Shown: piece after piece, positions 1-64,000 of the stretch | How the letters are laid out: each line of letters opens with the position of its first letter | How positions within the stretch are numbered: the first letter of the stretch is position 1 | Origin: Pedobacter ginsenosidimutans | GTDB taxonomy: Bacteria; Bacteroidota; Bacteroidia; Sphingobacteriales; Sphingobacteriaceae | DNA length: 64,000 bases | Assembly: GCF_001442625.1 (NCBI RefSeq) | Contig: NZ_LMZQ01000003.1 | Span: forward strand, 124,001-188,000 | Direction: 5' to 3' | Position numbers and translations under genes: made by a program | The notes under the pieces: generated by a model | What the model saw: the letters and a program-made list of their open reading frames with translations, nothing else | The model's database searches: none | Told to the model about the DNA's origin: nothing

Positions 1-582
1 GAGCCAAGAATTATACGTTTAGATGGAAGTGATGCCAAAGTAAGAACTTTGCGTTATGCCTTAGTTGCTTGTATAGCTTTATTGGTAGTAAGTACGGCAG
101 CATTGTTTATTACGTATAACAAGCTAAATGCTGCACACGACCAAATTGCGAGTTTAAACCTGGATAAACAAAAATTTGCTGGCGTAGTAAGCAAGTTAGA
201 GTTTGAAAACCAGGGTTTAGATAATATGGCTGCCATGGCCGACAGTAAAGAATGGGCAACCATCAGAATGGCTGGTCAGGCTTTTAGCCCGAATTCGAAA
301 ATGAAAGTTTACTGGAACAAGAAAGATAAAAGTGTGCTGATCAACTATGTGGCCATGGATTTACCAAAAACTGATGCTGAACATCAATATCAGTTATGGG
401 CTTTGGTAAACGGGAAACCGGTAAGTTTAGGCGTATTCGGCAAAACGGATTCGACCAATAACGAGGCATTGGTAAAAATGCAGGCCATTCAGGAAGCACA
501 GGCTTTTGCAGTAACTATAGAGCCTATGGGTGGAAGTGTTAACCCAACAATGGAAAAACTAACCGTAATGGGTGGTGTTTAA
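1..582 (+). CDS. Anti-sigma factor, RskA-like C-terminal part (5' end outside window)
   Basis: The reading frame is open from base 1, so the gene enters from the left and only about its last 193 codons are visible. A single hydrophobic segment (visible residues about 19-40) is followed by a short linker and an extracytoplasmic domain with the motif YQLWALVNGKPVSLGVF and a C-terminal block AVTIEPMGGSVNPT. These resemble the C-terminal domain of RskA-type anti-sigma factors, which hold an ECF sigma factor at the inner membrane. The sigma-binding N-terminal domain is not in the window, so the partner sigma factor cannot be named. An intrinsic terminator follows directly. The TTG at base 49 is in frame, but the upstream codons still read as protein, so it is probably not the start. 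Confidence 0.8.
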   Translation, partial: EPRIIRLDGSDAKVRTLRYALVACIALLVVSTAALFITYNKLNAAHDQIASLNLDKQKFAGVVSKLEFENQGLDNMAAMADSKEWATIRMAGQAFSPNSKMKVYWNKKDKSVLINYVAMDLPKTDAEHQYQLWALVNGKPVSLGVFGKTDSTNNEALVKMQAIQEAQAFAVTIEPMGGSVNPTMEKLTVMGGV

Positions 583-607
583 GTAGAAATTATTTAGTCA
601 AAATATT

Positions 608-650
608 AAATCCCGACATTGAGAAATGCTGGGATTTTTTGTTTTTTTTT
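608..650 (+). terminator. Intrinsic terminator after the anti-sigma gene
   Basis: An imperfect stem (AAATCCCGACATT against AATGCTGGGATTT, loop GAGA, two internal mismatches) is followed by two T runs. It lies 26 bases after the stop codon of the anti-sigma gene. Confidence 0.75.
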
Positions 651-663
651 GCAAGCAGTACAC

Positions 664-733
664 CGTCATTCCCGCGCAGGCGGTAATCTTAAAGCCTATT
701 GCATTACGATTCCCAATCAAATTGGGAATGACG
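664..733. repeat. REP-like palindromic repeat, type 1
   Basis: About 70 bases running from CGTCATTCCCGC to GGGAATGACG, with inverted ends and a GCATTACGATTCCCAATCAA centre. A second copy lies at 20660-20727 with nearly the same sequence. It is intergenic and codes for nothing recognisable. Confidence 0.75.
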
Positions 734-744
734 ATGCTACTATA

Positions 745-800
745 TTAGGATTTCGCCGCGTACTTTACTTCCTCATACGGCCGCACCAAAACCGATTGCC
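745..800 (-). pseudogene. 3'-terminal remnant of a second AIM24 gene
   Basis: Read on the minus strand, this piece encodes SVLVRPYEEVKYAAKS followed by a TAA stop. The intact AIM24 protein at 1464-2165 ends WVLVQPYEEVKYAAKS. The two DNA stretches differ mostly at third codon positions, which suggests the remnant comes from a paralogous gene once under selection rather than a fresh duplication. Upstream of VLV the match stops, and from about base 829 a dispersed repeat occupies the place where the rest of the gene would be. No start or full domain remains, so it is a dead fragment. Confidence 0.75.
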
Positions 801-828
801 TCTTGCAAATAAGAGGATAGCCGTTTAA

Positions 829-985
829 GGCCATGGTTTTGCGCCCTGCAGCCCTAGATAGGATGAATGGCCGCGCCGCTTAAACCTGACAGCAGCGAAC
901 ATCCCGACGTAAAGTCTGGATAAAGCGAATGGCAGACCATCCTACACCCAAATGCTGCTGCAATTGCTTTCCAAAAAAAATGAAT
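829..985 (-). repeat. Dispersed repeat, long family, copy A
   Basis: About 155 bases almost the same as 1200-1352. Shared landmarks are GGTTTTGCGCCCTGCA, CTTAAACCTGACAGCAGCG, a hairpin ATCCCGAC-GTAAA-GTC(T/G)GGAT, and the end CTGCAATTGCTTTCCAAA. Orientation is given relative to TTTGGAAAGCAATTGCAG as the left end. Confidence 0.75.
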
Positions 986-1126
986 AGTTATCTGTATTAT
1001 TTAGGCCTAATCTGAAAACGAGCGTTCCAGTCTCTGCAGGTACTGTAGCCCCGTTATCCACTCCAATCTTTTTATTGCAATTCTAGCCTACATGCGAAAA
1101 GCTTAAATAAATTTTCCGTTCAGGCA

Positions 1127-1352
1127 ATAAAAAGGATTTCCGTTACTACCGGGTTTAGGAACAATGGGTCTGTGGGTTTTGACCTTTCGACTGTCCTTTG
1201 CAGGCAATGGTTTTGCGCCCTGCAACCCTCAATAGTAAAACAAGCTGTGCCACTTAAACCTGACAGCAGCGAACATCCCGACGTAAAGTCGGGATAAAGC
1301 GAATGGCAGACCATCCTACACCCAAATGCTGCTGCAATTGCTTTCCAAAAAA
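1127..1352 (-). repeat. Dispersed repeat, long family, copy B
   Basis: This is the most complete minus-strand copy. One end is CAATAAAAAGGATTTCCGTT and the other CTGCAATTGCTTTCCAAA. The copy at 46805-47008 has the same two ends in the opposite orientation, which sets the element at about 200-225 bases. No transposase and no clear target duplication were seen. Confidence 0.75.
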
Positions 1353-1463
1353 ATAGATAAATGTGTAAGGGAATACGCTATCGAGCATAACTTGTTGCCC
1401 GAATAACGCATGCAGGGAGAAAACTTATTGATAAAGATCCCTCCACTGCGGTCGAGATGATGA

Positions 1464-2165
1464 TTAAGATTTCGCTGCGTACTTCACCTCTTCGTAAGGC
1501 TGTACCAAAACCCATCCCTCGCCAAAAAATTCTAATTGGAACGATTCGCCACTTCCTCTTCCGATAAAAGAACCGAAAGTTAAATTGGTTTTAATGTTTG
1601 GCGTTAAGTTTTCAGACCAGGCTACTGTAGCATTAGGATCGGTATACACCGCCTGGTTGCCGGTAACCCTTAATAAAATCGGTTCGCCATGTGTGGTAAT
1701 AGCAATATAGCCACTGCCCGATAATTTAACCTGAAATAAACCACCGCTCATCATCCCTGCAATGCTTTTTAGCATTTTTATTTCGTTTTTAATATTCTCT
1801 TCTAAAGCCAATACATCATTACCGTTTACAAAAACCGCTTCGTTTTGGAGTTTAATGATCTTTACTTTTTTGCCCTCATCTGCCAGATACAGCTTACCCG
1901 TTCCGGTGGCGTGCATCAACGAAGTACCCTCGCCAGATATGGCTTTCTTTAACAAACCGCCCAAACCTTTGCTCAATAGTCCTTCTCTTTTAAAATCTAT
2001 ATTTCCGATGTAAGCAACCATCGAACCTGCTTTTGCCAATATTTTTTGATTTTTTAGATTTACCTCCAGCATGGCAGGTTTCTCTAATTCGAAAAAATCG
2101 TTTTCATTTGGATTCTCTGCCGATTCCTGAATTAATTCATTCAGCGTGTACTCTTTTTGTGCCAT
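1464..2165 (-). CDS. AIM24 family protein
   Basis: A 233-residue protein that matches the AIM24 (former DUF124) family over most of its length. The features are a glycine-rich beta-sheet core with AKAGSMVAYIGNIDF near residue 45, the segment GEGTSLMHATGTGKLYLAD, and FQVKLSGSGYIAITTHG near residue 145. The family forms a trimeric beta-helix fold. The biochemical role in bacteria is not settled; the name comes from a mitochondrial inner-membrane organisation gene in yeast. There is no signal peptide, so it is probably cytosolic. It stands alone on the minus strand, and a dead fragment of a paralog lies about 0.7 kb downstream. The start is the ATG at 2165. Confidence 0.85.
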   Translation of the reverse strand: MAQKEYTLNELIQESAENPNENDFFELEKPAMLEVNLKNQKILAKAGSMVAYIGNIDFKREGLLSKGLGGLLKKAISGEGTSLMHATGTGKLYLADEGKKVKIIKLQNEAVFVNGNDVLALEENIKNEIKMLKSIAGMMSGGLFQVKLSGSGYIAITTHGEPILLRVTGNQAVYTDPNATVAWSENLTPNIKTNLTFGSFIGRGSGESFQLEFFGEGWVLVQPYEEVKYAAKS

Positions 2166-2298
2166 AATAATTTTTTTTCCGTTTTTAAGATATCTGTTAT
2201 TTTAAATATTCCCTTAAACTATAAATTATAACTAGAAGAATAGTAGATTAATGCCGATTTTTTTCCACAATTGTGGCTAACTACGCACAACAAACAAA

Positions 2299-3795
2299 CT
2301 AATTGGATATGAGCACTTTAATTTCTTTTGATATCCTTTCCATAACCTGCGAGGCGGTAACTACAAAGTGTTCGTGCGCTAAATGATCGCCCGCTTTTCC
2401 ATGAATGTAACAAGCCAAAATAACGGCATCTGTTGCGGTATATTTCTGTGCTACAAAGCCTGCAATAATGCCAGTAAGAATATCGCCCATCCCCCCTTGC
2501 GCCATTGCCGGATTACCTGTAGGATTGATAAACACCCTACCTGTTGGCAGGCAGATAAAAGTATACTGGTTTTTAAGCACGATAACGATCTTAAGTTTTT
2601 GGGCTTGTTCTGTTGCCGTTTGCACCCGGTCCCACCAGCTGTCATGCTCACCGAATAAGCGATCGAACTCTTTCATGTGTGGGGTGATAATGGCATTTGC
2701 GGCAAGTTTATCGATTAGATCGGGCCTTTCTCCCAGAATGTTTAACGCATCTGCATCGATGATCATCGCTTGGTTGGCCATGATTAAGCTTTCGAGCAGT
2801 TTTTCATTTTCAGCATCGGCACCTAAACCTGGACCAATAGCAATTGCCTGATATTTCTGTGGGTTCTCTATCCTCGTGTATTCATCTCTCGGTAGGGCCA
2901 TTACTTCTGGTAAAGCGGTATTTAACGCGATTAACCCACTCTGTGGAATACAGGTCGTAGTTAATCCTGCTCCCGTGTGTAAGCAGGCCATCGAAGACAG
3001 TAAAGCCGCACCCATTGTATTGGTATTTCCCGCAATAATCAGTGCGTGGCCGTAAGTACCTTTATGGCTGAACAATTTTCGTGGCTGAAGGATCTTTTCA
3101 ATATCACTTTCTTCCACCAAATAAAAATCAGCCTCTTGTTTCTGGATAAAAGCCTCATCCAGATCAATATCTACCACCTCATATTTTTCGGTCGCCATGA
3201 CCGACTCGGGGAAGAAAAAGTTAATCTTCGGTCGTTGGAAACAAATTGTTTTATGGGCTTTTATCCCCTTGTAATCTTTAGGCAACTTACCTTCCGCAAA
3301 AAAACCGGTAGGTACATCAACCGCATATACTTTTTTATTCAACTTGTTAATGACCTGAACCAGCGCTTCAAATTCTCCGCTTAAAGGTTTATTTAAACCA
3401 GAGCCTAAAATAGCGTCGATAATTAAATCGGCTTTCAGATTCTTTAAGTCAGAAACCTGATTGATGATCGTTTTCTTGCATCTCGTTTCTTCAATCCGCT
3501 GTAGGTTAATGGCAAAATCGTCGCTTTGTTTTTTACTGAAGTTGATGATATAAACTTTTATATTCTCGTATCCGTTTGCAATAAGCAAATGGGCAATGGC
3601 CAGTCCGTCTCCTCCATTATTTCCCTTTCCGCAGAATATAGCCACGCTTTTATTGGTGTCGAACTCATCCCTTAAAAAAGTTTGAACAAAGGCCCTCGCA
3701 GCTTTTTCCATCAGATCTATAGAAGCAATGGGTTTATTAGCAATTGTAAACTGATCGGCACTACGCATTTGGGCAGAAGTAAGCAATGTTCGCAT
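2299..3795 (-). CDS. nnr: Bifunctional NAD(P)H-hydrate epimerase / ADP-dependent NAD(P)H-hydrate dehydratase
   Basis: Repairs damaged nicotinamide cofactors. The N-terminal epimerase interconverts the two NAD(P)HX epimers and the C-terminal dehydratase restores NAD(P)H with ADP as phosphate acceptor. The N-terminal YjeF-type domain (about 1-215) shows FCGKGNNGGDGLAIA and DAILGSGLNKPLSG. The C-terminal ribokinase-like domain (about 225-495) shows KGTYGHALIIAGNTNTMGAA, AIGPGLG and NPTGNPAMAQGGMGDILTG. At 498 residues it has the usual length of the fused enzyme. It is monocistronic, with short gaps on both sides. Both domains look intact. Confidence 0.95.
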   Translation of the reverse strand: MRTLLTSAQMRSADQFTIANKPIASIDLMEKAARAFVQTFLRDEFDTNKSVAIFCGKGNNGGDGLAIAHLLIANGYENIKVYIINFSKKQSDDFAINLQRIEETRCKKTIINQVSDLKNLKADLIIDAILGSGLNKPLSGEFEALVQVINKLNKKVYAVDVPTGFFAEGKLPKDYKGIKAHKTICFQRPKINFFFPESVMATEKYEVVDIDLDEAFIQKQEADFYLVEESDIEKILQPRKLFSHKGTYGHALIIAGNTNTMGAALLSSMACLHTGAGLTTTCIPQSGLIALNTALPEVMALPRDEYTRIENPQKYQAIAIGPGLGADAENEKLLESLIMANQAMIIDADALNILGERPDLIDKLAANAIITPHMKEFDRLFGEHDSWWDRVQTATEQAQKLKIVIVLKNQYTFICLPTGRVFINPTGNPAMAQGGMGDILTGIIAGFVAQKYTATDAVILACYIHGKAGDHLAHEHFVVTASQVMERISKEIKVLISN

Positions 3796-3963
3796 ATAAC
3801 TAAGATAAGATTATACAGGTACAATACAAAAGAGTAGGGTTTTGTTTGATTTTTATACCCAAGGTGCCAGTCTTACAAAATAATTTAAGGTACTGTCTTT
3901 TAATTTTTATACCTTTTGCCAATCTTTAGCGTTGTCTATTGAATTAAATTAAATCTCAAAACA

Positions 3964-4371
3964 ATGAATCAAAAACCATCGAATGCTTTCGTGGCAGCTG
4001 CCTGGATTGCATTAGGTATCGGAATGATCGGCTTTATTGTAGGCTTGTGGCGTTCTGATATGCTTCTCAATGAAAAAGGATATTATTTTACCGTATTGAT
4101 GTTTGGCCTTTTTGCCGTAATTTCTTTACAAAAAGCTGTTCGCGATAAATTGGAAGGAATTCCGGTTACTGAAATTTATTACGGTATCAGTTGGTTTTCT
4201 ACACTATTAACCATCACTTTATTGGTAATCGGTTTGTGGAATGCTACTTTGCTACCCAGCGAAAAAGGATTTTATGCCTTTGCCTTTTTACTCTCGCTGT
4301 TTGGCGCCATTACGGTGCAGAAAAATACGAGAGACAGCCAGATCGTGAATAAAAACCGTGATTCGGAATAG
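3964..4371 (+). CDS. yiaA: YiaA/YiaB family inner membrane protein
   Basis: 135 residues with four predicted membrane helices arranged as two copies of the two-helix YiaA/B domain (about 8-60 and 72-125). Each copy contains the pattern GLW(R/N)..(M)LL(N/P)(S)EKG(Y/F)Y, followed by Q K..RD after the second helix. The tandem YiaAB arrangement is the family signature; its molecular function is unknown. It is probably transcribed alone, with an intrinsic terminator 33 bases after the stop. Confidence 0.88.
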   Translation: MNQKPSNAFVAAAWIALGIGMIGFIVGLWRSDMLLNEKGYYFTVLMFGLFAVISLQKAVRDKLEGIPVTEIYYGISWFSTLLTITLLVIGLWNATLLPSEKGFYAFAFLLSLFGAITVQKNTRDSQIVNKNRDSE

Positions 4372-4403
4372 CCAAAACAGCTTATTCTTAACGAATTTTA
4401 TTG

Positions 4404-4430
4404 AAACCAATGCTCAGGCATTGGTTTTTT
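4404..4430 (+). terminator. Intrinsic terminator after the YiaA/B gene
   Basis: A perfect 10-bp stem, AAACCAATGC / GCATTGGTTT, with loop TCAG, followed by a T run. Confidence 0.9.
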
Positions 4431-4565
4431 ATTTTTAACCAAAAACGATATATTGTCTCCTTAACTAAAAAATAATTACTACTTTAAACACCAGATACCG
4501 AGGCTAATAGTTTATCATTTTCGAGCAAATAATATAAACCTATTTCAATCTTGTAAATCCTGCCA

Positions 4566-5879
4566 ATGGAACAAAAAGATAGCTTAAAAAAAACACTTAC
4601 CCCTTTTATGCTGTGGGGACTTGGCGTTGGATATGTGATTTCGGGAATGTATTTCGGCTGGAACTTAGGCCTCGAAAAAGGTGGTACACTGGGTATGGCC
4701 ATCGCTACGGTTGCCATTATGGTGATGTATGTTACCTTTAGTTTTAGCTATGCCGAACTGGCCTGTGCTATACCAAAGGCCGGTGGTGTTTTCGATTATG
4801 CCAATACAGCACTGGGCAAAAACATCGGTTTTATTGCCGGTATTGCTCAAATGGTCGAATTTATATTTGCACCCCCGGCTATTGCATTTGCCATTGGTGC
4901 TTATTTTAATGCCTTCTTCCCACAGGTACCCATTCTTACCAGTGCAATTGCAGTTTACTTTGTCTTTACCGCCCTAAATGTTTATGGCGTAAAAGCTGCC
5001 GCTTCGTTCGAAGTAATTATTACTGTTCTAGCAGTCGGAGAATTGCTGTTGTTCTCTGGAATTACATTGCCTAAATTTCATGTAGAAAACCTGGTGCACA
5101 ATAACTTTCCAAATGGCTGGAGCGGTGTTTTTGCAGCTATCCCTTTTGCCATCTGGTTTTTCCTGGGCATTGAAGGCGTTGCAAATGTAGCCGAAGAAAC
5201 CAAGAACCCACAACGCGATATCAGCAAGGGTTTTGGCTGGGGCATATTTACATTGGTTGTTTTATGTGTGCTTGTTTTTATCTCTACCATTGGTATTGGC
5301 GGTTGGGAAGCCATTGTATATAAAAACGGAAAATCGGGCGAAACCTCTGATTCGCCTTTACCACTTGCCCTTTCGATGATTACAGGGGATAATCACCTGA
5401 TGTATCATTTACTCATCACGGTTGGATTATTTGGCCTGGTAGCCTCTTTTCATGGATTGGTTTTAGCGGCTGGTCGCTCCACTTACGAGATGGGTCGTGT
5501 AAAAAGTATCCCAGCTATTCTTGGAAAAATTTCACCTAAATTTCAAACACCCGCAAATGCGTTAATAGGCAATATGATGATTGGTATCATCGCACTTTTA
5601 TCGGGTAAAACGGCCGAAATTATTATCATTTCTGTATTTGGTGCACTAACTTTATACATCATTTCGATGATTTCGGTAATGGTGCTGCGGAAAAAGAATC
5701 CCGAAATGGTTCGGCCTTTCAAAACCCCGGTTTATCCTTTATTTCCCATTATTGCCTTAATTATTTCCTGCGTTTCTTTCATCGCAATGCTGATTTATAA
5801 TCTTAAATTGGGTTTAATTTATTCGGGTATTGTTTTAGGCATATTTCTTCTATATAAAATATTTAAAAAGGCAGATTAA
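4566..5879 (+). CDS. eat: Ethanolamine permease (APC family)
   Basis: A 437-residue integral membrane protein with about 12 hydrophobic helices. It resembles the ethanolamine permease branch of the amino acid-polyamine-organocation family: GLGVGYVISGMYFGWNLGL at the N-terminus, FSYAELACAIPKAGGVFDYA in helix 2-3, and IEGVANVAEETKNPQRDISKG in the central loop. The expected role is uptake of ethanolamine by secondary transport. The stop codon overlaps the next start by one base (TAATG), so it is translationally coupled to the glutamine synthetase-like gene. Together with the oxidoreductases that follow, this supports an amino-alcohol substrate. A related small amine cannot be excluded from sequence alone. 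Confidence 0.88.
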   Translation: MEQKDSLKKTLTPFMLWGLGVGYVISGMYFGWNLGLEKGGTLGMAIATVAIMVMYVTFSFSYAELACAIPKAGGVFDYANTALGKNIGFIAGIAQMVEFIFAPPAIAFAIGAYFNAFFPQVPILTSAIAVYFVFTALNVYGVKAAASFEVIITVLAVGELLLFSGITLPKFHVENLVHNNFPNGWSGVFAAIPFAIWFFLGIEGVANVAEETKNPQRDISKGFGWGIFTLVVLCVLVFISTIGIGGWEAIVYKNGKSGETSDSPLPLALSMITGDNHLMYHLLITVGLFGLVASFHGLVLAAGRSTYEMGRVKSIPAILGKISPKFQTPANALIGNMMIGIIALLSGKTAEIIIISVFGALTLYIISMISVMVLRKKNPEMVRPFKTPVYPLFPIIALIISCVSFIAMLIYNLKLGLIYSGIVLGIFLLYKIFKKAD

Positions 5880-7240
5880 TGAGTACGAGCAAAGAAATTC
5901 TGGATTACGTTAAAAATCATCCCTCTGGAAAAGTAAAATTAGCGGTTGCCGATATCGACGGTATTTTAAGGGGGAAATATGTAGCTGCCGAAAAATTCGC
6001 CTCCCTGGTTGAAGGCCGATTGGGTTTCTGTGATGTTACCTTTGGCTGGGATGCAGGTGATTTGGCTTACGAAAACGGAAAATATACAGGCTGGCATACT
6101 GGCTACCCCGATGCACAGGTTAAAATCGATCTGACCACGTTCCGGAAAATCCCCTGGGAAAATGACGTACCTTTCTTTTTGGGCGATTTTATTGACGATC
6201 AGGACCAGGCAAATTATGTCTGTCCGAGGCAGTTGCTAAAGAAAGTAATTGCAGAATGCGAAAGTGAAGGATTTTCGCCGCTCTTTGCACAGGAATTTGA
6301 ATGGTTCAATTTTTCGGAAACACCAGAGACAATCCAGGAGAAAGGCTTCGCTAATTTAAAACCGTTAAGCCCGGGCATGTTTGGTTATTCTATTTTGAGG
6401 AGTACCTACCGGAATGAGTTTATGAGCGATCTGTTCGAACTGCTGAACAAATTCGATATCCCGATTGAAGGTTTGCATACCGAAACCGGGCCGGGAGTTT
6501 ACGAAGCAGCCATTAAGTATGCGCCTGCCTTGCAAGCTGCCGACCAGGCCATATTATTTAAAACAGCCGTAAAAGAAATCGCCTATAAACACGGTATCCT
6601 CGCTACATTTATGGCGAAAATAAGCGAAAACTTACCGGGATGTAGTGGCCATGTGCATCAAAGCCTCTGGGATGCGGACAAAAAGATCAATTTGTTCTAC
6701 GATGAAAAAGATGCAGATAATATGAGCGAAATAATGAAAAGTTATATCGCTGGTCAGTTGCACTGCCTTCCATACCTTTTACCTATGATTGCCCCTACTA
6801 TAAACAGTTACAAACGTTTAGTTGAAGGTGCATGGGCACCAACTACGGTAACATGGGGAATTGATAACCGTACAACTGCATTACGTGCTTTACCAGGAAG
6901 CAAAAAGGCATCACGCTTAGAAACCCGGATAGTAGGTTCAGATACCAATCCTTATTTAGCACTTTCGGCCTGTTTGGCTGCAGGTATGTACGGTGTTAAG
7001 AATAAATTAAAACTCGAACAGCCAGCCACCAAAGGAAACGGATATACCGATTTATCGAACGGCACACTATCGCGTAATTTGTTTGAAGCGACGCAAAAAA
7101 TGAAAAATTCTGATCTGGCCGCAGCATTATTGGGCGGAGATTTCGTTGATCATTTTACGATGACCCGCGAATGGGAATGCAAGCAATTTGCTAAAGTAGT
7201 AACCGATTGGGAGCTCAAAAGATATTTAGAAATTATTTAG
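5879..7240 (+). CDS. Glutamine synthetase-like gamma-glutamyl-amine ligase
   Basis: 453 residues with the glutamine synthetase fold: an N-terminal beta-Grasp part, then the catalytic domain with HTETGPGVYEAA (Glu metal ligands), GCSGHVHQSLW (nucleotide-site His) and DNRTTALRALPGSKKASRLE followed by ETRIVGSDTNPY (phosphate-binding Arg and Glu). The early segment ADIDGILRGKYV is typical of the amine-ligating GlnA-like branch (PuuA, IpuC, GlnA3/GlnA4) rather than ammonia-assimilating GlnA. Such enzymes join the gamma-carboxyl of glutamate to an amine using ATP. In this operon the amine is inferred to be ethanolamine, giving gamma-glutamylethanolamide. It starts by one-base overlap with the permease stop. 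Confidence 0.88.
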   Translation: MSTSKEILDYVKNHPSGKVKLAVADIDGILRGKYVAAEKFASLVEGRLGFCDVTFGWDAGDLAYENGKYTGWHTGYPDAQVKIDLTTFRKIPWENDVPFFLGDFIDDQDQANYVCPRQLLKKVIAECESEGFSPLFAQEFEWFNFSETPETIQEKGFANLKPLSPGMFGYSILRSTYRNEFMSDLFELLNKFDIPIEGLHTETGPGVYEAAIKYAPALQAADQAILFKTAVKEIAYKHGILATFMAKISENLPGCSGHVHQSLWDADKKINLFYDEKDADNMSEIMKSYIAGQLHCLPYLLPMIAPTINSYKRLVEGAWAPTTVTWGIDNRTTALRALPGSKKASRLETRIVGSDTNPYLALSACLAAGMYGVKNKLKLEQPATKGNGYTDLSNGTLSRNLFEATQKMKNSDLAAALLGGDFVDHFTMTREWECKQFAKVVTDWELKRYLEII

Positions 7241-7268
7241 TAGAATCTTCATTCTGAACATTAATAGC

Positions 7269-7303
7269 CGTCATTCTGAACTTGATTCAGAATCTTTTGC
7301 TGG
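7269..7303. repeat. Partial REP-like repeat in the GS-ADH gap
   Basis: CGTCATTCTGAACTTGATTC followed by AGAATCTTTTG resembles one arm of the GTCATTCTGA-type intergenic palindromes. It sits in the 122-base gap of the ethanolamine gene cluster. Confidence 0.45.
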
Positions 7304-7362
7304 ATAGATGTGACAGCACAACACGAACTTGAAAAAAACAAAAGGTAACAAAAACAATTGTC

Positions 7363-8511
7363 ATGATATTTGATAAAATCCATCAGTTTAATTTCCCTAC
7401 AACTATCCGTTTTGGCGCTGGCGCAGTAAAAGAGTTGCCCGCCTACTTAAGCAAGAACAATTTAAAGGCGCCATTAATTGTAACCGACCCCACTATCGCG
7501 CAACTTCCCTTTTTTAAAACCATCGTTGAAGATTTAAAGGCAAAGGGTATTGCAGTCGAGGTTTTTAGCGACATTCATAAAAACCCGGTAAAAAGTGATG
7601 TTTACAAAGGTACTGATGCTTGGGATGCTACCAACCGCGACAGTATAATTGGTATTGGCGGTGGTGCAGCTTTAGATGTTGCCCGTGCAATTGTACTCCG
7701 TGTTAATCACCGCGACGATTTATTCAAATATGATGATTTAATCGGCGGCGATATCTACGTAACGAACGATGTTCCGCATTTTATTACCATTCCAACCACA
7801 TCCGGCACCGGAAGCGAGGTAGGCCGCAGCGCAATTATTGCCGACGATGAAACCCACCAGAAAAAAATCCTGTTCTCGCCAAAATTAATGGCGCAGATCG
7901 TATTTGCAGATCCTGAACTTACCATGGATTTACCCCCATTTATCACCGCTGCGACAGGCATGGACGCATTGACACATAATATGGAAGCTTATTTGGCCAA
8001 AAATTTCCACCCAATGTGCGATGGGATTGCGCTGGAGGGTATTTCATTGATCAAGGATGCTTTGGAACGGGCAACCAACAATCCCGATTTAGAGAGCCGC
8101 AGTAAAATGTTAATGGCTTCGATGATGGGTGCCATTGCCTTTCAAAAAGGTTTGGGTGTAGTACACTCGCTGGCACATCCGCTTTCTTCTTTGTTAGATA
8201 CCCATCACGGATTGGCTAATGCAGTGAATATTCCTTATGGTATGCAGTTTAATATTGCTGGTTTTGAAGATCGTTTTAAAAAAATTGCCCGTACGTTGGA
8301 TCTCAAAGACGAAAATGGTGAAGCTGTTGTAAAATATCTGTTCGATTTAAACACGAAAGTGAATATTCCGCATAAATTGAGTGATATTGGCGTTAAAAAT
8401 GAACATATAGAAACACTTGCCGATTTAGCCTTTGCAGATTTTGCACATCCAAACAATCCTAAACCGGTAAGCAGAGAAGATTTTAAACAATTGTACTTAA
8501 ATGCACTTTAA
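7363..8511 (+). CDS. Iron-containing alcohol dehydrogenase
   Basis: A 382-residue group III (Fe-ADH) dehydrogenase. The N-terminal NAD(P)-binding half shows IGIGGGAALDVAR and IPTTSGTGSEV. The C-terminal half carries the four metal ligands at the spacing known for FucO-type enzymes: D201, H205, H268 and H282 (in GMDALTHNMEAY and VVHSLAHPLSSLLDTHHG). It should oxidise a terminal hydroxyl to an aldehyde. In this cluster the likely substrate is gamma-glutamylethanolamide, giving the gamma-glutamyl aminoacetaldehyde, which the downstream aldehyde dehydrogenase would take over. The substrate is an inference from context; the enzyme class is clear. Confidence 0.92.
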   Translation: MIFDKIHQFNFPTTIRFGAGAVKELPAYLSKNNLKAPLIVTDPTIAQLPFFKTIVEDLKAKGIAVEVFSDIHKNPVKSDVYKGTDAWDATNRDSIIGIGGGAALDVARAIVLRVNHRDDLFKYDDLIGGDIYVTNDVPHFITIPTTSGTGSEVGRSAIIADDETHQKKILFSPKLMAQIVFADPELTMDLPPFITAATGMDALTHNMEAYLAKNFHPMCDGIALEGISLIKDALERATNNPDLESRSKMLMASMMGAIAFQKGLGVVHSLAHPLSSLLDTHHGLANAVNIPYGMQFNIAGFEDRFKKIARTLDLKDENGEAVVKYLFDLNTKVNIPHKLSDIGVKNEHIETLADLAFADFAHPNNPKPVSREDFKQLYLNAL

Positions 8512-8514
8512 AAT

Positions 8515-8598
8515 AGGATTAAAAGATTACGGGATTTTAGGATTACTAAACCATTAAAATCAGTGTAATCTAAAAATCGGTGTAATCAACCGAAGGAA
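8515..8598. repeat. Degenerate AGGATTA-type intergenic repeat
   Basis: AGGATTAAAAGATTACGGGA followed by TTTTAGGATTAC, then AATCAGTGTAATCT and AATCGGTGTAATC. A related block occurs at 18499-18530. It fills the gap between the alcohol dehydrogenase and the hydrolase genes. Confidence 0.5.
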
Positions 8599-8626
8599 AA
8601 AAGATAAATCAGTGGAATTAATTAAT

Positions 8627-9334
8627 ATGTCTGATAAAATAATAATTGGTGTTACCGACTGTAGCAAATTCGACATCTATCGCGATTGGGTTTTATCCTA
8701 CAACAAAAGTGTGGAGGTAATCCAGCTAGGATACAAGCTCAACAATTTCGAAGACATCAAAAAATGTAACGGCATTGTTTTAACCGGAGGTGAAGATGTT
8801 CACCCCCGTTTTTATAATCAACCTGAATATTATCCTTACTGTTATGATGATGATATTGATGAAAACCGTGACGAGTTTGAATTTAAGGTTTTAACCTATA
8901 CTGAAGCCAATTCTGTCCCTGTGCTAGGCATTTGTAGGGGCATGCAGGTGGGCAATGTATTTTTTGGCGGAACTTTGATCCCTGATATCCCAACCTGGGG
9001 AAAATTCGATCATTCAAAAATGCACGATAAATCAGACCGATATCACGAAATCATTATCAATCCTTCCTCGTGGCTGAACCAGATTGTGAATACGGATAAA
9101 GGCTTAGTAAACAGTAACCATCACCAAAGCACCGATAAAACAGGAAAAGGTCTGGTGGTAAGTGCAATCTCTCCCGATGGTGTTACAGAGGCCATGGAGC
9201 GAATGGAACCAGAAGGCAAATCCTTTTTGTTATTTGTACAATGGCACCCTGAACGCTTAAAAGACCAACAGGGTCCTTTTAGTAAAAATATACATAGTGC
9301 ATTTATAAATTCAATCGTTAACCACAATAAATAA
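8627..9334 (+). CDS. Gamma-glutamyl-gamma-aminobutyrate hydrolase family protein (PuuD-like, class I glutamine amidotransferase)
   Basis: About 235 residues of the C26 peptidase / class I amidotransferase fold. The nucleophile is Cys103 in LGICRGMQVGN, the catalytic His-Glu pair lies in QWHPERL near the C-terminus, and GIVLTGGEDVHPRFY is the typical oxyanion segment. PuuD-type enzymes cleave the gamma-glutamyl bond of an amide to release glutamate. Here the predicted substrate is gamma-glutamylglycine, yielding glutamate and glycine. The frame also has an upstream GTG at 8612, but the ATG at 8627 begins MSDKIIIGVTD, the usual family start, and is preferred. Confidence 0.88.
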   Translation: MSDKIIIGVTDCSKFDIYRDWVLSYNKSVEVIQLGYKLNNFEDIKKCNGIVLTGGEDVHPRFYNQPEYYPYCYDDDIDENRDEFEFKVLTYTEANSVPVLGICRGMQVGNVFFGGTLIPDIPTWGKFDHSKMHDKSDRYHEIIINPSSWLNQIVNTDKGLVNSNHHQSTDKTGKGLVVSAISPDGVTEAMERMEPEGKSFLLFVQWHPERLKDQQGPFSKNIHSAFINSIVNHNK

Positions 9335-9340
9335 TCACTC

Positions 9341-9401
9341 GGAGACAATGGCTAGCACGGAGTAACAATTATTTTCCGTGATTTCTGTGTTTCCGTGGCA
9401 A
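9341..9401. repeat. Degenerate CACGGAG/CCGTGG palindromic repeat
   Basis: CTCGGAG and CACGGAG on the left and TTCCGTG, CTGTG, CCGTGG on the right form a loose inverted repeat. It resembles the elements at 49856-49948 and 51366-51457 and lies between the hydrolase and aldehyde dehydrogenase genes. Confidence 0.45.
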
Positions 9402-9416
9402 TAATCAATAGGAAAG

Positions 9417-10781
9417 ATGCAGATCATCAACCCAGCAACAGCAGAAATTATAACCAGTTTAGCGGAAGATAACTCATCTACGCTTCAAATCAAATTTGAT
9501 ACTTTAAAAAAAGCTCAGCCACAATGGGCCAACAAAACCCTTAGCGAAAGGATTTCGGTTATTGCTCGGTTTAGTGATTTACTAGAAACTGGCATAGAAG
9601 AATTGGCATTGGTATTAACCAGCGAAGTAGGCAAGCCGCTCCAACAATCGCGCAACGAAATTAATGGTGCAAGAGCCCGCATCAAATGGATGTTGGCCAA
9701 TGCCGAAAAATACCTGGCCGATGAAATAATGACGGATGAACCAGGACTTAAGGAAATTATTAAATACGAACCGCTGGGTGTAGTTTGTAATATCTCAGCC
9801 TGGAATTACCCTTATTTGGTGGGTGTGAATGTTTTTATTCCGGCCTTACTGAGTGGCAATGCTGTAATGTACAAACCATCGGAGTATTCGACCTTAACAG
9901 GAATTGAGATTGAAAAAATGTTAAAAAAAGCAGGTGTACCTGATGATATCTTCCATATCGCTATTGGCGCGAAAGAAACGGGAGCAGCATTATTAGAAAT
10001 TGATTTTAATGGTTATTTCTTTACCGGCTCTTATAAAACTGGGAAATTCATCTACGAAAAAGTAGCATCGAAAATGGTTCCATGTCAATTGGAATTAGGC
10101 GGAAAAGATCCCTTGTACATTGCCGACGATGTAGCCGATGTTACTTCTGCTGCTATTGGTACGGCTGATGGTGCTTTTTATAATAACGGACAAAGTTGTT
10201 GTTCAGTCGAGCGCATTTATGTACACGAGAAAAACTACGATAACTATTTAAATGTATTCGTTACTGAGGTTAAAAGCTGGAAAACAGGCCAACCCACAAG
10301 CGATGGTGTATATATTGGTGCCTTAACACGGAAAGAGCAGATTTTGGTATTGGAAAATCAAATTAAGGATGCCTTAAGTAAAGGTGCAACACTATTAACG
10401 GGTGGAAAGGCCATTGCGGGAAAGGGCTATTATTTTGAACCAACAGTGCTAACCGATGTTACCAACGATATGCTGGTGATGCAAGAAGAAAGTTTCGGAC
10501 CGATTATCGGAATTATGAAGGTGAAAGACGATGCAGAGGCCTTAAACATGATGAAAGATACAGACTATGGCTTAACGGCATCGGTTTATACAGCCGATCA
10601 GGTAAGGGCTGAAAAAATACTATCTCAGCTTGACTCGGGTTCGGGTTATTGGAATTGCTGCGACAGAGTGAGTGCAGCACTGCCCTGGAGCGGAAGAAAA
10701 TATTCGGGTATTGGCGCTACCCTATCACATCAGGGATTAAGGGCCTTTACCAAACCAAAAGGGTATCATTTAAGGGGATAA
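9417..10781 (+). CDS. Aldehyde dehydrogenase
   Basis: A 454-residue NAD(P)-dependent aldehyde dehydrogenase of the succinate-semialdehyde-like type. It shows the Asn motif ISAWNYPY, the general base Glu226 in CQLELGGKDP, the nucleophile Cys261 in NNGQSCCSVER, and ESFGPIIGIMKV. It lacks the N-terminal extension of longer ALDHs, but the core is complete. In this cluster it is expected to oxidise the gamma-glutamylated aldehyde made by the iron alcohol dehydrogenase to gamma-glutamylglycine. The next gene starts after a 3-base gap, so they are co-translated. Confidence 0.92.
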   Translation: MQIINPATAEIITSLAEDNSSTLQIKFDTLKKAQPQWANKTLSERISVIARFSDLLETGIEELALVLTSEVGKPLQQSRNEINGARARIKWMLANAEKYLADEIMTDEPGLKEIIKYEPLGVVCNISAWNYPYLVGVNVFIPALLSGNAVMYKPSEYSTLTGIEIEKMLKKAGVPDDIFHIAIGAKETGAALLEIDFNGYFFTGSYKTGKFIYEKVASKMVPCQLELGGKDPLYIADDVADVTSAAIGTADGAFYNNGQSCCSVERIYVHEKNYDNYLNVFVTEVKSWKTGQPTSDGVYIGALTRKEQILVLENQIKDALSKGATLLTGGKAIAGKGYYFEPTVLTDVTNDMLVMQEESFGPIIGIMKVKDDAEALNMMKDTDYGLTASVYTADQVRAEKILSQLDSGSGYWNCCDRVSAALPWSGRKYSGIGATLSHQGLRAFTKPKGYHLRG

Positions 10782-10784
10782 TAA

Positions 10785-11174
10785 ATGGAAAACGATAGCG
10801 ACAAACAACTTATTGAAGGCGAAATTGCCGATTATTTGTTAACAGATGATGGAATACTCATTTCTTACAGTAAAAGCATTTTACGTACGGTAGAAAATAT
10901 TTCGGCCAATGTTGAACTGGTGAAGAAAATTACGGGGAATAAGAAAGTTCCATTGTTAATTTACTTAAAAAACTCTCCTGTTCCAGACAAAGAAACACGA
11001 AAGTTTTCTACGGAGCAATTGCCTCAAATTTATACGGCTATGGCGATGGTTTCGAAACCCGGTTTGGCCCAATTGATTATGAAGATCCTGTTTAAGTTTC
11101 AAACCCCTCCTATCCCAATTAAATCATTTACGGATGATGAGAAAGCCAGGGAATGGTTGAAAAGGTTTTTGTAG
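10785..11174 (+). CDS. Small SpoIIAA/STAS-like protein of unknown function
   Basis: 129 residues, no signal peptide or membrane segment. The layout (N-terminal ADYLLTDDGILIS, central KVPLLIYLKN, then TRKFSTEQ, a helix AMAMVSKPGLAQLI, a short FKFQTPPIPIKSFTDDEKA and WL near the end) fits a small family seen in Bacteroidota with a SpoIIAA/STAS-like alpha-beta fold. No catalytic residues are obvious. The gene starts 3 bases after the aldehyde dehydrogenase stop, so it belongs to the same transcript. A regulatory or scaffold role in the pathway is possible but unproven. Confidence 0.65.
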   Translation: MENDSDKQLIEGEIADYLLTDDGILISYSKSILRTVENISANVELVKKITGNKKVPLLIYLKNSPVPDKETRKFSTEQLPQIYTAMAMVSKPGLAQLIMKILFKFQTPPIPIKSFTDDEKAREWLKRFL

Positions 11175-11545
11175 TTTACGAGGAATCGTCATTGCGAGAA
11201 GGCTTTTTCAGCCGACGAAGCAATCTTTATGGCAAGAATCACTACAATGAAAGATTGCTTCGTCGTTCCTCCTCGCAATGACGACGATCTTTTTAAAATC
11301 CGTCATTGGTAATGAAATGAAGTATCTCGAGTAGACAGATTTTGCCATTAAGTCTTCGACTCCGCTCGGGCTGACAAACCTCTAATTGTGGCATAAATTC
11401 AATCACGATTTTTATCCAAACCAAACGTTATGTGCTCCGCGCTTTGCTTCTTGTACATTTCCTTCCGCACAAATACCTCCTATTAAAATCTTTTTTAATA
11501 AATTGCGGATTATACTTATTCGGTTAACCCGCTTTAATTATTTTA
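11175..11545. other. Intergenic region with a large palindrome
   Basis: A 371-base gap. It holds the 97-base palindrome at 11187-11283, a fragment of the TCGACTCCGCTCGG repeat near 11350, and an A+T-rich stretch before the GH20 gene. No match to the TAnnTTTG promoter element was found. Confidence 0.6.
11187..11283. repeat. Large REP-like palindrome (CGTCATTGCGAG type)
   Basis: The arms CGTCATTGCGAG / CTCGCAATGACG and CGACGAAGCAATCTTT / AAAGATTGCTTCGTCG are inverted around a short centre. The whole could fold into one long stem after the ethanolamine cluster and may help end transcription, though no T run follows. Confidence 0.8.
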
Positions 11546-13495
11546 ATGAAAAAATTATTCCTGATTATCTCCTGCTGTTTTTTTGCAGCCAATACCTTCG
11601 CTCAATCTATTGTTACAGAAACTGAAATAGGTGATACTGAAAGCGCAGTTGCACAAACACCAATTGCCATCATCCCCGAACCTGTATCATTAATGAAAAA
11701 GGCAGGTACTTTTACCTTGCCAGAAAATGTAACCATCCAGACTGTTAAGAGTGGAGAATTAAAACAATCTATCGCTTACCTTTCTGACCGGATTACTACT
11801 GCTACAGGGAAATTTGTAAACACAGTGAGTAATTCAAGTCACCCAACCATTAAACTGATTTTAAATACGCAAGAAGATACCCAACTCGGTAAAGAAGGCT
11901 ACAGACTAAATGTTAATCCCACCCAGGTGGTAATTACAGCTAACCAGCCTGCAGGGATTTTTTATGGCGTTCAGTCATTGCTTCAGCTTTTCCCGGCCGA
12001 AATAGAAAGTAAAGAACAGGTAAACGGCATTAAATGGAAAGCACCTTGTGTTGATGTGGTAGATTATCCGAAATTAGGGTGGAGAGGTTTAATGTTCGAT
12101 GTAGCCCGTCACTTTTTCACCAAACAGGAGGTAAAGCAGTTTATTGATGATATGGTGCGTTATAAATTTAACCTCCTGCATTTACACCTTGCTGATGATG
12201 AAGGCTGGAGAATCGAAATTAAAGGCTTGCCTAAATTAACCGAAGTTGGTGCCTGGAGTGTTAAAAAAACCGGGACTTTTGGCGATTTTACGCCACCAAC
12301 GGCAGATGAGCCCCGTACTTATGGCGGCTTTTATACACAAGAAGATATTAAAGAACTTGTTCAGTATGCACAAGAACGTTTTGTAAACATATTACCAGAA
12401 ATTGATGTTCCGGGGCATAGTTTAGCTATTATCGCTTCTTACCCTGAATTATCCTGCACACCCGATGCAGTTAATTATAAAGTGCGCTCAGGCGAAAAAA
12501 TAATGGACTGGAGCCGTGGTGCACCTCCAACAGCTTTGGTTGATAATACGCTTTGCCCGGCAAACGAAAAAGTTTATGTGTTCTTAGATTCGGTACTTAC
12601 CCAGGTAGCTAAACTTTTTCCTTTCGAGTATATCCACATGGGTGGCGACGAAGCCCCTCATAATTTCTGGGAAAAGAATGACCAGGTTAAAGCCCTAATG
12701 CTTCGCGAAGGTTTAAAAACCATTCCTCAGGTTCAGGCTTATTTTGAAAAACGTGTAGAACAGATCGTAATTTCTAAAGGCAAAAAATTTATGGGCTGGG
12801 ACGAAATTCTTGAAGGTGGTGTATCGCCAACAGCAGCCGTAATGAGCTGGAGAGGAATGAAATATGGTATCCAGGCAGCGAACGAAAAACACAATGTGGT
12901 AATGAGTCCGACTGATTTTGCATATCTGGATTATATGCAGGCGGATCAGATTACCGAACCAAAAGTTTATGCCTCGTTAAGGTTAAATAAAGCCTATCAG
13001 TTTAACCCTATTCCAGCGGGCGTAAATGCACAATATGTGATTGGCGCACAGGCTAACCTTTGGACAGAACAGGTATTTACTTTCCGCCAGGTAGAATATA
13101 TGGTTTGGCCACGTGCATTTGCCATTTCAGAATCGATCTGGAGTCCGATTGAAAAGAAAAACTGGACAAATTTCGTTGATCGTACACAACAGCATTTCAA
13201 ACGATTAGATTTCGCTGAGATTAAATACTCGCCTGCTATTTACGATCCGATTTTTACGGTAAAGCGTAGTGCTGATAAACAGTTAATGATCGAATTAACT
13301 CCAGAAATAGATGGTTTGGATATCTATTACAGCTTCGACAACTCTACTCCCGATCGTTTTTATCCGAAATATACAGCCGCATTACAGGTACCAAAAGATG
13401 CCAGTATGCTACGTGTAATTACTTATCGTGGCAAACAACCGATTGGAAGATTAATCAGTATGCCTATTGCTGATTTACAGAAAAGGGCGAGATAA
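11546..13495 (+). CDS. Secreted beta-N-acetylhexosaminidase (GH20)
   Basis: 649 residues with a signal peptide (MKKLFLIISCCFFAANTFAQ). After it come the GH20b N-terminal domain (about 40-165), the TIM-barrel catalytic domain (about 170-520; GWRGLMFDVARHFF, HLHLADDEGWRIEIKG) and a C-terminal beta-sandwich (about 560-645, LDIYYSFDNSTPDRFYP). The catalytic Asp-Glu pair is D368-E369 in HMGGDEAPHNFW. It should remove terminal GlcNAc or GalNAc from chito-oligosaccharides or glycans in the periplasm or outside the cell. The CYTH gene follows after 11 bases. A second, more divergent GH20 lies at 37897-40236. Confidence 0.93.
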   Translation: MKKLFLIISCCFFAANTFAQSIVTETEIGDTESAVAQTPIAIIPEPVSLMKKAGTFTLPENVTIQTVKSGELKQSIAYLSDRITTATGKFVNTVSNSSHPTIKLILNTQEDTQLGKEGYRLNVNPTQVVITANQPAGIFYGVQSLLQLFPAEIESKEQVNGIKWKAPCVDVVDYPKLGWRGLMFDVARHFFTKQEVKQFIDDMVRYKFNLLHLHLADDEGWRIEIKGLPKLTEVGAWSVKKTGTFGDFTPPTADEPRTYGGFYTQEDIKELVQYAQERFVNILPEIDVPGHSLAIIASYPELSCTPDAVNYKVRSGEKIMDWSRGAPPTALVDNTLCPANEKVYVFLDSVLTQVAKLFPFEYIHMGGDEAPHNFWEKNDQVKALMLREGLKTIPQVQAYFEKRVEQIVISKGKKFMGWDEILEGGVSPTAAVMSWRGMKYGIQAANEKHNVVMSPTDFAYLDYMQADQITEPKVYASLRLNKAYQFNPIPAGVNAQYVIGAQANLWTEQVFTFRQVEYMVWPRAFAISESIWSPIEKKNWTNFVDRTQQHFKRLDFAEIKYSPAIYDPIFTVKRSADKQLMIELTPEIDGLDIYYSFDNSTPDRFYPKYTAALQVPKDASMLRVITYRGKQPIGRLISMPIADLQKRAR

Positions 13496-13506
13496 TAAAG
13501 ATCAGC

Positions 13507-13977
13507 ATGGGAAAAGAAATAGAACGGAAATTTTTAATCGATCATCAGCAGTGGGCTAACCTGAGCAAACCAGAGGGAAAACTTTTTAGGCAAGGCTATC
13601 TGCTTACTGATAAAGATAAAACCATACGTGTAAGGGCAACAGAAACCAAAGGCTTTTTAACCATAAAAGGTCAAACAATAGGTGCCACACGGATGGAATA
13701 CGAATATGAGATTCCAGTTACCGAGGCCACAGAATTATTGGATAATTTCTCTTTATCTGAGCTTTCGAAAACCCGTTACGAAATTCCGTTTGGCGGTAAG
13801 CTTTGGGAAGTAGACGTATTTCTAGGCGATAATAAAGGTCTGATTGTTGCCGAAATTGAACTTGACAGTGAAGATGAAATATTTGACTTGCCAGATTGGG
13901 TAAGCAGAGAAGTTACCGAAGAAGAAAAATATTATAATTCCAATTTAACAGTTACGCCCTTTAAAGATTGGATTTAA
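13507..13977 (+). CDS. CYTH domain protein (triphosphate tunnel metalloenzyme family)
   Basis: 156 residues that begin MGKEIERKFLI, the metal-binding ExExK signature of CYTH/triphosphate tunnel enzymes. Alternating charged strands follow: TIRVRATETKGFLTIKG, RMEYEYEIP, KTRYEIPFGGKLWEVDVF and IVAEIELDSEDE. Members hydrolyse inorganic triphosphate or thiamine triphosphate, or act as class IV adenylate cyclases. At this length and in Bacteroidota, simple triphosphatase activity is the more likely guess. It is probably co-transcribed with the GH20 gene, with no evident functional tie. Confidence 0.85.
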   Translation: MGKEIERKFLIDHQQWANLSKPEGKLFRQGYLLTDKDKTIRVRATETKGFLTIKGQTIGATRMEYEYEIPVTEATELLDNFSLSELSKTRYEIPFGGKLWEVDVFLGDNKGLIVAEIELDSEDEIFDLPDWVSREVTEEEKYYNSNLTVTPFKDWI

Positions 13978-14080
13978 TTTTTATAATGATCTATCGTTTC
14001 AGTTCCTCTAATAGTTTGCAGATCCATAGTTATTAAAAGTCAAAAAAGACCGTGTAACTTTAAAGATCATAAGGCCTTCA

Positions 14081-14716
14081 TTAAATCAGCTGATGCTCGT
14101 GCGCAAAATTCAGCAAACCAACAATTGATTTAACGCCAGTTTTACGCCATATATTTTTACGATGGGTTTCTACTGTATGCTCCGAAATAAATAACATCCT
14201 GCCAATATCTGCAGAAGTGTATTCTTTGGCGATCAACCTAATAATTTCTACTTCGCGGGGTGATAAAATATTCACTTCTTCCGTATGGTTTTCACGTTGA
14301 TAACCATTAATAAATTTAGCCGTAATGGAATTTTGTATATAGGTTTCTCCAAGCATAACCTTAGTAATTGCTTTATGCAGTTCATGAAACTTTACATTTT
14401 TTAAAAGATAACCAGTTGCGCCAGACTTGATCATTTTCGAAATATTGATAAAATCATCCTGCATAGAAAGTACAATAACTTTAATTTTTGGGAATTCTCT
14501 TTTAATCAATTTAGTTAAATCAGCTCCAACCTTTTCGCAAACACTAACATCGGCAACCACAATATCTGGCGTTTTAGTTCTGATCAATTGTTCGGCAAGT
14601 GCAGCAGAATTAGCCTTACCAACAACAACAATACTTTCTGAATCATTTAGAATAGATTCAATACTATCCATTAATGCATCATAATCGTGAATTAAAAAGA
14701 CCTTGATCTTCTCCAT
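14081..14716 (-). CDS. LuxR-type response regulator (NarL/FixJ family)
   Basis: 211 residues from the preferred start at 14716 (MEKIKVFLIHDYD); the frame could also begin at 14764. The receiver domain (1-120) has acidic residues D11/D13, the phospho-acceptor D56 in VVADVSV, S84 and K106 in GYLLKNV. It lacks the usual Met-Pro after the acceptor loop. A LuxR-type helix-turn-helix (about 145-205) follows, with LSPREVEIIRLIAKEYTSAD and FISEHTVETHRKNIW. No histidine kinase gene is adjacent, so it is an orphan regulator here. Targets are unknown. Confidence 0.88.
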   Translation of the reverse strand: MEKIKVFLIHDYDALMDSIESILNDSESIVVVGKANSAALAEQLIRTKTPDIVVADVSVCEKVGADLTKLIKREFPKIKVIVLSMQDDFINISKMIKSGATGYLLKNVKFHELHKAITKVMLGETYIQNSITAKFINGYQRENHTEEVNILSPREVEIIRLIAKEYTSADIGRMLFISEHTVETHRKNIWRKTGVKSIVGLLNFAHEHQLI

Positions 14717-15239
14717 AAAGTTTAGTTTTAAAACGTTAACCATTTTCACCAGAAAGTCAGGCAAAACACTTTGAAGAGATTTTTAAACAAAGGTTTAATC
14801 TCTATTCAAAACCTACCCAATATTCTATCAAAAGCTTTAAATTTTATGTTTTTAACTAAGGTAGGTTGCATTTTTTTTTTGACATATTCCAATAAACTAG
14901 CCCCCTGCTTTTGCATAACGGGTGAGTGAAGCCATTGGAGAATACTATACTTATTTCTATTGCATGTTGGGTAACGATAAGAAGCCATTACATGTCTGCA
15001 ATATCCATCCTTTATAAACAGAGTGATAAATATGCTAAACAGCATCAATTTCAGGCCCAGAAACATAATAATACTGCTTGAGCACATAGTGATAATAAGG
15101 ATGGTTAGATTGTTTTGTTAATCTAATTTAAACAAAAATTTTATTTTGCTACTATAATTATCAATTTCTTAATACAAAAAAGCGCAAAGCCAGTATTGAA
15201 ATCTACTGATCCTTGCGCTTTTATATTATGGTAAATATT
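14717..15239. other. Intergenic region, no gene recognised
   Basis: A 523-base A+T-rich gap between the response regulator and the first FKBP gene. It holds the FKBP terminator (15176-15223). A 93-codon minus-strand open frame (14806-15087) has no recognisable domain and a composition unlike its neighbours. No TAnnTTTG promoter element was found for the regulator. Confidence 0.5.
15176..15223 (-). terminator. Intrinsic terminator after the first FKBP lipoprotein gene
   Basis: The arms AAAAGCGCAA and TTGCGCTTTT flank a 25-base centre. Read on the minus strand the second arm is followed by T residues. It lies 17 bases after the FKBP stop codon. Confidence 0.7.
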
Positions 15240-16208
15240 TTATTTGCCTAGTGGTATTGCCACATTTGGTTTAATAATACCTTTCAGTTCTACATCAAAC
15301 ACCAATGGTGTAAATGGATTAATTGGCCCACCACCGTTCTCGCCAAAGCCCAATCTAGATGGCAAAATCATTTTGATCTTACCGCCCACACCAATAAGTT
15401 GGATACCCTGAATAACGCCTTGAGGCAATTGCCCTAAAGGTAAACTACGCGGCACATATTGTACGCTTTCTGAGAAAATCCCAGCTTCTTTTGCGATTTT
15501 AGCATTCGAAGTATCGAAAACATTTAATGTACCGTTCGATTTTTTATTGGTAAACTGGCCTGTGTAGTCCATTAGTACCGTATCGGTTAAACTTGCTCTT
15601 TCAGAATTACCTGGAGCAGAAATTACATATTGCAGTCCAGATGGCGCAGTAGTTACCTTTAAATCATTCTCTGCAACGTATTTTGCGATTTTGGCAGGCT
15701 CTACCACTTTATTCTTTTCATTTAGCGCTTTATACTCAGACTCAAAGAAAAGTCGTTTCTTCGCTTCGAAAATAGAATCTGCATCTTTCCCTTTATGCAA
15801 TACCTTCTCAATTTTAATGGTAAAAGAAGCAATATTCGATTTTAGTCCCTTTGGTTTAGGCTGTCCCGAATATTTCTCCATCGAATCCAGGTTCAGTTTA
15901 AAAACAGCACTGTCTCCTTCACCAAGCAGTTTCAATCCTGAGGCTAAATCACCTTTAAACATCGATTTGCTAATGGCAAAGAAAGCAGGACGCTCATTAT
16001 CGTAAGTATTTACCATTACCGAATCGGGATTGGTATTGGTTTCTACCGTTTGAACACCGTTTAACTTTACATAATCGCCATCCTGAATTTTCGGCTTACC
16101 TTCACTTTTATAGATCTTGTAAGTCATATCTCCTTCACCCTTTTCGAATTTGTTACAGGCAGACAGGCCTAATGCCGCCGCCAAGAGAATAATAATTCCG
16201 TTCCTCAT
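15240..16208 (-). CDS. FKBP-type peptidyl-prolyl isomerase lipoprotein
   Basis: 322 residues with a lipoprotein signal peptide ending in the lipobox LSAC (Cys18), so it is anchored in the envelope facing the periplasm. The C-terminal FKBP domain (about 200-315) has TDTVLMDYTGQF, LGQLPQGVIQGIQLIGVGGK, ILPSRLGFGENGG and TPLVFDVELKGI. The long N-terminal half (about 30-190) is specific to this Bacteroidota group. It should speed proline isomerisation during protein folding in the periplasm. A close paralog lies just upstream at 16410-17405. A TATCTTTG -7 element (16281-16288) and a terminator suggest its own transcript. Confidence 0.88.
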   Translation of the reverse strand: MRNGIIILLAAALGLSACNKFEKGEGDMTYKIYKSEGKPKIQDGDYVKLNGVQTVETNTNPDSVMVNTYDNERPAFFAISKSMFKGDLASGLKLLGEGDSAVFKLNLDSMEKYSGQPKPKGLKSNIASFTIKIEKVLHKGKDADSIFEAKKRLFFESEYKALNEKNKVVEPAKIAKYVAENDLKVTTAPSGLQYVISAPGNSERASLTDTVLMDYTGQFTNKKSNGTLNVFDTSNAKIAKEAGIFSESVQYVPRSLPLGQLPQGVIQGIQLIGVGGKIKMILPSRLGFGENGGGPINPFTPLVFDVELKGIIKPNVAIPLGK

Positions 16209-16280
16209 TTAAATTTTATTTATTAAAAAACAGTCGGTATATCTTTTTTTCAAAATGCCTACTATTTTATTAGATCACTA

Positions 16281-16288
16281 CAAAGATA
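16281..16288 (-). promoter_or_regulatory. Bacteroidota -7 promoter element for the first FKBP gene
   Basis: Reads TATCTTTG on the minus strand, matching TAnnTTTG, 72 bases upstream of the ATG at 16208. No clear -33 TTG was found at the expected distance. Confidence 0.55.
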
Positions 16289-16360
16289 GGTTATAATAAG
16301 TTTTTATAAATCTTTGAAACGTTTTATTTCTTGGCTCAGTATTAAAAAATGACAGACAAA

Positions 16361-16394
16361 AAAAATCCTGCTTAAATAATAAGCAGGATTTTAA
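16361..16394 (-). terminator. Intrinsic terminator after the second FKBP gene
   Basis: AAAATCCTGCTT / AAGCAGGATTTT form a perfect stem around AAATAAT. On the minus strand it is followed by T residues, 16 bases after the stop codon at 16410. Confidence 0.9.
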
Positions 16395-16409
16395 AATATT
16401 TTTAAGAAA

Positions 16410-17405
16410 TTATTTTTTAACTACCGGAGCAGGCATTTGAACTGGAGCTGCTGCAGCTGGTTTTCCTTTGATAATATCTTTGATTTCTAAATCGAAAGCA
16501 ATTGGACTGAAAGGCATGATGCCTACCTGAGGTGCACCTTGCTCGCCATAACCCAAGTTAGAAGGGATAATCACTTTAATTTTACCACCTTTACCAATTA
16601 ACTGTAAAGCTTCAGTAAATCCTGGGATTGTACCGCCAACTGGCATTTTTTGAGGACCGTAAGGTTTACCAGGTTTAAATTCGTTTTCTGCTTTAGCCAA
16701 TTTCTCATCACTTGTATCGAAGATTTTGTATTTACCATCTTTACCTTTTTTGGTTACTCTACCAGTATAATCAATTAATACGGTATCGCCTAAAGCTGGT
16801 TTTTCTGCACTACCTGGTTTTTCTATAATGTAGTGTAATCCACTTGCAGTAGTTTTGGTTTCTAATTTAGTATCATCTAAATACGCTTTAAGCTTAGCAG
16901 GTTCAGCAGCTTTCTTTTTTTCTGAAGTAGCTTTGTAATCGGCCTGGAAAAACTCCTGTGCCCTTTTGTTAAAAGTAGAATCAGCTTCGCCAGCTTTTTT
17001 CTTGAATACTTTTTCGATTTTTACTGTAAAAGTGATGTATTTATCATTTTTAAACTGCTCTGGCTTAGGTTGTTTACTATGAAGTGCCATAGTATCTAAG
17101 TTTACTTTAAAAGTAGCGCTATCGCCTTCTCCAAACAATGTTAAAACATCGTTCATATCACCAGCATACATTTTTTTCTGTGCAGGAAATACTGCAGGAG
17201 TTTCGCTATCGAAAGTGCTTGATAAAACTGAATCTTTATCGTTTTTCTGGATAAAATTCATTTTAACGATATCGCCTTCCTTGATTTTCTCGTTACCTGC
17301 CGAGTGGTGAATGGTATACAATAACCCACCGGCTCCCTTTTTCTCTTTGTTACATGCCGCTAAACCTAGGGTGGCTGCTGCTAGAATAATAATTCCCTTT
17401 TTCAT
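16410..17405 (-). CDS. FKBP-type peptidyl-prolyl isomerase lipoprotein (paralog)
   Basis: 331 residues, built like its neighbour at 15240-16208: a lipobox LAAC (Cys18), an N-terminal half that aligns by eye with the paralog (SEGKPKIQDGDYVKLN against SAGNEKIKEGDIVKMN), and a C-terminal FKBP domain with GDTVLIDYTGRV, VGGTIPGFTEALQLIGKGGK, IIPSNLGYGEQGA and FSPIAFDLEIKDI. It ends in a Pro/Ala/Gln-rich tail. The role is periplasmic protein folding. It starts 47 bases after the nrnA stop on the same strand, so it is probably in one operon with nrnA. The pair arose by tandem duplication. Confidence 0.88.
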   Translation of the reverse strand: MKKGIIILAAATLGLAACNKEKKGAGGLLYTIHHSAGNEKIKEGDIVKMNFIQKNDKDSVLSSTFDSETPAVFPAQKKMYAGDMNDVLTLFGEGDSATFKVNLDTMALHSKQPKPEQFKNDKYITFTVKIEKVFKKKAGEADSTFNKRAQEFFQADYKATSEKKKAAEPAKLKAYLDDTKLETKTTASGLHYIIEKPGSAEKPALGDTVLIDYTGRVTKKGKDGKYKIFDTSDEKLAKAENEFKPGKPYGPQKMPVGGTIPGFTEALQLIGKGGKIKVIIPSNLGYGEQGAPQVGIMPFSPIAFDLEIKDIIKGKPAAAAPVQMPAPVVKK

Positions 17406-17452
17406 TTATTTAATTTGACTTTTTTAAGTTTTTATTGTTTTATTTCTTGTAT

Positions 17453-18463
17453 TTAAGCAATCAGTTGTTCTTTATATTCTGCTAATATCGTTTTAAATTC
17501 GTTCACTACCTCTGCCAAAGGCTTTTCTGCTGCGCCACCTGCTGCATTTCTATGCCCGCCACCATTAAAATACTTTTTACAGATTTCGTTGGCCGGAAAA
17601 TCGCCTGTAGACCTAACAGATAATTTAACTTTATCTGGACGTTCAATAATTAACGCAGCTAAACGGATGCCATTAATCGATAAGGCATAGTTTACCACCC
17701 CCTCCGTATCACCGGTTGCGCTATGATATTGTGCCAGTTCTTCTTTTGTAACCGAAATAATGGCGGTATTGTATTCTCTTATAACTTCTAACTTGTTAGA
17801 CAGACAATAACCCAAAAAGCGCAAACGGTTTTCGCTCGCGTTATCGTATACCAGTTGATGGATTTTCCAATGCTCTGCACCAAGATCTATCAGATCAGCT
17901 GCAATACGGTATACATCGGCTGTAGCTGATGGAAAACGGAAAGATCCAGAATCTGTCATGATACCGGTGTACAAACAGGCTGCAACATCTTTATTGATGC
18001 CAGCTTTATCCTCCAATTGATTAACAATAAAATCGTAAACCAATTGCGCAGCAGCACAGGCGTTAATATCCCAGTGGCGGTAATCATCAAAATCTTCAGG
18101 TTCGAGGTGGTGATCGATCATGATTTTTTTTGCTCCAGCTGCTCTAACCAATTCGCCTAGTTCATTAATCCGGCTTAGGGTATTAAAATCAAGGCAAAAT
18201 ATGAGCGAAGCTTCATCCACTAACTTGGCCGCCTTTTCTTGCTCTTCTGTAAAAATAATTACATCGCCATTATTTGGCATCCAATGAAGAAAAGTAGGAT
18301 AATCTGTTGGTGTGATTACCTTAACATGATGGCCTTTTTGAATTAAATATCCATATAACCCCAGAGATGAACCCATCGCATCGCCATCGGGTTTGTGATG
18401 CGTAGTGATCACAATTCGTTGTGGCGTAGCCAATAATGTTTTTAATTCAGTTAGTGTAAGCAT
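17453..18463 (-). CDS. nrnA: DHH/DHHA1 phosphoesterase, NrnA-like (oligoribonuclease / pAp phosphatase)
   Basis: 336 residues from the start at 18463. The DHH domain (about 1-200) shows [33 protein letters not shown] and [13 protein letters not shown]. The DHHA1 domain (about 230-330) shows [13 protein letters not shown] and [12 protein letters not shown], the RNA-end binding motif. NrnA enzymes degrade 2-5 nucleotide RNAs and dephosphorylate 3'-phosphoadenosine 5'-phosphate. A longer frame from 18481 exists, but the promoter element at 18479-18486 overlaps that start, so MLTLTELK at 18463 is preferred. ndk is divergently transcribed. Confidence 0.9.
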
Positions 18464-18478
18464 ATATTTTTTGCGCTG

Positions 18479-18486
18479 CAAAGCTA
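18479..18486 (-). promoter_or_regulatory. -7 promoter element for nrnA
   Basis: Reads TAGCTTTG on the minus strand (TAnnTTTG), 15 bases before the ATG at 18463. It overlaps the alternative upstream start, which helps decide the true start. No -33 element is clear. Confidence 0.5.
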
Positions 18487-18648
18487 AGTAAATTTAGATT
18501 AGGATTAAAGGATTTTAGGATTAGTAGGATCATAGTTTTAAAAGAGATGGAGATTAACAGGATTATACAGCATAAAAAAAGCTCAGTTAGCCATTTTAAG
18601 CCTAATTATCCATTACTAACCTCGATTCGCGACCGAAAAACAATGTTT

Positions 18649-18680
18649 ATTGATTATTCATCAATTAAAACGTATTTTTG
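18649..18680 (+). promoter_or_regulatory. Promoter of ndk
   Basis: A TTG (18649-18651) and, 21 bases on, TATTTTTG (18673-18680) fit the Bacteroidota -33/-7 pattern. The ATG of ndk follows 25 bases after the -7 element. Confidence 0.7.
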
Positions 18681-18705
18681 CAAAAAATTTGATATCAAAA
18701 GCACA

Positions 18706-19125
18706 ATGAGCACTAACAGAACTTTTACCATGATCAAGCCTGATGCAGTAGCAAACGGCCATATCGGATCAATCATTAACGACATTACTAATGCTGGTTT
18801 CAAAATCATCGCATTAAAATATACTAAACTTACAGACGAAACTGCTGGTCAGTTCTATGCTGTTCACGCTGAGCGTCCTTTTTACAAAGATTTAGTAAGC
18901 TTTATGTCTTCAGGACCCATTGTTGCGGCTATTTTAGAAAAAGACAACGCAATTGAAGATTTCAGAAAATTGATTGGTGCTACTAACCCAGCTGAGGCTG
19001 CAGAAGGTACAATCCGTCAGAAATATGCAAAATCAATCGATGCTAATGCTGTTCACGGTTCAGATTCTGATGAGAATGCAGAAATTGAAGGCAACTTCTT
19101 CTTCAAAGCAGACGAACGTTTCTAG
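18706..19125 (+). CDS. ndk: Nucleoside diphosphate kinase
   Basis: 139 residues, the usual length. It transfers the gamma-phosphate from ATP to other nucleoside diphosphates through a phospho-histidine. The N-terminus [18 protein letters not shown], the middle [18 protein letters not shown], and the active-site His117 in [15 protein letters not shown] are all present. The frame stays open to 18547, but the promoter element at 18673-18680 and the family start (MSTNRTFTM) both point to the ATG at 18706. It is monocistronic, with a strong terminator 25 bases after the stop. Confidence 0.97.
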
Positions 19126-19149
19126 TTCGAAACACAAGAAATTTACAAT

Positions 19150-19177
19150 AAAACCCCGAACATTCGGGGTTTTATTG
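19150..19177 (+). terminator. Intrinsic terminator of ndk
   Basis: AAAACCCCGAA / TTCGGGGTTTT stem followed by a T-rich stretch. Confidence 0.92.
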
Positions 19178-19260
19178 TTTTATCTATTTTGTATCTTTCG
19201 GCCTTAAAATATAATCCACCATTTTAAACCTGTTGGAATTAATTACACATAAAATAATCA

Positions 19261-20034
19261 ATGAAGAGAATTTTTTTAGCGGTATGTCTATCCGGTATCG
19301 CTGCAGCATCTTATGCACAAACCAAAACAGCAGCAAAGAAACCTGTTGCCAAAAAACCAACTACAGCCGCAAGTAAAACATCAACCCTTACAGCGGGTTT
19401 AAAATCTACTTTAGATTCTACCAGTTATGCTTTCGGCACTTCTATCGGCGCGGGCCTAAAAACAACCGGCCTTTCTACCCTAAATTACGAAGTATTGTTA
19501 AAAGGCTTAAAAGATGCATTTACAGGTGGCAAGGTTATTTTAACTCAACAGCAGGCACAACAATGTATTAATGAGGCTTTAGCCAAGGCATCATCAGTAA
19601 AAAACAAAGCTGAAGAAGCAGCAAATAAAATTAAATATGCACCAATTATGAAAGAAGGACAAGATTTCTTAGAACAGAACAAAAAACGTGCAGGTGTACA
19701 AACAACTGCAAGCGGTTTACAATACGAAGTTTTAACTGCTGGTACTGGCGTTAAACCACTGGCTACCGATTCGGTACTGGTTCACTATAAAGGGACATTA
19801 TTGAACGGAAAGCAATTTGATAGCTCATACGACAGAGGTGAGCCGATCTCATTCCCTTTAAATCAGGTAATTAAAGGATGGACAGAGGGTGTACAGTTAA
19901 TGCCTGCTGGCTCTAAATACAAATTTTTTATTCCATATGATTTAGCTTACGGAGCACGTGGTGCAGGACAGGATATCCCTCCTTACAGCACTTTAATCTT
20001 CGAGGTTGAATTGTTAAAAGTGAACGGGAAATAA
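19261..20034 (+). CDS. Periplasmic FKBP-type peptidyl-prolyl isomerase (Mip/FkpA-like)
   Basis: 257 residues with a cleavable signal peptide (MKRIFLAVCLSGIAAASYAQ), then a Lys/Ala/Pro-rich linker (about 21-45), an FKBP_N-type helical dimerisation region (about 50-145, with YAFGTSIGAGLK) and a C-terminal FKBP domain (about 150-255: SVLVHYKGTLLNGKQFDSSY, VIKGWTEGVQLMPAGSKYKF, IPYDLAYGARG, TLIFEVELLKV). This is the arrangement of Mip/FkpA foldases, a different subfamily from the two lipoprotein FKBPs at 15.2-17.4 kb. A near-consensus TATCTTTC at 19192-19199 may be its -7 element. Confidence 0.9.
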   Translation: MKRIFLAVCLSGIAAASYAQTKTAAKKPVAKKPTTAASKTSTLTAGLKSTLDSTSYAFGTSIGAGLKTTGLSTLNYEVLLKGLKDAFTGGKVILTQQQAQQCINEALAKASSVKNKAEEAANKIKYAPIMKEGQDFLEQNKKRAGVQTTASGLQYEVLTAGTGVKPLATDSVLVHYKGTLLNGKQFDSSYDRGEPISFPLNQVIKGWTEGVQLMPAGSKYKFFIPYDLAYGARGAGQDIPPYSTLIFEVELLKVNGK

Positions 20035-20051
20035 AATTTATATTCGTGCAG

Positions 20052-20069
20052 TCGGATGTTACCATCCGA
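20052..20069. repeat. TTAC/GTAA tetraloop hairpin 1
   Basis: TCGGATG-TTAC-CATCCGA, a perfect 7-bp stem. On the minus strand the loop reads GTAA. Confidence 0.75.
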
Positions 20070-20111
20070 ATGTTAATGAAATTAAATGACGATTTTTTAA
20101 AGATAAATGTG

Positions 20112-20144
20112 CAGCCAGATGTTACCATCCGGCTGTTTTTTTTT
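20112..20144 (+). terminator. TTAC hairpin 2, followed by a T run (probable terminator)
   Basis: CAGCCAGATG-TTAC-CATCCGGCTG is a 10-bp stem with one mismatch, followed by nine T residues. It is the second member of the hairpin set and may end the FKBP transcript that stops at 20034. Confidence 0.7.
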
Positions 20145-20190
20145 GAACAGACATTGAAATAGTTCCTTCAAAAAGCATGTTGAATACCAT

Positions 20191-20210
20191 GTCAGATGGT
20201 AACATCTGAC
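20191..20210. repeat. TTAC/GTAA tetraloop hairpin 3
   Basis: GTCAGATG-GTAA-CATCTGAC, a perfect 8-bp stem with a GTAA loop on the plus strand. Confidence 0.75.
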
Positions 20211-20241
20211 ACCACACAAAAGTAAATTTGGCTATTGTGAA

Positions 20242-20255
20242 AGATGGTAACATCT
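20242..20255. repeat. TTAC/GTAA tetraloop hairpin 4
   Basis: AGATG-GTAA-CATCT, a perfect 5-bp stem with the same loop and orientation as hairpin 3. Confidence 0.65.
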
Positions 20256-20340
20256 AACGCCTCGACCAGGACGATTCCAGGCAAATAAGTCATTTACAAA
20301 AACTTTCTTCAGTATTCAATGTTAGCTATTACAAATTAAC

Positions 20341-20520
20341 ATGAATATGAAAAGAGCATTCCCTTTAGTACTGATTGCATTTTTATGCACTACCTTAAGC
20401 AGTTGTGAACTAGTAGAAGGTATATTTAAAGCCGGCGTTTGGGTGGGCGTAATTGTAGTTGTAGTAGTGGTTGCACTGCTGATCTGGATTTTATCGAAGA
20501 TATTTGGCGGAAGGGGCTAA
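20341..20520 (+). CDS. Small membrane lipoprotein, 59 residues
   Basis: A short frame beginning ATGAATATGAAAAGAGC. The product has a lipoprotein signal peptide with lipobox LSSC (Cys21), then ELVEGIFKAGVWVG, a strongly hydrophobic run of valine, isoleucine and leucine (about 34-50), and a basic glycine-rich end (KIFGGRG). Small proteins of this layout are common in Bacteroidota and have no established function; some are mislabelled by similarity in databases. The intact frame, signal peptide and hydrophobic segment all support a real gene. Confidence 0.65.
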   Translation: MNMKRAFPLVLIAFLCTTLSSCELVEGIFKAGVWVGVIVVVVVVALLIWILSKIFGGRG

Positions 20521-20839
20521 TTTTTCAACCTGTCACGTTGTCTAAAGTACTCCTACAGAGAGCCTCCCGATGAATCGGGACAGGTTGTCGAAACGTTTGA
20601 AACTAAATTTAAACGGGGCCTTTGACAAGCTCTCATTGACAGGTTTTTAATGGCGTGATCGTCTTTCCCGCTCAGGCGGGAATCTTAAAGCACTTGCATT
20701 ACGATTCCCAATCAAGTGGGAATGACGCCCCCTCACAGCCTATCGCTGCAATAAAAATACGTTGTCATGTATAGTTATTTTTATAAAAAAATATCCCTCA
20801 GGATGACAATTTTATATTAATTCTACAGCTTCTTTATAC
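20521..20839. other. Intergenic repeat cluster
   Basis: A 319-base gap that holds a TCCCGAT-GA-ATCGGGA palindrome near 20567, inverted GACAGG blocks, and the second copy of the type 1 REP-like element (20660-20727). No gene was seen. Confidence 0.6.
20660..20727. repeat. REP-like palindromic repeat, type 1, second copy
   Basis: CGTCTTTCCCGCTCAGGCGG to GGGAATGACG, 68 bases, closely matching 664-733. Confidence 0.75.
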
Positions 20840-21130
20840 CTATAAAAAGATCATATCGGTAATTACCACACTACCGGCGTGTTCATTCAGTTTTTGGATA
20901 ATGCCCTGGCGTACCATAACCAGTTCATTTTTGATTACCGAAGATTCGATGCGCAAAAACAGTTTTTTATCGTGGATATAGATCTGCTTTGTCCTGTTGG
21001 CTATGGCGGTACCCATAATCTCCGGCCAGATGGACAAGATTGAAGTTTCGTCGAATTTACGACGCAAACGGTATACATCCAGCATTTTGCTGATGGCATC
21101 CTTTACTGTAACATCATTAGGTTTACGCAT
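20840..21130 (-). CDS. DUF721 domain protein (DciA-like)
   Basis: 96 residues covering the DUF721 domain. It begins MRKPNDVTVKDAISKMLDVY, with the conserved SILSIWPEIMGTAIANRTKQ, then IYIHDKKLFLRIESSVIKNEL, and a C-terminal strand. DUF721 proteins include DciA, which loads the replicative helicase in many bacteria lacking DnaC. Whether this short Bacteroidota form has that role is an inference. Its start overlaps the recF stop by 8 bases, so it is translationally coupled to a replication and repair gene. Confidence 0.85.
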   Translation of the reverse strand: MRKPNDVTVKDAISKMLDVYRLRRKFDETSILSIWPEIMGTAIANRTKQIYIHDKKLFLRIESSVIKNELVMVRQGIIQKLNEHAGSVVITDMIFL

Positions 21131-22226
21131 TTTGTATAGTTCCGTTATCTACTTCGAACAAAGTTACATCAACTTCTATTTTTTCAAAAATTGATTTTAC
21201 TCTTTCTCTTCCTGTATCTGTAATAAATATCTGTCCAAAATCATGGTGGGAAACCATTTGCATTAATTTTTGAACGCGGTTATCATCCAGCTTATCAAAA
21301 ATATCATCCAGCAAAAGCAAAGGTTTGAATCCCTTGTTTTTAGCGAGATAAGCGTATTGGGCAATTTTTAGGGCTATTAAAAAAGATTTCTGCTGACCTT
21401 GGGAGCCAAACTTCTTTAAAGGCATTCCACTGATCACAAAAGCCAGTTCATCTTTATGAATACCAGTTGTGGTACGCTCCAGCACACGGTCTTTCTCTAC
21501 CGATTTCTTTAACAGCTCTTCGAAAGTAGCCTCATTCAATTGCGATTGATAATTCAGCTCTACAATTTCCCTGTTTTCGGTAAGATAGGTATAATATTGA
21601 TTAAACAGCGGAATAAACTCATCCATAAACGCCTTACGGATAGTGAATATTTTATTTCCGGCCATAATCAATTGCTCATCCAAAATTTCGAGCAGCGTAG
21701 GGTCATACTTTCTGGTAATGGCGATCTGCTTTAGCAAAGCATTACGGTTTAACAGAATGCGGTTATAGGTAATCAGCTGATCCAGATAATGTGCGTCTGT
21801 TTGCGAAATAACATTATCTATAAACTTTCTCCGCTCCTCACTACCTTCCATAATCAGGTTTACATCATAAGGCGAAACCATCACTACAGGAAAAAGACCA
21901 ACATGATCAGCCAATTTCTCGTATTCTTTTTTATTGCGTTTGAACTGTTTTTTTTGGTTGCGTTTTACCCCGCAGGAAATTTTTTCGTTTTTTTCGTTAC
22001 GATCAAAATCGCCCTGGATCATAAAGACCTCTTCATTGGTTTTGATCTGCTGGCTATCGATGGGATTAAAGTAACTTTTACATAGACAGAGGTAGTGAAT
22101 AGCATCGAGCATGTTCGTTTTACCAGAGCCATTATTACCCGTAAAAACGTTTACCGTTTCCGAGAAATGGAGATCTGCATCGGTATAGTTCTTGAAATTT
22201 AGAAGGGTAATATTTTTTAACCACAT
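21123..22226 (-). CDS. recF: DNA replication and repair protein RecF
   Basis: A 367-residue SMC-like ATPase that helps load RecA at single-strand gaps with RecO and RecR. It has Walker A GNNGSGKTNMLDA (about 30-42), the ABC signature region FGSQGQQKSFLIALK (about 275), and Walker B LLLLDDIFDKLDDNR (about 305). The N-terminus MWLKNITLLNFKNY is typical. It is followed by an overlapping DUF721 gene; the two probably form an operon. A possible -7 element lies only 11 bases before the start. Confidence 0.96.
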   Translation of the reverse strand: MWLKNITLLNFKNYTDADLHFSETVNVFTGNNGSGKTNMLDAIHYLCLCKSYFNPIDSQQIKTNEEVFMIQGDFDRNEKNEKISCGVKRNQKKQFKRNKKEYEKLADHVGLFPVVMVSPYDVNLIMEGSEERRKFIDNVISQTDAHYLDQLITYNRILLNRNALLKQIAITRKYDPTLLEILDEQLIMAGNKIFTIRKAFMDEFIPLFNQYYTYLTENREIVELNYQSQLNEATFEELLKKSVEKDRVLERTTTGIHKDELAFVISGMPLKKFGSQGQQKSFLIALKIAQYAYLAKNKGFKPLLLLDDIFDKLDDNRVQKLMQMVSHHDFGQIFITDTGRERVKSIFEKIEVDVTLFEVDNGTIQNA

Positions 22227-22236
22227 AAATATGTCA

Positions 22237-22244
22237 CAAATTTA
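22237..22244 (-). promoter_or_regulatory. Possible -7 promoter element for recF
   Basis: TAAATTTG on the minus strand (TAnnTTTG), 10 bases before the ATG. Use of this element would leave a leader of only a few bases. Confidence 0.4.
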
Positions 22245-22331
22245 CCGTTTTTTAGCCTCTTAACATCCATTGTTTAAAATAAACGTTAATAACACTTAAA
22301 AAAATTGTACTTTCATAGCAAGGAAAATTAG

Positions 22332-22739
22332 ATGGTTGCACAAAAAATGTTAGAAGGGAATGTTCTATGGTCTTACGATCATGAACTGACCAATGAGAAA
22401 AGTTCGGGCTGGATAAAAAAAATCGCAGGCTTATTTTCGTTTTTAAAGCCAATTCACAATCACGAAGGCAATATCTTATTGGCCTCGAATGGTCTTTTTA
22501 TTACCGGAGATGAACATTTGGAACTTCCATTATCGCATATAGAAGAAGTTTACATGGGCTTCGACGATTTATTCCCAGCTTCATCGGCAAAAAACTTCGG
22601 CGCATTCTGGCAGCCCATCAGAATTAGATCTACGGTGAGCCGCTCCGAAAGCCAAACGGTATACCTGGTGATTAACCACACTGGTATTTTTAGCGACAAC
22701 CAAACCTGGTTTAACACACTGATTAGCTTGTTACGCTAA
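22332..22739 (+). CDS. Conserved protein of unknown function
   Basis: 135 residues, no signal peptide, no membrane segment. It has alternating beta-strand-like segments (EGNVLWSYDHEL, EGNILLASNGLFITG, LELPLSHIEEVYMGFDDLF, IRIRSTVSRSESQTVYLVIN) and ends in an amphipathic helix (TWFNTLISLLR). The pattern suggests a small PH-like or beta-sandwich domain, but no family was recognised. It lies between divergent recF and the co-oriented TPR protein. The start ATG and even codon use support a real gene. Confidence 0.65.
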   Translation: MVAQKMLEGNVLWSYDHELTNEKSSGWIKKIAGLFSFLKPIHNHEGNILLASNGLFITGDEHLELPLSHIEEVYMGFDDLFPASSAKNFGAFWQPIRIRSTVSRSESQTVYLVINHTGIFSDNQTWFNTLISLLR

Positions 22740-22808
22740 TTATCATAACGATTTTACAATCTGCACGCCTAAATAACTAATGTTTAATCAAATACTTCAA
22801 AATAAAGA

Positions 22809-22838
22809 TTGATACTTTGATTGAAAAATGTATTTTTG
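22809..22838 (+). promoter_or_regulatory. Promoter of the TPR protein gene
   Basis: TTG at 22809-22811 and TATTTTTG at 22831-22838 with a 19-base spacer match the Bacteroidota -33/-7 pattern. The ATG follows 24 bases later. Confidence 0.7.
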
Positions 22839-22862
22839 CAATCTTAAATTTTTTAAACAAAC

Positions 22863-23528
22863 ATGTCTACAACAGATAACCAGACAATTCAACCAACTAA
22901 AAAAGGTTCATTTTTACAAGAGAATAATAAGAGCTTACTGTTTATTGCAGGTGCTGTAGTTTTATTAGTTTTAATATATCTTTGGTATCAAGGCGTGTAT
23001 TTAAAAGGTCGTGCTGAAGAAGCCGCTAGCAAAATGTACAAAGCAGAACAATTTGTTGGTGTAGATTCATTATCGAACAGAGCTGTTAAAGGTGAAGGTG
23101 GTTACCCGGGCTTAGAGCAGATTGCTAAAGAATACGATAACACAAAATCGGCAAACTTAGCTAACCTTTACTTGGGTGGTATTTACTTACGTAAAGGCGA
23201 ATATAAACAAGCGATAGAGGCATTAAGCAAATATAGCGCTACTGGTAGCCCAGTTGCGGATCCATTGGCTTTAGGTTTACTAGGCGATGCTTACAGCGAA
23301 TTAAAAGACTTTAAACAAGCGGCTACTTACTATAAAAAAGCGGCAGATAAAGCAAGTAAATTTACCTCACCAATGTTTTTAAAGAAATTAGGATTGGTTA
23401 ACGAAAGCCAAAATGATTTTAAAGGTGCTGTTGATGCTTATACTAAAGTAAAAACACAATACCCTGAGAGTGCAGAAGCGCAATTAATTGATGCTTACAT
23501 TGCAAGAGCTCAAGAAAAAGTTAAATAA
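22863..23528 (+). CDS. Membrane-anchored tetratricopeptide repeat protein
   Basis: 221 residues: a polar N-terminus, one membrane helix (about 24-44, SLLFIAGAVVLLVLIYLWYQ), then a periplasmic part with TPR-like repeats (about 95-215), for example LANLYLGGIYLRKGEYKQAI, ALGLLGDAYSELKDFKQAA and KKLGLVNESQNDFKGAVDAY. The layout resembles YfgM-type ancillary proteins that assist protein export, but that role is only a guess. It has its own promoter and terminator, so it is monocistronic. Confidence 0.82.
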   Translation: MSTTDNQTIQPTKKGSFLQENNKSLLFIAGAVVLLVLIYLWYQGVYLKGRAEEAASKMYKAEQFVGVDSLSNRAVKGEGGYPGLEQIAKEYDNTKSANLANLYLGGIYLRKGEYKQAIEALSKYSATGSPVADPLALGLLGDAYSELKDFKQAATYYKKAADKASKFTSPMFLKKLGLVNESQNDFKGAVDAYTKVKTQYPESAEAQLIDAYIARAQEKVK

Positions 23529-23550
23529 TCATTAACTAAACATATTTATG

Positions 23551-23579
23551 AAAAGATCATCGAAAGATGATCTTTTTTT
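23551..23579 (+). terminator. Intrinsic terminator of the TPR gene
   Basis: AAAAGATCATC-GAAA-GATGATCTTTT stem, with a stable GAAA tetraloop and a T run, 22 bases after the stop codon. Confidence 0.92.
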
Positions 23580-23593
23580 GTTTAGTATCTTTT

Positions 23594-23674
23594 CGTCATC
23601 TCGACTGAAGCGCAGCGCAACGGAGAGATCTATGAAGAGCAGTCGCTAGATTCCTCCACTACGGCCGTATGACG
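23594..23674. repeat. REP-like repeat, type CGTCATCTCGACTGAAGCG
   Basis: An 81-base element starting CGTCATCTCGACTGAAGCGC and ending CGTATGACG. Related full or half copies lie at 33554-33636, 35295-35333 and 47187-47237. Confidence 0.7.
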
Positions 23675-23807
23675 ACCAATCTAATATCTTAACTCACCAA
23701 ATAGAATAAAAGACTTGTTGATTTTCTTTTTTGGAAATCAGGGACAGCTATTTTTCGGATGAGACAGCCCCGCTTTACACTTTACTCCGTTGCACTTCGT
23801 GTTCGCT

Positions 23808-23880
23808 GCAATCGGGTTTAGGTGGCGCGGCCAGCAGTACTATTTCAAGTTGCATGGTGCAGAAAAAGGAAGCCGGCCCT
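23808..23880 (+). repeat. Dispersed repeat, long family, copy C (partial)
   Basis: GCTGCAATCGGGTTTAGGTG, then GCGCGGCCAGCAGTACTATT and TTGCATGGTGCAGAA. It matches the middle of the copy at 46805-47008. Confidence 0.65.
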
Positions 23881-23989
23881 ACATGATTCGCCGGATCAGA
23901 GAGTCTGTGAGCACACAGACCATGACTCGAAAAGAAATCTATATAAAATATGCTATTCAACCTCTAATAGAAGCAAAGACCTTGCCCTT

Positions 23990-24106
23990 TAAACCTGATT
24001 GAAATGGAAAGCCCGGAACCCGATCCTTTATCGGGTGAGGACTTGCAATGAAAAGCAGGACGAACAATAAAAAGAGCCTCTGCAATTGCTTTCCAAATTA
24101 TCCTTT
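23990..24106 (-). repeat. Dispersed repeat, long family, copy D (degenerate)
   Basis: Ends CTCTGCAATTGCTTTCCAAA and carries GAAAAGCAGGACGAACAATA, which pairs with a segment in copy E (34848-35020). Confidence 0.6.
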
Positions 24107-24230
24107 CTTCCGCTACACCCTCGTAGACAAATTCCATTAGTATCATTGAAGTGCAACGGAACCTTGCCATTTATTACCACATAAGGCAATGAGGAACATA
24201 TAAGGTTAAATTTGTTTTATCTCTCTAGGG

Positions 24231-24274
24231 GATTCCTTCGTCATAAAAGATCCTTCGCTGCACTCAGGATGACA
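24231..24274. repeat. REP-like half palindrome
   Basis: GATTCCTTCGTCATAAAAGA then TCCTTCGCTGCACTCAGGAT and GACAG. The ends resemble the CTTCGCTGCGCTCAGGATGAC arm of Bacteroidota REP elements. It lies directly downstream of pth. Confidence 0.55.
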
Positions 24275-24292
24275 GCATGGACAGCTAACCAA

Positions 24293-24853
24293 CTACTTAT
24301 TAAAAGCCGTCATGGTGTGGGCAGGCCCAACGGTTACATAACTTTTAATCAGCTCTACGCTTTTATCAATCAACGCAGGGAGTTCTAATTGCTCATTCTT
24401 ATCAAACAAACCCAAAACAAAATCTACCTGTCGGCCTTTTGGATAATCGTTACCAATACCGAAGCGCAAGCGTGCATAGTTTTGTCCGCCGCAAACCTCT
24501 TCGATGCTTTTTAAGCCATTATGGCCAGCGCTAGAGCCCTGTAGCTTTAACCTCAGTTTACCGAGAGGCAATGCAAGGTCATCAACAATCACCAAAACAT
24601 TTTCTGGTGCTATTTTTAACTCCTTCATCCAATAGTTTACGGCTTTACCACTTAGGTTCATAAAAGTAGTTGGTTTAATTACATGGAGTTTACGCCCTTT
24701 AAAGCTTACCTCCGAATAATATGCCAAACGGATATTCTCAAAACTTCCATCTAAATTTTTAACCAGTTCATCGGCGATATCAAAACCAATGTTATGTCTG
24801 GTATGTGCATAATCTGGTCCGATATTCCCTAAGCCAACTATAAGATATTTCAT
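24293..24853 (-). CDS. pth: Peptidyl-tRNA hydrolase
   Basis: 186 residues, the usual size. It frees tRNA from peptidyl-tRNA that drops off the ribosome. The catalytic region DYAHTRHNIGFDIADEL contains the active-site His near residue 20; TTFMNLSGKAVNYW and VIVDDLALPLGKLRLKLQGS, followed by AGHNGLKS, are also present. The open frame extends to 24955 through repeat-like DNA, but MKYLIVGLGNIGPDYA at 24853 is the family start. A -7 element lies 5 bases upstream. It is separated from the upstream L25 gene by a terminator. Confidence 0.95.
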   Translation of the reverse strand: MKYLIVGLGNIGPDYAHTRHNIGFDIADELVKNLDGSFENIRLAYYSEVSFKGRKLHVIKPTTFMNLSGKAVNYWMKELKIAPENVLVIVDDLALPLGKLRLKLQGSSAGHNGLKSIEEVCGGQNYARLRFGIGNDYPKGRQVDFVLGLFDKNEQLELPALIDKSVELIKSYVTVGPAHTMTAFNK

Positions 24854-24857
24854 GGAG

Positions 24858-24865
24858 CAAAGATA
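24858..24865 (-). promoter_or_regulatory. -7 promoter element for pth
   Basis: TATCTTTG on the minus strand, 4 bases before the ATG at 24853. The match to TAnnTTTG is exact, but the position implies a nearly leaderless mRNA. No -33 TTG was found. Confidence 0.45.
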
Positions 24866-24871
24866 ATAAAA

Positions 24872-24945
24872 AGGTTGAGGGCAGGAAGGCAGAGGGTTGA
24901 AGGTGAAGATGAAAAAGTCCGAAGTCAGGAGTCCGAAGTCGGGAG
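24872..24945. repeat. CT/GA-rich degenerate repeat upstream of pth
   Basis: AGGTTGAGGGCAGGAAGGCA, GAGGGTTGAAGGTGAAG, and two near-identical GTCCGAAGTC(A/G)GGAG blocks. It belongs to the AACCCTCTACCTTCAACCTT family seen at 25711-25850 and near 53310. Confidence 0.55.
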
Positions 24946-25048
24946 CCCATACCACGAATTTAATTCATTCATTTTCAATCAGTTTCTTAATGAATAGCGG
25001 AGTGGTTAGCGTTAGGCGGTTAGCGGACTAACTTTGATGTAAATAAAA

Positions 25049-25077
25049 AAAGCGTTCCGAATTAAATCGAAACGCTT
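25049..25077 (-). terminator. Intrinsic terminator after the L25 gene
   Basis: On the minus strand AAGCGTTTCG and CGGAACGCTT pair around ATTTAATT, followed by a T run, 34 bases after the stop. Confidence 0.88.
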
Positions 25078-25110
25078 CATCTTGAAATCAAGAGATCCTA
25101 AGAATCCTGA

Positions 25111-25695
25111 TTATTTTTTACCTTTAGCAGCTTCAGTTTCTGCTTGTTTTAATGCTCTAGACATTGCAACAGAAACGATAGTATCTTCAGGAGTGTTAGT
25201 AATTACATATTTATCACCTTTAAGGTCACGAACACGGAATAAACTACCTACTTCTAATTTCTCTAAGCTTACTTCTACGTTTTGTGGCATATTGGCTGGT
25301 AATGCTTTAACACGTAGTTTACGCAATTTCTGGATTAATTTACCCCCCATTTTAACACCTGGAGATGTTCCTGTTAATTTAACCGGAATCTCCATAACGA
25401 TTTCTTTCTCATCGAATAACTGAAGAAAATCGATGTGCATTAATACGTCGGTAAGTGGGTGAAACTGAGTGTCTTTTACGATAGCTTTAGTTTTAGTACC
25501 GTTAACATCAATCTCCACAAAGTTTACATCCGGGGTATAAATAACATCTCTTAAGTCGGCAATAACTACAGCAAAGTGTTGTTGCTCTTTTCCACCATAC
25601 AATACCGCCGGAACCTTACCTTCGTAACGAAGTTCCTTGGCATCGCGTTTCCCTACGTTCTCTCTTGGAGAACCGCTAATTGCGATTGTTTTCAT
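25111..25695 (-). CDS. rplY: 50S ribosomal protein L25 (CTC form)
   Basis: 194 residues. The N-terminal L25 5S-rRNA-binding domain (about 1-90) shows GSPRENVGKRDAKELRYEG, VPAVLYGG and VKDTQFHPLTDVLMHIDFLQ. The C-terminal TL5/CTC beta domain (about 98-185) shows VKLTGTSPGVKMGGKL and LPANMPQNVEVSLEKLEVGS. This two-domain form is the CTC type and binds 5S rRNA in the large subunit. It lies 155 bases downstream of prs on the same strand, and the gap carries a perfect tandem duplication. L25 next to prs and pth is a common gene order in bacteria. Confidence 0.95.
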   Translation of the reverse strand: MKTIAISGSPRENVGKRDAKELRYEGKVPAVLYGGKEQQHFAVVIADLRDVIYTPDVNFVEIDVNGTKTKAIVKDTQFHPLTDVLMHIDFLQLFDEKEIVMEIPVKLTGTSPGVKMGGKLIQKLRKLRVKALPANMPQNVEVSLEKLEVGSLFRVRDLKGDKYVITNTPEDTIVSVAMSRALKQAETEAAKGKK

Positions 25696-25710
25696 TTTAT
25701 TTTTATTTAA

Positions 25711-25850
25711 TTATTAGTATCAAGTATTAAGTATCGAGTATCAAGACCTTAAGCCTTTAACCCTCTACCTTCAACCTTATTTATTAGTAGTCAGTATTAA
25801 GTATCGAGTATTAAGACCTTAAGCCTTTAACCCCCTACCTTCAACCTTAT
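25711..25850. repeat. Tandem duplication, two 70-base units
   Basis: The unit starting TTATTAGTAT at 25711 repeats at 25781 with only a few changes. Each holds AGTATTAAGTATCGAGTAT, AAGACCTTAAGCCTTTAACC and CTACCTTCAACCTTATTTA. The second unit ends exactly at the prs stop codon. Confidence 0.9.
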
Positions 25851-26792
25851 TTATACTCTAAACAGATCACTAATCGAACCATGCTCGTTTACATTGGCAA
25901 TTGCCCTTGCAAATAAACTGGCTGTGCTTAGCACCCTAATTTTTGGACTTTCCTGTTTTAATGGAATGGTGTCCGTAACGATTAACTCGGTTAATACCGA
26001 ATTTTCTACCGTTTCTATTGCTTTGCCCGATAATACAGCGTGTGTACAAACCGCCCTAACACTTGCTGCTCCGTTTTCCATAATCAAAGCCGCAGCTTTT
26101 GATAAGGTTCCGGCAGTATCGCAAATATCATCGATCAATACGACATCCTGTCCGGTCACATCACCAATAATCGACATCGATTCGATTTCGTTGGCGCGTT
26201 TACGGCGTTTATCGCAAATAATTACTTCAGCATTAAAAAACTTGGCAAAAGTACGTGCCCTGTACGAACCGCCCATATCTGGCGATGCGATAGTTAAGTT
26301 TTTTAAGCCTAAGCTTTTGATATAAGGCACAAAGATTACCGATCCATCTAAGTGATCAACCGGGATATCGAAGAAACCCTGTATCTGTGCAGCATGCAAA
26401 TCCATCGTCATGATGCGGTGGATACCTGCTGATTTTAATAAGTTAGCTACCAATTTGGCACCGATTGCTACACGAGGTTTATCTTTTCTATCCTGACGGG
26501 CCAAACCATAATAGGGAACAACTGCCGTAATATAATGTGCTGATGCTCTTTTAGCAGCATCAACCATTAGCAAAAGTTCCATTAAATTATCGCTGGGCTG
26601 ATAAGTAGACTGGATTAGAAAAACATCACTACCACGGATTGACTCATCAAAAGAAGGCTGAAACTCTCCATCACTGAATTTGTGAATGGTTACGCTACCA
26701 AGTGGCTTGCCGTAATGTTCGGCAATCTTAAGTGATAATCCCTTAGAACCTGTTCCGGAAAAAAGCTTTACCGGGTTAAACTGCAATGGCAT
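25851..26792 (-). CDS. prs: Ribose-phosphate pyrophosphokinase
   Basis: 313 residues from the preferred start MPLQFNPVKLFSGTGSKG at 26792; the frame is open further, to 26855. It makes PRPP from ribose-5-phosphate and ATP for nucleotide, His and Trp synthesis. It has KFSDGEFQPSFDESIRGSDV, the ATP-binding PYYGLARQDRKDKPRVAIGA, the His loop TMDLHAAQIQGFF, and the PRPP-binding motif VVLIDDICDTAGTL. It is close to the tRNA-Gln gene upstream on the same strand; the two probably share transcription. Confidence 0.96.
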   Translation of the reverse strand: MPLQFNPVKLFSGTGSKGLSLKIAEHYGKPLGSVTIHKFSDGEFQPSFDESIRGSDVFLIQSTYQPSDNLMELLLMVDAAKRASAHYITAVVPYYGLARQDRKDKPRVAIGAKLVANLLKSAGIHRIMTMDLHAAQIQGFFDIPVDHLDGSVIFVPYIKSLGLKNLTIASPDMGGSYRARTFAKFFNAEVIICDKRRKRANEIESMSIIGDVTGQDVVLIDDICDTAGTLSKAAALIMENGAASVRAVCTHAVLSGKAIETVENSVLTELIVTDTIPLKQESPKIRVLSTASLFARAIANVNEHGSISDLFRV

Positions 26793-26865
26793 GGGTTCGT
26801 GTAGTTTACGGTTAAAAAAAATCGGATCATGTCTATTTAAAACATGATCCGACATTAAATTTTAG

Positions 26866-26936
26866 TTGTCCGACCTGGATTCGAACCAAGACAAACGGTA
26901 CCAAAAACCGTTGTACTACCCTTATACTATCGGACA
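26866..26936 (-). tRNA. tRNA-Gln (anticodon TTG)
   Basis: A 71-base tRNA read on the minus strand. The acceptor arms TGTCCGA / TCGGACA are followed by discriminator A. The anticodon stem ACGGT / ACCGT encloses the loop TTTTGGT (anticodon TTG), and the T arm carries GGTTCGAATCC. CCA is not encoded. Confidence 0.93.
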
Positions 26937-26972
26937 AAAACTTCTCAAGGATATTCTCCTCGAAAGGGAATG

Positions 26973-27003
26973 CAAATGTAGGAACCTTATTTTAAATATG
27001 CAA
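26973..27003 (-). promoter_or_regulatory. Promoter upstream of tRNA-Gln / prs, proximal
   Basis: On the minus strand TTG (27003-27001), 20 bases, then TACATTTG (26980-26973). It matches the Bacteroidota -33/-7 pattern and lies 36 bases before the tRNA. Confidence 0.65.
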
Positions 27004-27055
27004 GAGTGATTTTAAAATATTTTTAATTTCTTTCCCGCTGTTCCTGTTTGCGATG

Positions 27056-27087
27056 CAAAGATAAAAAAATCATCATATAGCGTGCAA
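27056..27087 (-). promoter_or_regulatory. Possible distal promoter for tRNA-Gln / prs
   Basis: On the minus strand TTG (27087-27085), 21 bases, then TATCTTTG (27063-27056). A second match to the consensus in the same gap and orientation. Confidence 0.5.
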
Positions 27088-27162
27088 CATTTTCTTTTTT
27101 TATGCGACTTTTTTTACTACGAACCACTTAAATCATTTATTATCAAAGACTAAAATTAAACT

Positions 27163-30100
27163 ATGAATTACTCAAGGATCAACACCATTGGAGGCTGGCT
27201 CTGTTTTATCGTTGCCGCGCTCACCTATATCTTAACTTTAGATCAATCTGTAAGTTTCTGGGATTGTGGCGAATTTATTTCTTCGGCTTTCCGAATGGAG
27301 GTAGTTCACCAACCGGGCGCTCCAATAGTTTCCATGATCCAAAGATTGTTTTCGGTACTCGCTTTTGGCGATAAAACCAAAGTAGCTTATTTTATGAATG
27401 TGGCTTCGGCTCTGGCAAGTGCAGGTACCATCCTCTTTTTGTTCTGGACCATTACCGCACTGGCCAGGAAAACGGTAATTAAAAAAGGGGAAGAAATCAC
27501 TAACCAAAAAATTATTGGGATTATAGGTGCGGGTTTTGTTGGGGCATTGGCTTATGCCTTTTCTGATAGCTTTTGGTTTTCGGCTGTAGAGGCAGAGGTT
27601 TATGCCATGTCGTCGCTTTGTAGTGCTATTGTATTTTGGGGCATATTAAAATGGGAATCGCAGGCTGACGAACCAAAATCAGACCGATGGTTACTTTTTG
27701 TGGCTTACATTATGGGGATTTCTATCGGTGTACACATCTTAAACCTGCTTACCATCCCTGCTTTAATATTTGTTTATTATTTTAAAAAGAATCCCTCGCC
27801 CAATTGGCAAAGCGTGTTAAAAGTATTTCTTATTTCAATCGCTGTATTGGCAGTGGTACAGTTCGGCATTATTCAGTACATGATATCTTTTGCTGCAAAT
27901 TTCGATTACTTTTTTGTGAATACAATGGGCCTGGATTTTGGAACGGGTGTATTATTTTTTGCCGTTTTAGTGATTGGGGGCCTGGTTTACGGCATCCGTT
28001 ATTCTATCCTCACAAATAAAAGGGCTTTAAACCTAGCCATGTTGTTTACCGTTTTGCTTCTATTTGGATACAGTTCTTTCGCCTTACTCATTATCAGAGC
28101 ACAGGCCAAACCAAATTTAAACAATACCGATCCGGAGAATGCTTTTAATTTTCTGAGTTATGTAAACCGTTCGCAATACGGAGACAGGCCTTTGTTATAT
28201 GGCGAAAATTACAATTCGGAAAAGATCGACATTAAGGAAAGCGGAAAACTTTACAGAAAAGGAGAAACAAAATATGAATCAGCAGGAACAAAATCTGATT
28301 ATGTTTTTGGTGATAAAACTTTAGCTCCACGCATGTACAGTGATAAGCCCGAGCACATTAGGTTTTACAAAAGTTACATGGGTTTTGATGATGAGCATAA
28401 ACCTACCTTGATGGACAACCTAAAATATATGTTCTCTTTCCAGACCGGACAAATGTACATGCGCTATTTTATGTGGAATTTTGTAGGCAGGCAGGACAAT
28501 GAAGATGGGCAGTTTGGTGGGAAAGATGGCAATTGGCTCAGTGGCATTAAACCTTTGGATGCGATCAGACTGGGTGATCAGAAAAACCTTCCGCCATCCA
28601 TTGTAGAAAACAAAGCGTACAATAGGTTTTTCTTTTTGCCGCTGATTATCGGTTTGATCGGTGCGGTTTGGCACTTTAAACGGAACCAAAAAGACGCAGG
28701 TATTATCGGTTTATTATTTGTTTTCACTGGCATTGCCATAGTAGTTTATCTGAACTCAGTTCCGATTGAACCGCGTGAAAGGGATTATGCCTATGTGGGT
28801 TCTTTTTATGCCTTTGCGATCTGGATAGGTTTAGGCGTATTTGGTTTAAAGGATTTTATTTTCCAAAAACTTACGCCTACACGGGCCAGTATTTTTGCTT
28901 CGATTATTGCCTTATTCGGTGCGCCGATTATTATGGCCAATCAGGGATGGGACGATCACGACCGTTCTGATAGCCATGTTGCCAGAGATATGTCTGTCAA
29001 TTACCTAAAATCGTGCGCTCCCAATGCCATTTTGTTTACTTATGGCGATAATGATACCTATCCCGTTTGGTACGCGCAGGAAGTAGAAAACATCCGTCCG
29101 GATGTGCGTGTGGTAAACCTAAGTTTATTCACCGCCGATTGGTACATAGACGGAATGAAAAGAAAGCAAAATCAATCCGCACCGCTTCCTTTAACGATTA
29201 AGCGCAATCAATATGTTGCGGGTACACGCGATATTACGTATTATCAGGATTATAAAATCGCCCAGCATATTGAGTTACAGGAAATTTTAGACGTGCTCCT
29301 ATCCGATCATGACGAAGATAAAGTAACCATGACGGATGGTTCTAAATACAATGTGTTACCGACCAAAAACCTTAAACTGGCAGTAAATCCACAACAGGTT
29401 TTGGATACCGGAACCGTACCCAAAGAAGATGCAGGTAAAATTGCAAGCAGTATGGAGTGGACTTTTAACCAAAATTATGTTACGAAAGGGACATTGGCCT
29501 TGTTTGATATTTTGGCACACAATAATTGGGAACGACCGATTTATTTTACTGGGGCAATGCCAGATGAGCAATACGTTGGGTTAAACAAATACCTTTATGT
29601 GGAGGGATTGAATAAAAGGTTATTGCCTTTGAAACCAGATACGGCAATTACACAAGATTTTGACCGCGTAAACCTGAAACCGATGTACAACAATATGATG
29701 AATGTTTATGGTTTTGGCAATATTAAATACGCCAACCATTTAGATAGGCAATCTGCTGATGATGTAACCATGTTCTCGAATATGTTTAACGGTTTATTAA
29801 CCGGCTTGATAAACGAAGGTAAAATTACCGAAAGCAAAAAAGTGGCTAATAAATATTTTGAGGTAATTCCTGCTAAATTTTACAGTATGCGTCAGGTAAT
29901 GAGCACTTATTATTTCACTGAAAACCTTTATCGTTTAAATGATTTAAACCGCGCAAATGCAATGATCAAAAAAACGGCCGATTATGTAGGCAAAGAACTC
30001 ACCCACCTGGCTGATGTTTCGGAAAGCAAAAACCAGCTATCATCTGAGCAGGATGTGCGTTTCTACCTGGGCTATTTAGGACAAATGGTAAAATTAACCG

Positions 30101-30189
30101 AGGTTTTTAAACAGGACGAGCTAAGCAAAAGCCTTGAAAAAAAATACAACGATCTGATTGTAAGGTTTACCCCATTTGCAGCGGGTTAA
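27163..30189 (+). CDS. DUF2723 polytopic membrane protein (first of a tandem pair)
   Basis: 1008 residues. The N-terminal half (about 1-350) has many membrane helices with the family hallmark SFWDCGEFISSAFRMEVVHQ near residue 30, where the Asp/Glu resemble the acidic catalytic positions of GT-C glycosyltransferases. More helices lie at about 480-620 with IEPRERDYAYVGSFYAFAIW. The C-terminal part (about 620-1008) is soluble, with FTYGDNDTYPVWYAQEVENI and NLSLFTADWYIDGM, then a helical tail. DUF2723 is thought to be a lipid-linked sugar-dependent glycosyltransferase group, but substrate and reaction are not established. A paralog of equal size follows after 216 bases. Confidence 0.85.
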   Translation: MNYSRINTIGGWLCFIVAALTYILTLDQSVSFWDCGEFISSAFRMEVVHQPGAPIVSMIQRLFSVLAFGDKTKVAYFMNVASALASAGTILFLFWTITALARKTVIKKGEEITNQKIIGIIGAGFVGALAYAFSDSFWFSAVEAEVYAMSSLCSAIVFWGILKWESQADEPKSDRWLLFVAYIMGISIGVHILNLLTIPALIFVYYFKKNPSPNWQSVLKVFLISIAVLAVVQFGIIQYMISFAANFDYFFVNTMGLDFGTGVLFFAVLVIGGLVYGIRYSILTNKRALNLAMLFTVLLLFGYSSFALLIIRAQAKPNLNNTDPENAFNFLSYVNRSQYGDRPLLYGENYNSEKIDIKESGKLYRKGETKYESAGTKSDYVFGDKTLAPRMYSDKPEHIRFYKSYMGFDDEHKPTLMDNLKYMFSFQTGQMYMRYFMWNFVGRQDNEDGQFGGKDGNWLSGIKPLDAIRLGDQKNLPPSIVENKAYNRFFFLPLIIGLIGAVWHFKRNQKDAGIIGLLFVFTGIAIVVYLNSVPIEPRERDYAYVGSFYAFAIWIGLGVFGLKDFIFQKLTPTRASIFASIIALFGAPIIMANQGWDDHDRSDSHVARDMSVNYLKSCAPNAILFTYGDNDTYPVWYAQEVENIRPDVRVVNLSLFTADWYIDGMKRKQNQSAPLPLTIKRNQYVAGTRDITYYQDYKIAQHIELQEILDVLLSDHDEDKVTMTDGSKYNVLPTKNLKLAVNPQQVLDTGTVPKEDAGKIASSMEWTFNQNYVTKGTLALFDILAHNNWERPIYFTGAMPDEQYVGLNKYLYVEGLNKRLLPLKPDTAITQDFDRVNLKPMYNNMMNVYGFGNIKYANHLDRQSADDVTMFSNMFNGLLTGLINEGKITESKKVANKYFEVIPAKFYSMRQVMSTYYFTENLYRLNDLNRANAMIKKTADYVGKELTHLADVSESKNQLSSEQDVRFYLGYLGQMVKLTEVFKQDELSKSLEKKYNDLIVRFTPFAAG

Positions 30190-30208
30190 GCAAAAAACAT
30201 TCTAAATT

Positions 30209-30250
30209 TTAACCCATAGGCAGATTTTACTTTTCTGTTTATGGGTTTTT
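30209..30250 (+). terminator. Terminator after the first DUF2723 gene
   Basis: AACCCATA and TATGGGTT pair around a 21-base centre; a T run follows. This suggests the two paralogs are transcribed separately. Confidence 0.7.
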
Positions 30251-30405
30251 GCTTCTCCGATAAATTAAAATCCTTTATGTTAAAGGCCTTAAGCCGTTAA
30301 AAATTGTTAAATCAATCCAAAAATTTACCTGTTTTATCGACTAGAATAGTTAATTTCGGCAGCATTTTTATGTGAAAACAATTTTTAATATCATTAAACA
30401 AACCA

Positions 30406-33400
30406 ATGAATTATTCAAAAGTTAATAATATAGTAGGCTGGATCTGCTTTTTAATTGCTACACTAACTTACGTTTTAACCTTAGAGCCTTCTGCCAGTTT
30501 TTGGGATTGTGGTGAATTTATCGCATCGGCATTTAGAATGCAGGTTGTTCACCAACCTGGTGCGCCTTTGTTCTTAATGATCCAACGTTTCTTCTCTATT
30601 TTTGCTGCAGGAGATTTAACCAAAATCGCTTACTGGATGAACGTTGGTTCGGCTGTATCGAGCGGGGCAACTATCTTATTCTTATTTTGGACCATCACCG
30701 CATTGGCTAAAAAAACTATATTAAAAGCTGGTGAAGAGCTAACAACCGGTAAATTGATCAGCATTATGGGTGCAGGTGCCGTTGGTGCTTTGGCTTATAC
30801 TTTCTCTGATAGTTTTTGGTTTTCGGCAGTAGAATCAGAAGTTTACGCACAATCATCGTTATTTACAGCGATTGTATTCTGGGCTATCCTTAAATGGGAA
30901 GCACATGCCGATGAGCCACGTGCTGATCGTTGGTTATTGTTTATTGCCTATATTATGGGTTTATCAATTGGCATCCACTTGTTAAACCTGCTAACCATCC
31001 CAGCACTTGCTTTTATTTATTATTTCAAAAGAACGGATAAAGCAACAACATCGGGAATTATTAAAACCCTTATTGTTGGTATTTTAATCTTAGCGGTAAT
31101 CCAATATGGTATTATCCAATACCTGGTTTCATTCGGTGCTTATTTCGATTTATTCTTTGTTAACACATTAGGTCTGGGTTTTGGAACAGGCGTTTTATTC
31201 TTCGCTATTTTATTAATCGGCGCCCTGGTTTGGGGAATCCGTTATTCTATCAAACACCAAAAGAAATTATTAAACTTAGGTTTAATTTCTACCGTATTAA
31301 TCATTTTCGGTTATGCATCATTCTCCATGATTATCATCAGGGCTAAGGCAGATCCGAATTTAAATAACAGTGCACCGAAAGATGCTTTCTCTTTCTTAAG
31401 CTACTTAAACCGTGAGCAATATGGCGACAGGCCATTGGGTTACGGTCCTAATTATAATTCTGAAAGAGTAGGTGTTACGGAGAATGGTAAAACCATCTGG
31501 AGAAAAGGAAAAGACAAATATGAGGTAGCGGGTAAAAAAACCGATTACGAGTATAACAACAATACTTTATTGCCACGTATGTATAGCGATGACCCTAAAC
31601 ATGCGGCTTTTTATAAAGAATGGATGCGCTTAGATGATGCTAAAAATCCTACTTTGGTAGATAATGTTGGTTTCTTGTTCAGCTACCAGATTGGCTATAT
31701 GTATATGCGTTATTTCATGTGGAATTTTGCTGGCCGTCAGAATGATGAGCAGGGTCAGGGTAGCGGATTTGAGGGCTCGTGGATTAGCGGTATTAAACCA
31801 ATAGATGCATTGCGTCAAGGCGACCAAAGTCATTTACCACCATCAACTGTTGATAACAAAGCATATAACCGTTTCTTCTTTTTACCATTAATTTTAGGCA
31901 TTATTGGTGCACTTTGGCATTTCAAACGTAACCAAAAAGATGCCGGAGTTGTTGCATTATTATTCTTCTTTACGGGTATTGCCATTGTATTATACTTAAA
32001 TCAAAAACCATTAGAGCCCCGCGAAAGGGATTACGCTTACGTAGGATCGTTCTATGCCTTTGCGATATGGATTGGGCTCGGGGCGCTCGCCATTAAAGAG
32101 TGGTTGTTTAAAAAACTAACGCCAACTGCCGGTGCTATTGGTGCCACGGTGATTGGATTATTGGCTGCACCGGTAATTATGGCCGAGCAGGGATGGGATG
32201 ACCATGACCGCTCTACAAAAATGGTTCCGCATGATATTGCTTTAGATTATTTACAATCCTGTGCGCCAAATGCCATCTTATTTACTTACGGCGATAATGA
32301 TACCTACCCACTTTGGTATATCCAGGAGGTAGAAAATGTTCGTCCGGATGTTCGTATTGTAAACTTAAGCTTGTTTGATACGGATTGGTACATTAACGGT
32401 TTAAGACAAAAACAAAATGAATCGGCCCCATTACCAATTTCGATGAAACCTGAGCAATATGTACAGGGAGAAAGGGATGTAATGCCATACGATGATTACA
32501 AAATTGCAGGTAGTGTTGAGCTTAAAAACATAGTTGATTTGCTGCTATCAAACGATGAAAGCGACAAAGTACCTATGCAGGATGGATCAAAATCTAACTT
32601 CCTGCCAACTAAAAACCTCAAAATTACGGTAGATCCACAGCAAGTAATCAGTACAGGAACGGTGCCTGCAGCTGATGCTTCAAAAATCACCACCACAATG
32701 GATTGGAAATTTAACAAAGGTTATGTTACTAAAGGAACTTTGGCCATGTTTGATATCCTTGCACATAACAACTGGAAACGTCCGATTTATTTCGCTTCTA
32801 CAGTGCCTTCTGAACAATATAATGGCTTAGATAAGTATTTATACAGCGAAGGTTTAGCTATGCGTTTATTGCCACTTAAAGCTGATACGACAGCATCTGA
32901 GGATAGACCAGAGCAATTAAATACGCCTGTATTGTACAATAATGTGATGACTAAATTTAAGTGGGGTAATATGAAAACCGCTAAATATTTAGATCCACAG
33001 TCATCAGATGATACTTTCATTTTCACCAATCTCTTCAGTAGCTTAACCAGCAGCTTAATTAAAGAAGGTAAAACTGCTGAGGCCAAAAAAGTAGTTGATA
33101 AATATTTTGCAGTAATGCCTGATAAATTCTTCGGCATCCGTACGGTTGTTGTGAAATTTTACATGGCTGAAAACTTATATAAACTAGGGGAAACTGCCCG
33201 AGCTAATGATATTTTAGACAAATCAGGCGATTATATCAACAAGGAATTAAACTACCTGGCTGATATTTCACAATCAAAAGGTTTAACTGGATCGCAGAAC
33301 ATTCAAACAGGATTATACTACCTGGACAGAATGATTAAAACGAGTAAAGCTGCCGGTCAGGATAAATTAAGTGATAAGCTGCAGAAAACATTCAACAGTT

Positions 33401-33450
33401 TAGAAGGGCGTTTATCGATGTTTTTCCCACAACAGGGACCACAACAGTAA
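30406..33450 (+). CDS. DUF2723 polytopic membrane protein (second of a tandem pair)
   Basis: 1014 residues, clearly a paralog of the gene before it. It has SFWDCGEFIASAFRMQVVHQ at the same place, LEPRERDYAYVGSFYAFAIW in the second helix bundle, and FTYGDNDTYPLWYIQEVENV in the soluble C-terminal part. It differs in the loops (for instance GYGPNYNSERVGVTENGKT) and in a longer C-terminal tail ending MFFPQQGPQQ. Equal size, shared acidic motifs and tandem position point to gene duplication with possible division of labour, such as different acceptor proteins or sugars. It has its own leader and terminator. Envelope location is certain; the reaction is not known. Confidence 0.85.
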   Translation: MNYSKVNNIVGWICFLIATLTYVLTLEPSASFWDCGEFIASAFRMQVVHQPGAPLFLMIQRFFSIFAAGDLTKIAYWMNVGSAVSSGATILFLFWTITALAKKTILKAGEELTTGKLISIMGAGAVGALAYTFSDSFWFSAVESEVYAQSSLFTAIVFWAILKWEAHADEPRADRWLLFIAYIMGLSIGIHLLNLLTIPALAFIYYFKRTDKATTSGIIKTLIVGILILAVIQYGIIQYLVSFGAYFDLFFVNTLGLGFGTGVLFFAILLIGALVWGIRYSIKHQKKLLNLGLISTVLIIFGYASFSMIIIRAKADPNLNNSAPKDAFSFLSYLNREQYGDRPLGYGPNYNSERVGVTENGKTIWRKGKDKYEVAGKKTDYEYNNNTLLPRMYSDDPKHAAFYKEWMRLDDAKNPTLVDNVGFLFSYQIGYMYMRYFMWNFAGRQNDEQGQGSGFEGSWISGIKPIDALRQGDQSHLPPSTVDNKAYNRFFFLPLILGIIGALWHFKRNQKDAGVVALLFFFTGIAIVLYLNQKPLEPRERDYAYVGSFYAFAIWIGLGALAIKEWLFKKLTPTAGAIGATVIGLLAAPVIMAEQGWDDHDRSTKMVPHDIALDYLQSCAPNAILFTYGDNDTYPLWYIQEVENVRPDVRIVNLSLFDTDWYINGLRQKQNESAPLPISMKPEQYVQGERDVMPYDDYKIAGSVELKNIVDLLLSNDESDKVPMQDGSKSNFLPTKNLKITVDPQQVISTGTVPAADASKITTTMDWKFNKGYVTKGTLAMFDILAHNNWKRPIYFASTVPSEQYNGLDKYLYSEGLAMRLLPLKADTTASEDRPEQLNTPVLYNNVMTKFKWGNMKTAKYLDPQSSDDTFIFTNLFSSLTSSLIKEGKTAEAKKVVDKYFAVMPDKFFGIRTVVVKFYMAENLYKLGETARANDILDKSGDYINKELNYLADISQSKGLTGSQNIQTGLYYLDRMIKTSKAAGQDKLSDKLQKTFNSLEGRLSMFFPQQGPQQ

Positions 33451-33472
33451 ACGGATCTAAAAATAGCTTACA

Positions 33473-33506
33473 AAGCAGCTGCATTAATTTGTAGCTGCTT
33501 TTTTTG
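33473..33506 (+). terminator. Terminator after the second DUF2723 gene
   Basis: AAGCAGCT and AGCTGCTT pair around GCATTAATTTGT, followed by a T run, 22 bases after the stop. Confidence 0.88.
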
Positions 33507-33512
33507 TTGACC

Positions 33513-33545
33513 AAACCTATCAGGTTTTAAAAACCTGATAGGTTT
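33513..33545. repeat. AAACCTATCAGGTTT palindrome
   Basis: AAACCTATCAGGTTTT / AAAACCTGATAGGTTT, a perfect 16-bp inverted repeat. The same palindrome with one change serves as a terminator at 47906-47944. Confidence 0.85.
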
Positions 33546-33553
33546 AAATAGGT

Positions 33554-33636
33554 CGTCATTTCGAGCGGAGTGCAACGCAGCCGAGAAATCTATCAAGATA
33601 GATCTCTCCATTCGCTGCGCTTCAGTCGAGATGACG
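33554..33636. repeat. REP-like palindrome, GTCATTTCGAGCGGAGTGC type
   Basis: An 83-base inverted element from CGTCATTTCGAGCGGAGTGC to CTTCAGTCGAGATGACG, with a central GATAGATC palindrome. It is related to 23594-23674. Confidence 0.8.
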
Positions 33637-33685
33637 AGAAGTCTAGGTACGATCCGTAATAAACCCTTCGGATTTATCCACAAAA

Positions 33686-33719
33686 AAATCCCGTTTAGCA
33701 TTGCCAAACAGGATTCAAA
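33686..33719 (-). terminator. Intrinsic terminator after accA
   Basis: On the minus strand AATCCTGTTT and AAACGGGATT pair around GGCAATGCT, with one G-T pair, followed by a T run. It lies 18 bases after the stop codon. Confidence 0.8.
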
Positions 33720-33736
33720 TTTATTTTAGTTAATGA

Positions 33737-34699
33737 TTATTCGTTTACAACACCCATCGCACAGAATTTTTCAATTCTTTGTTCGATCAGTTTATCGGTT
33801 TTTAGTTTACCTAAAGCAGCTAAATCTTTAACGATATAATCTTTTAAAGTTCGGCCCATTAACTCGGGATCCTGATGTGCACCTCCAAGTGGCTCCGGAA
33901 TAATACCATCGATTAGTTTGTTGCCAAACATATCATCAGAAGTTAATTTTAAGCATTCAGCAGCTTTCTCTTTAAAATCCCAGCTTCTCCATAAAATAGA
34001 TGAGCAGGATTCAGGAGAGATTACCGAGTACCAGGTATGTTCTAACATGTAAACTTTATCGCCAATACCAATACCTAAGGCTCCTCCTGATGCACCTTCA
34101 CCTACAACTATGCAGATAATTGGCACGCGGAGAATAGACATTTCCAATAAATTTCTCGCAATAGCCTCACCTTGTCCACGTTCTTCTGCCTCTAAACCAG
34201 GGTAAGCACCCATAGTATCGATAAAAGAAACAACCGGTTTATTAAATTTTTCAGCCAAACGCATTAAACGCAAAGCTTTACGGTAACCTTCAGGGTTGGC
34301 CATACCAAAATTGCGAAACTGACGCTCTTTGGTGTTTTTACCTTTCTGGTGACCAATAACCATTACAGTTTGACCATTTATGGTAGCAAAACCGCCAATA
34401 ATCGCCTTATCATCTTTAACGGTTCTATCGCCATGCATCTCAATAAAATCATCGCAGATCATATTGATATAATCGAGGGTTTGCGGGCGATCAGGATGAC
34501 GGCTCATCTGAACCTTGTTCCAACCAGTTAAATTTTTATATAAGTTATTGGTAGTTTCATCTAATTTACCATCAAGCTCGTCTAAAGTGGCAGACATATC
34601 TACCTTAGTTTTTTCGGCAACTTGCTTAACCTTTTCTATCTGCTGAACTAAATCGGCAATAGGTTTTTCAAAATCGAATGATGTTTTTATTTGCTGCAT
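33737..34699 (-). CDS. accA: Acetyl-CoA carboxylase carboxyltransferase subunit alpha
   Basis: 320 residues from the preferred ATG at 34699 ([20 protein letters not shown]), the normal size. With AccD it transfers the carboxyl group from biotin to acetyl-CoA, making malonyl-CoA for fatty acid synthesis. It has [28 protein letters not shown]-like [15 protein letters not shown], the crotonase-fold glycine motif [20 protein letters not shown], and [17 protein letters not shown]. The frame runs on to 34813 through repeat DNA, but the family start and the promoter element at 34710 argue against a longer protein. Monocistronic. Confidence 0.96.
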
Positions 34700-34709
34700 A
34701 ATTGAACCA

Positions 34710-34717
34710 CAAAAATA
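34710..34717 (-). promoter_or_regulatory. -7 promoter element for accA
   Basis: TATTTTTG on the minus strand (TAnnTTTG), 10 bases before the preferred start. It implies a very short leader. Confidence 0.5.
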
Positions 34718-34847
34718 AGTAATTATTTTTAGTTTGCAGTGAACAGTTTTTTGTTTGCTTTTTTGAGGGGATAAATTGTTTCCAAAAGTTGGCAAACCAG
34801 GAGCTATGTGCAAAGAATTTGCAGTCTATAGAATCTAAAATTATGAT

Positions 34848-35020
34848 TTGGAAAGCAATTGCATTGGCACTTTGGTTTGGTTCCGTCCTGCTCTCCCTCC
34901 TGCCACGAAGGGTGGCATCCGTACGATCAGGTTTATATTATTATGGCTTCTGCAGCTATGCCGGGTTTCCGTGCCACCGCCCTAACCTACCTAGCCCTGA
35001 TTGTAATGGAAAGCAGGACG
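34848..35020 (+). repeat. Dispersed repeat, long family, copy E
   Basis: Begins ATTTGGAAAGCAATTGCATT and includes GGTTCCGTCCTGCTCTCCCT, GATCAGGTTTATATTATTAT and ATTGTAATGGAAAGCAGGAC. The left end matches the other copies; the middle has drifted. Confidence 0.65.
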
Positions 35021-35109
35021 AACGATAATTATTACACTGCAACTGCGCTCCGAATTTTTACAAGCATTTATACCATTTGCTAGAATTCTGTTGGTCCTGG
35101 AAAAATAAT

Positions 35110-35230
35110 ATCATTTGGAAAGCAATTACAGTGGTGCTTCGGTTAAAACAGTCCTGCCATTTGCTTTAGCCCAGATGAAAAAAATCTGGGGCTACCACGG
35201 CTGTCAGGTTTAGATTACACCTGTTCCTGC
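35110..35230 (+). repeat. Dispersed repeat, long family, copy F (degenerate)
   Basis: Begins ATCATTTGGAAAGCAATTAC and includes ACAGTCCTGCCATTTGCTTT and GGCTGTCAGGTTTAGATTAC. The same block order as copy B reversed, with an ATCTGGGCTAAAG / AATCTGGGG hairpin in the middle. Confidence 0.6.
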
Positions 35231-35294
35231 AACTATGCCAAGTTTCCGATCCGCTGCCTAAAAAGAGGTTCGTGAAGACACGAACCTTGGCGAG

Positions 35295-35333
35295 GGGTTT
35301 TCTCCATTTCGCTGCGCTTCAGTCGAAATGACG
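35295..35333. repeat. Half REP-like repeat
   Basis: GGGTTTTCTCCATTTCGCTG then CGCTTCAGTCGAAATGACG, one arm of the 33554-33636 type. Confidence 0.65.
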
Positions 35334-35343
35334 ACCAAAAGAA

Positions 35344-36903
35344 CTAAAACTTAGCGGCCTCACCTGCTTTTGGTAATGCTTTTTTGATAAACTCACGGAT
35401 ATGGTTATTTGCCGTTTTCAGATCGTCTTTACGTAAATACATCATATGCCCGCTACGATAACCTTCCCAGCTCATACGGTCTTGCAGTTTACCCGCAGCA
35501 TCTAATTGCCACATGCTGTATTTCGCATTGAAATAATCGCAGGCCCCGTCGTAATAACCCGATTGCACCAACAAATGCAGATAGGGATTCTGTGCCATGG
35601 CCTGACGAAGGTTATCGCCGGTTTGATCACCTGTTTTATCCCATGGGTAAACAGAGCCGAACATATTGTATTTCAAATCGGTTTTATAATTCAGCTCGTT
35701 GCGGATATACATATTGATGGCAGGTGTAAATGAATGCAACCAAGAGGTTAGCTCTGCATTATAATCGGGTCCTTCGCCAGCACTCATTTTATCGATACCA
35801 CGATAGCGCGAATCTAACCTGCCTACAGTAAAACCTTTATCTCTCAGCAGTTCTTTCCAAAAGAAATCAGTAGGTACATTGAGGTTGTAATCTAATATCA
35901 CTTTTTCAGAAAGTCCAGAGTAACGGGCCATTTTTGTGGCAATGGCTTTCTTTTTATCGGCACTCAACATCCCGCCCTGTGAAATAGCAGGGATTAATTC
36001 ATTAATGGTAAAATTTTCAACTTCAGGAAGCATAGCCGTTAAATCTTTACCTTGTAAATCGGCAGACAGGGCTTTATGGTACCAGGCTGTAGCTGCAAAA
36101 TAGGGTAAACGCAAAGCCGCATCAACAGGACCACTACGCTCAATACCAAGTTCTGTTGGTGAAACCAAAACCACGCCATTTAAATACATCCATTGACTGT
36201 TCTGCAGCTCTAAAGCCAAGCCCGAAACGCGTGTGGTACCATAACTCTCGCCAATTAAAAATTTTGGAGAGGCCCATCGGTTATTGCGGGTCACAAAAGT
36301 ATTGATCCACTCGGCCAGGTATTTGATATCGGCACGTACCCCAAAGAACTTATTGGTTGGAATATCTTTACTCACCGCTCTCGAATAGCCAGTATTAACC
36401 GGATCGACGTAAATAATATCGGCAACATCTAAAATAGAATATGGATTTTCTTTATAACCATAAGGCTGCACCGGATAACCTTCATCATCAATATTCAAAA
36501 CTACAGGCCCCGTATACGCGATGTGCATCCAAACTGAAGCTGAGCCCGGGCCGCCGTTAAAAGAGATTACTAAAGGCCGTTTATCGCGATTTTGCACATC
36601 ACTGCGTTCGTAATAAGTATAAAACAAACCTGCAATTGGTTTTCCGTCTTCATCCCAAACGGGCAGTGTACCTGTTGTAGCCTTATATGGAACGGATTTG
36701 CCATCGATATTTACAGTGTGATTGGTAACAACAGAACTTTCTACCTTAATGGTCCTTTCGTTTGCTGAAGATTTAGGTTCGTCTTTAACGGTAACCTGGG
36801 TAGTGGTTACGGTTTCTTTAGATTGGTTTTTTCTTGGTTCTTGTTGTGCATATGCAAAAATGCCCATGCTTAAAAATGTAACGAGTATAAATCTGAATTT
36901 CAT
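35344..36903 (-). CDS. Secreted S10 family serine carboxypeptidase-like protein
   Basis: About 519 residues from the preferred start at 36903 (MKFRFILVTFLSMGIFAYAQ, a signal peptide). The alpha/beta-hydrolase carries the S10 motifs: SFNGGPGSASVWMH (oxyanion hole), catalytic Ser220 in GESYGTTR, a C-terminal Asp in YYDGACDYFNA, and His in GYRSGHMMYL. Such enzymes cut the C-terminal residue from peptides at low pH; some act as acyltransferases. A Ser/Thr/Lys-rich linker (about 22-70) follows the signal peptide. It should work in the periplasm or outside. The frame extends to 36930, but those residues precede the signal peptide. Confidence 0.9.
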   Translation of the reverse strand: MKFRFILVTFLSMGIFAYAQQEPRKNQSKETVTTTQVTVKDEPKSSANERTIKVESSVVTNHTVNIDGKSVPYKATTGTLPVWDEDGKPIAGLFYTYYERSDVQNRDKRPLVISFNGGPGSASVWMHIAYTGPVVLNIDDEGYPVQPYGYKENPYSILDVADIIYVDPVNTGYSRAVSKDIPTNKFFGVRADIKYLAEWINTFVTRNNRWASPKFLIGESYGTTRVSGLALELQNSQWMYLNGVVLVSPTELGIERSGPVDAALRLPYFAATAWYHKALSADLQGKDLTAMLPEVENFTINELIPAISQGGMLSADKKKAIATKMARYSGLSEKVILDYNLNVPTDFFWKELLRDKGFTVGRLDSRYRGIDKMSAGEGPDYNAELTSWLHSFTPAINMYIRNELNYKTDLKYNMFGSVYPWDKTGDQTGDNLRQAMAQNPYLHLLVQSGYYDGACDYFNAKYSMWQLDAAGKLQDRMSWEGYRSGHMMYLRKDDLKTANNHIREFIKKALPKAGEAAKF

Positions 36904-36974
36904 TGTTTTGGTTTGGTTTCTAAATATCAAACTATTGTAGCGTTATTCAAAAAGCGCATTAGAAATGTTACCAT

Positions 36975-37008
36975 AAAAAAACCAACATTGCTTTTGGCAA
37001 TGCTGGTT
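36975..37008 (-). terminator. Terminator after the 133-residue secreted protein gene
   Basis: On the minus strand AACCAGCATTGC and GCAATGTTGGTT pair around CAAAA and are followed by a T run. Confidence 0.85.
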
Positions 37009-37059
37009 CTGCAAAAAACTGCTGCATTAAAGCAGTAGACTCTTTATTTAGCGTAAAAC

Positions 37060-37461
37060 TTAAATTACAACGGCTTCGGCGCTTGTATCTGAAATTTGCC
37101 AACCAATAGTCGGGTTTCCAGTTACCAATACATCTACAAAATATTCGTAATACGATCCCGCCTTATAACCTTCAAAAGCATCGGCATAAATTGGGCCTGA
37201 GGAATGCGATACCGAGGTTAGCGGAACGTTGCCCTCTCCTTCTATACTTACTGTAATGCTCGAATAAACCTGCCCGGTGGTATACTGAAGTGTTGCCACA
37301 GCAGCCAGGCCATTACTGGTGGTAAAATTTTTAGTAACTGTAACTACACCCCGACGCATGACCTTTTTTGGAGCAAGGGCTACTTTTTCGGGCGTAAAAC
37401 TACTGAACAGACAAACGGTAAAAGCTAAAGAAGCTACGAGTAAAGCAATTGTTTTTTTCAT
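37060..37461 (-). CDS. Small secreted protein of unknown function
   Basis: 133 residues with a signal peptide (MKKTIALLVASLAFTVCLFS). The rest is beta-rich: RGVVTVTKNFTTSNG, VYSSITVSIEGEGNVPLT, SYYEYFVDVLVTG and WQISDTSAEAVVI. It has few charged residues and no catalytic motif. The family was not recognised. Two copies of the palindrome CAAACGTTTG lie 189 and 317 bases upstream, and the same palindrome precedes the GH20 gene, so it may be controlled with that locus. Confidence 0.65.
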   Translation of the reverse strand: MKKTIALLVASLAFTVCLFSSFTPEKVALAPKKVMRRGVVTVTKNFTTSNGLAAVATLQYTTGQVYSSITVSIEGEGNVPLTSVSHSSGPIYADAFEGYKAGSYYEYFVDVLVTGNPTIGWQISDTSAEAVVI

Positions 37462-37649
37462 TTTCTTTGGTTTAAATAGGTTAAATTTTAAAATATTAAT
37501 TAAAAATCATTTGTGTATAGCACCAGAAATACAACTACAATCTTACGCGGTAGTAAAAGTGGATAACCCTTATATTACAGGTGAGGTTACAGTAGCCTGT
37601 GAATTAAATATAGTGCTTTATTGAGGAGATATTTCTCCGAATCAACGCG

Positions 37650-37659
37650 CAAACGTTTG
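37650..37659. promoter_or_regulatory. CAAACGTTTG palindrome (possible LacI-family operator), site 1
   Basis: A perfect 10-bp palindrome inside GCGCAAACGTTTGATT. The flanks GCG and AT match site 3 at 40369. LacI-family repressors bind palindromes centred on CG; no such regulator gene is in the window. Confidence 0.55.
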
Positions 37660-37777
37660 ATTAACAAGACAATACCAAATCACAAAAAATAACCAAATCA
37701 AATAGCTAAGCCTGTTTAATATGATAGCTTAAATCTACTTTAAGCATAAGAAAACAAAGTCGCAAACTGGCACAGCA

Positions 37778-37787
37778 CAAACGTTTG
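37778..37787. promoter_or_regulatory. CAAACGTTTG palindrome (possible LacI-family operator), site 2
   Basis: The same perfect 10-bp palindrome, 128 bases from site 1. Confidence 0.55.
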
Positions 37788-37819
37788 CTTAAAATGTTAT
37801 CCAAAATGTGGGGAACAAA

Positions 37820-37852
37820 AAAGCCGACAAGCATATTGCGATGTCGGCTGGC
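37820..37852 (-). terminator. Terminator after the second GH20 gene
   Basis: On the minus strand AGCCGACA and TGTCGGCT pair around TCGCAATATGCT and are followed by a T run. The same stem with a related loop ends the SusD gene at 40407-40438. Confidence 0.9.
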
Positions 37853-37896
37853 AAAAACTAATTTAATCGAGACGGGTTATTGTTTAATTTCTTTTA

Positions 37897-40236
37897 TCAT
37901 TTTAAGGCCAGAATTTCTTCATCTGATAATACCTTATTCCAAACTTGTAATTCATCTAACTTTCCTTTAAATCCACCAACTGTTTGAAGCGGGAAAAACA
38001 AAGTTTCCGATTTACGTACTTTCGTTTTGTCTTTATCTGTAAACGTGATCCAGTTATCGTACAATCGTTTTTCGAGTTTACCATTTACATAAAGACTGGT
38101 GCCTTTGTTGGTTCCGGTTATGACCACGTGTGTCCAGCTGTTTTCAGGCAGAGCATATCCAAAATCAATATCATAACCTTCCCTCGAAAACCCAAGTTTA
38201 CCTGTACCCGTCTGTTTTAATTTTACAGTTGCATTGGGAGATTTGAATAGTACTGCACCATCCGAGTTGTTACTGGCAGGGTTTACCCAAAAAGAGACAG
38301 TATAATTATATCCTATTTCAGTGTACGGTAACCTGGCATAACTATCTTTTCCTGAAAACGATAAAGCATTCTTTAAATATCCTTCAGTATAAGTTGCGAC
38401 AGTAGTTTTGATTTGTTTGTCCTTTTTATCAAAATTAAACCGGGCTGTAAATGGTGCATCATTTTTAGATAACTTTCCACTGATGTTTAATGATGGGCCT
38501 TCTCCTATCTTTTTGCTCAAAACGTTAAAATCATCGAACGTTAAAGTTGTATTATTTCCGCCCCACATCTTTTGTGCTAATACCTGCATGGCTGGGAATA
38601 CTCTGTCGTGTACATCTTTTTCTGTAATTCCGTTGCCTACAATATCATTCCACACGGCAAAAGAGCCACCTAATATAGTAGGATCGCCAGGTGTAAACTG
38701 AACATTTCCGATCATTGAAGGGGTCCATTTATTATAAAGATTTTTAATATTCAGGTAATCGTAATAGTATCCTGCTGCAGGTACAATATACAGCCATCCA
38801 TCAGGCGTGCTAATTTGCTTATAGCCCAGTTTCTTCATTTCAACAGGGTTAGCATAACCGTTATACCAGGTATTCATTACCACGTTTTCTACTTTCACAG
38901 GGGTAGTGCCTTTTGCATGTGTTAACGCTCCCCAAAGCCTAACATCTTTTCCAAACCCCTCTACATATTTAATCATGCGATCGGTAAAAGCCCTAAAAAC
39001 TTCTGCATCTTTTTTAGCATATTCATCTGTACCAATGTGAACCGCTTTACCCGTAAACACTGGTGTACTACCAGAAATATATTCTTTAAATACATTTTCC
39101 ATAACCGTATAACTAAGTGGATTATGGAGATCGAGGTGATCCATACCATACGCTTTACTGCCAATTTCGGGAACTACTTTAGTAAAGGCCAGTGCATGTG
39201 CTGGTGCATCAATTTCTGGAATAATACGAACAGCATAATTATCGGCTAACTGTTGCAGCGCCATAAATTCCTTTTTGGTATAAGAACCGTCTTTTGCCGT
39301 CAGCCCCGGGTAGGTTGTATTTTCTAAGCGAAAAGCCGAATAGGTATCGGCCCAATTATCATTGAAGTATTTTTTAAAGCCATTGTCATTTAGGTGAATC
39401 TGAAAATCGTTCAATTTGTAGTAAGACATGAATTTCACATAATCTCTCAAAAACTGCAAGCTAAAGAACTTACGGCCAACATCGAGCACAAATCCACGTA
39501 CTTTAAACGCTGGATAGTCTCTCGCAACCCCTTTTGGAATGGAATTTTTCTGTTCCAGTAACTGTAGCAAAGTTCTGGTTCCCCAGAATAATCCCTGGTA
39601 TTTTACTGCACTAATGGTAACATACTCCTCTGTATTAAAGTAATATCCTTCTTCGCCAATGCTTTTATCTGTTACGCTTAAGGTTAAAAAGATATCGCCT
39701 TTTTTAGCCTTACCTTTCACAATTAACAGGTTAAAACCCAACTGATCTTTCAGCTCTTGTTTTAAAATATTTGCTGCGCGCTGTAATTGTTTCCCATTCG
39801 ATGTATTCAAAACAATTCTGCTGGTTGCAGTCAAAGAGAAATCGCCTTTACCACCGTGCCATTCGCGCAAAGCAGGGATTACAAAAGGTTGTGGGTTAAC
39901 ACCAGCATCTGAAAACTTCCCAGGTACAACAACCTGTTTAGCTATATCGTACTTTATCGAATCGCTTACCTGACTAATCAGTTCGAAATACAAGTTGACA
40001 TTTGTGGCAACCAGTGGCGTGATAATATCGCCAGATGGATTTACAATTGGTTCGCGATTACTTCCCTTGAATACCAAGGAATAACCCTTTGGACTTTCAG
40101 GAAGAATAATTTTCTTGTCGCCTGCCTTTATTTCTCTAATGTTAGGTACTGACTGAATAACCGTGCTGTCGGTTTGACCGAATAAAAGGCCTTGAGTGAC
40201 AATAACGAAACCAAGAGTAAATAGAATGCTTTTCAT
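37897..40236 (-). CDS. Secreted GH20 hexosaminidase with C-terminal LamG-like domain
   Basis: 779 residues with a signal peptide (about 1-20). It has a GH20b-type N-terminal domain (about 130-245), a catalytic barrel (about 250-560; VRGFVLDVGRKFFSLQFL, FQIHLNDNGF, the acid pair Asp-Glu in HIGTDEYAKK) and a concanavalin A-like/LamG domain at the end (about 625-779; YTVSFWVNPASNNSDGAVLF, WTHVVITGTNKGTSLYVNG). The LamG-like part probably binds glycan. It should remove N-acetylhexosamine from a polymer or glycoprotein. It lies downstream of a SusC/SusD pair with its own terminator and an upstream operator-like palindrome. Confidence 0.88.
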   Translation of the reverse strand: MKSILFTLGFVIVTQGLLFGQTDSTVIQSVPNIREIKAGDKKIILPESPKGYSLVFKGSNREPIVNPSGDIITPLVATNVNLYFELISQVSDSIKYDIAKQVVVPGKFSDAGVNPQPFVIPALREWHGGKGDFSLTATSRIVLNTSNGKQLQRAANILKQELKDQLGFNLLIVKGKAKKGDIFLTLSVTDKSIGEEGYYFNTEEYVTISAVKYQGLFWGTRTLLQLLEQKNSIPKGVARDYPAFKVRGFVLDVGRKFFSLQFLRDYVKFMSYYKLNDFQIHLNDNGFKKYFNDNWADTYSAFRLENTTYPGLTAKDGSYTKKEFMALQQLADNYAVRIIPEIDAPAHALAFTKVVPEIGSKAYGMDHLDLHNPLSYTVMENVFKEYISGSTPVFTGKAVHIGTDEYAKKDAEVFRAFTDRMIKYVEGFGKDVRLWGALTHAKGTTPVKVENVVMNTWYNGYANPVEMKKLGYKQISTPDGWLYIVPAAGYYYDYLNIKNLYNKWTPSMIGNVQFTPGDPTILGGSFAVWNDIVGNGITEKDVHDRVFPAMQVLAQKMWGGNNTTLTFDDFNVLSKKIGEGPSLNISGKLSKNDAPFTARFNFDKKDKQIKTTVATYTEGYLKNALSFSGKDSYARLPYTEIGYNYTVSFWVNPASNNSDGAVLFKSPNATVKLKQTGTGKLGFSREGYDIDFGYALPENSWTHVVITGTNKGTSLYVNGKLEKRLYDNWITFTDKDKTKVRKSETLFFPLQTVGGFKGKLDELQVWNKVLSDEEILALK

Positions 40237-40368
40237 ATGTAAATGATGAATTATTATAATTAGCGTTAGCGTATTCCGTTCAGCACATTACAGTTTTAAT
40301 ACTGAAGATGATGCACTTATGAGTTAAAGATAAACTAAACTTCTTTATACGCTCAAGTAAGTTTTGCG

Positions 40369-40378
40369 CAAACGTTTG
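40369..40378. promoter_or_regulatory. CAAACGTTTG palindrome (possible operator), site 3, before the GH20 gene
   Basis: Within TGCGCAAACGTTTGATG, 132 bases upstream of the GH20 start and just after the SusD terminator. It matches sites 1 and 2. Confidence 0.6.
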
Positions 40379-40406
40379 ATGAAATGCAATAACAAACAAT
40401 GGAATA

Positions 40407-40438
40407 AAAAAGCCGACACTGCATAAGCAATGTCGGCT
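40407..40438 (-). terminator. Terminator after the first SusD gene
   Basis: On the minus strand AGCCGACA and TGTCGGCT pair around TTGCTTATGCAG and are followed by a T run. Confidence 0.9.
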
Positions 40439-40462
40439 GGTAAAAAACCGGGATGATATAAA

Positions 40463-42058
40463 TTATTTATCCCACCAAACTCTACCTGCAAGGTTATCGC
40501 CACCTGGTACAGCTGCGGAAGCGGCCTTGTAGTTAACACCATTTTTAGCTGCTTCCTCTACTGGATAAGGGAAACGACGGGGAATAGTTCCGTTAGTAGC
40601 ATTTCCCGGATAAACTACAGGAGTTAAAGCCGGAAATCCTGACCTGCGCCAATTAGACCATGTTTCGTAAAAATCCAACATGGTGCATGTATGTAACCAA
40701 TATTGGGTATTAATCATTTCCAAACCGTTAGCTGCGATGTACGGATTGGCGATGGCATAGGCATCGGCTACAGTGCTTGATATTGCCAGACTGGCGTCGT
40801 ATTGAGATAAGAAAGTGATACCAGCAGATAAACCATTAGCGTAGTGGGCAGCGGCCGATCCACCAATTGCCCATCTTTGTGCAGCTTCTGCCAATAATAA
40901 TTCGCTTTCGGCATAGGTTAGGATAAAAGTGACGCCATCTTTCTTAATCATTGCTGGGTTAGGTGATGAATAAGCAGGGAAAGTTGTATAAGAAGCATCT
41001 TGCCTAATATCCCTACCAGCAATGCCACTTAAATCTTTCCCATTGGGCATTCCTTTTTGAGCAACTGGATCGGAGCTGTAATTAGGATTTTGTGTCTTCG
41101 TATTTTCATCAAGGAAAAGCCCTGTGACGGCAACCTTTCCTAAACGTGGATCGTTCGCTGATTTTAATTTGTTAATAAAGTTTTGTGACCACTTCACATA
41201 ATAATTTTCTTGTCCGCCGTCGCCAGCCAATACCTGGCTGTTGCGGTTCTGAGTAACCCTTGCGCCTGCTACATCGTGTTTAACGAAGGCATTATCATCA
41301 TTACTGGTCATGGTTTTACCAATAACTTTTTGTGCATAGGTTTTAGCTGTATTTTCATCTACTTTAGTTAAACGCATGGCTATGCGTAATAATAAAGTGT
41401 TACCGAATCTCTTCCATTTATTGATATCTCCTTTGTAAATGGCATCTCCTGTAACCTTATCGCCATTAACATCCAATGCATTAGTTGCTTCTTCTACCTC
41501 TTTTAATAAATCGGTATAAATTGCCTGTTGCTTATCATATTTAGGTGCTAAATTACCTGTATAATAACCTTGTCCTGCTTCCGAATAAGGCACATCACCA
41601 TACAGATCTGTAATACGCTCAAAAATTAAAGCTTTCCATAAACGTGCAACCTGGCGTACATTATTATACTTAGAAGATCCTTTTGTAAATTCAACAATAT
41701 CAACAATAGGTTTAACCTGCTCTACGTAAGCACCAACAGTTGTACCTCCCCAATAAGCGGCAGTATAACCTTCATTAAGCAGATACTTATCTCCTGCCCA
41801 ATAGCTTACTACCGTAGAAAGCCCCTGCATCATAGTAGATGAATAAATCAAATTCCCTCTCCAGGTATCATAAGCGAAATCGGTACTTCCAGTGTAAGTA
41901 AGCTGAGCGGTAGTTAAGGTAAAATTAGGATCGAAAGTAGCCGCTCCATATGCAGAAGGGTTGGTATTGATATCTTCGAAATCTTTGGTGCAACCAGAGA
42001 TTATTAACATGCCTATACAAAGTAACAGGCTATATTTTTTTAATATGTTAGTTTTCAT
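40463..42058 (-). CDS. SusD/RagB-type outer membrane lipoprotein (SusD-like 2 group)
   Basis: 531 residues. The signal peptide has a lipobox ISGC (Cys22), so it is a surface lipoprotein. The N-terminus FEDINTNPSAYGAATFDPNF and the helical TPR-like body (WKALIFERITDLYGDVPYSE, INKWKRFGNTLLLRIAMRLT) fit the SusD-like 2 subgroup. The C-terminal block EMINTQYWLHTCTMLDFYE and WSNWRRSGFPAL is also typical. It should bind a glycan or glycopeptide and close over the SusC channel. It starts 18 bases after the SusC stop, so it is translated from the same mRNA. Confidence 0.92.
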   Translation of the reverse strand: MKTNILKKYSLLLCIGMLIISGCTKDFEDINTNPSAYGAATFDPNFTLTTAQLTYTGSTDFAYDTWRGNLIYSSTMMQGLSTVVSYWAGDKYLLNEGYTAAYWGGTTVGAYVEQVKPIVDIVEFTKGSSKYNNVRQVARLWKALIFERITDLYGDVPYSEAGQGYYTGNLAPKYDKQQAIYTDLLKEVEEATNALDVNGDKVTGDAIYKGDINKWKRFGNTLLLRIAMRLTKVDENTAKTYAQKVIGKTMTSNDDNAFVKHDVAGARVTQNRNSQVLAGDGGQENYYVKWSQNFINKLKSANDPRLGKVAVTGLFLDENTKTQNPNYSSDPVAQKGMPNGKDLSGIAGRDIRQDASYTTFPAYSSPNPAMIKKDGVTFILTYAESELLLAEAAQRWAIGGSAAAHYANGLSAGITFLSQYDASLAISSTVADAYAIANPYIAANGLEMINTQYWLHTCTMLDFYETWSNWRRSGFPALTPVVYPGNATNGTIPRRFPYPVEEAAKNGVNYKAASAAVPGGDNLAGRVWWDK

Positions 42059-42076
42059 TGTTCTGTCTGTTTAAAA

Positions 42077-45000
42077 TTAAAGCTTTACACTAAGGTTTAC
42101 GCCAAATGTTCTAACCGGCGGCACACCACCTAGTTCCAACCCTGGAAAAGTAGCATTGTAACTGGACTCAGGGTCGATGTTATCCGTCTTTTTCATCAGG
42201 ATAAATAAATTTCGACCGACAAAACTTACATTTAAACCATGTATTTTGTTCTTGAACATTTTGGCTGGAAAGTTATAACCTAAGGTCATCTGTCTGAGCT
42301 TGATAAAACTAGCATCCTGAACAAATTTATTTGAAACATTATCCGCAGAAAGCTGATAGTAAGTTGCTGCGGTATTGCCCAAAGCCTCACGATTTTCTAG
42401 TGTAGCTTGATGTAAACCAAATACATAGCCATAATAATCAGTAGCAGAGAATACTTTTCCTCCCCATTTACCATCAATCAAAAATGATAATGTTGCACCT
42501 TTATAATTAAACTCGTTGTTCCAACCGGCAAACCATTTATTGTAAGCAGAACCATATGCAACAAGATCGCCGCGTTGAGGTGCACCGTTTGCACCAAGCA
42601 TGACTTTTCCTGCTGCATCATATTTATAATCATATGCCATTACCTGGGAGGCTGCTTTGCCTGGGATGTTCTGTAAAAAGCCAACACCTGGTCGTGAGGT
42701 TGCAATAAGGTTTGAGGTTACACCATCAGCAAGAGAAATTACTTTATTATCGTTGTAAGATCCGTTTAAAGATGATGTCCACACAAAATCTTTACTTTTT
42801 AACACCTGTCCAGATAGCAATAGTTCAACACCTTTGTTTTCGATCTTACCAGAATTTAAAACAGCTCCACTATAACCAGTTGATGTCGATGTAGTAACAA
42901 AGGTGATTTCATCTTTAGAGGTTTTTTTATACCAGGTAAGATCGAGGTTCAAGCGATCTCCTAAAAAACGTATTTCGGTACCAACTTCCAATTCGGTTGC
43001 TTTTGATGCTTTTAATGCCGAATTTGGAATATTTACATTAGAAATAGTGCCTAGCGGCAAACCATTTAACACTTCACTCCTTAAGCTGTAAGTTAATAAA
43101 GTTTGATAAGGATCTGTTGCCTGACCAACAACTGCGTAACCAGCCCTCACTTTACCAAAACTTAAGAAAGATGGTTTCCAAAGTTCGGAGAAAACAAATG
43201 AGCCACTAACCGAGGGGTAAAATACACTCAATTTATTGTCTTTACCTGGTGTTGCTAACGTAGAGAACCAATCGGTACGGCCACTTCCTGTTAAATAAAA
43301 AATGTCTTTATAGGCAAGTTCTAAAGTACCATATACAGACTGGGTTTCAGCTACAGATGCTACATAGGCCACAGATTTATTCTTGGCATTTAAAATATTA
43401 TAAACACCGAAAACGGCAAAATCTGCTCCACTATTTGTTGTCTGATTAACATTTGTTCTACGGTAACTAGCTCCTACATTCGGTGTAACAGCAAAATCTT
43501 CATCTATTTTAAAAGGTTTACCTACTAAAACATCTACATTTACATCCGCAAACTTAGTTGCCTGTTCTACAATTTTACCGGGTGCATAATAAGCGGTACC
43601 TGATGGCACTACGTTTTTATAGCTGTCGGTATAAGCGTCACGTCCGGCACGCCCCTGTAAAAACAGCCCATCATCAAAAGTATATTTAGCACTAAACGAA
43701 CTGATTAAACGATCGCGTTTGGTATCGTTTATAAACTCGTTTGCAGCGAACCAAGGATTGGTTGCATAAGCATTGCCTTTATTGTATTGGATCTCATTAC
43801 CATTCGCATCTTTCCATGGCTTAAGATCATTTACACTTACACTTGTTGGTAAAAAAGCAACATTATAATTGGCATTACCTGCACCGTCTGAAACCATGGG
43901 CCTGTTTTTCGCCTGCTCTAAAATGTAATTCATGCGGGCATCGATAGTTAAGCGTTTAACCGGACTAAAAGTACCTGTAAAATTAAAAGACTGTCTGTTT
44001 AAGCCTGAATTCGGAACTACCGAATTATTATGAACATCGTTAGCCGATAAGCGGATGGTACCGCCATCAAAACTTTTGTTCAATGCCAAAGTGTTAGACC
44101 ATGTACCTCCAGTACGGTAAAAATCTTCGATGTTGTTTTTCTGTGCGATATAAGGTCTGGAAACACCATCAAACTGGATTACATTAGATCCATCTAATTT
44201 TGCTCCCCAGCTAGAACCACCAACCTGTGCAGCTGCAGCTGCATCAGTAGGTTTTACACCATTGGCACCTTGTCCATAAACATATTGCCAGTTGGTTCTA
44301 TCCATTACCTGTTCGGTTACATAATTACTATTAAATTCTATGCTGTTTCCCTTTCCACTTTTGGTTGTAATCAAAATTACACCTGCTTTTGCACGATAGC
44401 CATACAATGCCGATGCTGCTGCACCTTTCAGCACCGAAATACTTTCAATATCATCAGGATTTAAGTTCCCAACAGCATCTCCTAAATCTGGAGCATTATC
44501 GTATTGACCACCTGAGTTACCATTGCCATTGAGATTATTTAAACCAACTGGTTTATTCTCCATAGGCACTCCATTAATTACATATAATGGTTGATTAGTT
44601 TGACTTAAACTAGAAACACCACGGATGGTTACACTGGTTGCTGCTCCCGCACCACCAGAGGTAGAACTAATATCCAGGCCGGCCACTTTACCAACCAAAG
44701 AGTTGGCCACATTATTTTCCCTTGCCTGGGTTAGCGTTTCACCACTAACTTGCGTAACCGAATAACCTAAGGCCCTTCTTTCTTTTTTGATACCCAAAGC
44801 CGTAACCACCACATCGGTAAGTTGTTTGGTATCTTCGGATAGTACGATATCGATATTGGTCTGCGAACCGATGGCAATTTCTTTAGTTTGAAAACCAGCA
44901 TAAGAAACTACCAGAATTGCATTTTCGGGCGCATTTAAAGCAAATTTACCATTCACATCGGTAGAAGTACCAATGCCTGTTCCTTTAACCCTAACACTTG

Positions 45001-45421
45001 CGCCAGGTAAAACCCCTCCTAGGGCATCTTTAACTGTTCCCGAAATCGGGACTTCTTTATTCTTGCTAATTACGATCAGGCCACCATCCGAAACAGAATA
45101 TTTCAGGTTGGTTCTGTTTAAAATGGCTGCCAATACATCAGTAACCAGAGTATTGGTTACAGTAATGCTTACATCCTTATTTACCGGAACGTAAGAAGAG
45201 CTGTAAACAAAATGGTAACTGCTTTGCTGCTCAATAATCTGTAATACCCTGGCTAGCTTTGTTTTCTTAACATCTAAAGAAATTTTTTCCTGAGAAAAAA
45301 CCGATGCCGAAACATTAAGACAGGTAATGAAAACCATAATACAGGCTAGTTTCATTAGCATAATGAATTTTAGAAGCGCTTTATATTTTGGGCGCCCTTG
45401 CAGTAAGTAATAATAAATCAT
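42077..45421 (-). CDS. SusC/RagA TonB-dependent transporter with STN signalling domain
   Basis: About 1114 residues from the preferred start at 45421 (MIYYYLLQGRPKYKALLKF); the frame is open to 45460. After the signal peptide come a secretin/TonB short N-terminal (STN) domain (about 40-95, LDVKKTKLARVLQIIEQQSS), a carboxypeptidase-regulatory-like domain (about 118-195), the plug (about 210-340, ITIRGVSSLSQTNQPLYVIN) and the beta-barrel ending in FGVNLSVKL. The STN domain marks transporters that signal to a FecR anti-sigma factor, and a fecR gene lies directly upstream. It forms the uptake channel with the SusD lipoprotein. Confidence 0.93.
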   Translation of the reverse strand: MIYYYLLQGRPKYKALLKFIMLMKLACIMVFITCLNVSASVFSQEKISLDVKKTKLARVLQIIEQQSSYHFVYSSSYVPVNKDVSITVTNTLVTDVLAAILNRTNLKYSVSDGGLIVISKNKEVPISGTVKDALGGVLPGASVRVKGTGIGTSTDVNGKFALNAPENAILVVSYAGFQTKEIAIGSQTNIDIVLSEDTKQLTDVVVTALGIKKERRALGYSVTQVSGETLTQARENNVANSLVGKVAGLDISSTSGGAGAATSVTIRGVSSLSQTNQPLYVINGVPMENKPVGLNNLNGNGNSGGQYDNAPDLGDAVGNLNPDDIESISVLKGAAASALYGYRAKAGVILITTKSGKGNSIEFNSNYVTEQVMDRTNWQYVYGQGANGVKPTDAAAAAQVGGSSWGAKLDGSNVIQFDGVSRPYIAQKNNIEDFYRTGGTWSNTLALNKSFDGGTIRLSANDVHNNSVVPNSGLNRQSFNFTGTFSPVKRLTIDARMNYILEQAKNRPMVSDGAGNANYNVAFLPTSVSVNDLKPWKDANGNEIQYNKGNAYATNPWFAANEFINDTKRDRLISSFSAKYTFDDGLFLQGRAGRDAYTDSYKNVVPSGTAYYAPGKIVEQATKFADVNVDVLVGKPFKIDEDFAVTPNVGASYRRTNVNQTTNSGADFAVFGVYNILNAKNKSVAYVASVAETQSVYGTLELAYKDIFYLTGSGRTDWFSTLATPGKDNKLSVFYPSVSGSFVFSELWKPSFLSFGKVRAGYAVVGQATDPYQTLLTYSLRSEVLNGLPLGTISNVNIPNSALKASKATELEVGTEIRFLGDRLNLDLTWYKKTSKDEITFVTTSTSTGYSGAVLNSGKIENKGVELLLSGQVLKSKDFVWTSSLNGSYNDNKVISLADGVTSNLIATSRPGVGFLQNIPGKAASQVMAYDYKYDAAGKVMLGANGAPQRGDLVAYGSAYNKWFAGWNNEFNYKGATLSFLIDGKWGGKVFSATDYYGYVFGLHQATLENREALGNTAATYYQLSADNVSNKFVQDASFIKLRQMTLGYNFPAKMFKNKIHGLNVSFVGRNLFILMKKTDNIDPESSYNATFPGLELGGVPPVRTFGVNLSVKL

Positions 45422-45507
45422 ATTTTTGTTTTTTTGGTTGCATAAAGTTCTTGGCAGCAATCTGTTTGCGCATAAACTGCCATTAATTAATCAAAAGAGA
45501 AATTGTT

Positions 45508-45532
45508 AAGGGCGGTGCTCCAACACCGTCCT
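45508..45532. other. Hairpin between fecR and susC
   Basis: AAGGGCGGTG and CACCGTCCTT pair (one mismatch) around CTCCAA. The T run lies on the plus-strand side, so on the minus-strand transcript it is a hairpin without a U tail. It could limit read-through or protect the mRNA end between fecR and susC, or act as a terminator for plus-strand transcription; no plus gene is nearby. Confidence 0.5.
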
Positions 45533-45541
45533 TTTTTCTTT

Positions 45542-46609
45542 CTATTTCGAGATGGTTACCTGTTTTCCTTTTATCTCATATTTAAAATTATTTTCGGTGT
45601 CTTTTAAAGCTTGTAAAACCTGTTCGATACTTTCGTTTGTTATTGTAGCTGTGAAGCGGTATTTTTCTATTGAAGGATCTGTAAACCTGATTTCTACGTT
45701 GTACCATTTTTCTAAAACATTCCTAATCTCATCAAAATCCTGATCGTATATTTCGATCCGGTTCTGTGTCCAGGCAGTTTCTACAATGGTGCTATCTTTA
45801 ATCTTTGTGTAATGGTTAATGGTAATTTCGGGCTGTAAGGCTGCAGGCTTAAGCAATTTGCTTTTTTGCTGCGGCGCTACGCTCTTATAAAAAGTAACTT
45901 TCTGGCTTGGTTTTAAAGTAATGGTTCCGCCATTTCCATTTACGGCTTCCATGGTAATTAAGCCACGGATTAAAGTTGCTTCTGAAGTTGTTTCATCAGG
46001 GTATGCTTTCACATTAAAAGCAGTACCCAATACATTGATGTTAAAATCGGCTGTATGCACTTTAAAAGGCTTATTTTTATCATGAGCCACATCAAAAAAA
46101 GCTTCGCCTGTTAGGGTAACCTCCCTGAACTGATCGTTAAAACCTTTGGTTACAGATAAAGAACTTTTTGCGTTTAAGAGTACTGTGGTTCCGTCCTGAA
46201 GCTTAATTTTTTTACGCTCACCACTTTTTGTGGTAAAAGTATAAACCTCCTGCACAGCGTTTTTTGTATTGTTATACTTAAAGTAGGTGTTATAAACCAA
46301 TACTGAGCCAAGCACTAAAACCAATGCTGCTGCTATTTTAAGCCACAAATAACGTTTCAGTTTAACTACTTTTTCTTCTGGAAACATACTTTCCTTCAAA
46401 CTTTCTGTCTGTTTATTCAATGGGCGTTTATTCCCGCTTAATATCACATAAAGTTTTTTTGCTTCTGCAATTACCGCAGCCTGCTCGGGGTGGGCATTAA
46501 TGTACTTCTCCCAATATCCAATGCAAAGCTTATCGGTTCCAGCGCAATACTGCTGAAAGGTACTATCGACAAGAAAATCTTCTGCATTGAATTTACTTCT
46601 ATCAACCAT
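45542..46609 (-). CDS. FecR family anti-sigma factor
   Basis: 355 residues. The short cytoplasmic N-terminal region (about 1-90) is the sigma-binding part. One membrane helix follows (about 91-110, LWLKIAAALVLVLGSVLVYN), then the periplasmic FecR domain (about 125-225: GERKKIKLQDGTTVLLNAKS, GEAFFDVAHDKNKPFKVHT, VLGTAFNVKAYPDE) and a C-terminal DUF4974-type domain (about 275-355) that contacts the STN domain of SusC. It senses transporter occupancy and releases the ECF sigma factor. The sigma gene lies upstream, across a gap of about 640 bases. Confidence 0.93.
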   Translation of the reverse strand: MVDRSKFNAEDFLVDSTFQQYCAGTDKLCIGYWEKYINAHPEQAAVIAEAKKLYVILSGNKRPLNKQTESLKESMFPEEKVVKLKRYLWLKIAAALVLVLGSVLVYNTYFKYNNTKNAVQEVYTFTTKSGERKKIKLQDGTTVLLNAKSSLSVTKGFNDQFREVTLTGEAFFDVAHDKNKPFKVHTADFNINVLGTAFNVKAYPDETTSEATLIRGLITMEAVNGNGGTITLKPSQKVTFYKSVAPQQKSKLLKPAALQPEITINHYTKIKDSTIVETAWTQNRIEIYDQDFDEIRNVLEKWYNVEIRFTDPSIEKYRFTATITNESIEQVLQALKDTENNFKYEIKGKQVTISK

Positions 46610-46804
46610 TCTAATTTGCCTTTTATATATCAGTGCCCAAAAGCTTTATTTTTTCCTAAGGAAATTTTAACTTTTTTTTAACACGACCGAATATATGCCC
46701 TGAATGAGAATACAACGAAGAAATTTAATTTGCAGGAATAGTATTTTCAAAGGTTCTAAAGGGTAGGGCAGATATTTTTATTACTTAAATAATTGCAAGT
46801 TTTT

Positions 46805-47008
46805 TTTGGGAAAAGCAATTGCAGAAGCAATGGGGAGTGATAGTCCTGCTATCCGCTTTATCTCACTGCGTTCAATGCCCGCTTCTATCAGGTTTAGGTG
46901 GCGCAGTCTGTTTTACTATTTGGGGTTGCAGGGTGCAGAACCGGTATTGGGAGCACAAGGCCTTCTATTCCTAAACCCGGTAGTAACGAAAATCCTTTTT
47001 ATTGCTTA
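46805..47008 (+). repeat. Dispersed repeat, long family, copy G
   Basis: From GGGAAAAGCAATTGCAGAAG to CGAAAATCCTTTTTATTGC. Blocks match copy B in reverse: ATCCGCTTTATC, TCAGGTTTAGGTGGCGCAG, GTTTTACTATTTGGGGTTGC, AGGGTGCAGAACC and AACCCGGTAGTAACG. Confidence 0.75.
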
Positions 47009-47186
47009 AAAAGTATTTAATTATAACGTTTATCTGCAATAAAAAGATTGGAGTGCATAACGGGACTACAGCACCTACGGAGACAGAAATGTTCGTTTTC
47101 CAAATAAAAAAATAACCATCAAGCTGGCTGAAATTGCGAATGGAAGGCTTTCGAAAATTTAAGATGAGTTGAAGTGGCAATAAAAG

Positions 47187-47237
47187 CTCTCTCTATTCCG
47201 CTGCGCTGCATCCGATAGCTATCGGATCGAGATGACG
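47187..47237. repeat. Half REP-like repeat with inner palindrome
   Basis: CTCTCTCTATTCCGCTGCGC, CCGATAGCTATCGG and GATCGAGATGACG, related to the other CGAGATGACG elements. Confidence 0.65.
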
Positions 47238-47249
47238 AAATGCGGAGAT

Positions 47250-47804
47250 TTACGCATTAAACTCTTTCCTTAGGATTTTAAGCGCATCGTAAATGGTGTT
47301 ATAGGCTGTTTTAATGGTCTGATTGCTCTGTTCGGCAATCTGTTCATAACTTAGTCCCTCAAAAAACTTTAAATGGATTAACTGTTTTTGACGGAAGGTC
47401 AATTTTTCTAAAGCATTTTTGAGCTGATGCTGCACCAGTTCATCGCTTTGCACCTTAACAATAAACTCTTCGTAACTCATTTCCATCCAATCGCCATCGG
47501 CTCCTGCATTAAAGAGTGCATCGTTAATTTTGCGCTTTCTTTCTAATATCCTGAGCAGTTTGCGCTTAAGGAAGGTACGCAGATAGGCTTCAACATTATC
47601 AACACGGGTTAGGCTTTCGTGTTTCTCCCAAATGGTGGTAAAAACAAGATCAGTAGCTTCACTAGCAGTATCAGCATCGGCACAAACCCTGATCCCGAAA
47701 TTTACAAGCGGGTAATAAAGCTCCTTGTAGAGATCAAAAAACGCATCTTTATCGCCAACCCGTAACCGTTCCCATAATAAGTGATGCGCTAATTTGTTCT
47801 CCAT
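47250..47804 (-). CDS. ECF RNA polymerase sigma factor (sigma-70 family)
   Basis: 184 residues from the preferred start at 47804 (MENKLAHHLLWERLR); the frame is open to 47846. Region 2 (about 10-80) carries DKDAFFDLYKELYYPLVNFG and DLVFTTIWEKHESL. Region 4 (about 120-180) carries LTFRQKQLIHLKFFEGLSYE and the helix-turn-helix QIAEQSNQTIKTAYNTIYDA. It directs RNA polymerase to the SusC/SusD operon when FecR releases it. It is in the same orientation as fecR but about 640 bases away, with repeats between. Confidence 0.93.
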   Translation of the reverse strand: MENKLAHHLLWERLRVGDKDAFFDLYKELYYPLVNFGIRVCADADTASEATDLVFTTIWEKHESLTRVDNVEAYLRTFLKRKLLRILERKRKINDALFNAGADGDWMEMSYEEFIVKVQSDELVQHQLKNALEKLTFRQKQLIHLKFFEGLSYEQIAEQSNQTIKTAYNTIYDALKILRKEFNA

Positions 47805-47905
47805 TAAATTGTTAGTTGTTATCACAATATTAACTAAAAACAACAAGATTATTACTAAGTTTCGGTTTGAGTCGCCACAAACCGAGGCTAAGGAGATTTG
47901 ATCGA

Positions 47906-47944
47906 TTAAAAAAACCCATCAGGTTTCGAAAACCTGATAGGTTT
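47906..47944 (-). terminator. Terminator of the alpha-glucan gene cluster
   Basis: On the minus strand AAACCTATCAGGTTT and AAACCTGATGGGTTT pair around TCG, followed by seven or more T residues. It is 6 bases after the last GH13 stop. The same palindrome without a T run is at 33513-33545. Confidence 0.88.
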
Positions 47945-47949
47945 GAATA

Positions 47950-49833
47950 TTACTTTAAAGCCGTTTTACTAAAAATATGATATTCACCAGGGGCCAATAT
48001 TTGCGTATAAGCACTGGTTGAAAGGTTAACGCTGTTTCCAACTGCATCCACCCAAGTCCCTGATGAACCAAAATCGATATTGGCCGTCTGGCTCACTACA
48101 CCAAAATTCCCTACCACTATAACCGCATTTGTGCCTTCGGTTAATTTAATGTATTTGATTCCACCAGTAAGGTTATAGGTTGAGTTCGCTGAGTTAAAAA
48201 TGCTGTTATTCTTTTTCAATCTGATAAATTTAGCATAGGCATCGTACAAAGCTTTACGATTCATGTCGGTATAATAATCCCATTTAATCGGCTTTTCGCC
48301 TGTTCTTCCATTAAAATCGATACTGATATCATAACCCAGTTCTCCAAACTGCCAGATCATTTTCGGCCCTGGGATACTAAATAAAAATGCAGCTACTAAT
48401 TCTTCCCTTTTTAATGATGTTGCCAGATTCCCCTTAATCATATAATTACCCGATGCATTGCCATAACTGAAATTTTTAAAATTCAACCTTTCCTCATCAT
48501 GACTTTCGCCATAGCTAACCAAATTCTCTGATTTGGCAAAACCGTGATTGGCATAAAAACCCCACTGAAAATTAGAATTATCTAACCAGCCCATGGTTGC
48601 TTCGTTCATGTTGTAATTCATGTTGTTCCAAAGCATCATACCATCATCGGCCAAAACTTTTTCTTCTGATTCCTCAGCAAAGTGCTCCAAAATCACATAG
48701 AAATTAGGATCTATACTCTTGATATAGCCATTATAATCTTTCCAGATGGCCACACGGCTTGCATCATATAACTTAAACTGTGCATCATCGGTTGAAGATT
48801 TCTGTGTGAATCCTTTCGACAGATCGAAACGGAAACCATCAATTTTATATTGCTGCATCCAAAATTTCATCACATCTTTCGAGAACTTTTTAGTAGCCAA
48901 ACTTTCGTGGTTAAAATCATAACCCACATTAAATGGATGTTTTGCATCAACATTAAACCATGGACTCGAAGCGGTTGGCTTAACACCATCAAAATACAAT
49001 TGCACCATAGGCGATTGACCGAAAGAATGATTCAGCACCATATCTAAAATCACAGCAATTCCCCTTCCGTGACATTCATCGATAAAATTCTGCAACGCCG
49101 TTTTAGTCCCATAATATTTATCGGGCGCAAAATAAAACGATGGATTGTAGCCCCAGCTTAAATTACCTTCGAATTCGTTTACCGGCATCAACTCAATTGC
49201 GTTTATGCCCAAACCAATTAAATAATCAAGTTTAGCCAATGTTGAGGCATAATTATGATCGGTGGTAAAATCGCGGACGAGCAATTCGTAAATGACCAGG
49301 TTATCTTTTGCCGGACGGGAAAAACTGGTGTTTTTCCAGGCGTAAGTTGGCTGATTCGCTTGCATTACACTTACAGTTCCTGTTGTTTTACCTATTGGAT
49401 AGGTTTTTAAATTTGGATAAGTTGCTGCAGTAATGTATTTATCATTATCCGGATCGAGTATTTTCTCGCAATAAGGATCGGCAACTTTTAAGTTTCCATC
49501 TACATAAAACTGATAGGCATATTCCGTATTTGGGTTTAAATTATCTACCTGAACCCACCAATAATTCCCATCTGGCGTATTTTTCATGGCTAGCGTTGTG
49601 GTAGACCAATCGTTAAACTCGCCAATTAGCGAAACTGATTTTTTACCTGATGCGTAAAGCGTTACAATAGCCGATGTTCCGTTGTTGATAAATACCACAC
49701 CATCTCTGGCTCCGGCAGGTAAAGCTGCTGCTTGGTTTGTTGGCGTTAGTTCTAGGCTAACATCTGTAGATGCTTTTTTACAGGCGCTATTAAGCGTTAT
49801 TGCCAATAGCAATAGATAAATTATTTTTTTCAT
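47950..49833 (-). CDS. Lipoprotein alpha-amylase (GH13) with N-terminal CBM48-like domain
   Basis: 627 residues with a lipobox LNSAC (Cys18), so probably anchored on the cell surface like SusG. An E-set/CBM48-like domain (about 50-130, VSLIGEFNDWSTTTLAMKNT) precedes the GH13 barrel (about 170-530). Catalytic residues fall in the usual motifs: nucleophile D337 in DGFRFDLSKGF, acid/base E383 in VILEHFAEES, and D446 in SHDEERL. Region I is VILDMVLNHSFGQ. It would cut internal alpha-1,4 bonds of starch or glycogen-like polymer, and possibly alpha-1,6 bonds. It is the last gene of the minus-strand alpha-glucan cluster and is followed by a strong terminator. Confidence 0.9.
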   Translation of the reverse strand: MKKIIYLLLLAITLNSACKKASTDVSLELTPTNQAAALPAGARDGVVFINNGTSAIVTLYASGKKSVSLIGEFNDWSTTTLAMKNTPDGNYWWVQVDNLNPNTEYAYQFYVDGNLKVADPYCEKILDPDNDKYITAATYPNLKTYPIGKTTGTVSVMQANQPTYAWKNTSFSRPAKDNLVIYELLVRDFTTDHNYASTLAKLDYLIGLGINAIELMPVNEFEGNLSWGYNPSFYFAPDKYYGTKTALQNFIDECHGRGIAVILDMVLNHSFGQSPMVQLYFDGVKPTASSPWFNVDAKHPFNVGYDFNHESLATKKFSKDVMKFWMQQYKIDGFRFDLSKGFTQKSSTDDAQFKLYDASRVAIWKDYNGYIKSIDPNFYVILEHFAEESEEKVLADDGMMLWNNMNYNMNEATMGWLDNSNFQWGFYANHGFAKSENLVSYGESHDEERLNFKNFSYGNASGNYMIKGNLATSLKREELVAAFLFSIPGPKMIWQFGELGYDISIDFNGRTGEKPIKWDYYTDMNRKALYDAYAKFIRLKKNNSIFNSANSTYNLTGGIKYIKLTEGTNAVIVVGNFGVVSQTANIDFGSSGTWVDAVGNSVNLSTSAYTQILAPGEYHIFSKTALK

Positions 49834-49855
49834 CTGGTTAGATTATTATTGGTTT

Positions 49856-49948
49856 TACCACAGAGAACACTGAGTTTTCCACGGAGAAGATAATATCTCA
49901 TACCAACTCTGTGCCCTCTGTGCATTTACGCTATGTACTCTGTGGTTA
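49856..49948. repeat. ACCACAGAG palindromic intergenic element
   Basis: The ends TACCACAGAGA and CTCTGTGGTTA are inverted, with ACTGAGTTTTCCACGG and CTCTGTGCCCTCTGTG inside. A like element (51366-51457) lies on the other side of the MFS gene. Confidence 0.75.
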
Positions 49949-49969
49949 TTTTCTGTTGGTAGGAATACT

Positions 49970-51346
49970 TTAAACTGATCTATTTTCTTCTACTCCAAGT
50001 TTAGAAGCCAAAACTTCGTCTGTTTTCTTTGGTTCGCGGATAAACACATAACAGATTACAGCAGCCAGAACCATTAAACCTCCACCCAATTGAACTGCTA
50101 AAAGCCTATCGTTATTTAATACATTCCGCATGAGCCAGCCGAAGCCCAACGAGGCAATAATTTCTGGCAAAACAATAAAAAAATTGAAAATCCCCATATA
50201 GATCCCGATTTTATCTTTGGGTAAAGAGCCACTCAGCATAGCATAAGGCATAGAAAGAATACTAGCCCAGGCAATACCCACACCAGTCATGCATAAATAC
50301 AGCATATTTTTATCGTGCACCCAGGCCACACTGATTAAGCCAATTGCTCCACAAATTAAACATAAAGCATGTGTGGTTTTTCTCCCCAGTGCATCTGCAA
50401 TTTTTGGCAGCACCAGTGCGAACAGAAAAGTAATAACGCTGTAGTAAGCAAGTGTTAAACTTCCAAAATCTGCACCATGCGCATAAACCGGATCAGCCGC
50501 ATCTTTACCTCCGAAAACATTCACGGCAACGGCCGTAGTATAATAAAACCACATTAAAAACAAACCTGGCCAGGTAAAAAACTGGACCAAAGAAACAATT
50601 TGCATCCTTTTTGGCATATTCCTTAAGGCATGAAAAATTTCCCTTGCACCACCCCCAAAACCTTTATTGCTTTCTTTTACTTTTTCTTTAAAATCTACAT
50701 CCTGCGGAGGGTATTCTTTAGTGGTGAAAACCGTCCATAATACAGCGGCGAAAAAGAAAAAAGCGCCAATATAAAAAGAGAATTTTACGTTTTCTGGAAT
50801 ACTCCCCTGTTCGGCGGTATTGGTTAAGTGGAATACATTGTTCATAATCCATGGCAATGCTGATGCTACACTTCCACCCAAACCGATCATCATACTCTGC
50901 ATGATGAAACCTCGGTTAACCTGACTATCGGGCAATTTATCGGTAACAAAAGCACGGAAAGGTTCCATTGCAATGTTTCCAAAAACATCCAGAATCCAAA
51001 GTAAACCAGCTGCCATCCACAGCACACTGCTGTGTGGCATAAAGATTAAAGCAATGCTACTCACAATGGCCCCGATCATAAAATATGGCCTTCTTCTGCC
51101 CCATTTTGGATGCCAGGTACGGTCGCTCAGGTAACCAATAATCGGCTGCACCAATAAGCCGGTTAAGGGCGCGGCCAAAAACAATAACGGAACCTGATCG
51201 GGATTGGCACCCAGGTTTTCGTAAATACGGCCCATGTTTGCACGTTGTAAATCCCAACCAAACTGAATGCCAAAAAAACCAACACTCATGTTGATGATCT
51301 GTACGAGTGTTAATTTTGGGTTCTCGAATACTGTTTTTAAGCTCAT
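49970..51346 (-). CDS. SLC45-type MFS transporter (probable maltose/maltodextrin importer)
   Basis: 458 residues with 12 hydrophobic helices. It has GFFGIQFGWDLQRANMGRIY in helix 1 and the MFS loop signature LSDRTWHPKWGRRRPYF between helices 2 and 3; NRGFIMQSMMIGLGGSVASA follows. Both fit the glycoside-pentoside-hexuronide/SLC45 group that imports sucrose or maltose with protons. Placed between GH13 and GH65 genes, it should bring maltose or short maltodextrins across the inner membrane for phosphorolysis. The start is the ATG at 51346. Confidence 0.88.
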   Translation of the reverse strand: MSLKTVFENPKLTLVQIINMSVGFFGIQFGWDLQRANMGRIYENLGANPDQVPLLFLAAPLTGLLVQPIIGYLSDRTWHPKWGRRRPYFMIGAIVSSIALIFMPHSSVLWMAAGLLWILDVFGNIAMEPFRAFVTDKLPDSQVNRGFIMQSMMIGLGGSVASALPWIMNNVFHLTNTAEQGSIPENVKFSFYIGAFFFFAAVLWTVFTTKEYPPQDVDFKEKVKESNKGFGGGAREIFHALRNMPKRMQIVSLVQFFTWPGLFLMWFYYTTAVAVNVFGGKDAADPVYAHGADFGSLTLAYYSVITFLFALVLPKIADALGRKTTHALCLICGAIGLISVAWVHDKNMLYLCMTGVGIAWASILSMPYAMLSGSLPKDKIGIYMGIFNFFIVLPEIIASLGFGWLMRNVLNNDRLLAVQLGGGLMVLAAVICYVFIREPKKTDEVLASKLGVEENRSV

Positions 51347-51365
51347 TGTATTTGGTTTAGTGTTT

Positions 51366-51457
51366 TACCACCGAGGGCACTGAGTTGTACACAGAGTGTA
51401 CCGAGGTCTCATATACTTTGTGTTTCTCAGTGCTTTTACTTTGTGTCTCTGTGGTTA
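51366..51457. repeat. ACCACCGAG palindromic intergenic element
   Basis: TACCACCGAGGGCACTGAG on one side and CTCTGTGGTTA on the other, the same family as 49856-49948. Confidence 0.7.
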
Positions 51458-51463
51458 ATTATT

Positions 51464-53356
51464 TTAAAATTCGATTACCTGTGCGCTAACAGGCGTAACG
51501 GTTACAGGTATACTTGTTCCCGCCGGAATATTTAATTTCCTGTCTGTTAACAGATCTGTAACCGGAGATGAATGTTTAACTTTTAAAATCTGATCAGGGA
51601 TTTCGATATTGGCAGTTAAGGTTTGTGTCCGATCAAAATTAGCCACGACCAATAAACGCTGTTTACCTGAATAACGGATAAAAGCATACATGCGGTTATT
51701 CATGTTGCCAGTAACAGGCACCTCATAAATCTCACCATTTATTACAGCATCGCTGGTTGAGGTAACTTTTAATAACTGTTGGTAGTAAGCACGTAATTTC
51801 TGCTCGTTTTCACCTAATTGTTTACCATCAAAAGCGCCATTATTCATCCATTTCTGGTGGTTTGGAACACCCCAATAATCGAAAATAGTGGTTCTGTTGT
51901 CGTCGCCGCCAAATCCTTCCTGACCTTTTCCTGGTTCACCAACTTCCTGACCAAAATAAAGCATCACCGGACCCGAGCCCAATGTTGCCGAAACAACCAT
52001 TGCAGGTAAAGCGAGTTCGGCTTTCCCTGCAAATCCTGCTGATGCAATGCGTTCTTCATCGTGGTTTTCCAAAAAGCGCAACATGTGTTTGCCAAAACCA
52101 GCACTTTCTACCTGCCATACGTGTTTAATAGCCGATACATCTGCAGTTGGTTCATTTCTGATCAGTTTTTTAAGTCCATCGTACAAACCCACTTTATCAT
52201 ACAGGTAATCGAATTTACCTTCGTCTAAATATTGTTTGTAAACTTTTGGATTGTAGGCTTCTCCGAGAAAAATTAAATCAGGATTAACTTTTTTAACCTG
52301 TGGAATTACCCAGTTCCAGAAAGCAATAGGCACCATTTCGGCCATATCACATCTGAAACCATCAACGCCTTTATTGGTCCAATAGGTTAAAATATCATGC
52401 ATTTTTAGCCAAACCGGCGGAATGGGATCGAAATATTGCTTTTCGCCGTTCTGATAATCTACGCCATAATTCAACTTAATGGTTTCGTACCAATCATCGT
52501 ATTTAGGCTGGGCAGAAAACACATTGTTACCGGTAGCTTTTGCAGGGTTTTCATTAAACTTGCCATCCTGTAAAACGGAAATCGGTGTTTGCTTTGCTCC
52601 ACTTGTTGGCGCTGCAAATGGCTGACCAGGGGTATAATAAAAATCGTTCCTGGTGCTAAAAGCTTTGGTTACATCATCCTGGGCACCAAAATCGATCGCA
52701 TTTTTTGGCTTTGCATAAGAATGATAACTTCTGGCTACGTGATTGGGCACAAAATCGATCAGCACTTTTAAGTTTTTAGCATGTGTTCTCTTCACCAAGG
52801 CTTCAAACTCCTTCATTCTGTTTTTAACATCAACAGCCAGATCGGGATCTACATCGTAATAATCGCGGATGGCATAAGGCGAGCCTGCTCTTCCTTTTAC
52901 CACATCTGCATCGTCAGGTTTAATTCCGAAGGCAGCATAATCGGTTAAACTCGCATGGGCAAGTACACCTGTATACCAAACATAATTTACACTGAGTTCT
53001 TTTATACCATCTAAAGCTTTATCGGTAATATCATTAAACTTACCAGAACCATTTTGTTCGATGGTTCCATAAGGAGTATTTGTACTGTTTTTATTCCCAA
53101 ATAAGCGGGGTAATAACTGATAAATAACGATCTGTTTATCGTTCATTTTTATACGTTGTTTTTGTGCAAAGGATGACATTGAAAATAGTAAAAAGAAAAC
53201 ATACAGTATGCAGGTCCTCCTCCTGCGCTTCCGATGTAAAATCGGAATAGACACTCCCAAGGGGGACAAAAATAGGGCTAAAAAGTTTCTTCCAATTATG
53301 TAAGATTGAGATTTAAACCCTCTACCTTCAACCTTTAACCCCTCTACCTTTCTCAT
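51464..53356 (-). CDS. Periplasmic alpha-amylase (GH13), with disturbed 5' end
   Basis: Up to 630 residues. The GH13 barrel shows VLIDFVPNHVARSYHSYAK, the nucleophile Asp in VDGFRCDMAEMVP, the acid/base Glu in IFLGEAYNPKVY, and LENHDEERI. A C-terminal beta domain follows (about 540-630). A signal peptide core, CILYVFFLLFSMSSFAQ, is at residues 49-65, but no ATG lies right before it. The first ATG (53356) overlaps the previous stop as ATGA and reads through a CT-rich repeat; a GTG at 53254 would give a better signal peptide (basic RKRRRR then the hydrophobic core). The catalytic part is intact; the start is uncertain. Confidence 0.82.
   Translation of the reverse strand: MRKVEGLKVEGRGFKSQSYIIGRNFLALFLSPLGVSIPILHRKRRRRTCILYVFFLLFSMSSFAQKQRIKMNDKQIVIYQLLPRLFGNKNSTNTPYGTIEQNGSGKFNDITDKALDGIKELSVNYVWYTGVLAHASLTDYAAFGIKPDDADVVKGRAGSPYAIRDYYDVDPDLAVDVKNRMKEFEALVKRTHAKNLKVLIDFVPNHVARSYHSYAKPKNAIDFGAQDDVTKAFSTRNDFYYTPGQPFAAPTSGAKQTPISVLQDGKFNENPAKATGNNVFSAQPKYDDWYETIKLNYGVDYQNGEKQYFDPIPPVWLKMHDILTYWTNKGVDGFRCDMAEMVPIAFWNWVIPQVKKVNPDLIFLGEAYNPKVYKQYLDEGKFDYLYDKVGLYDGLKKLIRNEPTADVSAIKHVWQVESAGFGKHMLRFLENHDEERIASAGFAGKAELALPAMVVSATLGSGPVMLYFGQEVGEPGKGQEGFGGDDNRTTIFDYWGVPNHQKWMNNGAFDGKQLGENEQKLRAYYQQLLKVTSTSDAVINGEIYEVPVTGNMNNRMYAFIRYSGKQRLLVVANFDRTQTLTANIEIPDQILKVKHSSPVTDLLTDRKLNIPAGTSIPVTVTPVSAQVIEF
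53205..53255. repeat. Fragment of the long dispersed repeat family at the GH13 5' end
   Basis: CTTCCGAT-GTAAA-ATCGGAA is the same type of hairpin as ATCCCGAC-GTAAA-GTCGGGAT in copies A and B, in a G+C-rich block (TCCTCCTCCTGCG). It overlaps the codons just before the signal peptide of the GH13 enzyme. Confidence 0.45.
53302..53350. repeat. CT-rich AACCCTCTACCTT repeat block
   Basis: AAACCCTCTACCTTCAACCT, TTAACCCCTCTACCTTTCTC. It shares words with the 25711-25850 tandem repeat, and lies over the first codons of the longest GH13 frame. Confidence 0.65.
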
Positions 53357-55671
53357 ACCAACGCTGCGTTATTTACTTCAATTTCGGTATTTCCAGCCAA
53401 TTTATAAAGCTGGTTTCTAATGCCGATTTCTAAATCAATGGCTGCATTATTTTTGATGCTGATGCCACTTTCGGTGATATTGATCTTTAAGGTAGTTCCT
53501 CTAAAGCCGATGGTAAATGAAAAAGATTTCCATTTGCCCGGCAAGAAAGGATTAAACTGCAATTTCCCATCACGCACACGCATACCGGCAAAACCTTCAA
53601 CCACACTCATCCAGGTTCCTGCCATCGAAGTGATGTGCAGACCATCTTCGGTATCATTATTATAATCATCGAGATCTAAACGGGCGGTACGCAAGTAGAA
53701 TTCGTAAGCACGTGCCTCGTCATTTAATTTCGCGGCTAAAATACTGTGTACGCATGGCGACAATGAACTTTCGTGTACGGTACGGGGCTCATAAAAATCG
53801 AAGTTACGTTTCAAAGTGTCCAGATCGTAGTCCTCTTCAAAGAAATATAATCCCTGTAAAACATCGGCCTGTTTAATAAAACAAGAGCGTAAAATCCTGT
53901 CCCAGCTCCATTTTTGATTAATTGGCCGTTCGCTGGCAGGAAGGTCTTTCACTAAAGTTTGTTCTTTATCCAAATACCCATCCTGCTGCAAGAAAATACC
54001 CAGTTTTTCATCATGCGGATAATACATTTTTTCGATGATATCTGCCCAATCGGTAAATTCCTTTTGATCGAAATTTAAGCTTTTTAACAGACTGTTGTAT
54101 TTTTCAGGCTGCTGCGTTTTCACGATTCCGGCAGCTTCGGTTGCATATTTCATACACCAGGTAGCCAAAATATTGGTGTACCAGTTGTTGTTTATATTGT
54201 TCTCATATTCATTTGGACCAGTTACGCCAAGCATTACATATTGCTGTTTATCATTGCTCCAGTTAACGCGTTGTTTCCAGAAACGGGCAATGCCGATCAG
54301 CACTTCTAAACCAAAATCAGACAGGTAGCTTTCATCACCGGTATAGCGGATGTAATTAAAAATGGCAAAAGCGATGGCGCCATTGCGGTGGATTTCTTCG
54401 AAGGTAATTTCCCACTCGTTATGGCATTCCTCACCGTTCATCGTTACCATAGGATACAATGCTGCACCGTCTTTAAAACCTAATTTTGCTGCATTTTCAA
54501 TCGCTTTACCCAATTGCTTATGGCGATAAATTAACAGGTTTTTGCTCACTTCCTGTGGAGCAGTTGCCAGATAAAACGGCACACAATAAGCCTCTGTATC
54601 CCAATAGGTTGAGCCACCGTATTTTTCGCCCGTAAAACCCTTCGGACCAATATTCAATCGGTCATCTTTACCAGTATAGGTTTGAAAAAGCTGAAAAATA
54701 TTGAAACGAATGGCCTGTTGAGCCGAAACATCACCTTCGATAATGATGTCGCTTTCTTCCCACTTGCTTGCCCAGGCTTCGGTTTGTTCTGTTAACAAGG
54801 TATCGAATCCTTTAGCAGATGCGTTGGCAATTACCGACTTTGTTTCTTTTAAAAGTGATTCCTTTGGGTAATTTTCTGAAGATAAATTCGCCGCAATTTT
54901 AACCAAAGTGATTTCTTCGTTAGCTTTTACCTCAATAGAAAAAGTTTGTCCAACAAATTTTTCTTTGCGGACAGCCTCTGGATTAATGTCTAATTTCTCC
55001 GCATTTTTATACAATTCGATATTACTCCCTGTACAAACTTCAAATGCTGTTTTCTTTGTTCTTAGTTTGATATAAGCTTCCGTTCCAGAAATTTCATCTG
55101 CAATTTTATCCCAGAATTTTTCGTCGTAATTACTATCCTGATTTTTAACATCACCATCAATAAAAGGCGTTAATGTTAATTTACCATCAAAATCTAATGG
55201 CGTAATGCTATATCGGATGGCGCCAACTTCATCATCAGCTATGCTACAAAAACGGGTTGATTTAACTTTTAGGGTTTTACCGCTTTTTAACTTTGCCGTG
55301 AACGTACGCTCCAGGTATCCGGCATGCATATTCAACAAACGTTTAAAATCGCTTACCTCAGCAGTTGCCAGATCAAGGATTTCATCATCTAGTTTTACTT
55401 CAATACCTACCCAGTTTGCTGCGTTTAATACTTTCGCAAAATATTCCGGATACCCGTTTTTCCACCATCCTACACGGGTTTTATCTGGATAATAAACACC
55501 TGCAACGTAATTTCCAAGTAGGGTTTCTCCGGTATAAGTTTCTTCAAAATTGGCGCGCTGGCCCATACGGCCATTACCCAAGCTGAAAATACTTTCCGAA
55601 ATTTTATTTAAATGTGGATCAAAGCCTTCTTCGATAATATTCCACTCATCTGCTTTAATGTAATTTTTCAT
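53353..55671 (-). CDS. Maltose phosphorylase (GH65)
   Basis: 772 residues from the preferred ATG at 55671 (MKNYIKADEWNIIEEGFDPH), a size normal for the family. The N-terminal beta-sandwich (about 1-280) is followed by the (alpha/alpha)6 barrel. Conserved pieces are YGGSTYWDTEAYCVPFYLAT, GAALYPMVTMNGEECHNEWE, and the general acid E488 in TGPNEYENNINNNWYTN. It splits maltose with phosphate into glucose and beta-glucose-1-phosphate. The mutase that converts the latter is next upstream, a strong match of gene pairs. Kojibiose or trehalose specificity cannot be excluded from sequence, but the amylase context favours maltose. Confidence 0.92.
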   Translation of the reverse strand: MKNYIKADEWNIIEEGFDPHLNKISESIFSLGNGRMGQRANFEETYTGETLLGNYVAGVYYPDKTRVGWWKNGYPEYFAKVLNAANWVGIEVKLDDEILDLATAEVSDFKRLLNMHAGYLERTFTAKLKSGKTLKVKSTRFCSIADDEVGAIRYSITPLDFDGKLTLTPFIDGDVKNQDSNYDEKFWDKIADEISGTEAYIKLRTKKTAFEVCTGSNIELYKNAEKLDINPEAVRKEKFVGQTFSIEVKANEEITLVKIAANLSSENYPKESLLKETKSVIANASAKGFDTLLTEQTEAWASKWEESDIIIEGDVSAQQAIRFNIFQLFQTYTGKDDRLNIGPKGFTGEKYGGSTYWDTEAYCVPFYLATAPQEVSKNLLIYRHKQLGKAIENAAKLGFKDGAALYPMVTMNGEECHNEWEITFEEIHRNGAIAFAIFNYIRYTGDESYLSDFGLEVLIGIARFWKQRVNWSNDKQQYVMLGVTGPNEYENNINNNWYTNILATWCMKYATEAAGIVKTQQPEKYNSLLKSLNFDQKEFTDWADIIEKMYYPHDEKLGIFLQQDGYLDKEQTLVKDLPASERPINQKWSWDRILRSCFIKQADVLQGLYFFEEDYDLDTLKRNFDFYEPRTVHESSLSPCVHSILAAKLNDEARAYEFYLRTARLDLDDYNNDTEDGLHITSMAGTWMSVVEGFAGMRVRDGKLQFNPFLPGKWKSFSFTIGFRGTTLKINITESGISIKNNAAIDLEIGIRNQLYKLAGNTEIEVNNAALV

Positions 55672-55674
55672 AAT

Positions 55675-55740
55675 TGAGTATTGAGTAGCGAGATTTGAGA
55701 TTTGAGACATACCCTCAACCTTAAACCCTACACCTTAAAC
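55675..55740. repeat. TTGAGTATTGAG / CCTCAACCTTAAACC repeat between pgmB and the GH65 gene
   Basis: The gap holds TTGAGTATTGAGTAGCGAGA then ACCCTCAACCTTAAACCCTA and CACCTTAAACCT. It has the same two word types as 25711-25850. Confidence 0.6.
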
Positions 55741-56436
55741 CTATAAATTCTCTAAATCTTTAACTGTTAATTTGTCTAATCCGCTTACTACCACATCTGC
55801 CTGGCTAAGCACGCTTTTTTCACCGATACCGATGGCTTTCATTCCGCCTCTTTTTGCAGCTTCTACCCCAGCGACAGCATCTTCAAAAACCACACATTCA
55901 TCAGGTGCGAAACCTAAAAGTTCGGCTCCTTTTAAAAATACTTCAGGATCTGGTTTTGATTTGGTGACCATGTTTCCATCCACTATTTCATCGAAAAAAT
56001 GAGCAAGGTCTGTTTTCTCTAAAATAATTCCCGAGTTTTTACTTGCCGAGCCTAACGCCAGTTTATAACCGGCTTTGTGAATCGCTGTTAAGAAATCAAC
56101 CGTTCCGGGTAAAACTTCGGCCGGTGTCATTTTAGTAATCATATCTACATACCAGCTGTTTTTCAAACTAGCGAGTTCTTCTTTTTCGGCATCGGTTTTA
56201 TCTACTCCACCCCAGGCAAGAATCTTATTTAAACTTTCTACCCGACTTACGCCTTTTAGCTGTTCGTTCTGCTCTTCTGTAAAATCGAAACCCATGGTAT
56301 TGGCCAAACGTTTCCAAGCTTTGTAGTGATAAACTGCGGTATCTACCAGTACACCATCGAGATCGAAAAGACAGGCTTTTATTGAGGCGGAAGGCGTAAG
56401 GTTAAAGGTAGAAGGTTCTGTATGATTATCTTGCAT
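55741..56436 (-). CDS. pgmB: Beta-phosphoglucomutase
   Basis: 231 residues of the HAD superfamily. Motif I FDLDGVLVDTA (nucleophile Asp and acid/base Asp), the cap domain with GVSRVESLNKIL, motif II LGSASKN, motif III Lys in KSKPDPEVFLKGAE, and motif IV FEDAVAGVEAA are all present. It converts beta-glucose-1-phosphate to glucose-6-phosphate. The GH65 phosphorylase gene follows at once, so the two make a working pair. The protein starts MQDNHTEPSTFNLTPSASIK; the stretch STFNLTP is read from a copy of the CT-rich AACCTT repeat, so the extra N-terminal residues may be repeat-derived. Confidence 0.93.
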   Translation of the reverse strand: MQDNHTEPSTFNLTPSASIKACLFDLDGVLVDTAVYHYKAWKRLANTMGFDFTEEQNEQLKGVSRVESLNKILAWGGVDKTDAEKEELASLKNSWYVDMITKMTPAEVLPGTVDFLTAIHKAGYKLALGSASKNSGIILEKTDLAHFFDEIVDGNMVTKSKPDPEVFLKGAELLGFAPDECVVFEDAVAGVEAAKRGGMKAIGIGEKSVLSQADVVVSGLDKLTVKDLENL

Positions 56437-56473
56437 ATTTTTATCTCTAGCCTTCGACTGAAGTCGATGGCAA

Positions 56474-58327
56474 TTAATTTAATTCCAGTAACAACGTTGT
56501 TTTAGCTGGTACTTTAATGTTTTTGAATTCGATGTTTTCGCCGGTAATTACGTTTTTAGCGGATGTAATTCCTGCTGTTCTTTCGGCAAAGCGATCGGTA
56601 TTTAATGTTTTTTCTTTTTCAGTGTTATTTACAATAACCATTATTGTCCCTTTTGGTTCGGTGTTGTAACGGAAATAAACATAAATATCATCTTGCGGTA
56701 CAAACTGCATCAATTTACCGGTTTGTAATGCTGCGCTGTTTTTTCGGAAATTGGCTAATGTTTTAACAAAATTGAAAGCTTCATTTTCTTTGCCTGTACG
56801 ACCATCGGCAATAAATTTGTCTTTTTTATCACCTTCCCAGCCGCCAGGAAAATCAGAACGGATCAATCCATCAGGATTGGAAAAGTTTTTCATTAAAATT
56901 TCTGTTCCATAATACATTTCAGGAATACCCCGCATGGTTAAGAGAATACTCATTCCCATTTTGTATTTATCGAAATCTTCGCCAACCATCGAATAGAAAC
57001 GGCTCATATCATGATTATCTAAAAAGATGCAGTTGGTATTTGGGTTTTTATAAAGAAAATCGTGTGCTAAGGTGGCATACAAACGGTTAATTCCGTCTAC
57101 CCAACCGTTTTTTCCGTTTATTCCTTCGTAAATTGCATCTTTTAAAGTGGCATCGGTAATGCCTTGCAAATGAGTATCAAAACCGCGGTTAACCGTATTG
57201 CCACCAGTAAAAAAGGCCTGGTTCGCCACAGCAGTTACCAGTGTTTCTCCAAAAACAGATAAGTGCGGGAATTCTGCCTGAACTTTTAAAGCCCAATCGG
57301 CCATATAAACCGGGTCATTATATCCGTAAGTATCCAAACGTAAACCATCAATACCAGCATATTCGATCCACCAGATGTGGTTTTGGGTCAGGTAATTCTG
57401 CACATAAGGATTGGTCTGGTTTAAATCGGGCATTGAAGGTACAAACCAGCCATCTAACATCTGTTTACGATCTGCCGCAGAGGCGTGTACATCCATAACG
57501 GTCTGATCGCGATAACTCGTTTGCGTATATTTTGGCCATTGGTTTAACCAGCTTTTCATTGGTAAATCTTTATAAAACCAGTGCTGGGTACCAATATGGT
57601 TGTGTACAATATCTTTAATCACTTTTAATCCTTTGGCATGGGCAATCTCTACATATTTTTTGTAAAGTGCATTTGTACCATACCGTGGGTCTATCTTATA
57701 ATGATCGGTTACTGCGTAGCCATGATATGAAGCTTGTGGCATATCGTTTTCTACCTCTGGCGTCATCCAAACTGTAGTTACACCTAAATCTTTCAGGTAA
57801 TCGAGGTGGTTAATTACACCTTGTATATCGCCCCCATGGCGATAGTACATGCTATCGCGGTTTAATGCAGTTTCAGTTAAACCCTGAACCACATCGTTGC
57901 TTTTATCGCCGTTCGAAAAACGATCGGGCATAAGCAGATAAATAAAATCTTTGTTGGTTACACCCTGAATCCTGTCCGCACTTTTATTGCGGTTTTTTAA
58001 TTCGTAAGTGTAACTAAATATCTTTTTGCCCTTTACAGAAAAATTAATCGGGAAACTTCCGGATTTTACGGTAGGGGCAAGTGTTAAATCGAGAAATAGA
58101 TAATTGGGATTTTCTACTTTATTTACCTTAACGAGCTTAACCCCTGGATAAGTTAAGGCTACTGTAGTATGGGCAATGTTGTCGCCATGCACAAGTAACT
58201 GTAATTTAGGATTATGCATCCCAACGTACCAGAACATGGGTTCTACACGCTCTAGCTTTTGGGCAAAGAGATTGATACTGCTAAACAGTACAATCAGGAC
58301 AATGAATATTTTTTTTAATCCCGGCAC
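56474..58327 (-). CDS. GH13 enzyme, cyclomaltodextrinase / neopullulanase type (SusA-like)
   Basis: About 617 residues if read from the GTG at 58327, which yields a clean signal peptide (MPGLKKIFIVLIVLFSSINL, then FAQK). The ATG at 58450 would add 41 residues ahead of it. An N-terminal cyclomaltodextrinase-type immunoglobulin-like domain (about 25-110) is followed by the GH13 barrel. Motifs are GLKVIKDIVHNHIG, nucleophile Asp in IDGLRLDTYGYND, Glu in LSVFGETLVT, and FLDNHDMSRF. A C-terminal beta domain (about 540-617) ends the protein. It should cut short maltodextrins, cyclic dextrins or pullulan in the periplasm. Confidence 0.9.
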   Translation of the reverse strand: MPGLKKIFIVLIVLFSSINLFAQKLERVEPMFWYVGMHNPKLQLLVHGDNIAHTTVALTYPGVKLVKVNKVENPNYLFLDLTLAPTVKSGSFPINFSVKGKKIFSYTYELKNRNKSADRIQGVTNKDFIYLLMPDRFSNGDKSNDVVQGLTETALNRDSMYYRHGGDIQGVINHLDYLKDLGVTTVWMTPEVENDMPQASYHGYAVTDHYKIDPRYGTNALYKKYVEIAHAKGLKVIKDIVHNHIGTQHWFYKDLPMKSWLNQWPKYTQTSYRDQTVMDVHASAADRKQMLDGWFVPSMPDLNQTNPYVQNYLTQNHIWWIEYAGIDGLRLDTYGYNDPVYMADWALKVQAEFPHLSVFGETLVTAVANQAFFTGGNTVNRGFDTHLQGITDATLKDAIYEGINGKNGWVDGINRLYATLAHDFLYKNPNTNCIFLDNHDMSRFYSMVGEDFDKYKMGMSILLTMRGIPEMYYGTEILMKNFSNPDGLIRSDFPGGWEGDKKDKFIADGRTGKENEAFNFVKTLANFRKNSAALQTGKLMQFVPQDDIYVYFRYNTEPKGTIMVIVNNTEKEKTLNTDRFAERTAGITSAKNVITGENIEFKNIKVPAKTTLLLELN

Positions 58328-58431
58328 ATTTGCGTGGATTTTAGTTTGAGCATTAAAGGGAGAAGGAATAACGAAAGAAGAGGTAGCTGAAGTAAGCGAT
58401 TTTATCATGCTAAAACTTTTTAATGATTTTA

Positions 58432-58466
58432 AAAATCCTGCAGAGATCAAACGATCTCTACAGGAA
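58432..58466 (-). terminator. Hairpin between susE and the GH13 gene (possible attenuator)
   Basis: On the minus strand CCTGTAGAGATC and GATCTCTGCAGG pair with one mismatch around GTTT, then ATTTTT follows. It lies 15 bases after the SusE stop and overlaps the longest reading frame's first codons. It could lower transcription of enzymes relative to SusC/D/E. Confidence 0.6.
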
Positions 58467-58481
58467 TAGTTTAGTTAATGA

Positions 58482-59480
58482 TTAATTTTTAACCATGGTG
58501 TATGATCCAGCTTTACCATCAGCATTAACGGTTAAGGTTAAAGTATAGGTTCCGGCATCGGTTACCATGATATCAGCGCCATTGTTGCCAATACTGGTTG
58601 TCCAATCGTGGTTTAATCTGAATTTAAAAGCACCGGATGTTAAAGCAATTTTCGCTTGCCAGGTGCCTTTTCCATCATTAATAAATTTTAAATCGGTATC
58701 TACTGCCCAGTTACTGCCAGGAATTGCATTACCTATAACAGACCAGTAGTCGGCTTTTGCAATGGTATAGGTTTTTTTATTTAAGTCAACGGTTAATAGT
58801 TTGAACTCTGCAGATACTGAACTGATATCGCCGCCAGAGGTACTAATTGTACCGCCACCTGCATCGCCATAAGCTACATCCCATTTTTTTTCTGGTGTAA
58901 TTTTGAACGGGCTACCATCAAACTTGATAATTCCGGTATAAACGCCATTACTGGTTAAGGATACCAAACTATCGGCCGTTGAAGGGTTCCAGCCCTGATA
59001 ATTACCAGGTACATAAATCCATGCCGATGCTAAATAAGGGGTTGCGCTTAAAGTAATTACATTTGAATAGGTCATGGCGTTTGCTGCAGCACCTGATTTC
59101 AACCTTACTTCTACCTGTGCAGGTGTACCGATGGTTGCACCAAGCGCTAACATCATGGTATTAAAATCGTTTACGGTTGGCGAGTATGAGGTTGTACTCA
59201 CTACATATTCTTTAGGCGAAGCAAAGTTTTTTCCTTTAATATCAAACTGAATGGTTGACGTTACTGGTACAGTGTAACCTGTAACGGTTGATGCAGGAAA
59301 TGTTAAGGTTAATGCAGGCTTTGTTCCGTTTGCCTGTACCAAGCTTAAGCTAGTTGCTGAGGCAGTAAGTGTACCTGCAGGGCTTACATTCGAAACCGTC
59401 TGCGTTTCGTCTTTTTTGCAAGACCAAAGCGATACGGCTAAACAGCATACCGCTAAGGATTTAAATAATATTGATTTCAT
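58482..59480 (-). CDS. SusE-like outer membrane starch-binding lipoprotein
   Basis: 332 residues with a lipoprotein signal peptide (lipobox SLWSC, Cys21), so it sits on the cell surface. An N-terminal SusE domain (about 35-150: NGTKPALTLTFPAS, FDIKGKNFASPKEYVVST) precedes two starch-binding modules with aromatic clusters (AWIYVPGNYQGWNPSTADSL; WSVIGNAIPGSNWAVDTDLK then FKFRLNHDWTTSIGNNGADI). These modules grip alpha-glucan next to SusC/SusD. The gap to SusD is 12 bases, so they are co-transcribed. Confidence 0.9.
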   Translation of the reverse strand: MKSILFKSLAVCCLAVSLWSCKKDETQTVSNVSPAGTLTASATSLSLVQANGTKPALTLTFPASTVTGYTVPVTSTIQFDIKGKNFASPKEYVVSTTSYSPTVNDFNTMMLALGATIGTPAQVEVRLKSGAAANAMTYSNVITLSATPYLASAWIYVPGNYQGWNPSTADSLVSLTSNGVYTGIIKFDGSPFKITPEKKWDVAYGDAGGGTISTSGGDISSVSAEFKLLTVDLNKKTYTIAKADYWSVIGNAIPGSNWAVDTDLKFINDGKGTWQAKIALTSGAFKFRLNHDWTTSIGNNGADIMVTDAGTYTLTLTVNADGKAGSYTMVKN

Positions 59481-59492
59481 ATGCGATGAAGA

Positions 59493-61097
59493 TTAATAAC
59501 CAGTGTTTTGAACCAGATTCGGATTTGCAATTAAATCGGCATTTGGAATCGGATATAGATTGCGGTAAGCAGGTAAACTAGTGCCAGCCTTTACGCCACC
59601 TTTAAACGGCCATAAATAAGTAGCCCCAGCAAATTTGCCATAACGGATTAAATCGGTACGGCGGTGACCTTCCCAATACAACTCACGACCTCTTTCGTCT
59701 AAATAAAAATCGGTTGTTAAAGCTGCCGCAACAAGATTACCGCTGGTATTGCCATAGGCACGTTGACGTAGGGCATTCACATAAGTTAAAGCTTGTGCTA
59801 CCGAACCTCCTGAACCTCCTCTGGCAACGGCTTCTCCGTAAATAAGATATTGCTCTGCCAAACGGAAAAGGGCAAAATCTAAAGAGCTGAATGTTCCGTT
59901 TAATGATGCAGGAGTTGTACCGCCTGATGTTACATTTCTAAACTTGGTCACCTTTAAACCATCATTAGGATCTGAAATGGCATCTATTGTTGCTTTCGGG
60001 CCAACAAAAACACCACGTTTATCAATAGATCCGGTAGTATTTGGAAATAAGGCTGGTAAATTCTGACGGGTACGGTTACCGGCCCAACCACCATTTGGCA
60101 CACCATACTCACCTGCTACCATACCTGCAGCATCAGCCGATGCATAAACTGCTGCATTGATCAGGAAAGTAGTACCTCCGTAATTGGTTCCATTCACACC
60201 ATCATAATTAATGGTCAATATATTTTCGGTGTTTCCGATATTGTTATCTGCTTTGAACAGGTTGGCATAACTTGAGTTTAAAGCATAACTAGCTGCAATA
60301 ACTTTGCTCGAATAGGTTATTGCTTCTGTATATTTTGCAGTACCGGTATAAACCTGAGCATTTAAATATAACCTGGCCAATAATGCCCAATCTGCCCCTT
60401 TGTCTGCACGGCCATACTCGTTGGCACGAGGTTCAGCCAGGTCGCTTTCTATAGCTTTCAATTCTGATTCTACATAAGTAAACAATGCTGCACGCTGAAT
60501 CTGTTTAGGGTTAACCTTTCCGATTTCGTCAGCTTCAGTTACAAATGGCGGATTTCCAAATGCATCTAACAATACCCAATACTGGTAGGCACGTAAGAAA
60601 CGGGCTTCTGCACGATAACGCGCAACATTAGTTGCATCAGCTCCGGTAATATTACGTGAAGCCAGTTTATCGGCAGTGCTTTGGCGTAAATAATCGTTAA
60701 CCAGGGTAATCTGCGAGATACTGCGTGAGTATAAACCTCTCAAAAACTGGTTATCGGTAGACCAGGTAGCATTGTCTAATTCAGGAATACCTGTATCGCC
60801 CCAATTACATACCGCCTCATCTGTCACTAATTCTTGTGAAGTCCAAAATAACCTTAAAAAATCTGCGAAACCAGAGTTTAAGCCTCCAACATCACTGTTA
60901 TCTGAACCAGATGGACTTGTTAATCCATAATTTGCATATAACCTAACCAATTGTTGTTTGTAACCTGCCGGTGTGGCATAAGCAATATCTGCTGTTACAT
61001 CGTTGGTTGGTGTTAGATTTAATGCGTCTTTTTTGCATGCGTTTAGTGATAGCACTAAAACCGCCGATGCCAATATTATTTTAAATGAGTTTTTCAT
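59493..61097 (-). CDS. SusD/RagB-type starch-binding outer membrane lipoprotein
   Basis: 534 residues from the preferred ATG at 61097 (MKNSFKIILASAVLVLSLNA, lipobox LNAC, Cys21). It has the SusD_RagB core with YRAEARFLRAYQYWVLLDAF and DKGADWALLARLYLNAQVYT, and the C-terminal RELYWEGHRRTDLIRYGKF signature. The sequence ends LYPIPNADLIANPNLVQNTG, as is normal in the family. It binds starch or maltodextrin at the cell surface and closes the SusC barrel. The gap to SusC is 13 bases. The frame could also begin at 61121, inside the SusC end. Confidence 0.93.
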   Translation of the reverse strand: MKNSFKIILASAVLVLSLNACKKDALNLTPTNDVTADIAYATPAGYKQQLVRLYANYGLTSPSGSDNSDVGGLNSGFADFLRLFWTSQELVTDEAVCNWGDTGIPELDNATWSTDNQFLRGLYSRSISQITLVNDYLRQSTADKLASRNITGADATNVARYRAEARFLRAYQYWVLLDAFGNPPFVTEADEIGKVNPKQIQRAALFTYVESELKAIESDLAEPRANEYGRADKGADWALLARLYLNAQVYTGTAKYTEAITYSSKVIAASYALNSSYANLFKADNNIGNTENILTINYDGVNGTNYGGTTFLINAAVYASADAAGMVAGEYGVPNGGWAGNRTRQNLPALFPNTTGSIDKRGVFVGPKATIDAISDPNDGLKVTKFRNVTSGGTTPASLNGTFSSLDFALFRLAEQYLIYGEAVARGGSGGSVAQALTYVNALRQRAYGNTSGNLVAAALTTDFYLDERGRELYWEGHRRTDLIRYGKFAGATYLWPFKGGVKAGTSLPAYRNLYPIPNADLIANPNLVQNTGY

Positions 61098-61110
61098 TGT
61101 ATTTCTTCTA

Positions 61111-64000
61111 TTAAAAACCAACGTTTAAACCTAGCGTGTATGTTCTTGGTCGTGGATACAGGTTATAATCGATACCTGTAGCTAATTCTGGATCAAGACC
61201 TTTGTATTTCGTTACAACAAAAACATTCTGGCAGTTTGCCGAAATTCTCATCGTTGCTGTTCCATCTTTAGATAATTTGCCAATATTATAGGCCAAACCT
61301 AAATTATCCATTTTCAGAAAGGATGCATTCTTGATGTAGTAATCGCTCAGGTACTGTGTATTGGTAAAACCAGTATTCAATATATCGCTGCTGGCATTAT
61401 TAAGGATACCTACCGAACTCAATAAATTTGATTTGATACCAAAGTTCGAGCTCACGTTGTCATAAACGTAATTGCCTAAACTGGCTCTCAAAACCGTATT
61501 AACGCTCCATTTTTTGTAGGTAAACGAGGTATTGAAACCAAAAGTAAACTGAGGATCTGGCGATTTATAGAAATACTGATCATCAGTAGTGATGGTACCA
61601 TCACCATTTAAATCCTGGTAAACACCTTCAAGTGGTTTGCCGCTTGCATCGTAAACCTGTTTGTACACAAAATACGATTGAGGAATCTGATTAACCGCAT
61701 TGTATTTTAAGTGAATTCCGGTTCCTCCCGAAATATCACCCGCATCAATTTTAAACCCAGAGTTTGGGTTCAGGGTTAAATTGGTTACTTTTCTTTTGTT
61801 ATAAGATGCGTTTACACCAAAATCCCAAGTGGTATTTTCAGTTTTGATAGCTGTAAAATTTAAACTTACTTCTGCGCCTCTAACATCCATATTACCTACA
61901 TTGGTAACCAGTTCATTGCTAAAGTTTGTTCCTACAGGGATGGTAATCTTACTTAATAAATCGGCAGTTTTTTTGTAATACACATCAATGCTACCATATA
62001 ACCTTCCACCTAAAAACCCATAATCTAAACCTGCATTATAAGTTGTGGTAGTTTCCCATCTCAAATCAGGATCGTATCCAGCTGGGGCATAATAATTATA
62101 AAAAGTATTACCAATCTGATATTGGCCTGTATTGCTGTTAGCGTAATATTTAGCGATGTAATTGTAGTTGCCAATATCAGCACCATCCTTATTACCAGTT
62201 TCTCCATAACTTAATCTCAATTTCAGATCAGAAAGCACTTTGCTGTCTTTAAGGAAATTTTCTCCGATAATTCTCCAGGTAAAACCTACTGAAGGGAAAT
62301 ATCCCCAACGGTTGTTTTCGGCAAATTTAGAAGAAGCATCGGCACGCATCGTGGCCGATAAGATATATTTCTCTGCCAGTGTATAGTTAAATCTTCCATA
62401 GTAAGAAAGCATTTTATTACGTTCTACAGAAAATGGAAAAACCGGTATAACGATTGGCGTACCTAAACCTGTGTAATTGGTAAAGTTATAACCAGTGGTT
62501 GCTATATCATAATAACCGTAACCAGCAGTTACATCAAATCTACTTTTAATGCTTTCTACCGTATGTGCATAGTTTAGATAGAACTCAGAAAATTTATCAG
62601 CTTCTGTTTTTAAAGCCCTGGAAAGTGAGCCGCTTGTTGCTGCTGATTGAGCAGCGTAAGTTGGCACAACAATGCTTCCATAACCTTTAGATACATCGTA
62701 ACCAAGGTTTAAGTTCGCATGTAACTCAGGTAAAAAGTGAAATGAATAATCGAATTTAGCGTTACCTACACTCCGTGCCGCATTACCATTATTATCCTGT
62801 AACCTAATTAATGCAACAGGGTTACGCGGTGCATTTGGATTTGGAACCATTGCACTTCCAGTACCTTGTGTCCATTCGAAATAGTTTCCGTATTTATTGT
62901 CTGCATAAATTGGCTGCGTTGGATCGAACTGAATGGCTGAGTTAATTGCACCAGCATTTGCGAAATGTGAATCGGTTAACGATCCTTTTAAGTTTAAATC
63001 GATCTTTAAATGATCTTTAAACAATCTTGGCGACAAGGTAATTGAACCTGTTCCACGTTTTAGTTTATCAGTAATCAATAAACCATCCTGATCTAAGTAA
63101 CCTGCAGAAACACGGTAAGGCACTCCTTTGAATGAACCCGCTATACTCAGATTATTGTCAGAGGTAAATGCATTCTGATAAATGGCATCCTGCCAATCGG
63201 TATTTGCTGTGCCCAGCAAACTTTTTTGCGTTGCGTTTCCGTTTGCATTAACATAAGCACGAACCTGATCGGCAGAAAGTACATCTACCTTTCTCGCAAC
63301 CGTTGCAATAGAGTTATTGGTGCTGAAGTTTATTACAGGCGCACCAGAACCACCTTTTTTAGTGGTAATTAAAATTACCCCATTCGATGCTCTTGAACCA
63401 TAAATAGCCGTTGCGTTAGCATCTTTCAGTACGGTAAAAGTTTCTATATCATTCGGATTGATCAGCGACAACGGACTTGGCGCATTATCGATCGTATTAC
63501 CGCTAAATGGTACTCCATCAATTACAACCAATGGATCGTTACTGGCATTTAATGATGCCCCGCCACGGATACGGATTTGGCTACCTACTCCAGGCTGGCC
63601 GCTATTAGAGATAATGTTCACCCCTGCTACCTTACCCTGAATTAATTGCTCAGGCGTTGTAATCGCTCCTTTTTGAAAATCTTTCGAATTTACAGTAGTA
63701 ATAGATCCGGTTAGGTTTTTCTTTTCTGCGGTACCGTAACCGATTACCACAACCTCGTTCAGTTTTTGTGCATCGGGTGCCAATTGAAAATTAACAGTAG
63801 CATTTCCTGAAATGCTTACGGCTTTATCAAGGGTTTGATAACCGATAAAACTTGCAGATAGCGTTATCGAACCATTCGATAAACCTGCTAGTTTATAATT
63901 ACCGTTCTCATCAGTTGATGTACTTCTTGTAGTTCCTTTTACAACTACAGAAGCACCAGGTAATGGTAGGCCGGTTTCATCAAGCACTTTACCAGACACC
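61111..64000 (-). CDS. SusC/RagA TonB-dependent transporter (5' end outside window)
   Basis: About 962 codons are visible; the frame is open to the window end. At the start are the carboxypeptidase-regulatory-like domain (LPLPGASVVVKGTTRST) and the plug (QIRIRGGASLNASNDPLVVI, NPNDIETFTVLKDANATAIY). The 22-strand barrel follows, ending in PRPRTYTLGLNVGF. No STN domain is visible, but its place would lie outside the window. It should import maltodextrins with TonB energy. It heads the minus-strand alpha-glucan cluster. Confidence 0.92.
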   Translation of the reverse strand, partial: VSGKVLDETGLPLPGASVVVKGTTRSTSTDENGNYKLAGLSNGSITLSASFIGYQTLDKAVSISGNATVNFQLAPDAQKLNEVVVIGYGTAEKKNLTGSITTVNSKDFQKGAITTPEQLIQGKVAGVNIISNSGQPGVGSQIRIRGGASLNASNDPLVVIDGVPFSGNTIDNAPSPLSLINPNDIETFTVLKDANATAIYGSRASNGVILITTKKGGSGAPVINFSTNNSIATVARKVDVLSADQVRAYVNANGNATQKSLLGTANTDWQDAIYQNAFTSDNNLSIAGSFKGVPYRVSAGYLDQDGLLITDKLKRGTGSITLSPRLFKDHLKIDLNLKGSLTDSHFANAGAINSAIQFDPTQPIYADNKYGNYFEWTQGTGSAMVPNPNAPRNPVALIRLQDNNGNAARSVGNAKFDYSFHFLPELHANLNLGYDVSKGYGSIVVPTYAAQSAATSGSLSRALKTEADKFSEFYLNYAHTVESIKSRFDVTAGYGYYDIATTGYNFTNYTGLGTPIVIPVFPFSVERNKMLSYYGRFNYTLAEKYILSATMRADASSKFAENNRWGYFPSVGFTWRIIGENFLKDSKVLSDLKLRLSYGETGNKDGADIGNYNYIAKYYANSNTGQYQIGNTFYNYYAPAGYDPDLRWETTTTYNAGLDYGFLGGRLYGSIDVYYKKTADLLSKITIPVGTNFSNELVTNVGNMDVRGAEVSLNFTAIKTENTTWDFGVNASYNKRKVTNLTLNPNSGFKIDAGDISGGTGIHLKYNAVNQIPQSYFVYKQVYDASGKPLEGVYQDLNGDGTITTDDQYFYKSPDPQFTFGFNTSFTYKKWSVNTVLRASLGNYVYDNVSSNFGIKSNLLSSVGILNNASSDILNTGFTNTQYLSDYYIKNASFLKMDNLGLAYNIGKLSKDGTATMRISANCQNVFVVTKYKGLDPELATGIDYNLYPRPRTYTLGLNVGF

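Follow-up and report, generated by a model that had tools for sequence, protein, structure and literature searches.

The window, a 64,000-nucleotide stretch of a Pedobacter ginsenosidimutans contig, carries an intergenic repeat without coding capacity at six places (846-979, 1007-1353, 23726-24101, 34843-35057, 35110-35264, and 46800-47107) that together hold ten half-units. An earlier note on this DNA had described a dispersed repeat family with at least seven copies, in both orientations and only between genes, and that description stands, as all seven listed places hold the repeat. Its tally has to be revised, because the ten halves fall in six places and the left half at 1007-1193 had been missed.

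Nearest the start of the window lies a single half-unit on the minus strand (821-979; profile match 846-979), which has its outer end at 979, bears the terminal motif GCTTTCC, and is 89% identical to 1195-1353. It is followed by the inverted dimer at 1007-1353, recovered through profile matches, whose left half (1007-1193, plus strand) has a decayed outer end and holds a hairpin recognized by cmscan as Flavo-1 (1043-1160, minus strand, 53.2 bits), and whose right half (1209-1353, minus strand) has the outer end CTGCAATTGCTTTCCAAAAAAA. The dimer at 23726-24101 joins a left half at 23726-23868 (plus strand), also present in the sister genome G080, to a right half at 23942-24101 (minus strand), with a Flavo-1 hairpin at 23987-24066 (plus strand, 44.7 bits). 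The profile also located a complete dimer at 34843-35057 and a single plus-strand half-unit at 35110-35264. In the remaining dimer, the left half spans 46800-46942 (plus strand, outer end 46800-46822), the right half spans 46914-47107 (minus strand, outer end CGTTTTCCAAA near 47094-47104), and the Flavo-1 hairpin occupies 46969-47071 (plus strand, 57.2 bits). All three hairpins score above the gathering cutoff of 42 bits for Flavo-1 (Rfam RF01705), a likeness in sequence plus structure, and the covariance model gave 80 matches genome-wide, 38 of them above the gathering score.

A profile built from genomic copies and run against 2.2 Mb of Pedobacter DNA defined a half-unit of ~150 bp that in most cases has an inverted partner half attached; the paired halves are oriented >< in 54 cases versus <> in 2, and the median dimer length is 300 bp (range, 194 to 402). 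Within a half-unit, TTTTTTGGAAAGCAATTGCAG is followed by about 20 nt, the hairpin, GGTTTA, and the linker; the inverted dimer reads TTTTTTGGAAAGC, hairpin, linker, inverted hairpin, GCTTTCCAAAAAA, so that its terminal ends are TTTTTTGGAAAGC and its inverse. The block ATCCTTTTTATTGC, earlier taken for an end of the element, belongs to the Flavo-1 stem, of which it makes up one arm. Both the copies and their common ends extend beyond the window: a profile search found ~45 half-units on the 678-kb contig, dozens of copies occur in the whole Pedobacter genome, all of them intergenic, and the 21-base end motif was found in 44 stretches from named genomes, of which 41 belong to Pedobacter or Sphingobacteriaceae bins. 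Copies occur in all four gene contexts, on which ground a role in the transcription unit, as terminator or promoter, was rejected. Single halves showed no preference relative to co-directional neighbors (9 sense, 13 antisense), and one contig had a moderate excess of copies at convergent intergenic positions.

The window also holds other repeats. Almost all Pedobacter genomes searched contain many copies, 90 to 96% identical, of a ~70-bp repeat found at 664-735 (GTCATTCCCGCG...GGGAATGACGA); its conservation greatly exceeds that of the Flavo-1 elements, and it is likely a recently active REP family. Between it and the first Flavo-1 copy, the DNA at 740-800 looks like a second copy of the 3'-terminal part (1464-1520) of an AIM24-like gene that lies downstream, as it does in several relatives. 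Two tandem 70-bp copies, 91% identical, occupy an intergenic position at 25707-25846.

A covarying hairpin and an end-foot pairing code

The covariation in the hairpin that the earlier note had suggested looking for proved strong among 110 distinct paralogous halves from the organism's own genome. Across seven pairs of the lower stem, 95% of pairings were Watson-Crick, and one pair showed all four types (TA 38, AT 33, GC 14, and CG 14), with 99 of 104 Watson-Crick versus 31 expected. G.U wobble was scarce, with 18 instances on the Flavo-1 strand and 6 on the opposite strand out of ~716 cells, a share of 2.5% versus 6.3% in a tRNA control so small (six distinct tRNAs) that the shortage of wobble carries little weight. 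Purine mismatches are confined to the Flavo-1 strand, where two 3x3 internal loops and a single mismatch are conserved as G.A/A.G; folded as single-stranded DNA, this strand was modestly lower in energy for all three window hairpins.

The 46.8-47.1 kb site, which lies between the sigma-factor and FecR genes, was compared across 12 species. Its right half has arms that hardly vary amid diverging intergenic DNA, and its left half has undergone compensatory changes in place. Hairpin tips, by contrast with these arms, are swapped wholesale between orthologous copies; the hairpin with a GTAAA loop, once proposed as a common feature, is found in two copies, where the loop is merely a swappable apex. 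In a comparison of C3:5384-5623 with G080 5874-6112, one hairpin is now a perfect palindrome and tips have been replaced by other repeats (CCGATGAAAAATCGG, CTTCGACTCCGCTCAGG), changes for which either template switching or a nested insertion at the tip may be responsible. We also observed a second repeat type that has the same core hairpin and other termini (GGGCGT...ACGC), which apparently close a three-way junction. It lies at C3:539265-539406 (L091), at 171197-171286 within a 400-kb stretch of G080, and at L306, L307, L313, and L327, and may be the commoner form outside Pedobacter.

When all column pairs were scanned with no prior expectation, two pairs beyond the stem, columns 10-124 and 11-123, ranked with the stem pairs, tying the terminal motif of each half to its own hairpin foot. 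This code takes two forms, TTTGG-AAA-GC with CAGG-TTT-A and TTTGG-AGC-GC with CAGG-GCT-A. Both occur in the dimer at 34843-35057, where the left half has the letters AAA/TTT and the right half AGC/GCT; at the 46969-47071 hairpin, where the end-foot columns share in the family-level covariation, a guide-like AAA at ~46973-46975 is complementary to TTT at ~47097-47099. Exact triplet complementarity was found in 90 of 100 halves from the organism's own genome (62 expected; permutation P = 5e-5) and in 212 of 227 halves from the 2.2 Mb of Pedobacter DNA, a set that includes orthologous copies (151 expected). Among 34 dimers whose halves differ, 26 had both halves matching their own foot and not that of the partner, and none matched only across. 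Subfamily linkage as the cause was rejected: the strongest partner of column 10, by mutual information, is its foot partner, and on a tree of halves built without the code columns the end state switches at least 5 times in the organism's own genome and 10 times overall, so the match does not reflect one linked lineage. Dimers in which both ends read AGC were absent, versus 74 that were AAA/AAA or mixed, which may hint at some difference between the two ends. Inspected by eye, Flavo-1 copies in other families obey the same rule in other letters (GGAGC/GCT in G056; GCGT/ACGC in G044 and G050). Outer-stem pairings of GGTTA with TAACC and of GTAGC with GCTAC showed no covariation in the all-column scan and were dropped. 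We regard the anatomy and the end-foot code, as described here, as very probably correct.

In IS200/IS605 elements, cleavage sites are picked via complementarity to a guide just 5' of the hairpin foot, and at the right end the guide's partner is the tetranucleotide that ends the element (PMC6006769, PMC8266576). Read on the Flavo-1 strand, each half runs in the same order, from guide through hairpin and linker to complementary terminus, which supports a single-strand DNA mechanism but does not prove it, since the triplet could instead pair to close a junction in folded RNA or DNA, and such a helix would covary too.

Age, distribution, and the search for a partner enzyme

In the sister genome G080, whose genes are 92 to 96% identical, 16 of 17 comparable sites are occupied, and the 34.8-35.3 kb site is occupied in 14 of 14 relatives with a readable intergenic region. 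From this site sharing, the family appears to be old and nearly static. The exception, 829-1353, is absent from G080 and occupied in 11 of 17 relatives, by which a recent insertion there was rejected; the site comparison makes loss in G080 most likely. Within the genus, clades have the family all or none, and individual sites show copy losses. Empty sites were seen in G080, G001, and G090, with flanks too diverged to place borders or a target duplication; neither a clean target duplication, one of the signs the earlier note had named, nor a recent transposition emerged. By sequence comparison, present copies appear essentially immobile, and some are probably under purifying selection. At the site orthologous to 46.8-47.1 kb in L113 (G063), the entire dimer, together with ~40 bp of flank, stands in a tandem array of three, amplified via tandem duplication and not by insertion.

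The suggestion of a partner transposase or RAYT gene with matching ends was not borne out: the organism's own genome has six Y1 genes and the relatives examined have more than 60, and none of these more than 70 Y1/RAYT loci was flanked by copies of the Flavo-1 element. The RAYT-type genes inspected were instead surrounded by their own different repeats, and the Flavo-1 element was accordingly rejected as a RAYT cognate repeat. No autonomous copy, or open reading frame between two distant ends, was found in the 2.2 Mb, and no match was found on a plasmid or phage.

Across 119 genomes of the genus, 63 had both Flavo-1 and RAYT-type Y1 genes, 45 had neither, 9 had Flavo-1 only, and 2 had RAYT only (Fisher P = 3e-21). 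On an rpoB tree this co-occurrence rests on about four changes; two of the contrasts are informative, and they agree, the independent G060/G087 pair being among them. Three genomes (G122, G125, and G072) have 22 to 34 copies without RAYT, no Y1 was detected in G044, from another family, which has 26 Flavo-1 copies, and among positive genomes copy number did not correlate with RAYT number (rho, 0.09). Given the few changes on the tree and the RAYT-less genomes with 22 to 34 copies, a link between Flavo-1 elements and Y1 enzymes is plausible and unproven.

Nearly every Bacteroidota RAYT gene inspected sits amid its own hairpin repeat family, with sequences that differ per RAYT (L059-L062, L064, and L379-L398), and these genes and repeats represent a ready-made set of enzyme-repeat pairs. 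One such repeat reaches the window, where a GGTTCGTGAAGACACGAACC hairpin at 35260-35290 matches the repeat found beside subclass 2.6-like RAYT genes of relatives (L381, L382, and L396).

Nature of the element and comparison with known systems

The earlier note had left a choice between a non-autonomous mobile element and a structured RNA family. Its second option anticipated the standing of this hairpin, and the evidence favors a non-autonomous element acting at the DNA level, given the terminal inverted repeats, the guide-like pairing of end and hairpin, and the lack of sense or antisense bias. Data from Flavobacterium psychrophilum, in which Flavo-1 matches are found in sense and antisense alike and many give no transcript (PMC9723704), agree. 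We infer that DNA rather than RNA is the acting molecule and that the enzyme class is Y1/HUH. The odds tip slightly toward these repeats being old, non-autonomous, intergenic DNA elements that originated in Y1/HUH-like single-strand transposition. Two self-contained ends, inverted, would make up such an element, each with a hairpin that bears mismatches and has a guide triplet at its 5' foot, then ~30 nt, and then a terminus complementary to the guide. The hairpin, the Flavo-1 fold favored on one strand, would have been bound by a Y1/HUH-type single-strand DNA transposase with IS200/IS605- or REP-like chemistry, and pairing of guide and terminus would have selected the cleavage point. Dimers may then have spread in the ancestor of the present Pedobacter clade, and the transposase may since have been lost. 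A wider proposal, which we offer tentatively, is that Flavo-1, rather than being an RNA, serves as the recognition end in a so far undescribed Bacteroidota lineage of single-stranded DNA mobile elements, built from two inverted guide-hairpin-terminus modules and served by an HUH-type enzyme, in which types with the termini TTTGGAAAGC, GGAGC, and GGGCGT/ACGC would share the hairpin and the guide-terminus rule.

Other readings account for parts of the evidence. A chromosomal protein involved in nucleoid structure, replication, or termination could bind the paired hairpins as a host-maintained DNA site, mobility being long past or never present; the 16 of 17 sites common to G080, full occupancy at 34.8-35.3 kb, in-place compensation and near invariance at 46.8-47.1 kb, and the moderate convergent excess on one contig would fit, yet we judge such a site unlikely in view of the all-or-none distribution within the genus, the losses at individual sites, the fast exchange of hairpin tips, and the guide-terminus code. 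It is similarly doubtful that the hairpin is a small RNA or mRNA element, with copies as RNA genes or untranslated-region modules and the end-foot pairing as the closing helix of a multiloop. That reading follows the Rfam model and the description of Flavo-1 as an RNA motif (Weinberg 2010, PMC2864571), and strong covariation, the excess of G.U on the Flavo-1 strand (18 versus 6), and the near invariance of one half at an orthologous site speak for it; against it stand the balanced sense and antisense placement here and in F. psychrophilum, where many matches are silent, the rarity of wobble relative to the small tRNA control, and the inverted dimers with common terminal repeats. A miniature element mobilized by a classical DDE transposase would have terminal inverted repeats such as TTTTTTGGAAAGC...GCTTTCCAAAAAA, a length of ~300 bp, intergenic placement, and no coding capacity, all of which are seen. 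This origin is improbable, as no target duplication was seen at borders that diverged flanks made unresolvable, no autonomous element with these ends was found in the 2.2 Mb or on plasmids or phages, and the end-foot complementarity within halves and the conserved mismatches would be left unexplained.

Flavo-1 is counted as one of the most abundant "small RNA" families of bacteria (PMC9029176), and since 2010 it has had no assigned function. Should it prove to be a DNA-element end, many annotated small RNAs would be mislabeled. The guide-terminus code predicts base changes that would retarget cleavage.

Among known systems, each half on the Flavo-1 strand resembles the right end of IS200/IS605 in geometry, with a subterminal hairpin and a guide complementary to the terminal motif (212 of 227 triplets, within halves). 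In IS200/IS605, however, left- and right-end hairpins lie on one strand, whereas here the two ends are inverted and their hairpins face opposite strands, and those elements have a Y1 transposase, whereas no transposase or related autonomous copy with the same ends was found at the loci examined or in the 2.2 Mb. REP, BIME, and REPIN sequences (TnpA_REP, RAYT) are likewise intergenic and numerous, with irregular-stem hairpins, a guide 5' to the hairpin foot, and inverted pairs, a pairing shared here in the >< arrangement. They differ in having GT[AG]G at the 5' hairpin foot, where these repeats have TAAACC or TAGCCC on the Flavo-1 strand; in a unit of 21 to 65 nt (PMC6006769) rather than ~150 bp per half; in occurring in hundreds rather than tens of copies; and in adjoining a cognate tnpA_REP gene, where none of the more than 70 loci was so flanked. 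The "atypical" REPs of TnpA_REP subclass 2.6 (Quentin 2018, PMC6006769) come from the same phylum, and similar-looking genes are present in the organism's own genome, but the genes inspected have different repeats beside them (e.g., GGTTCGTG..CACGAACC) and not Flavo-1. The Rfam Flavo-1 model describes the hairpin of one half only, which here sits inside an inverted dimer with conserved termini, an end-foot code, and DNA-like behavior. As REP/BIME-like intergenic hairpins, these repeats are of an ordinary kind; what is new is the detail, in which Flavo-1, an sRNA in Rfam, makes up half of a larger, inverted DNA element whose ends follow a guide-terminus base-pairing code.
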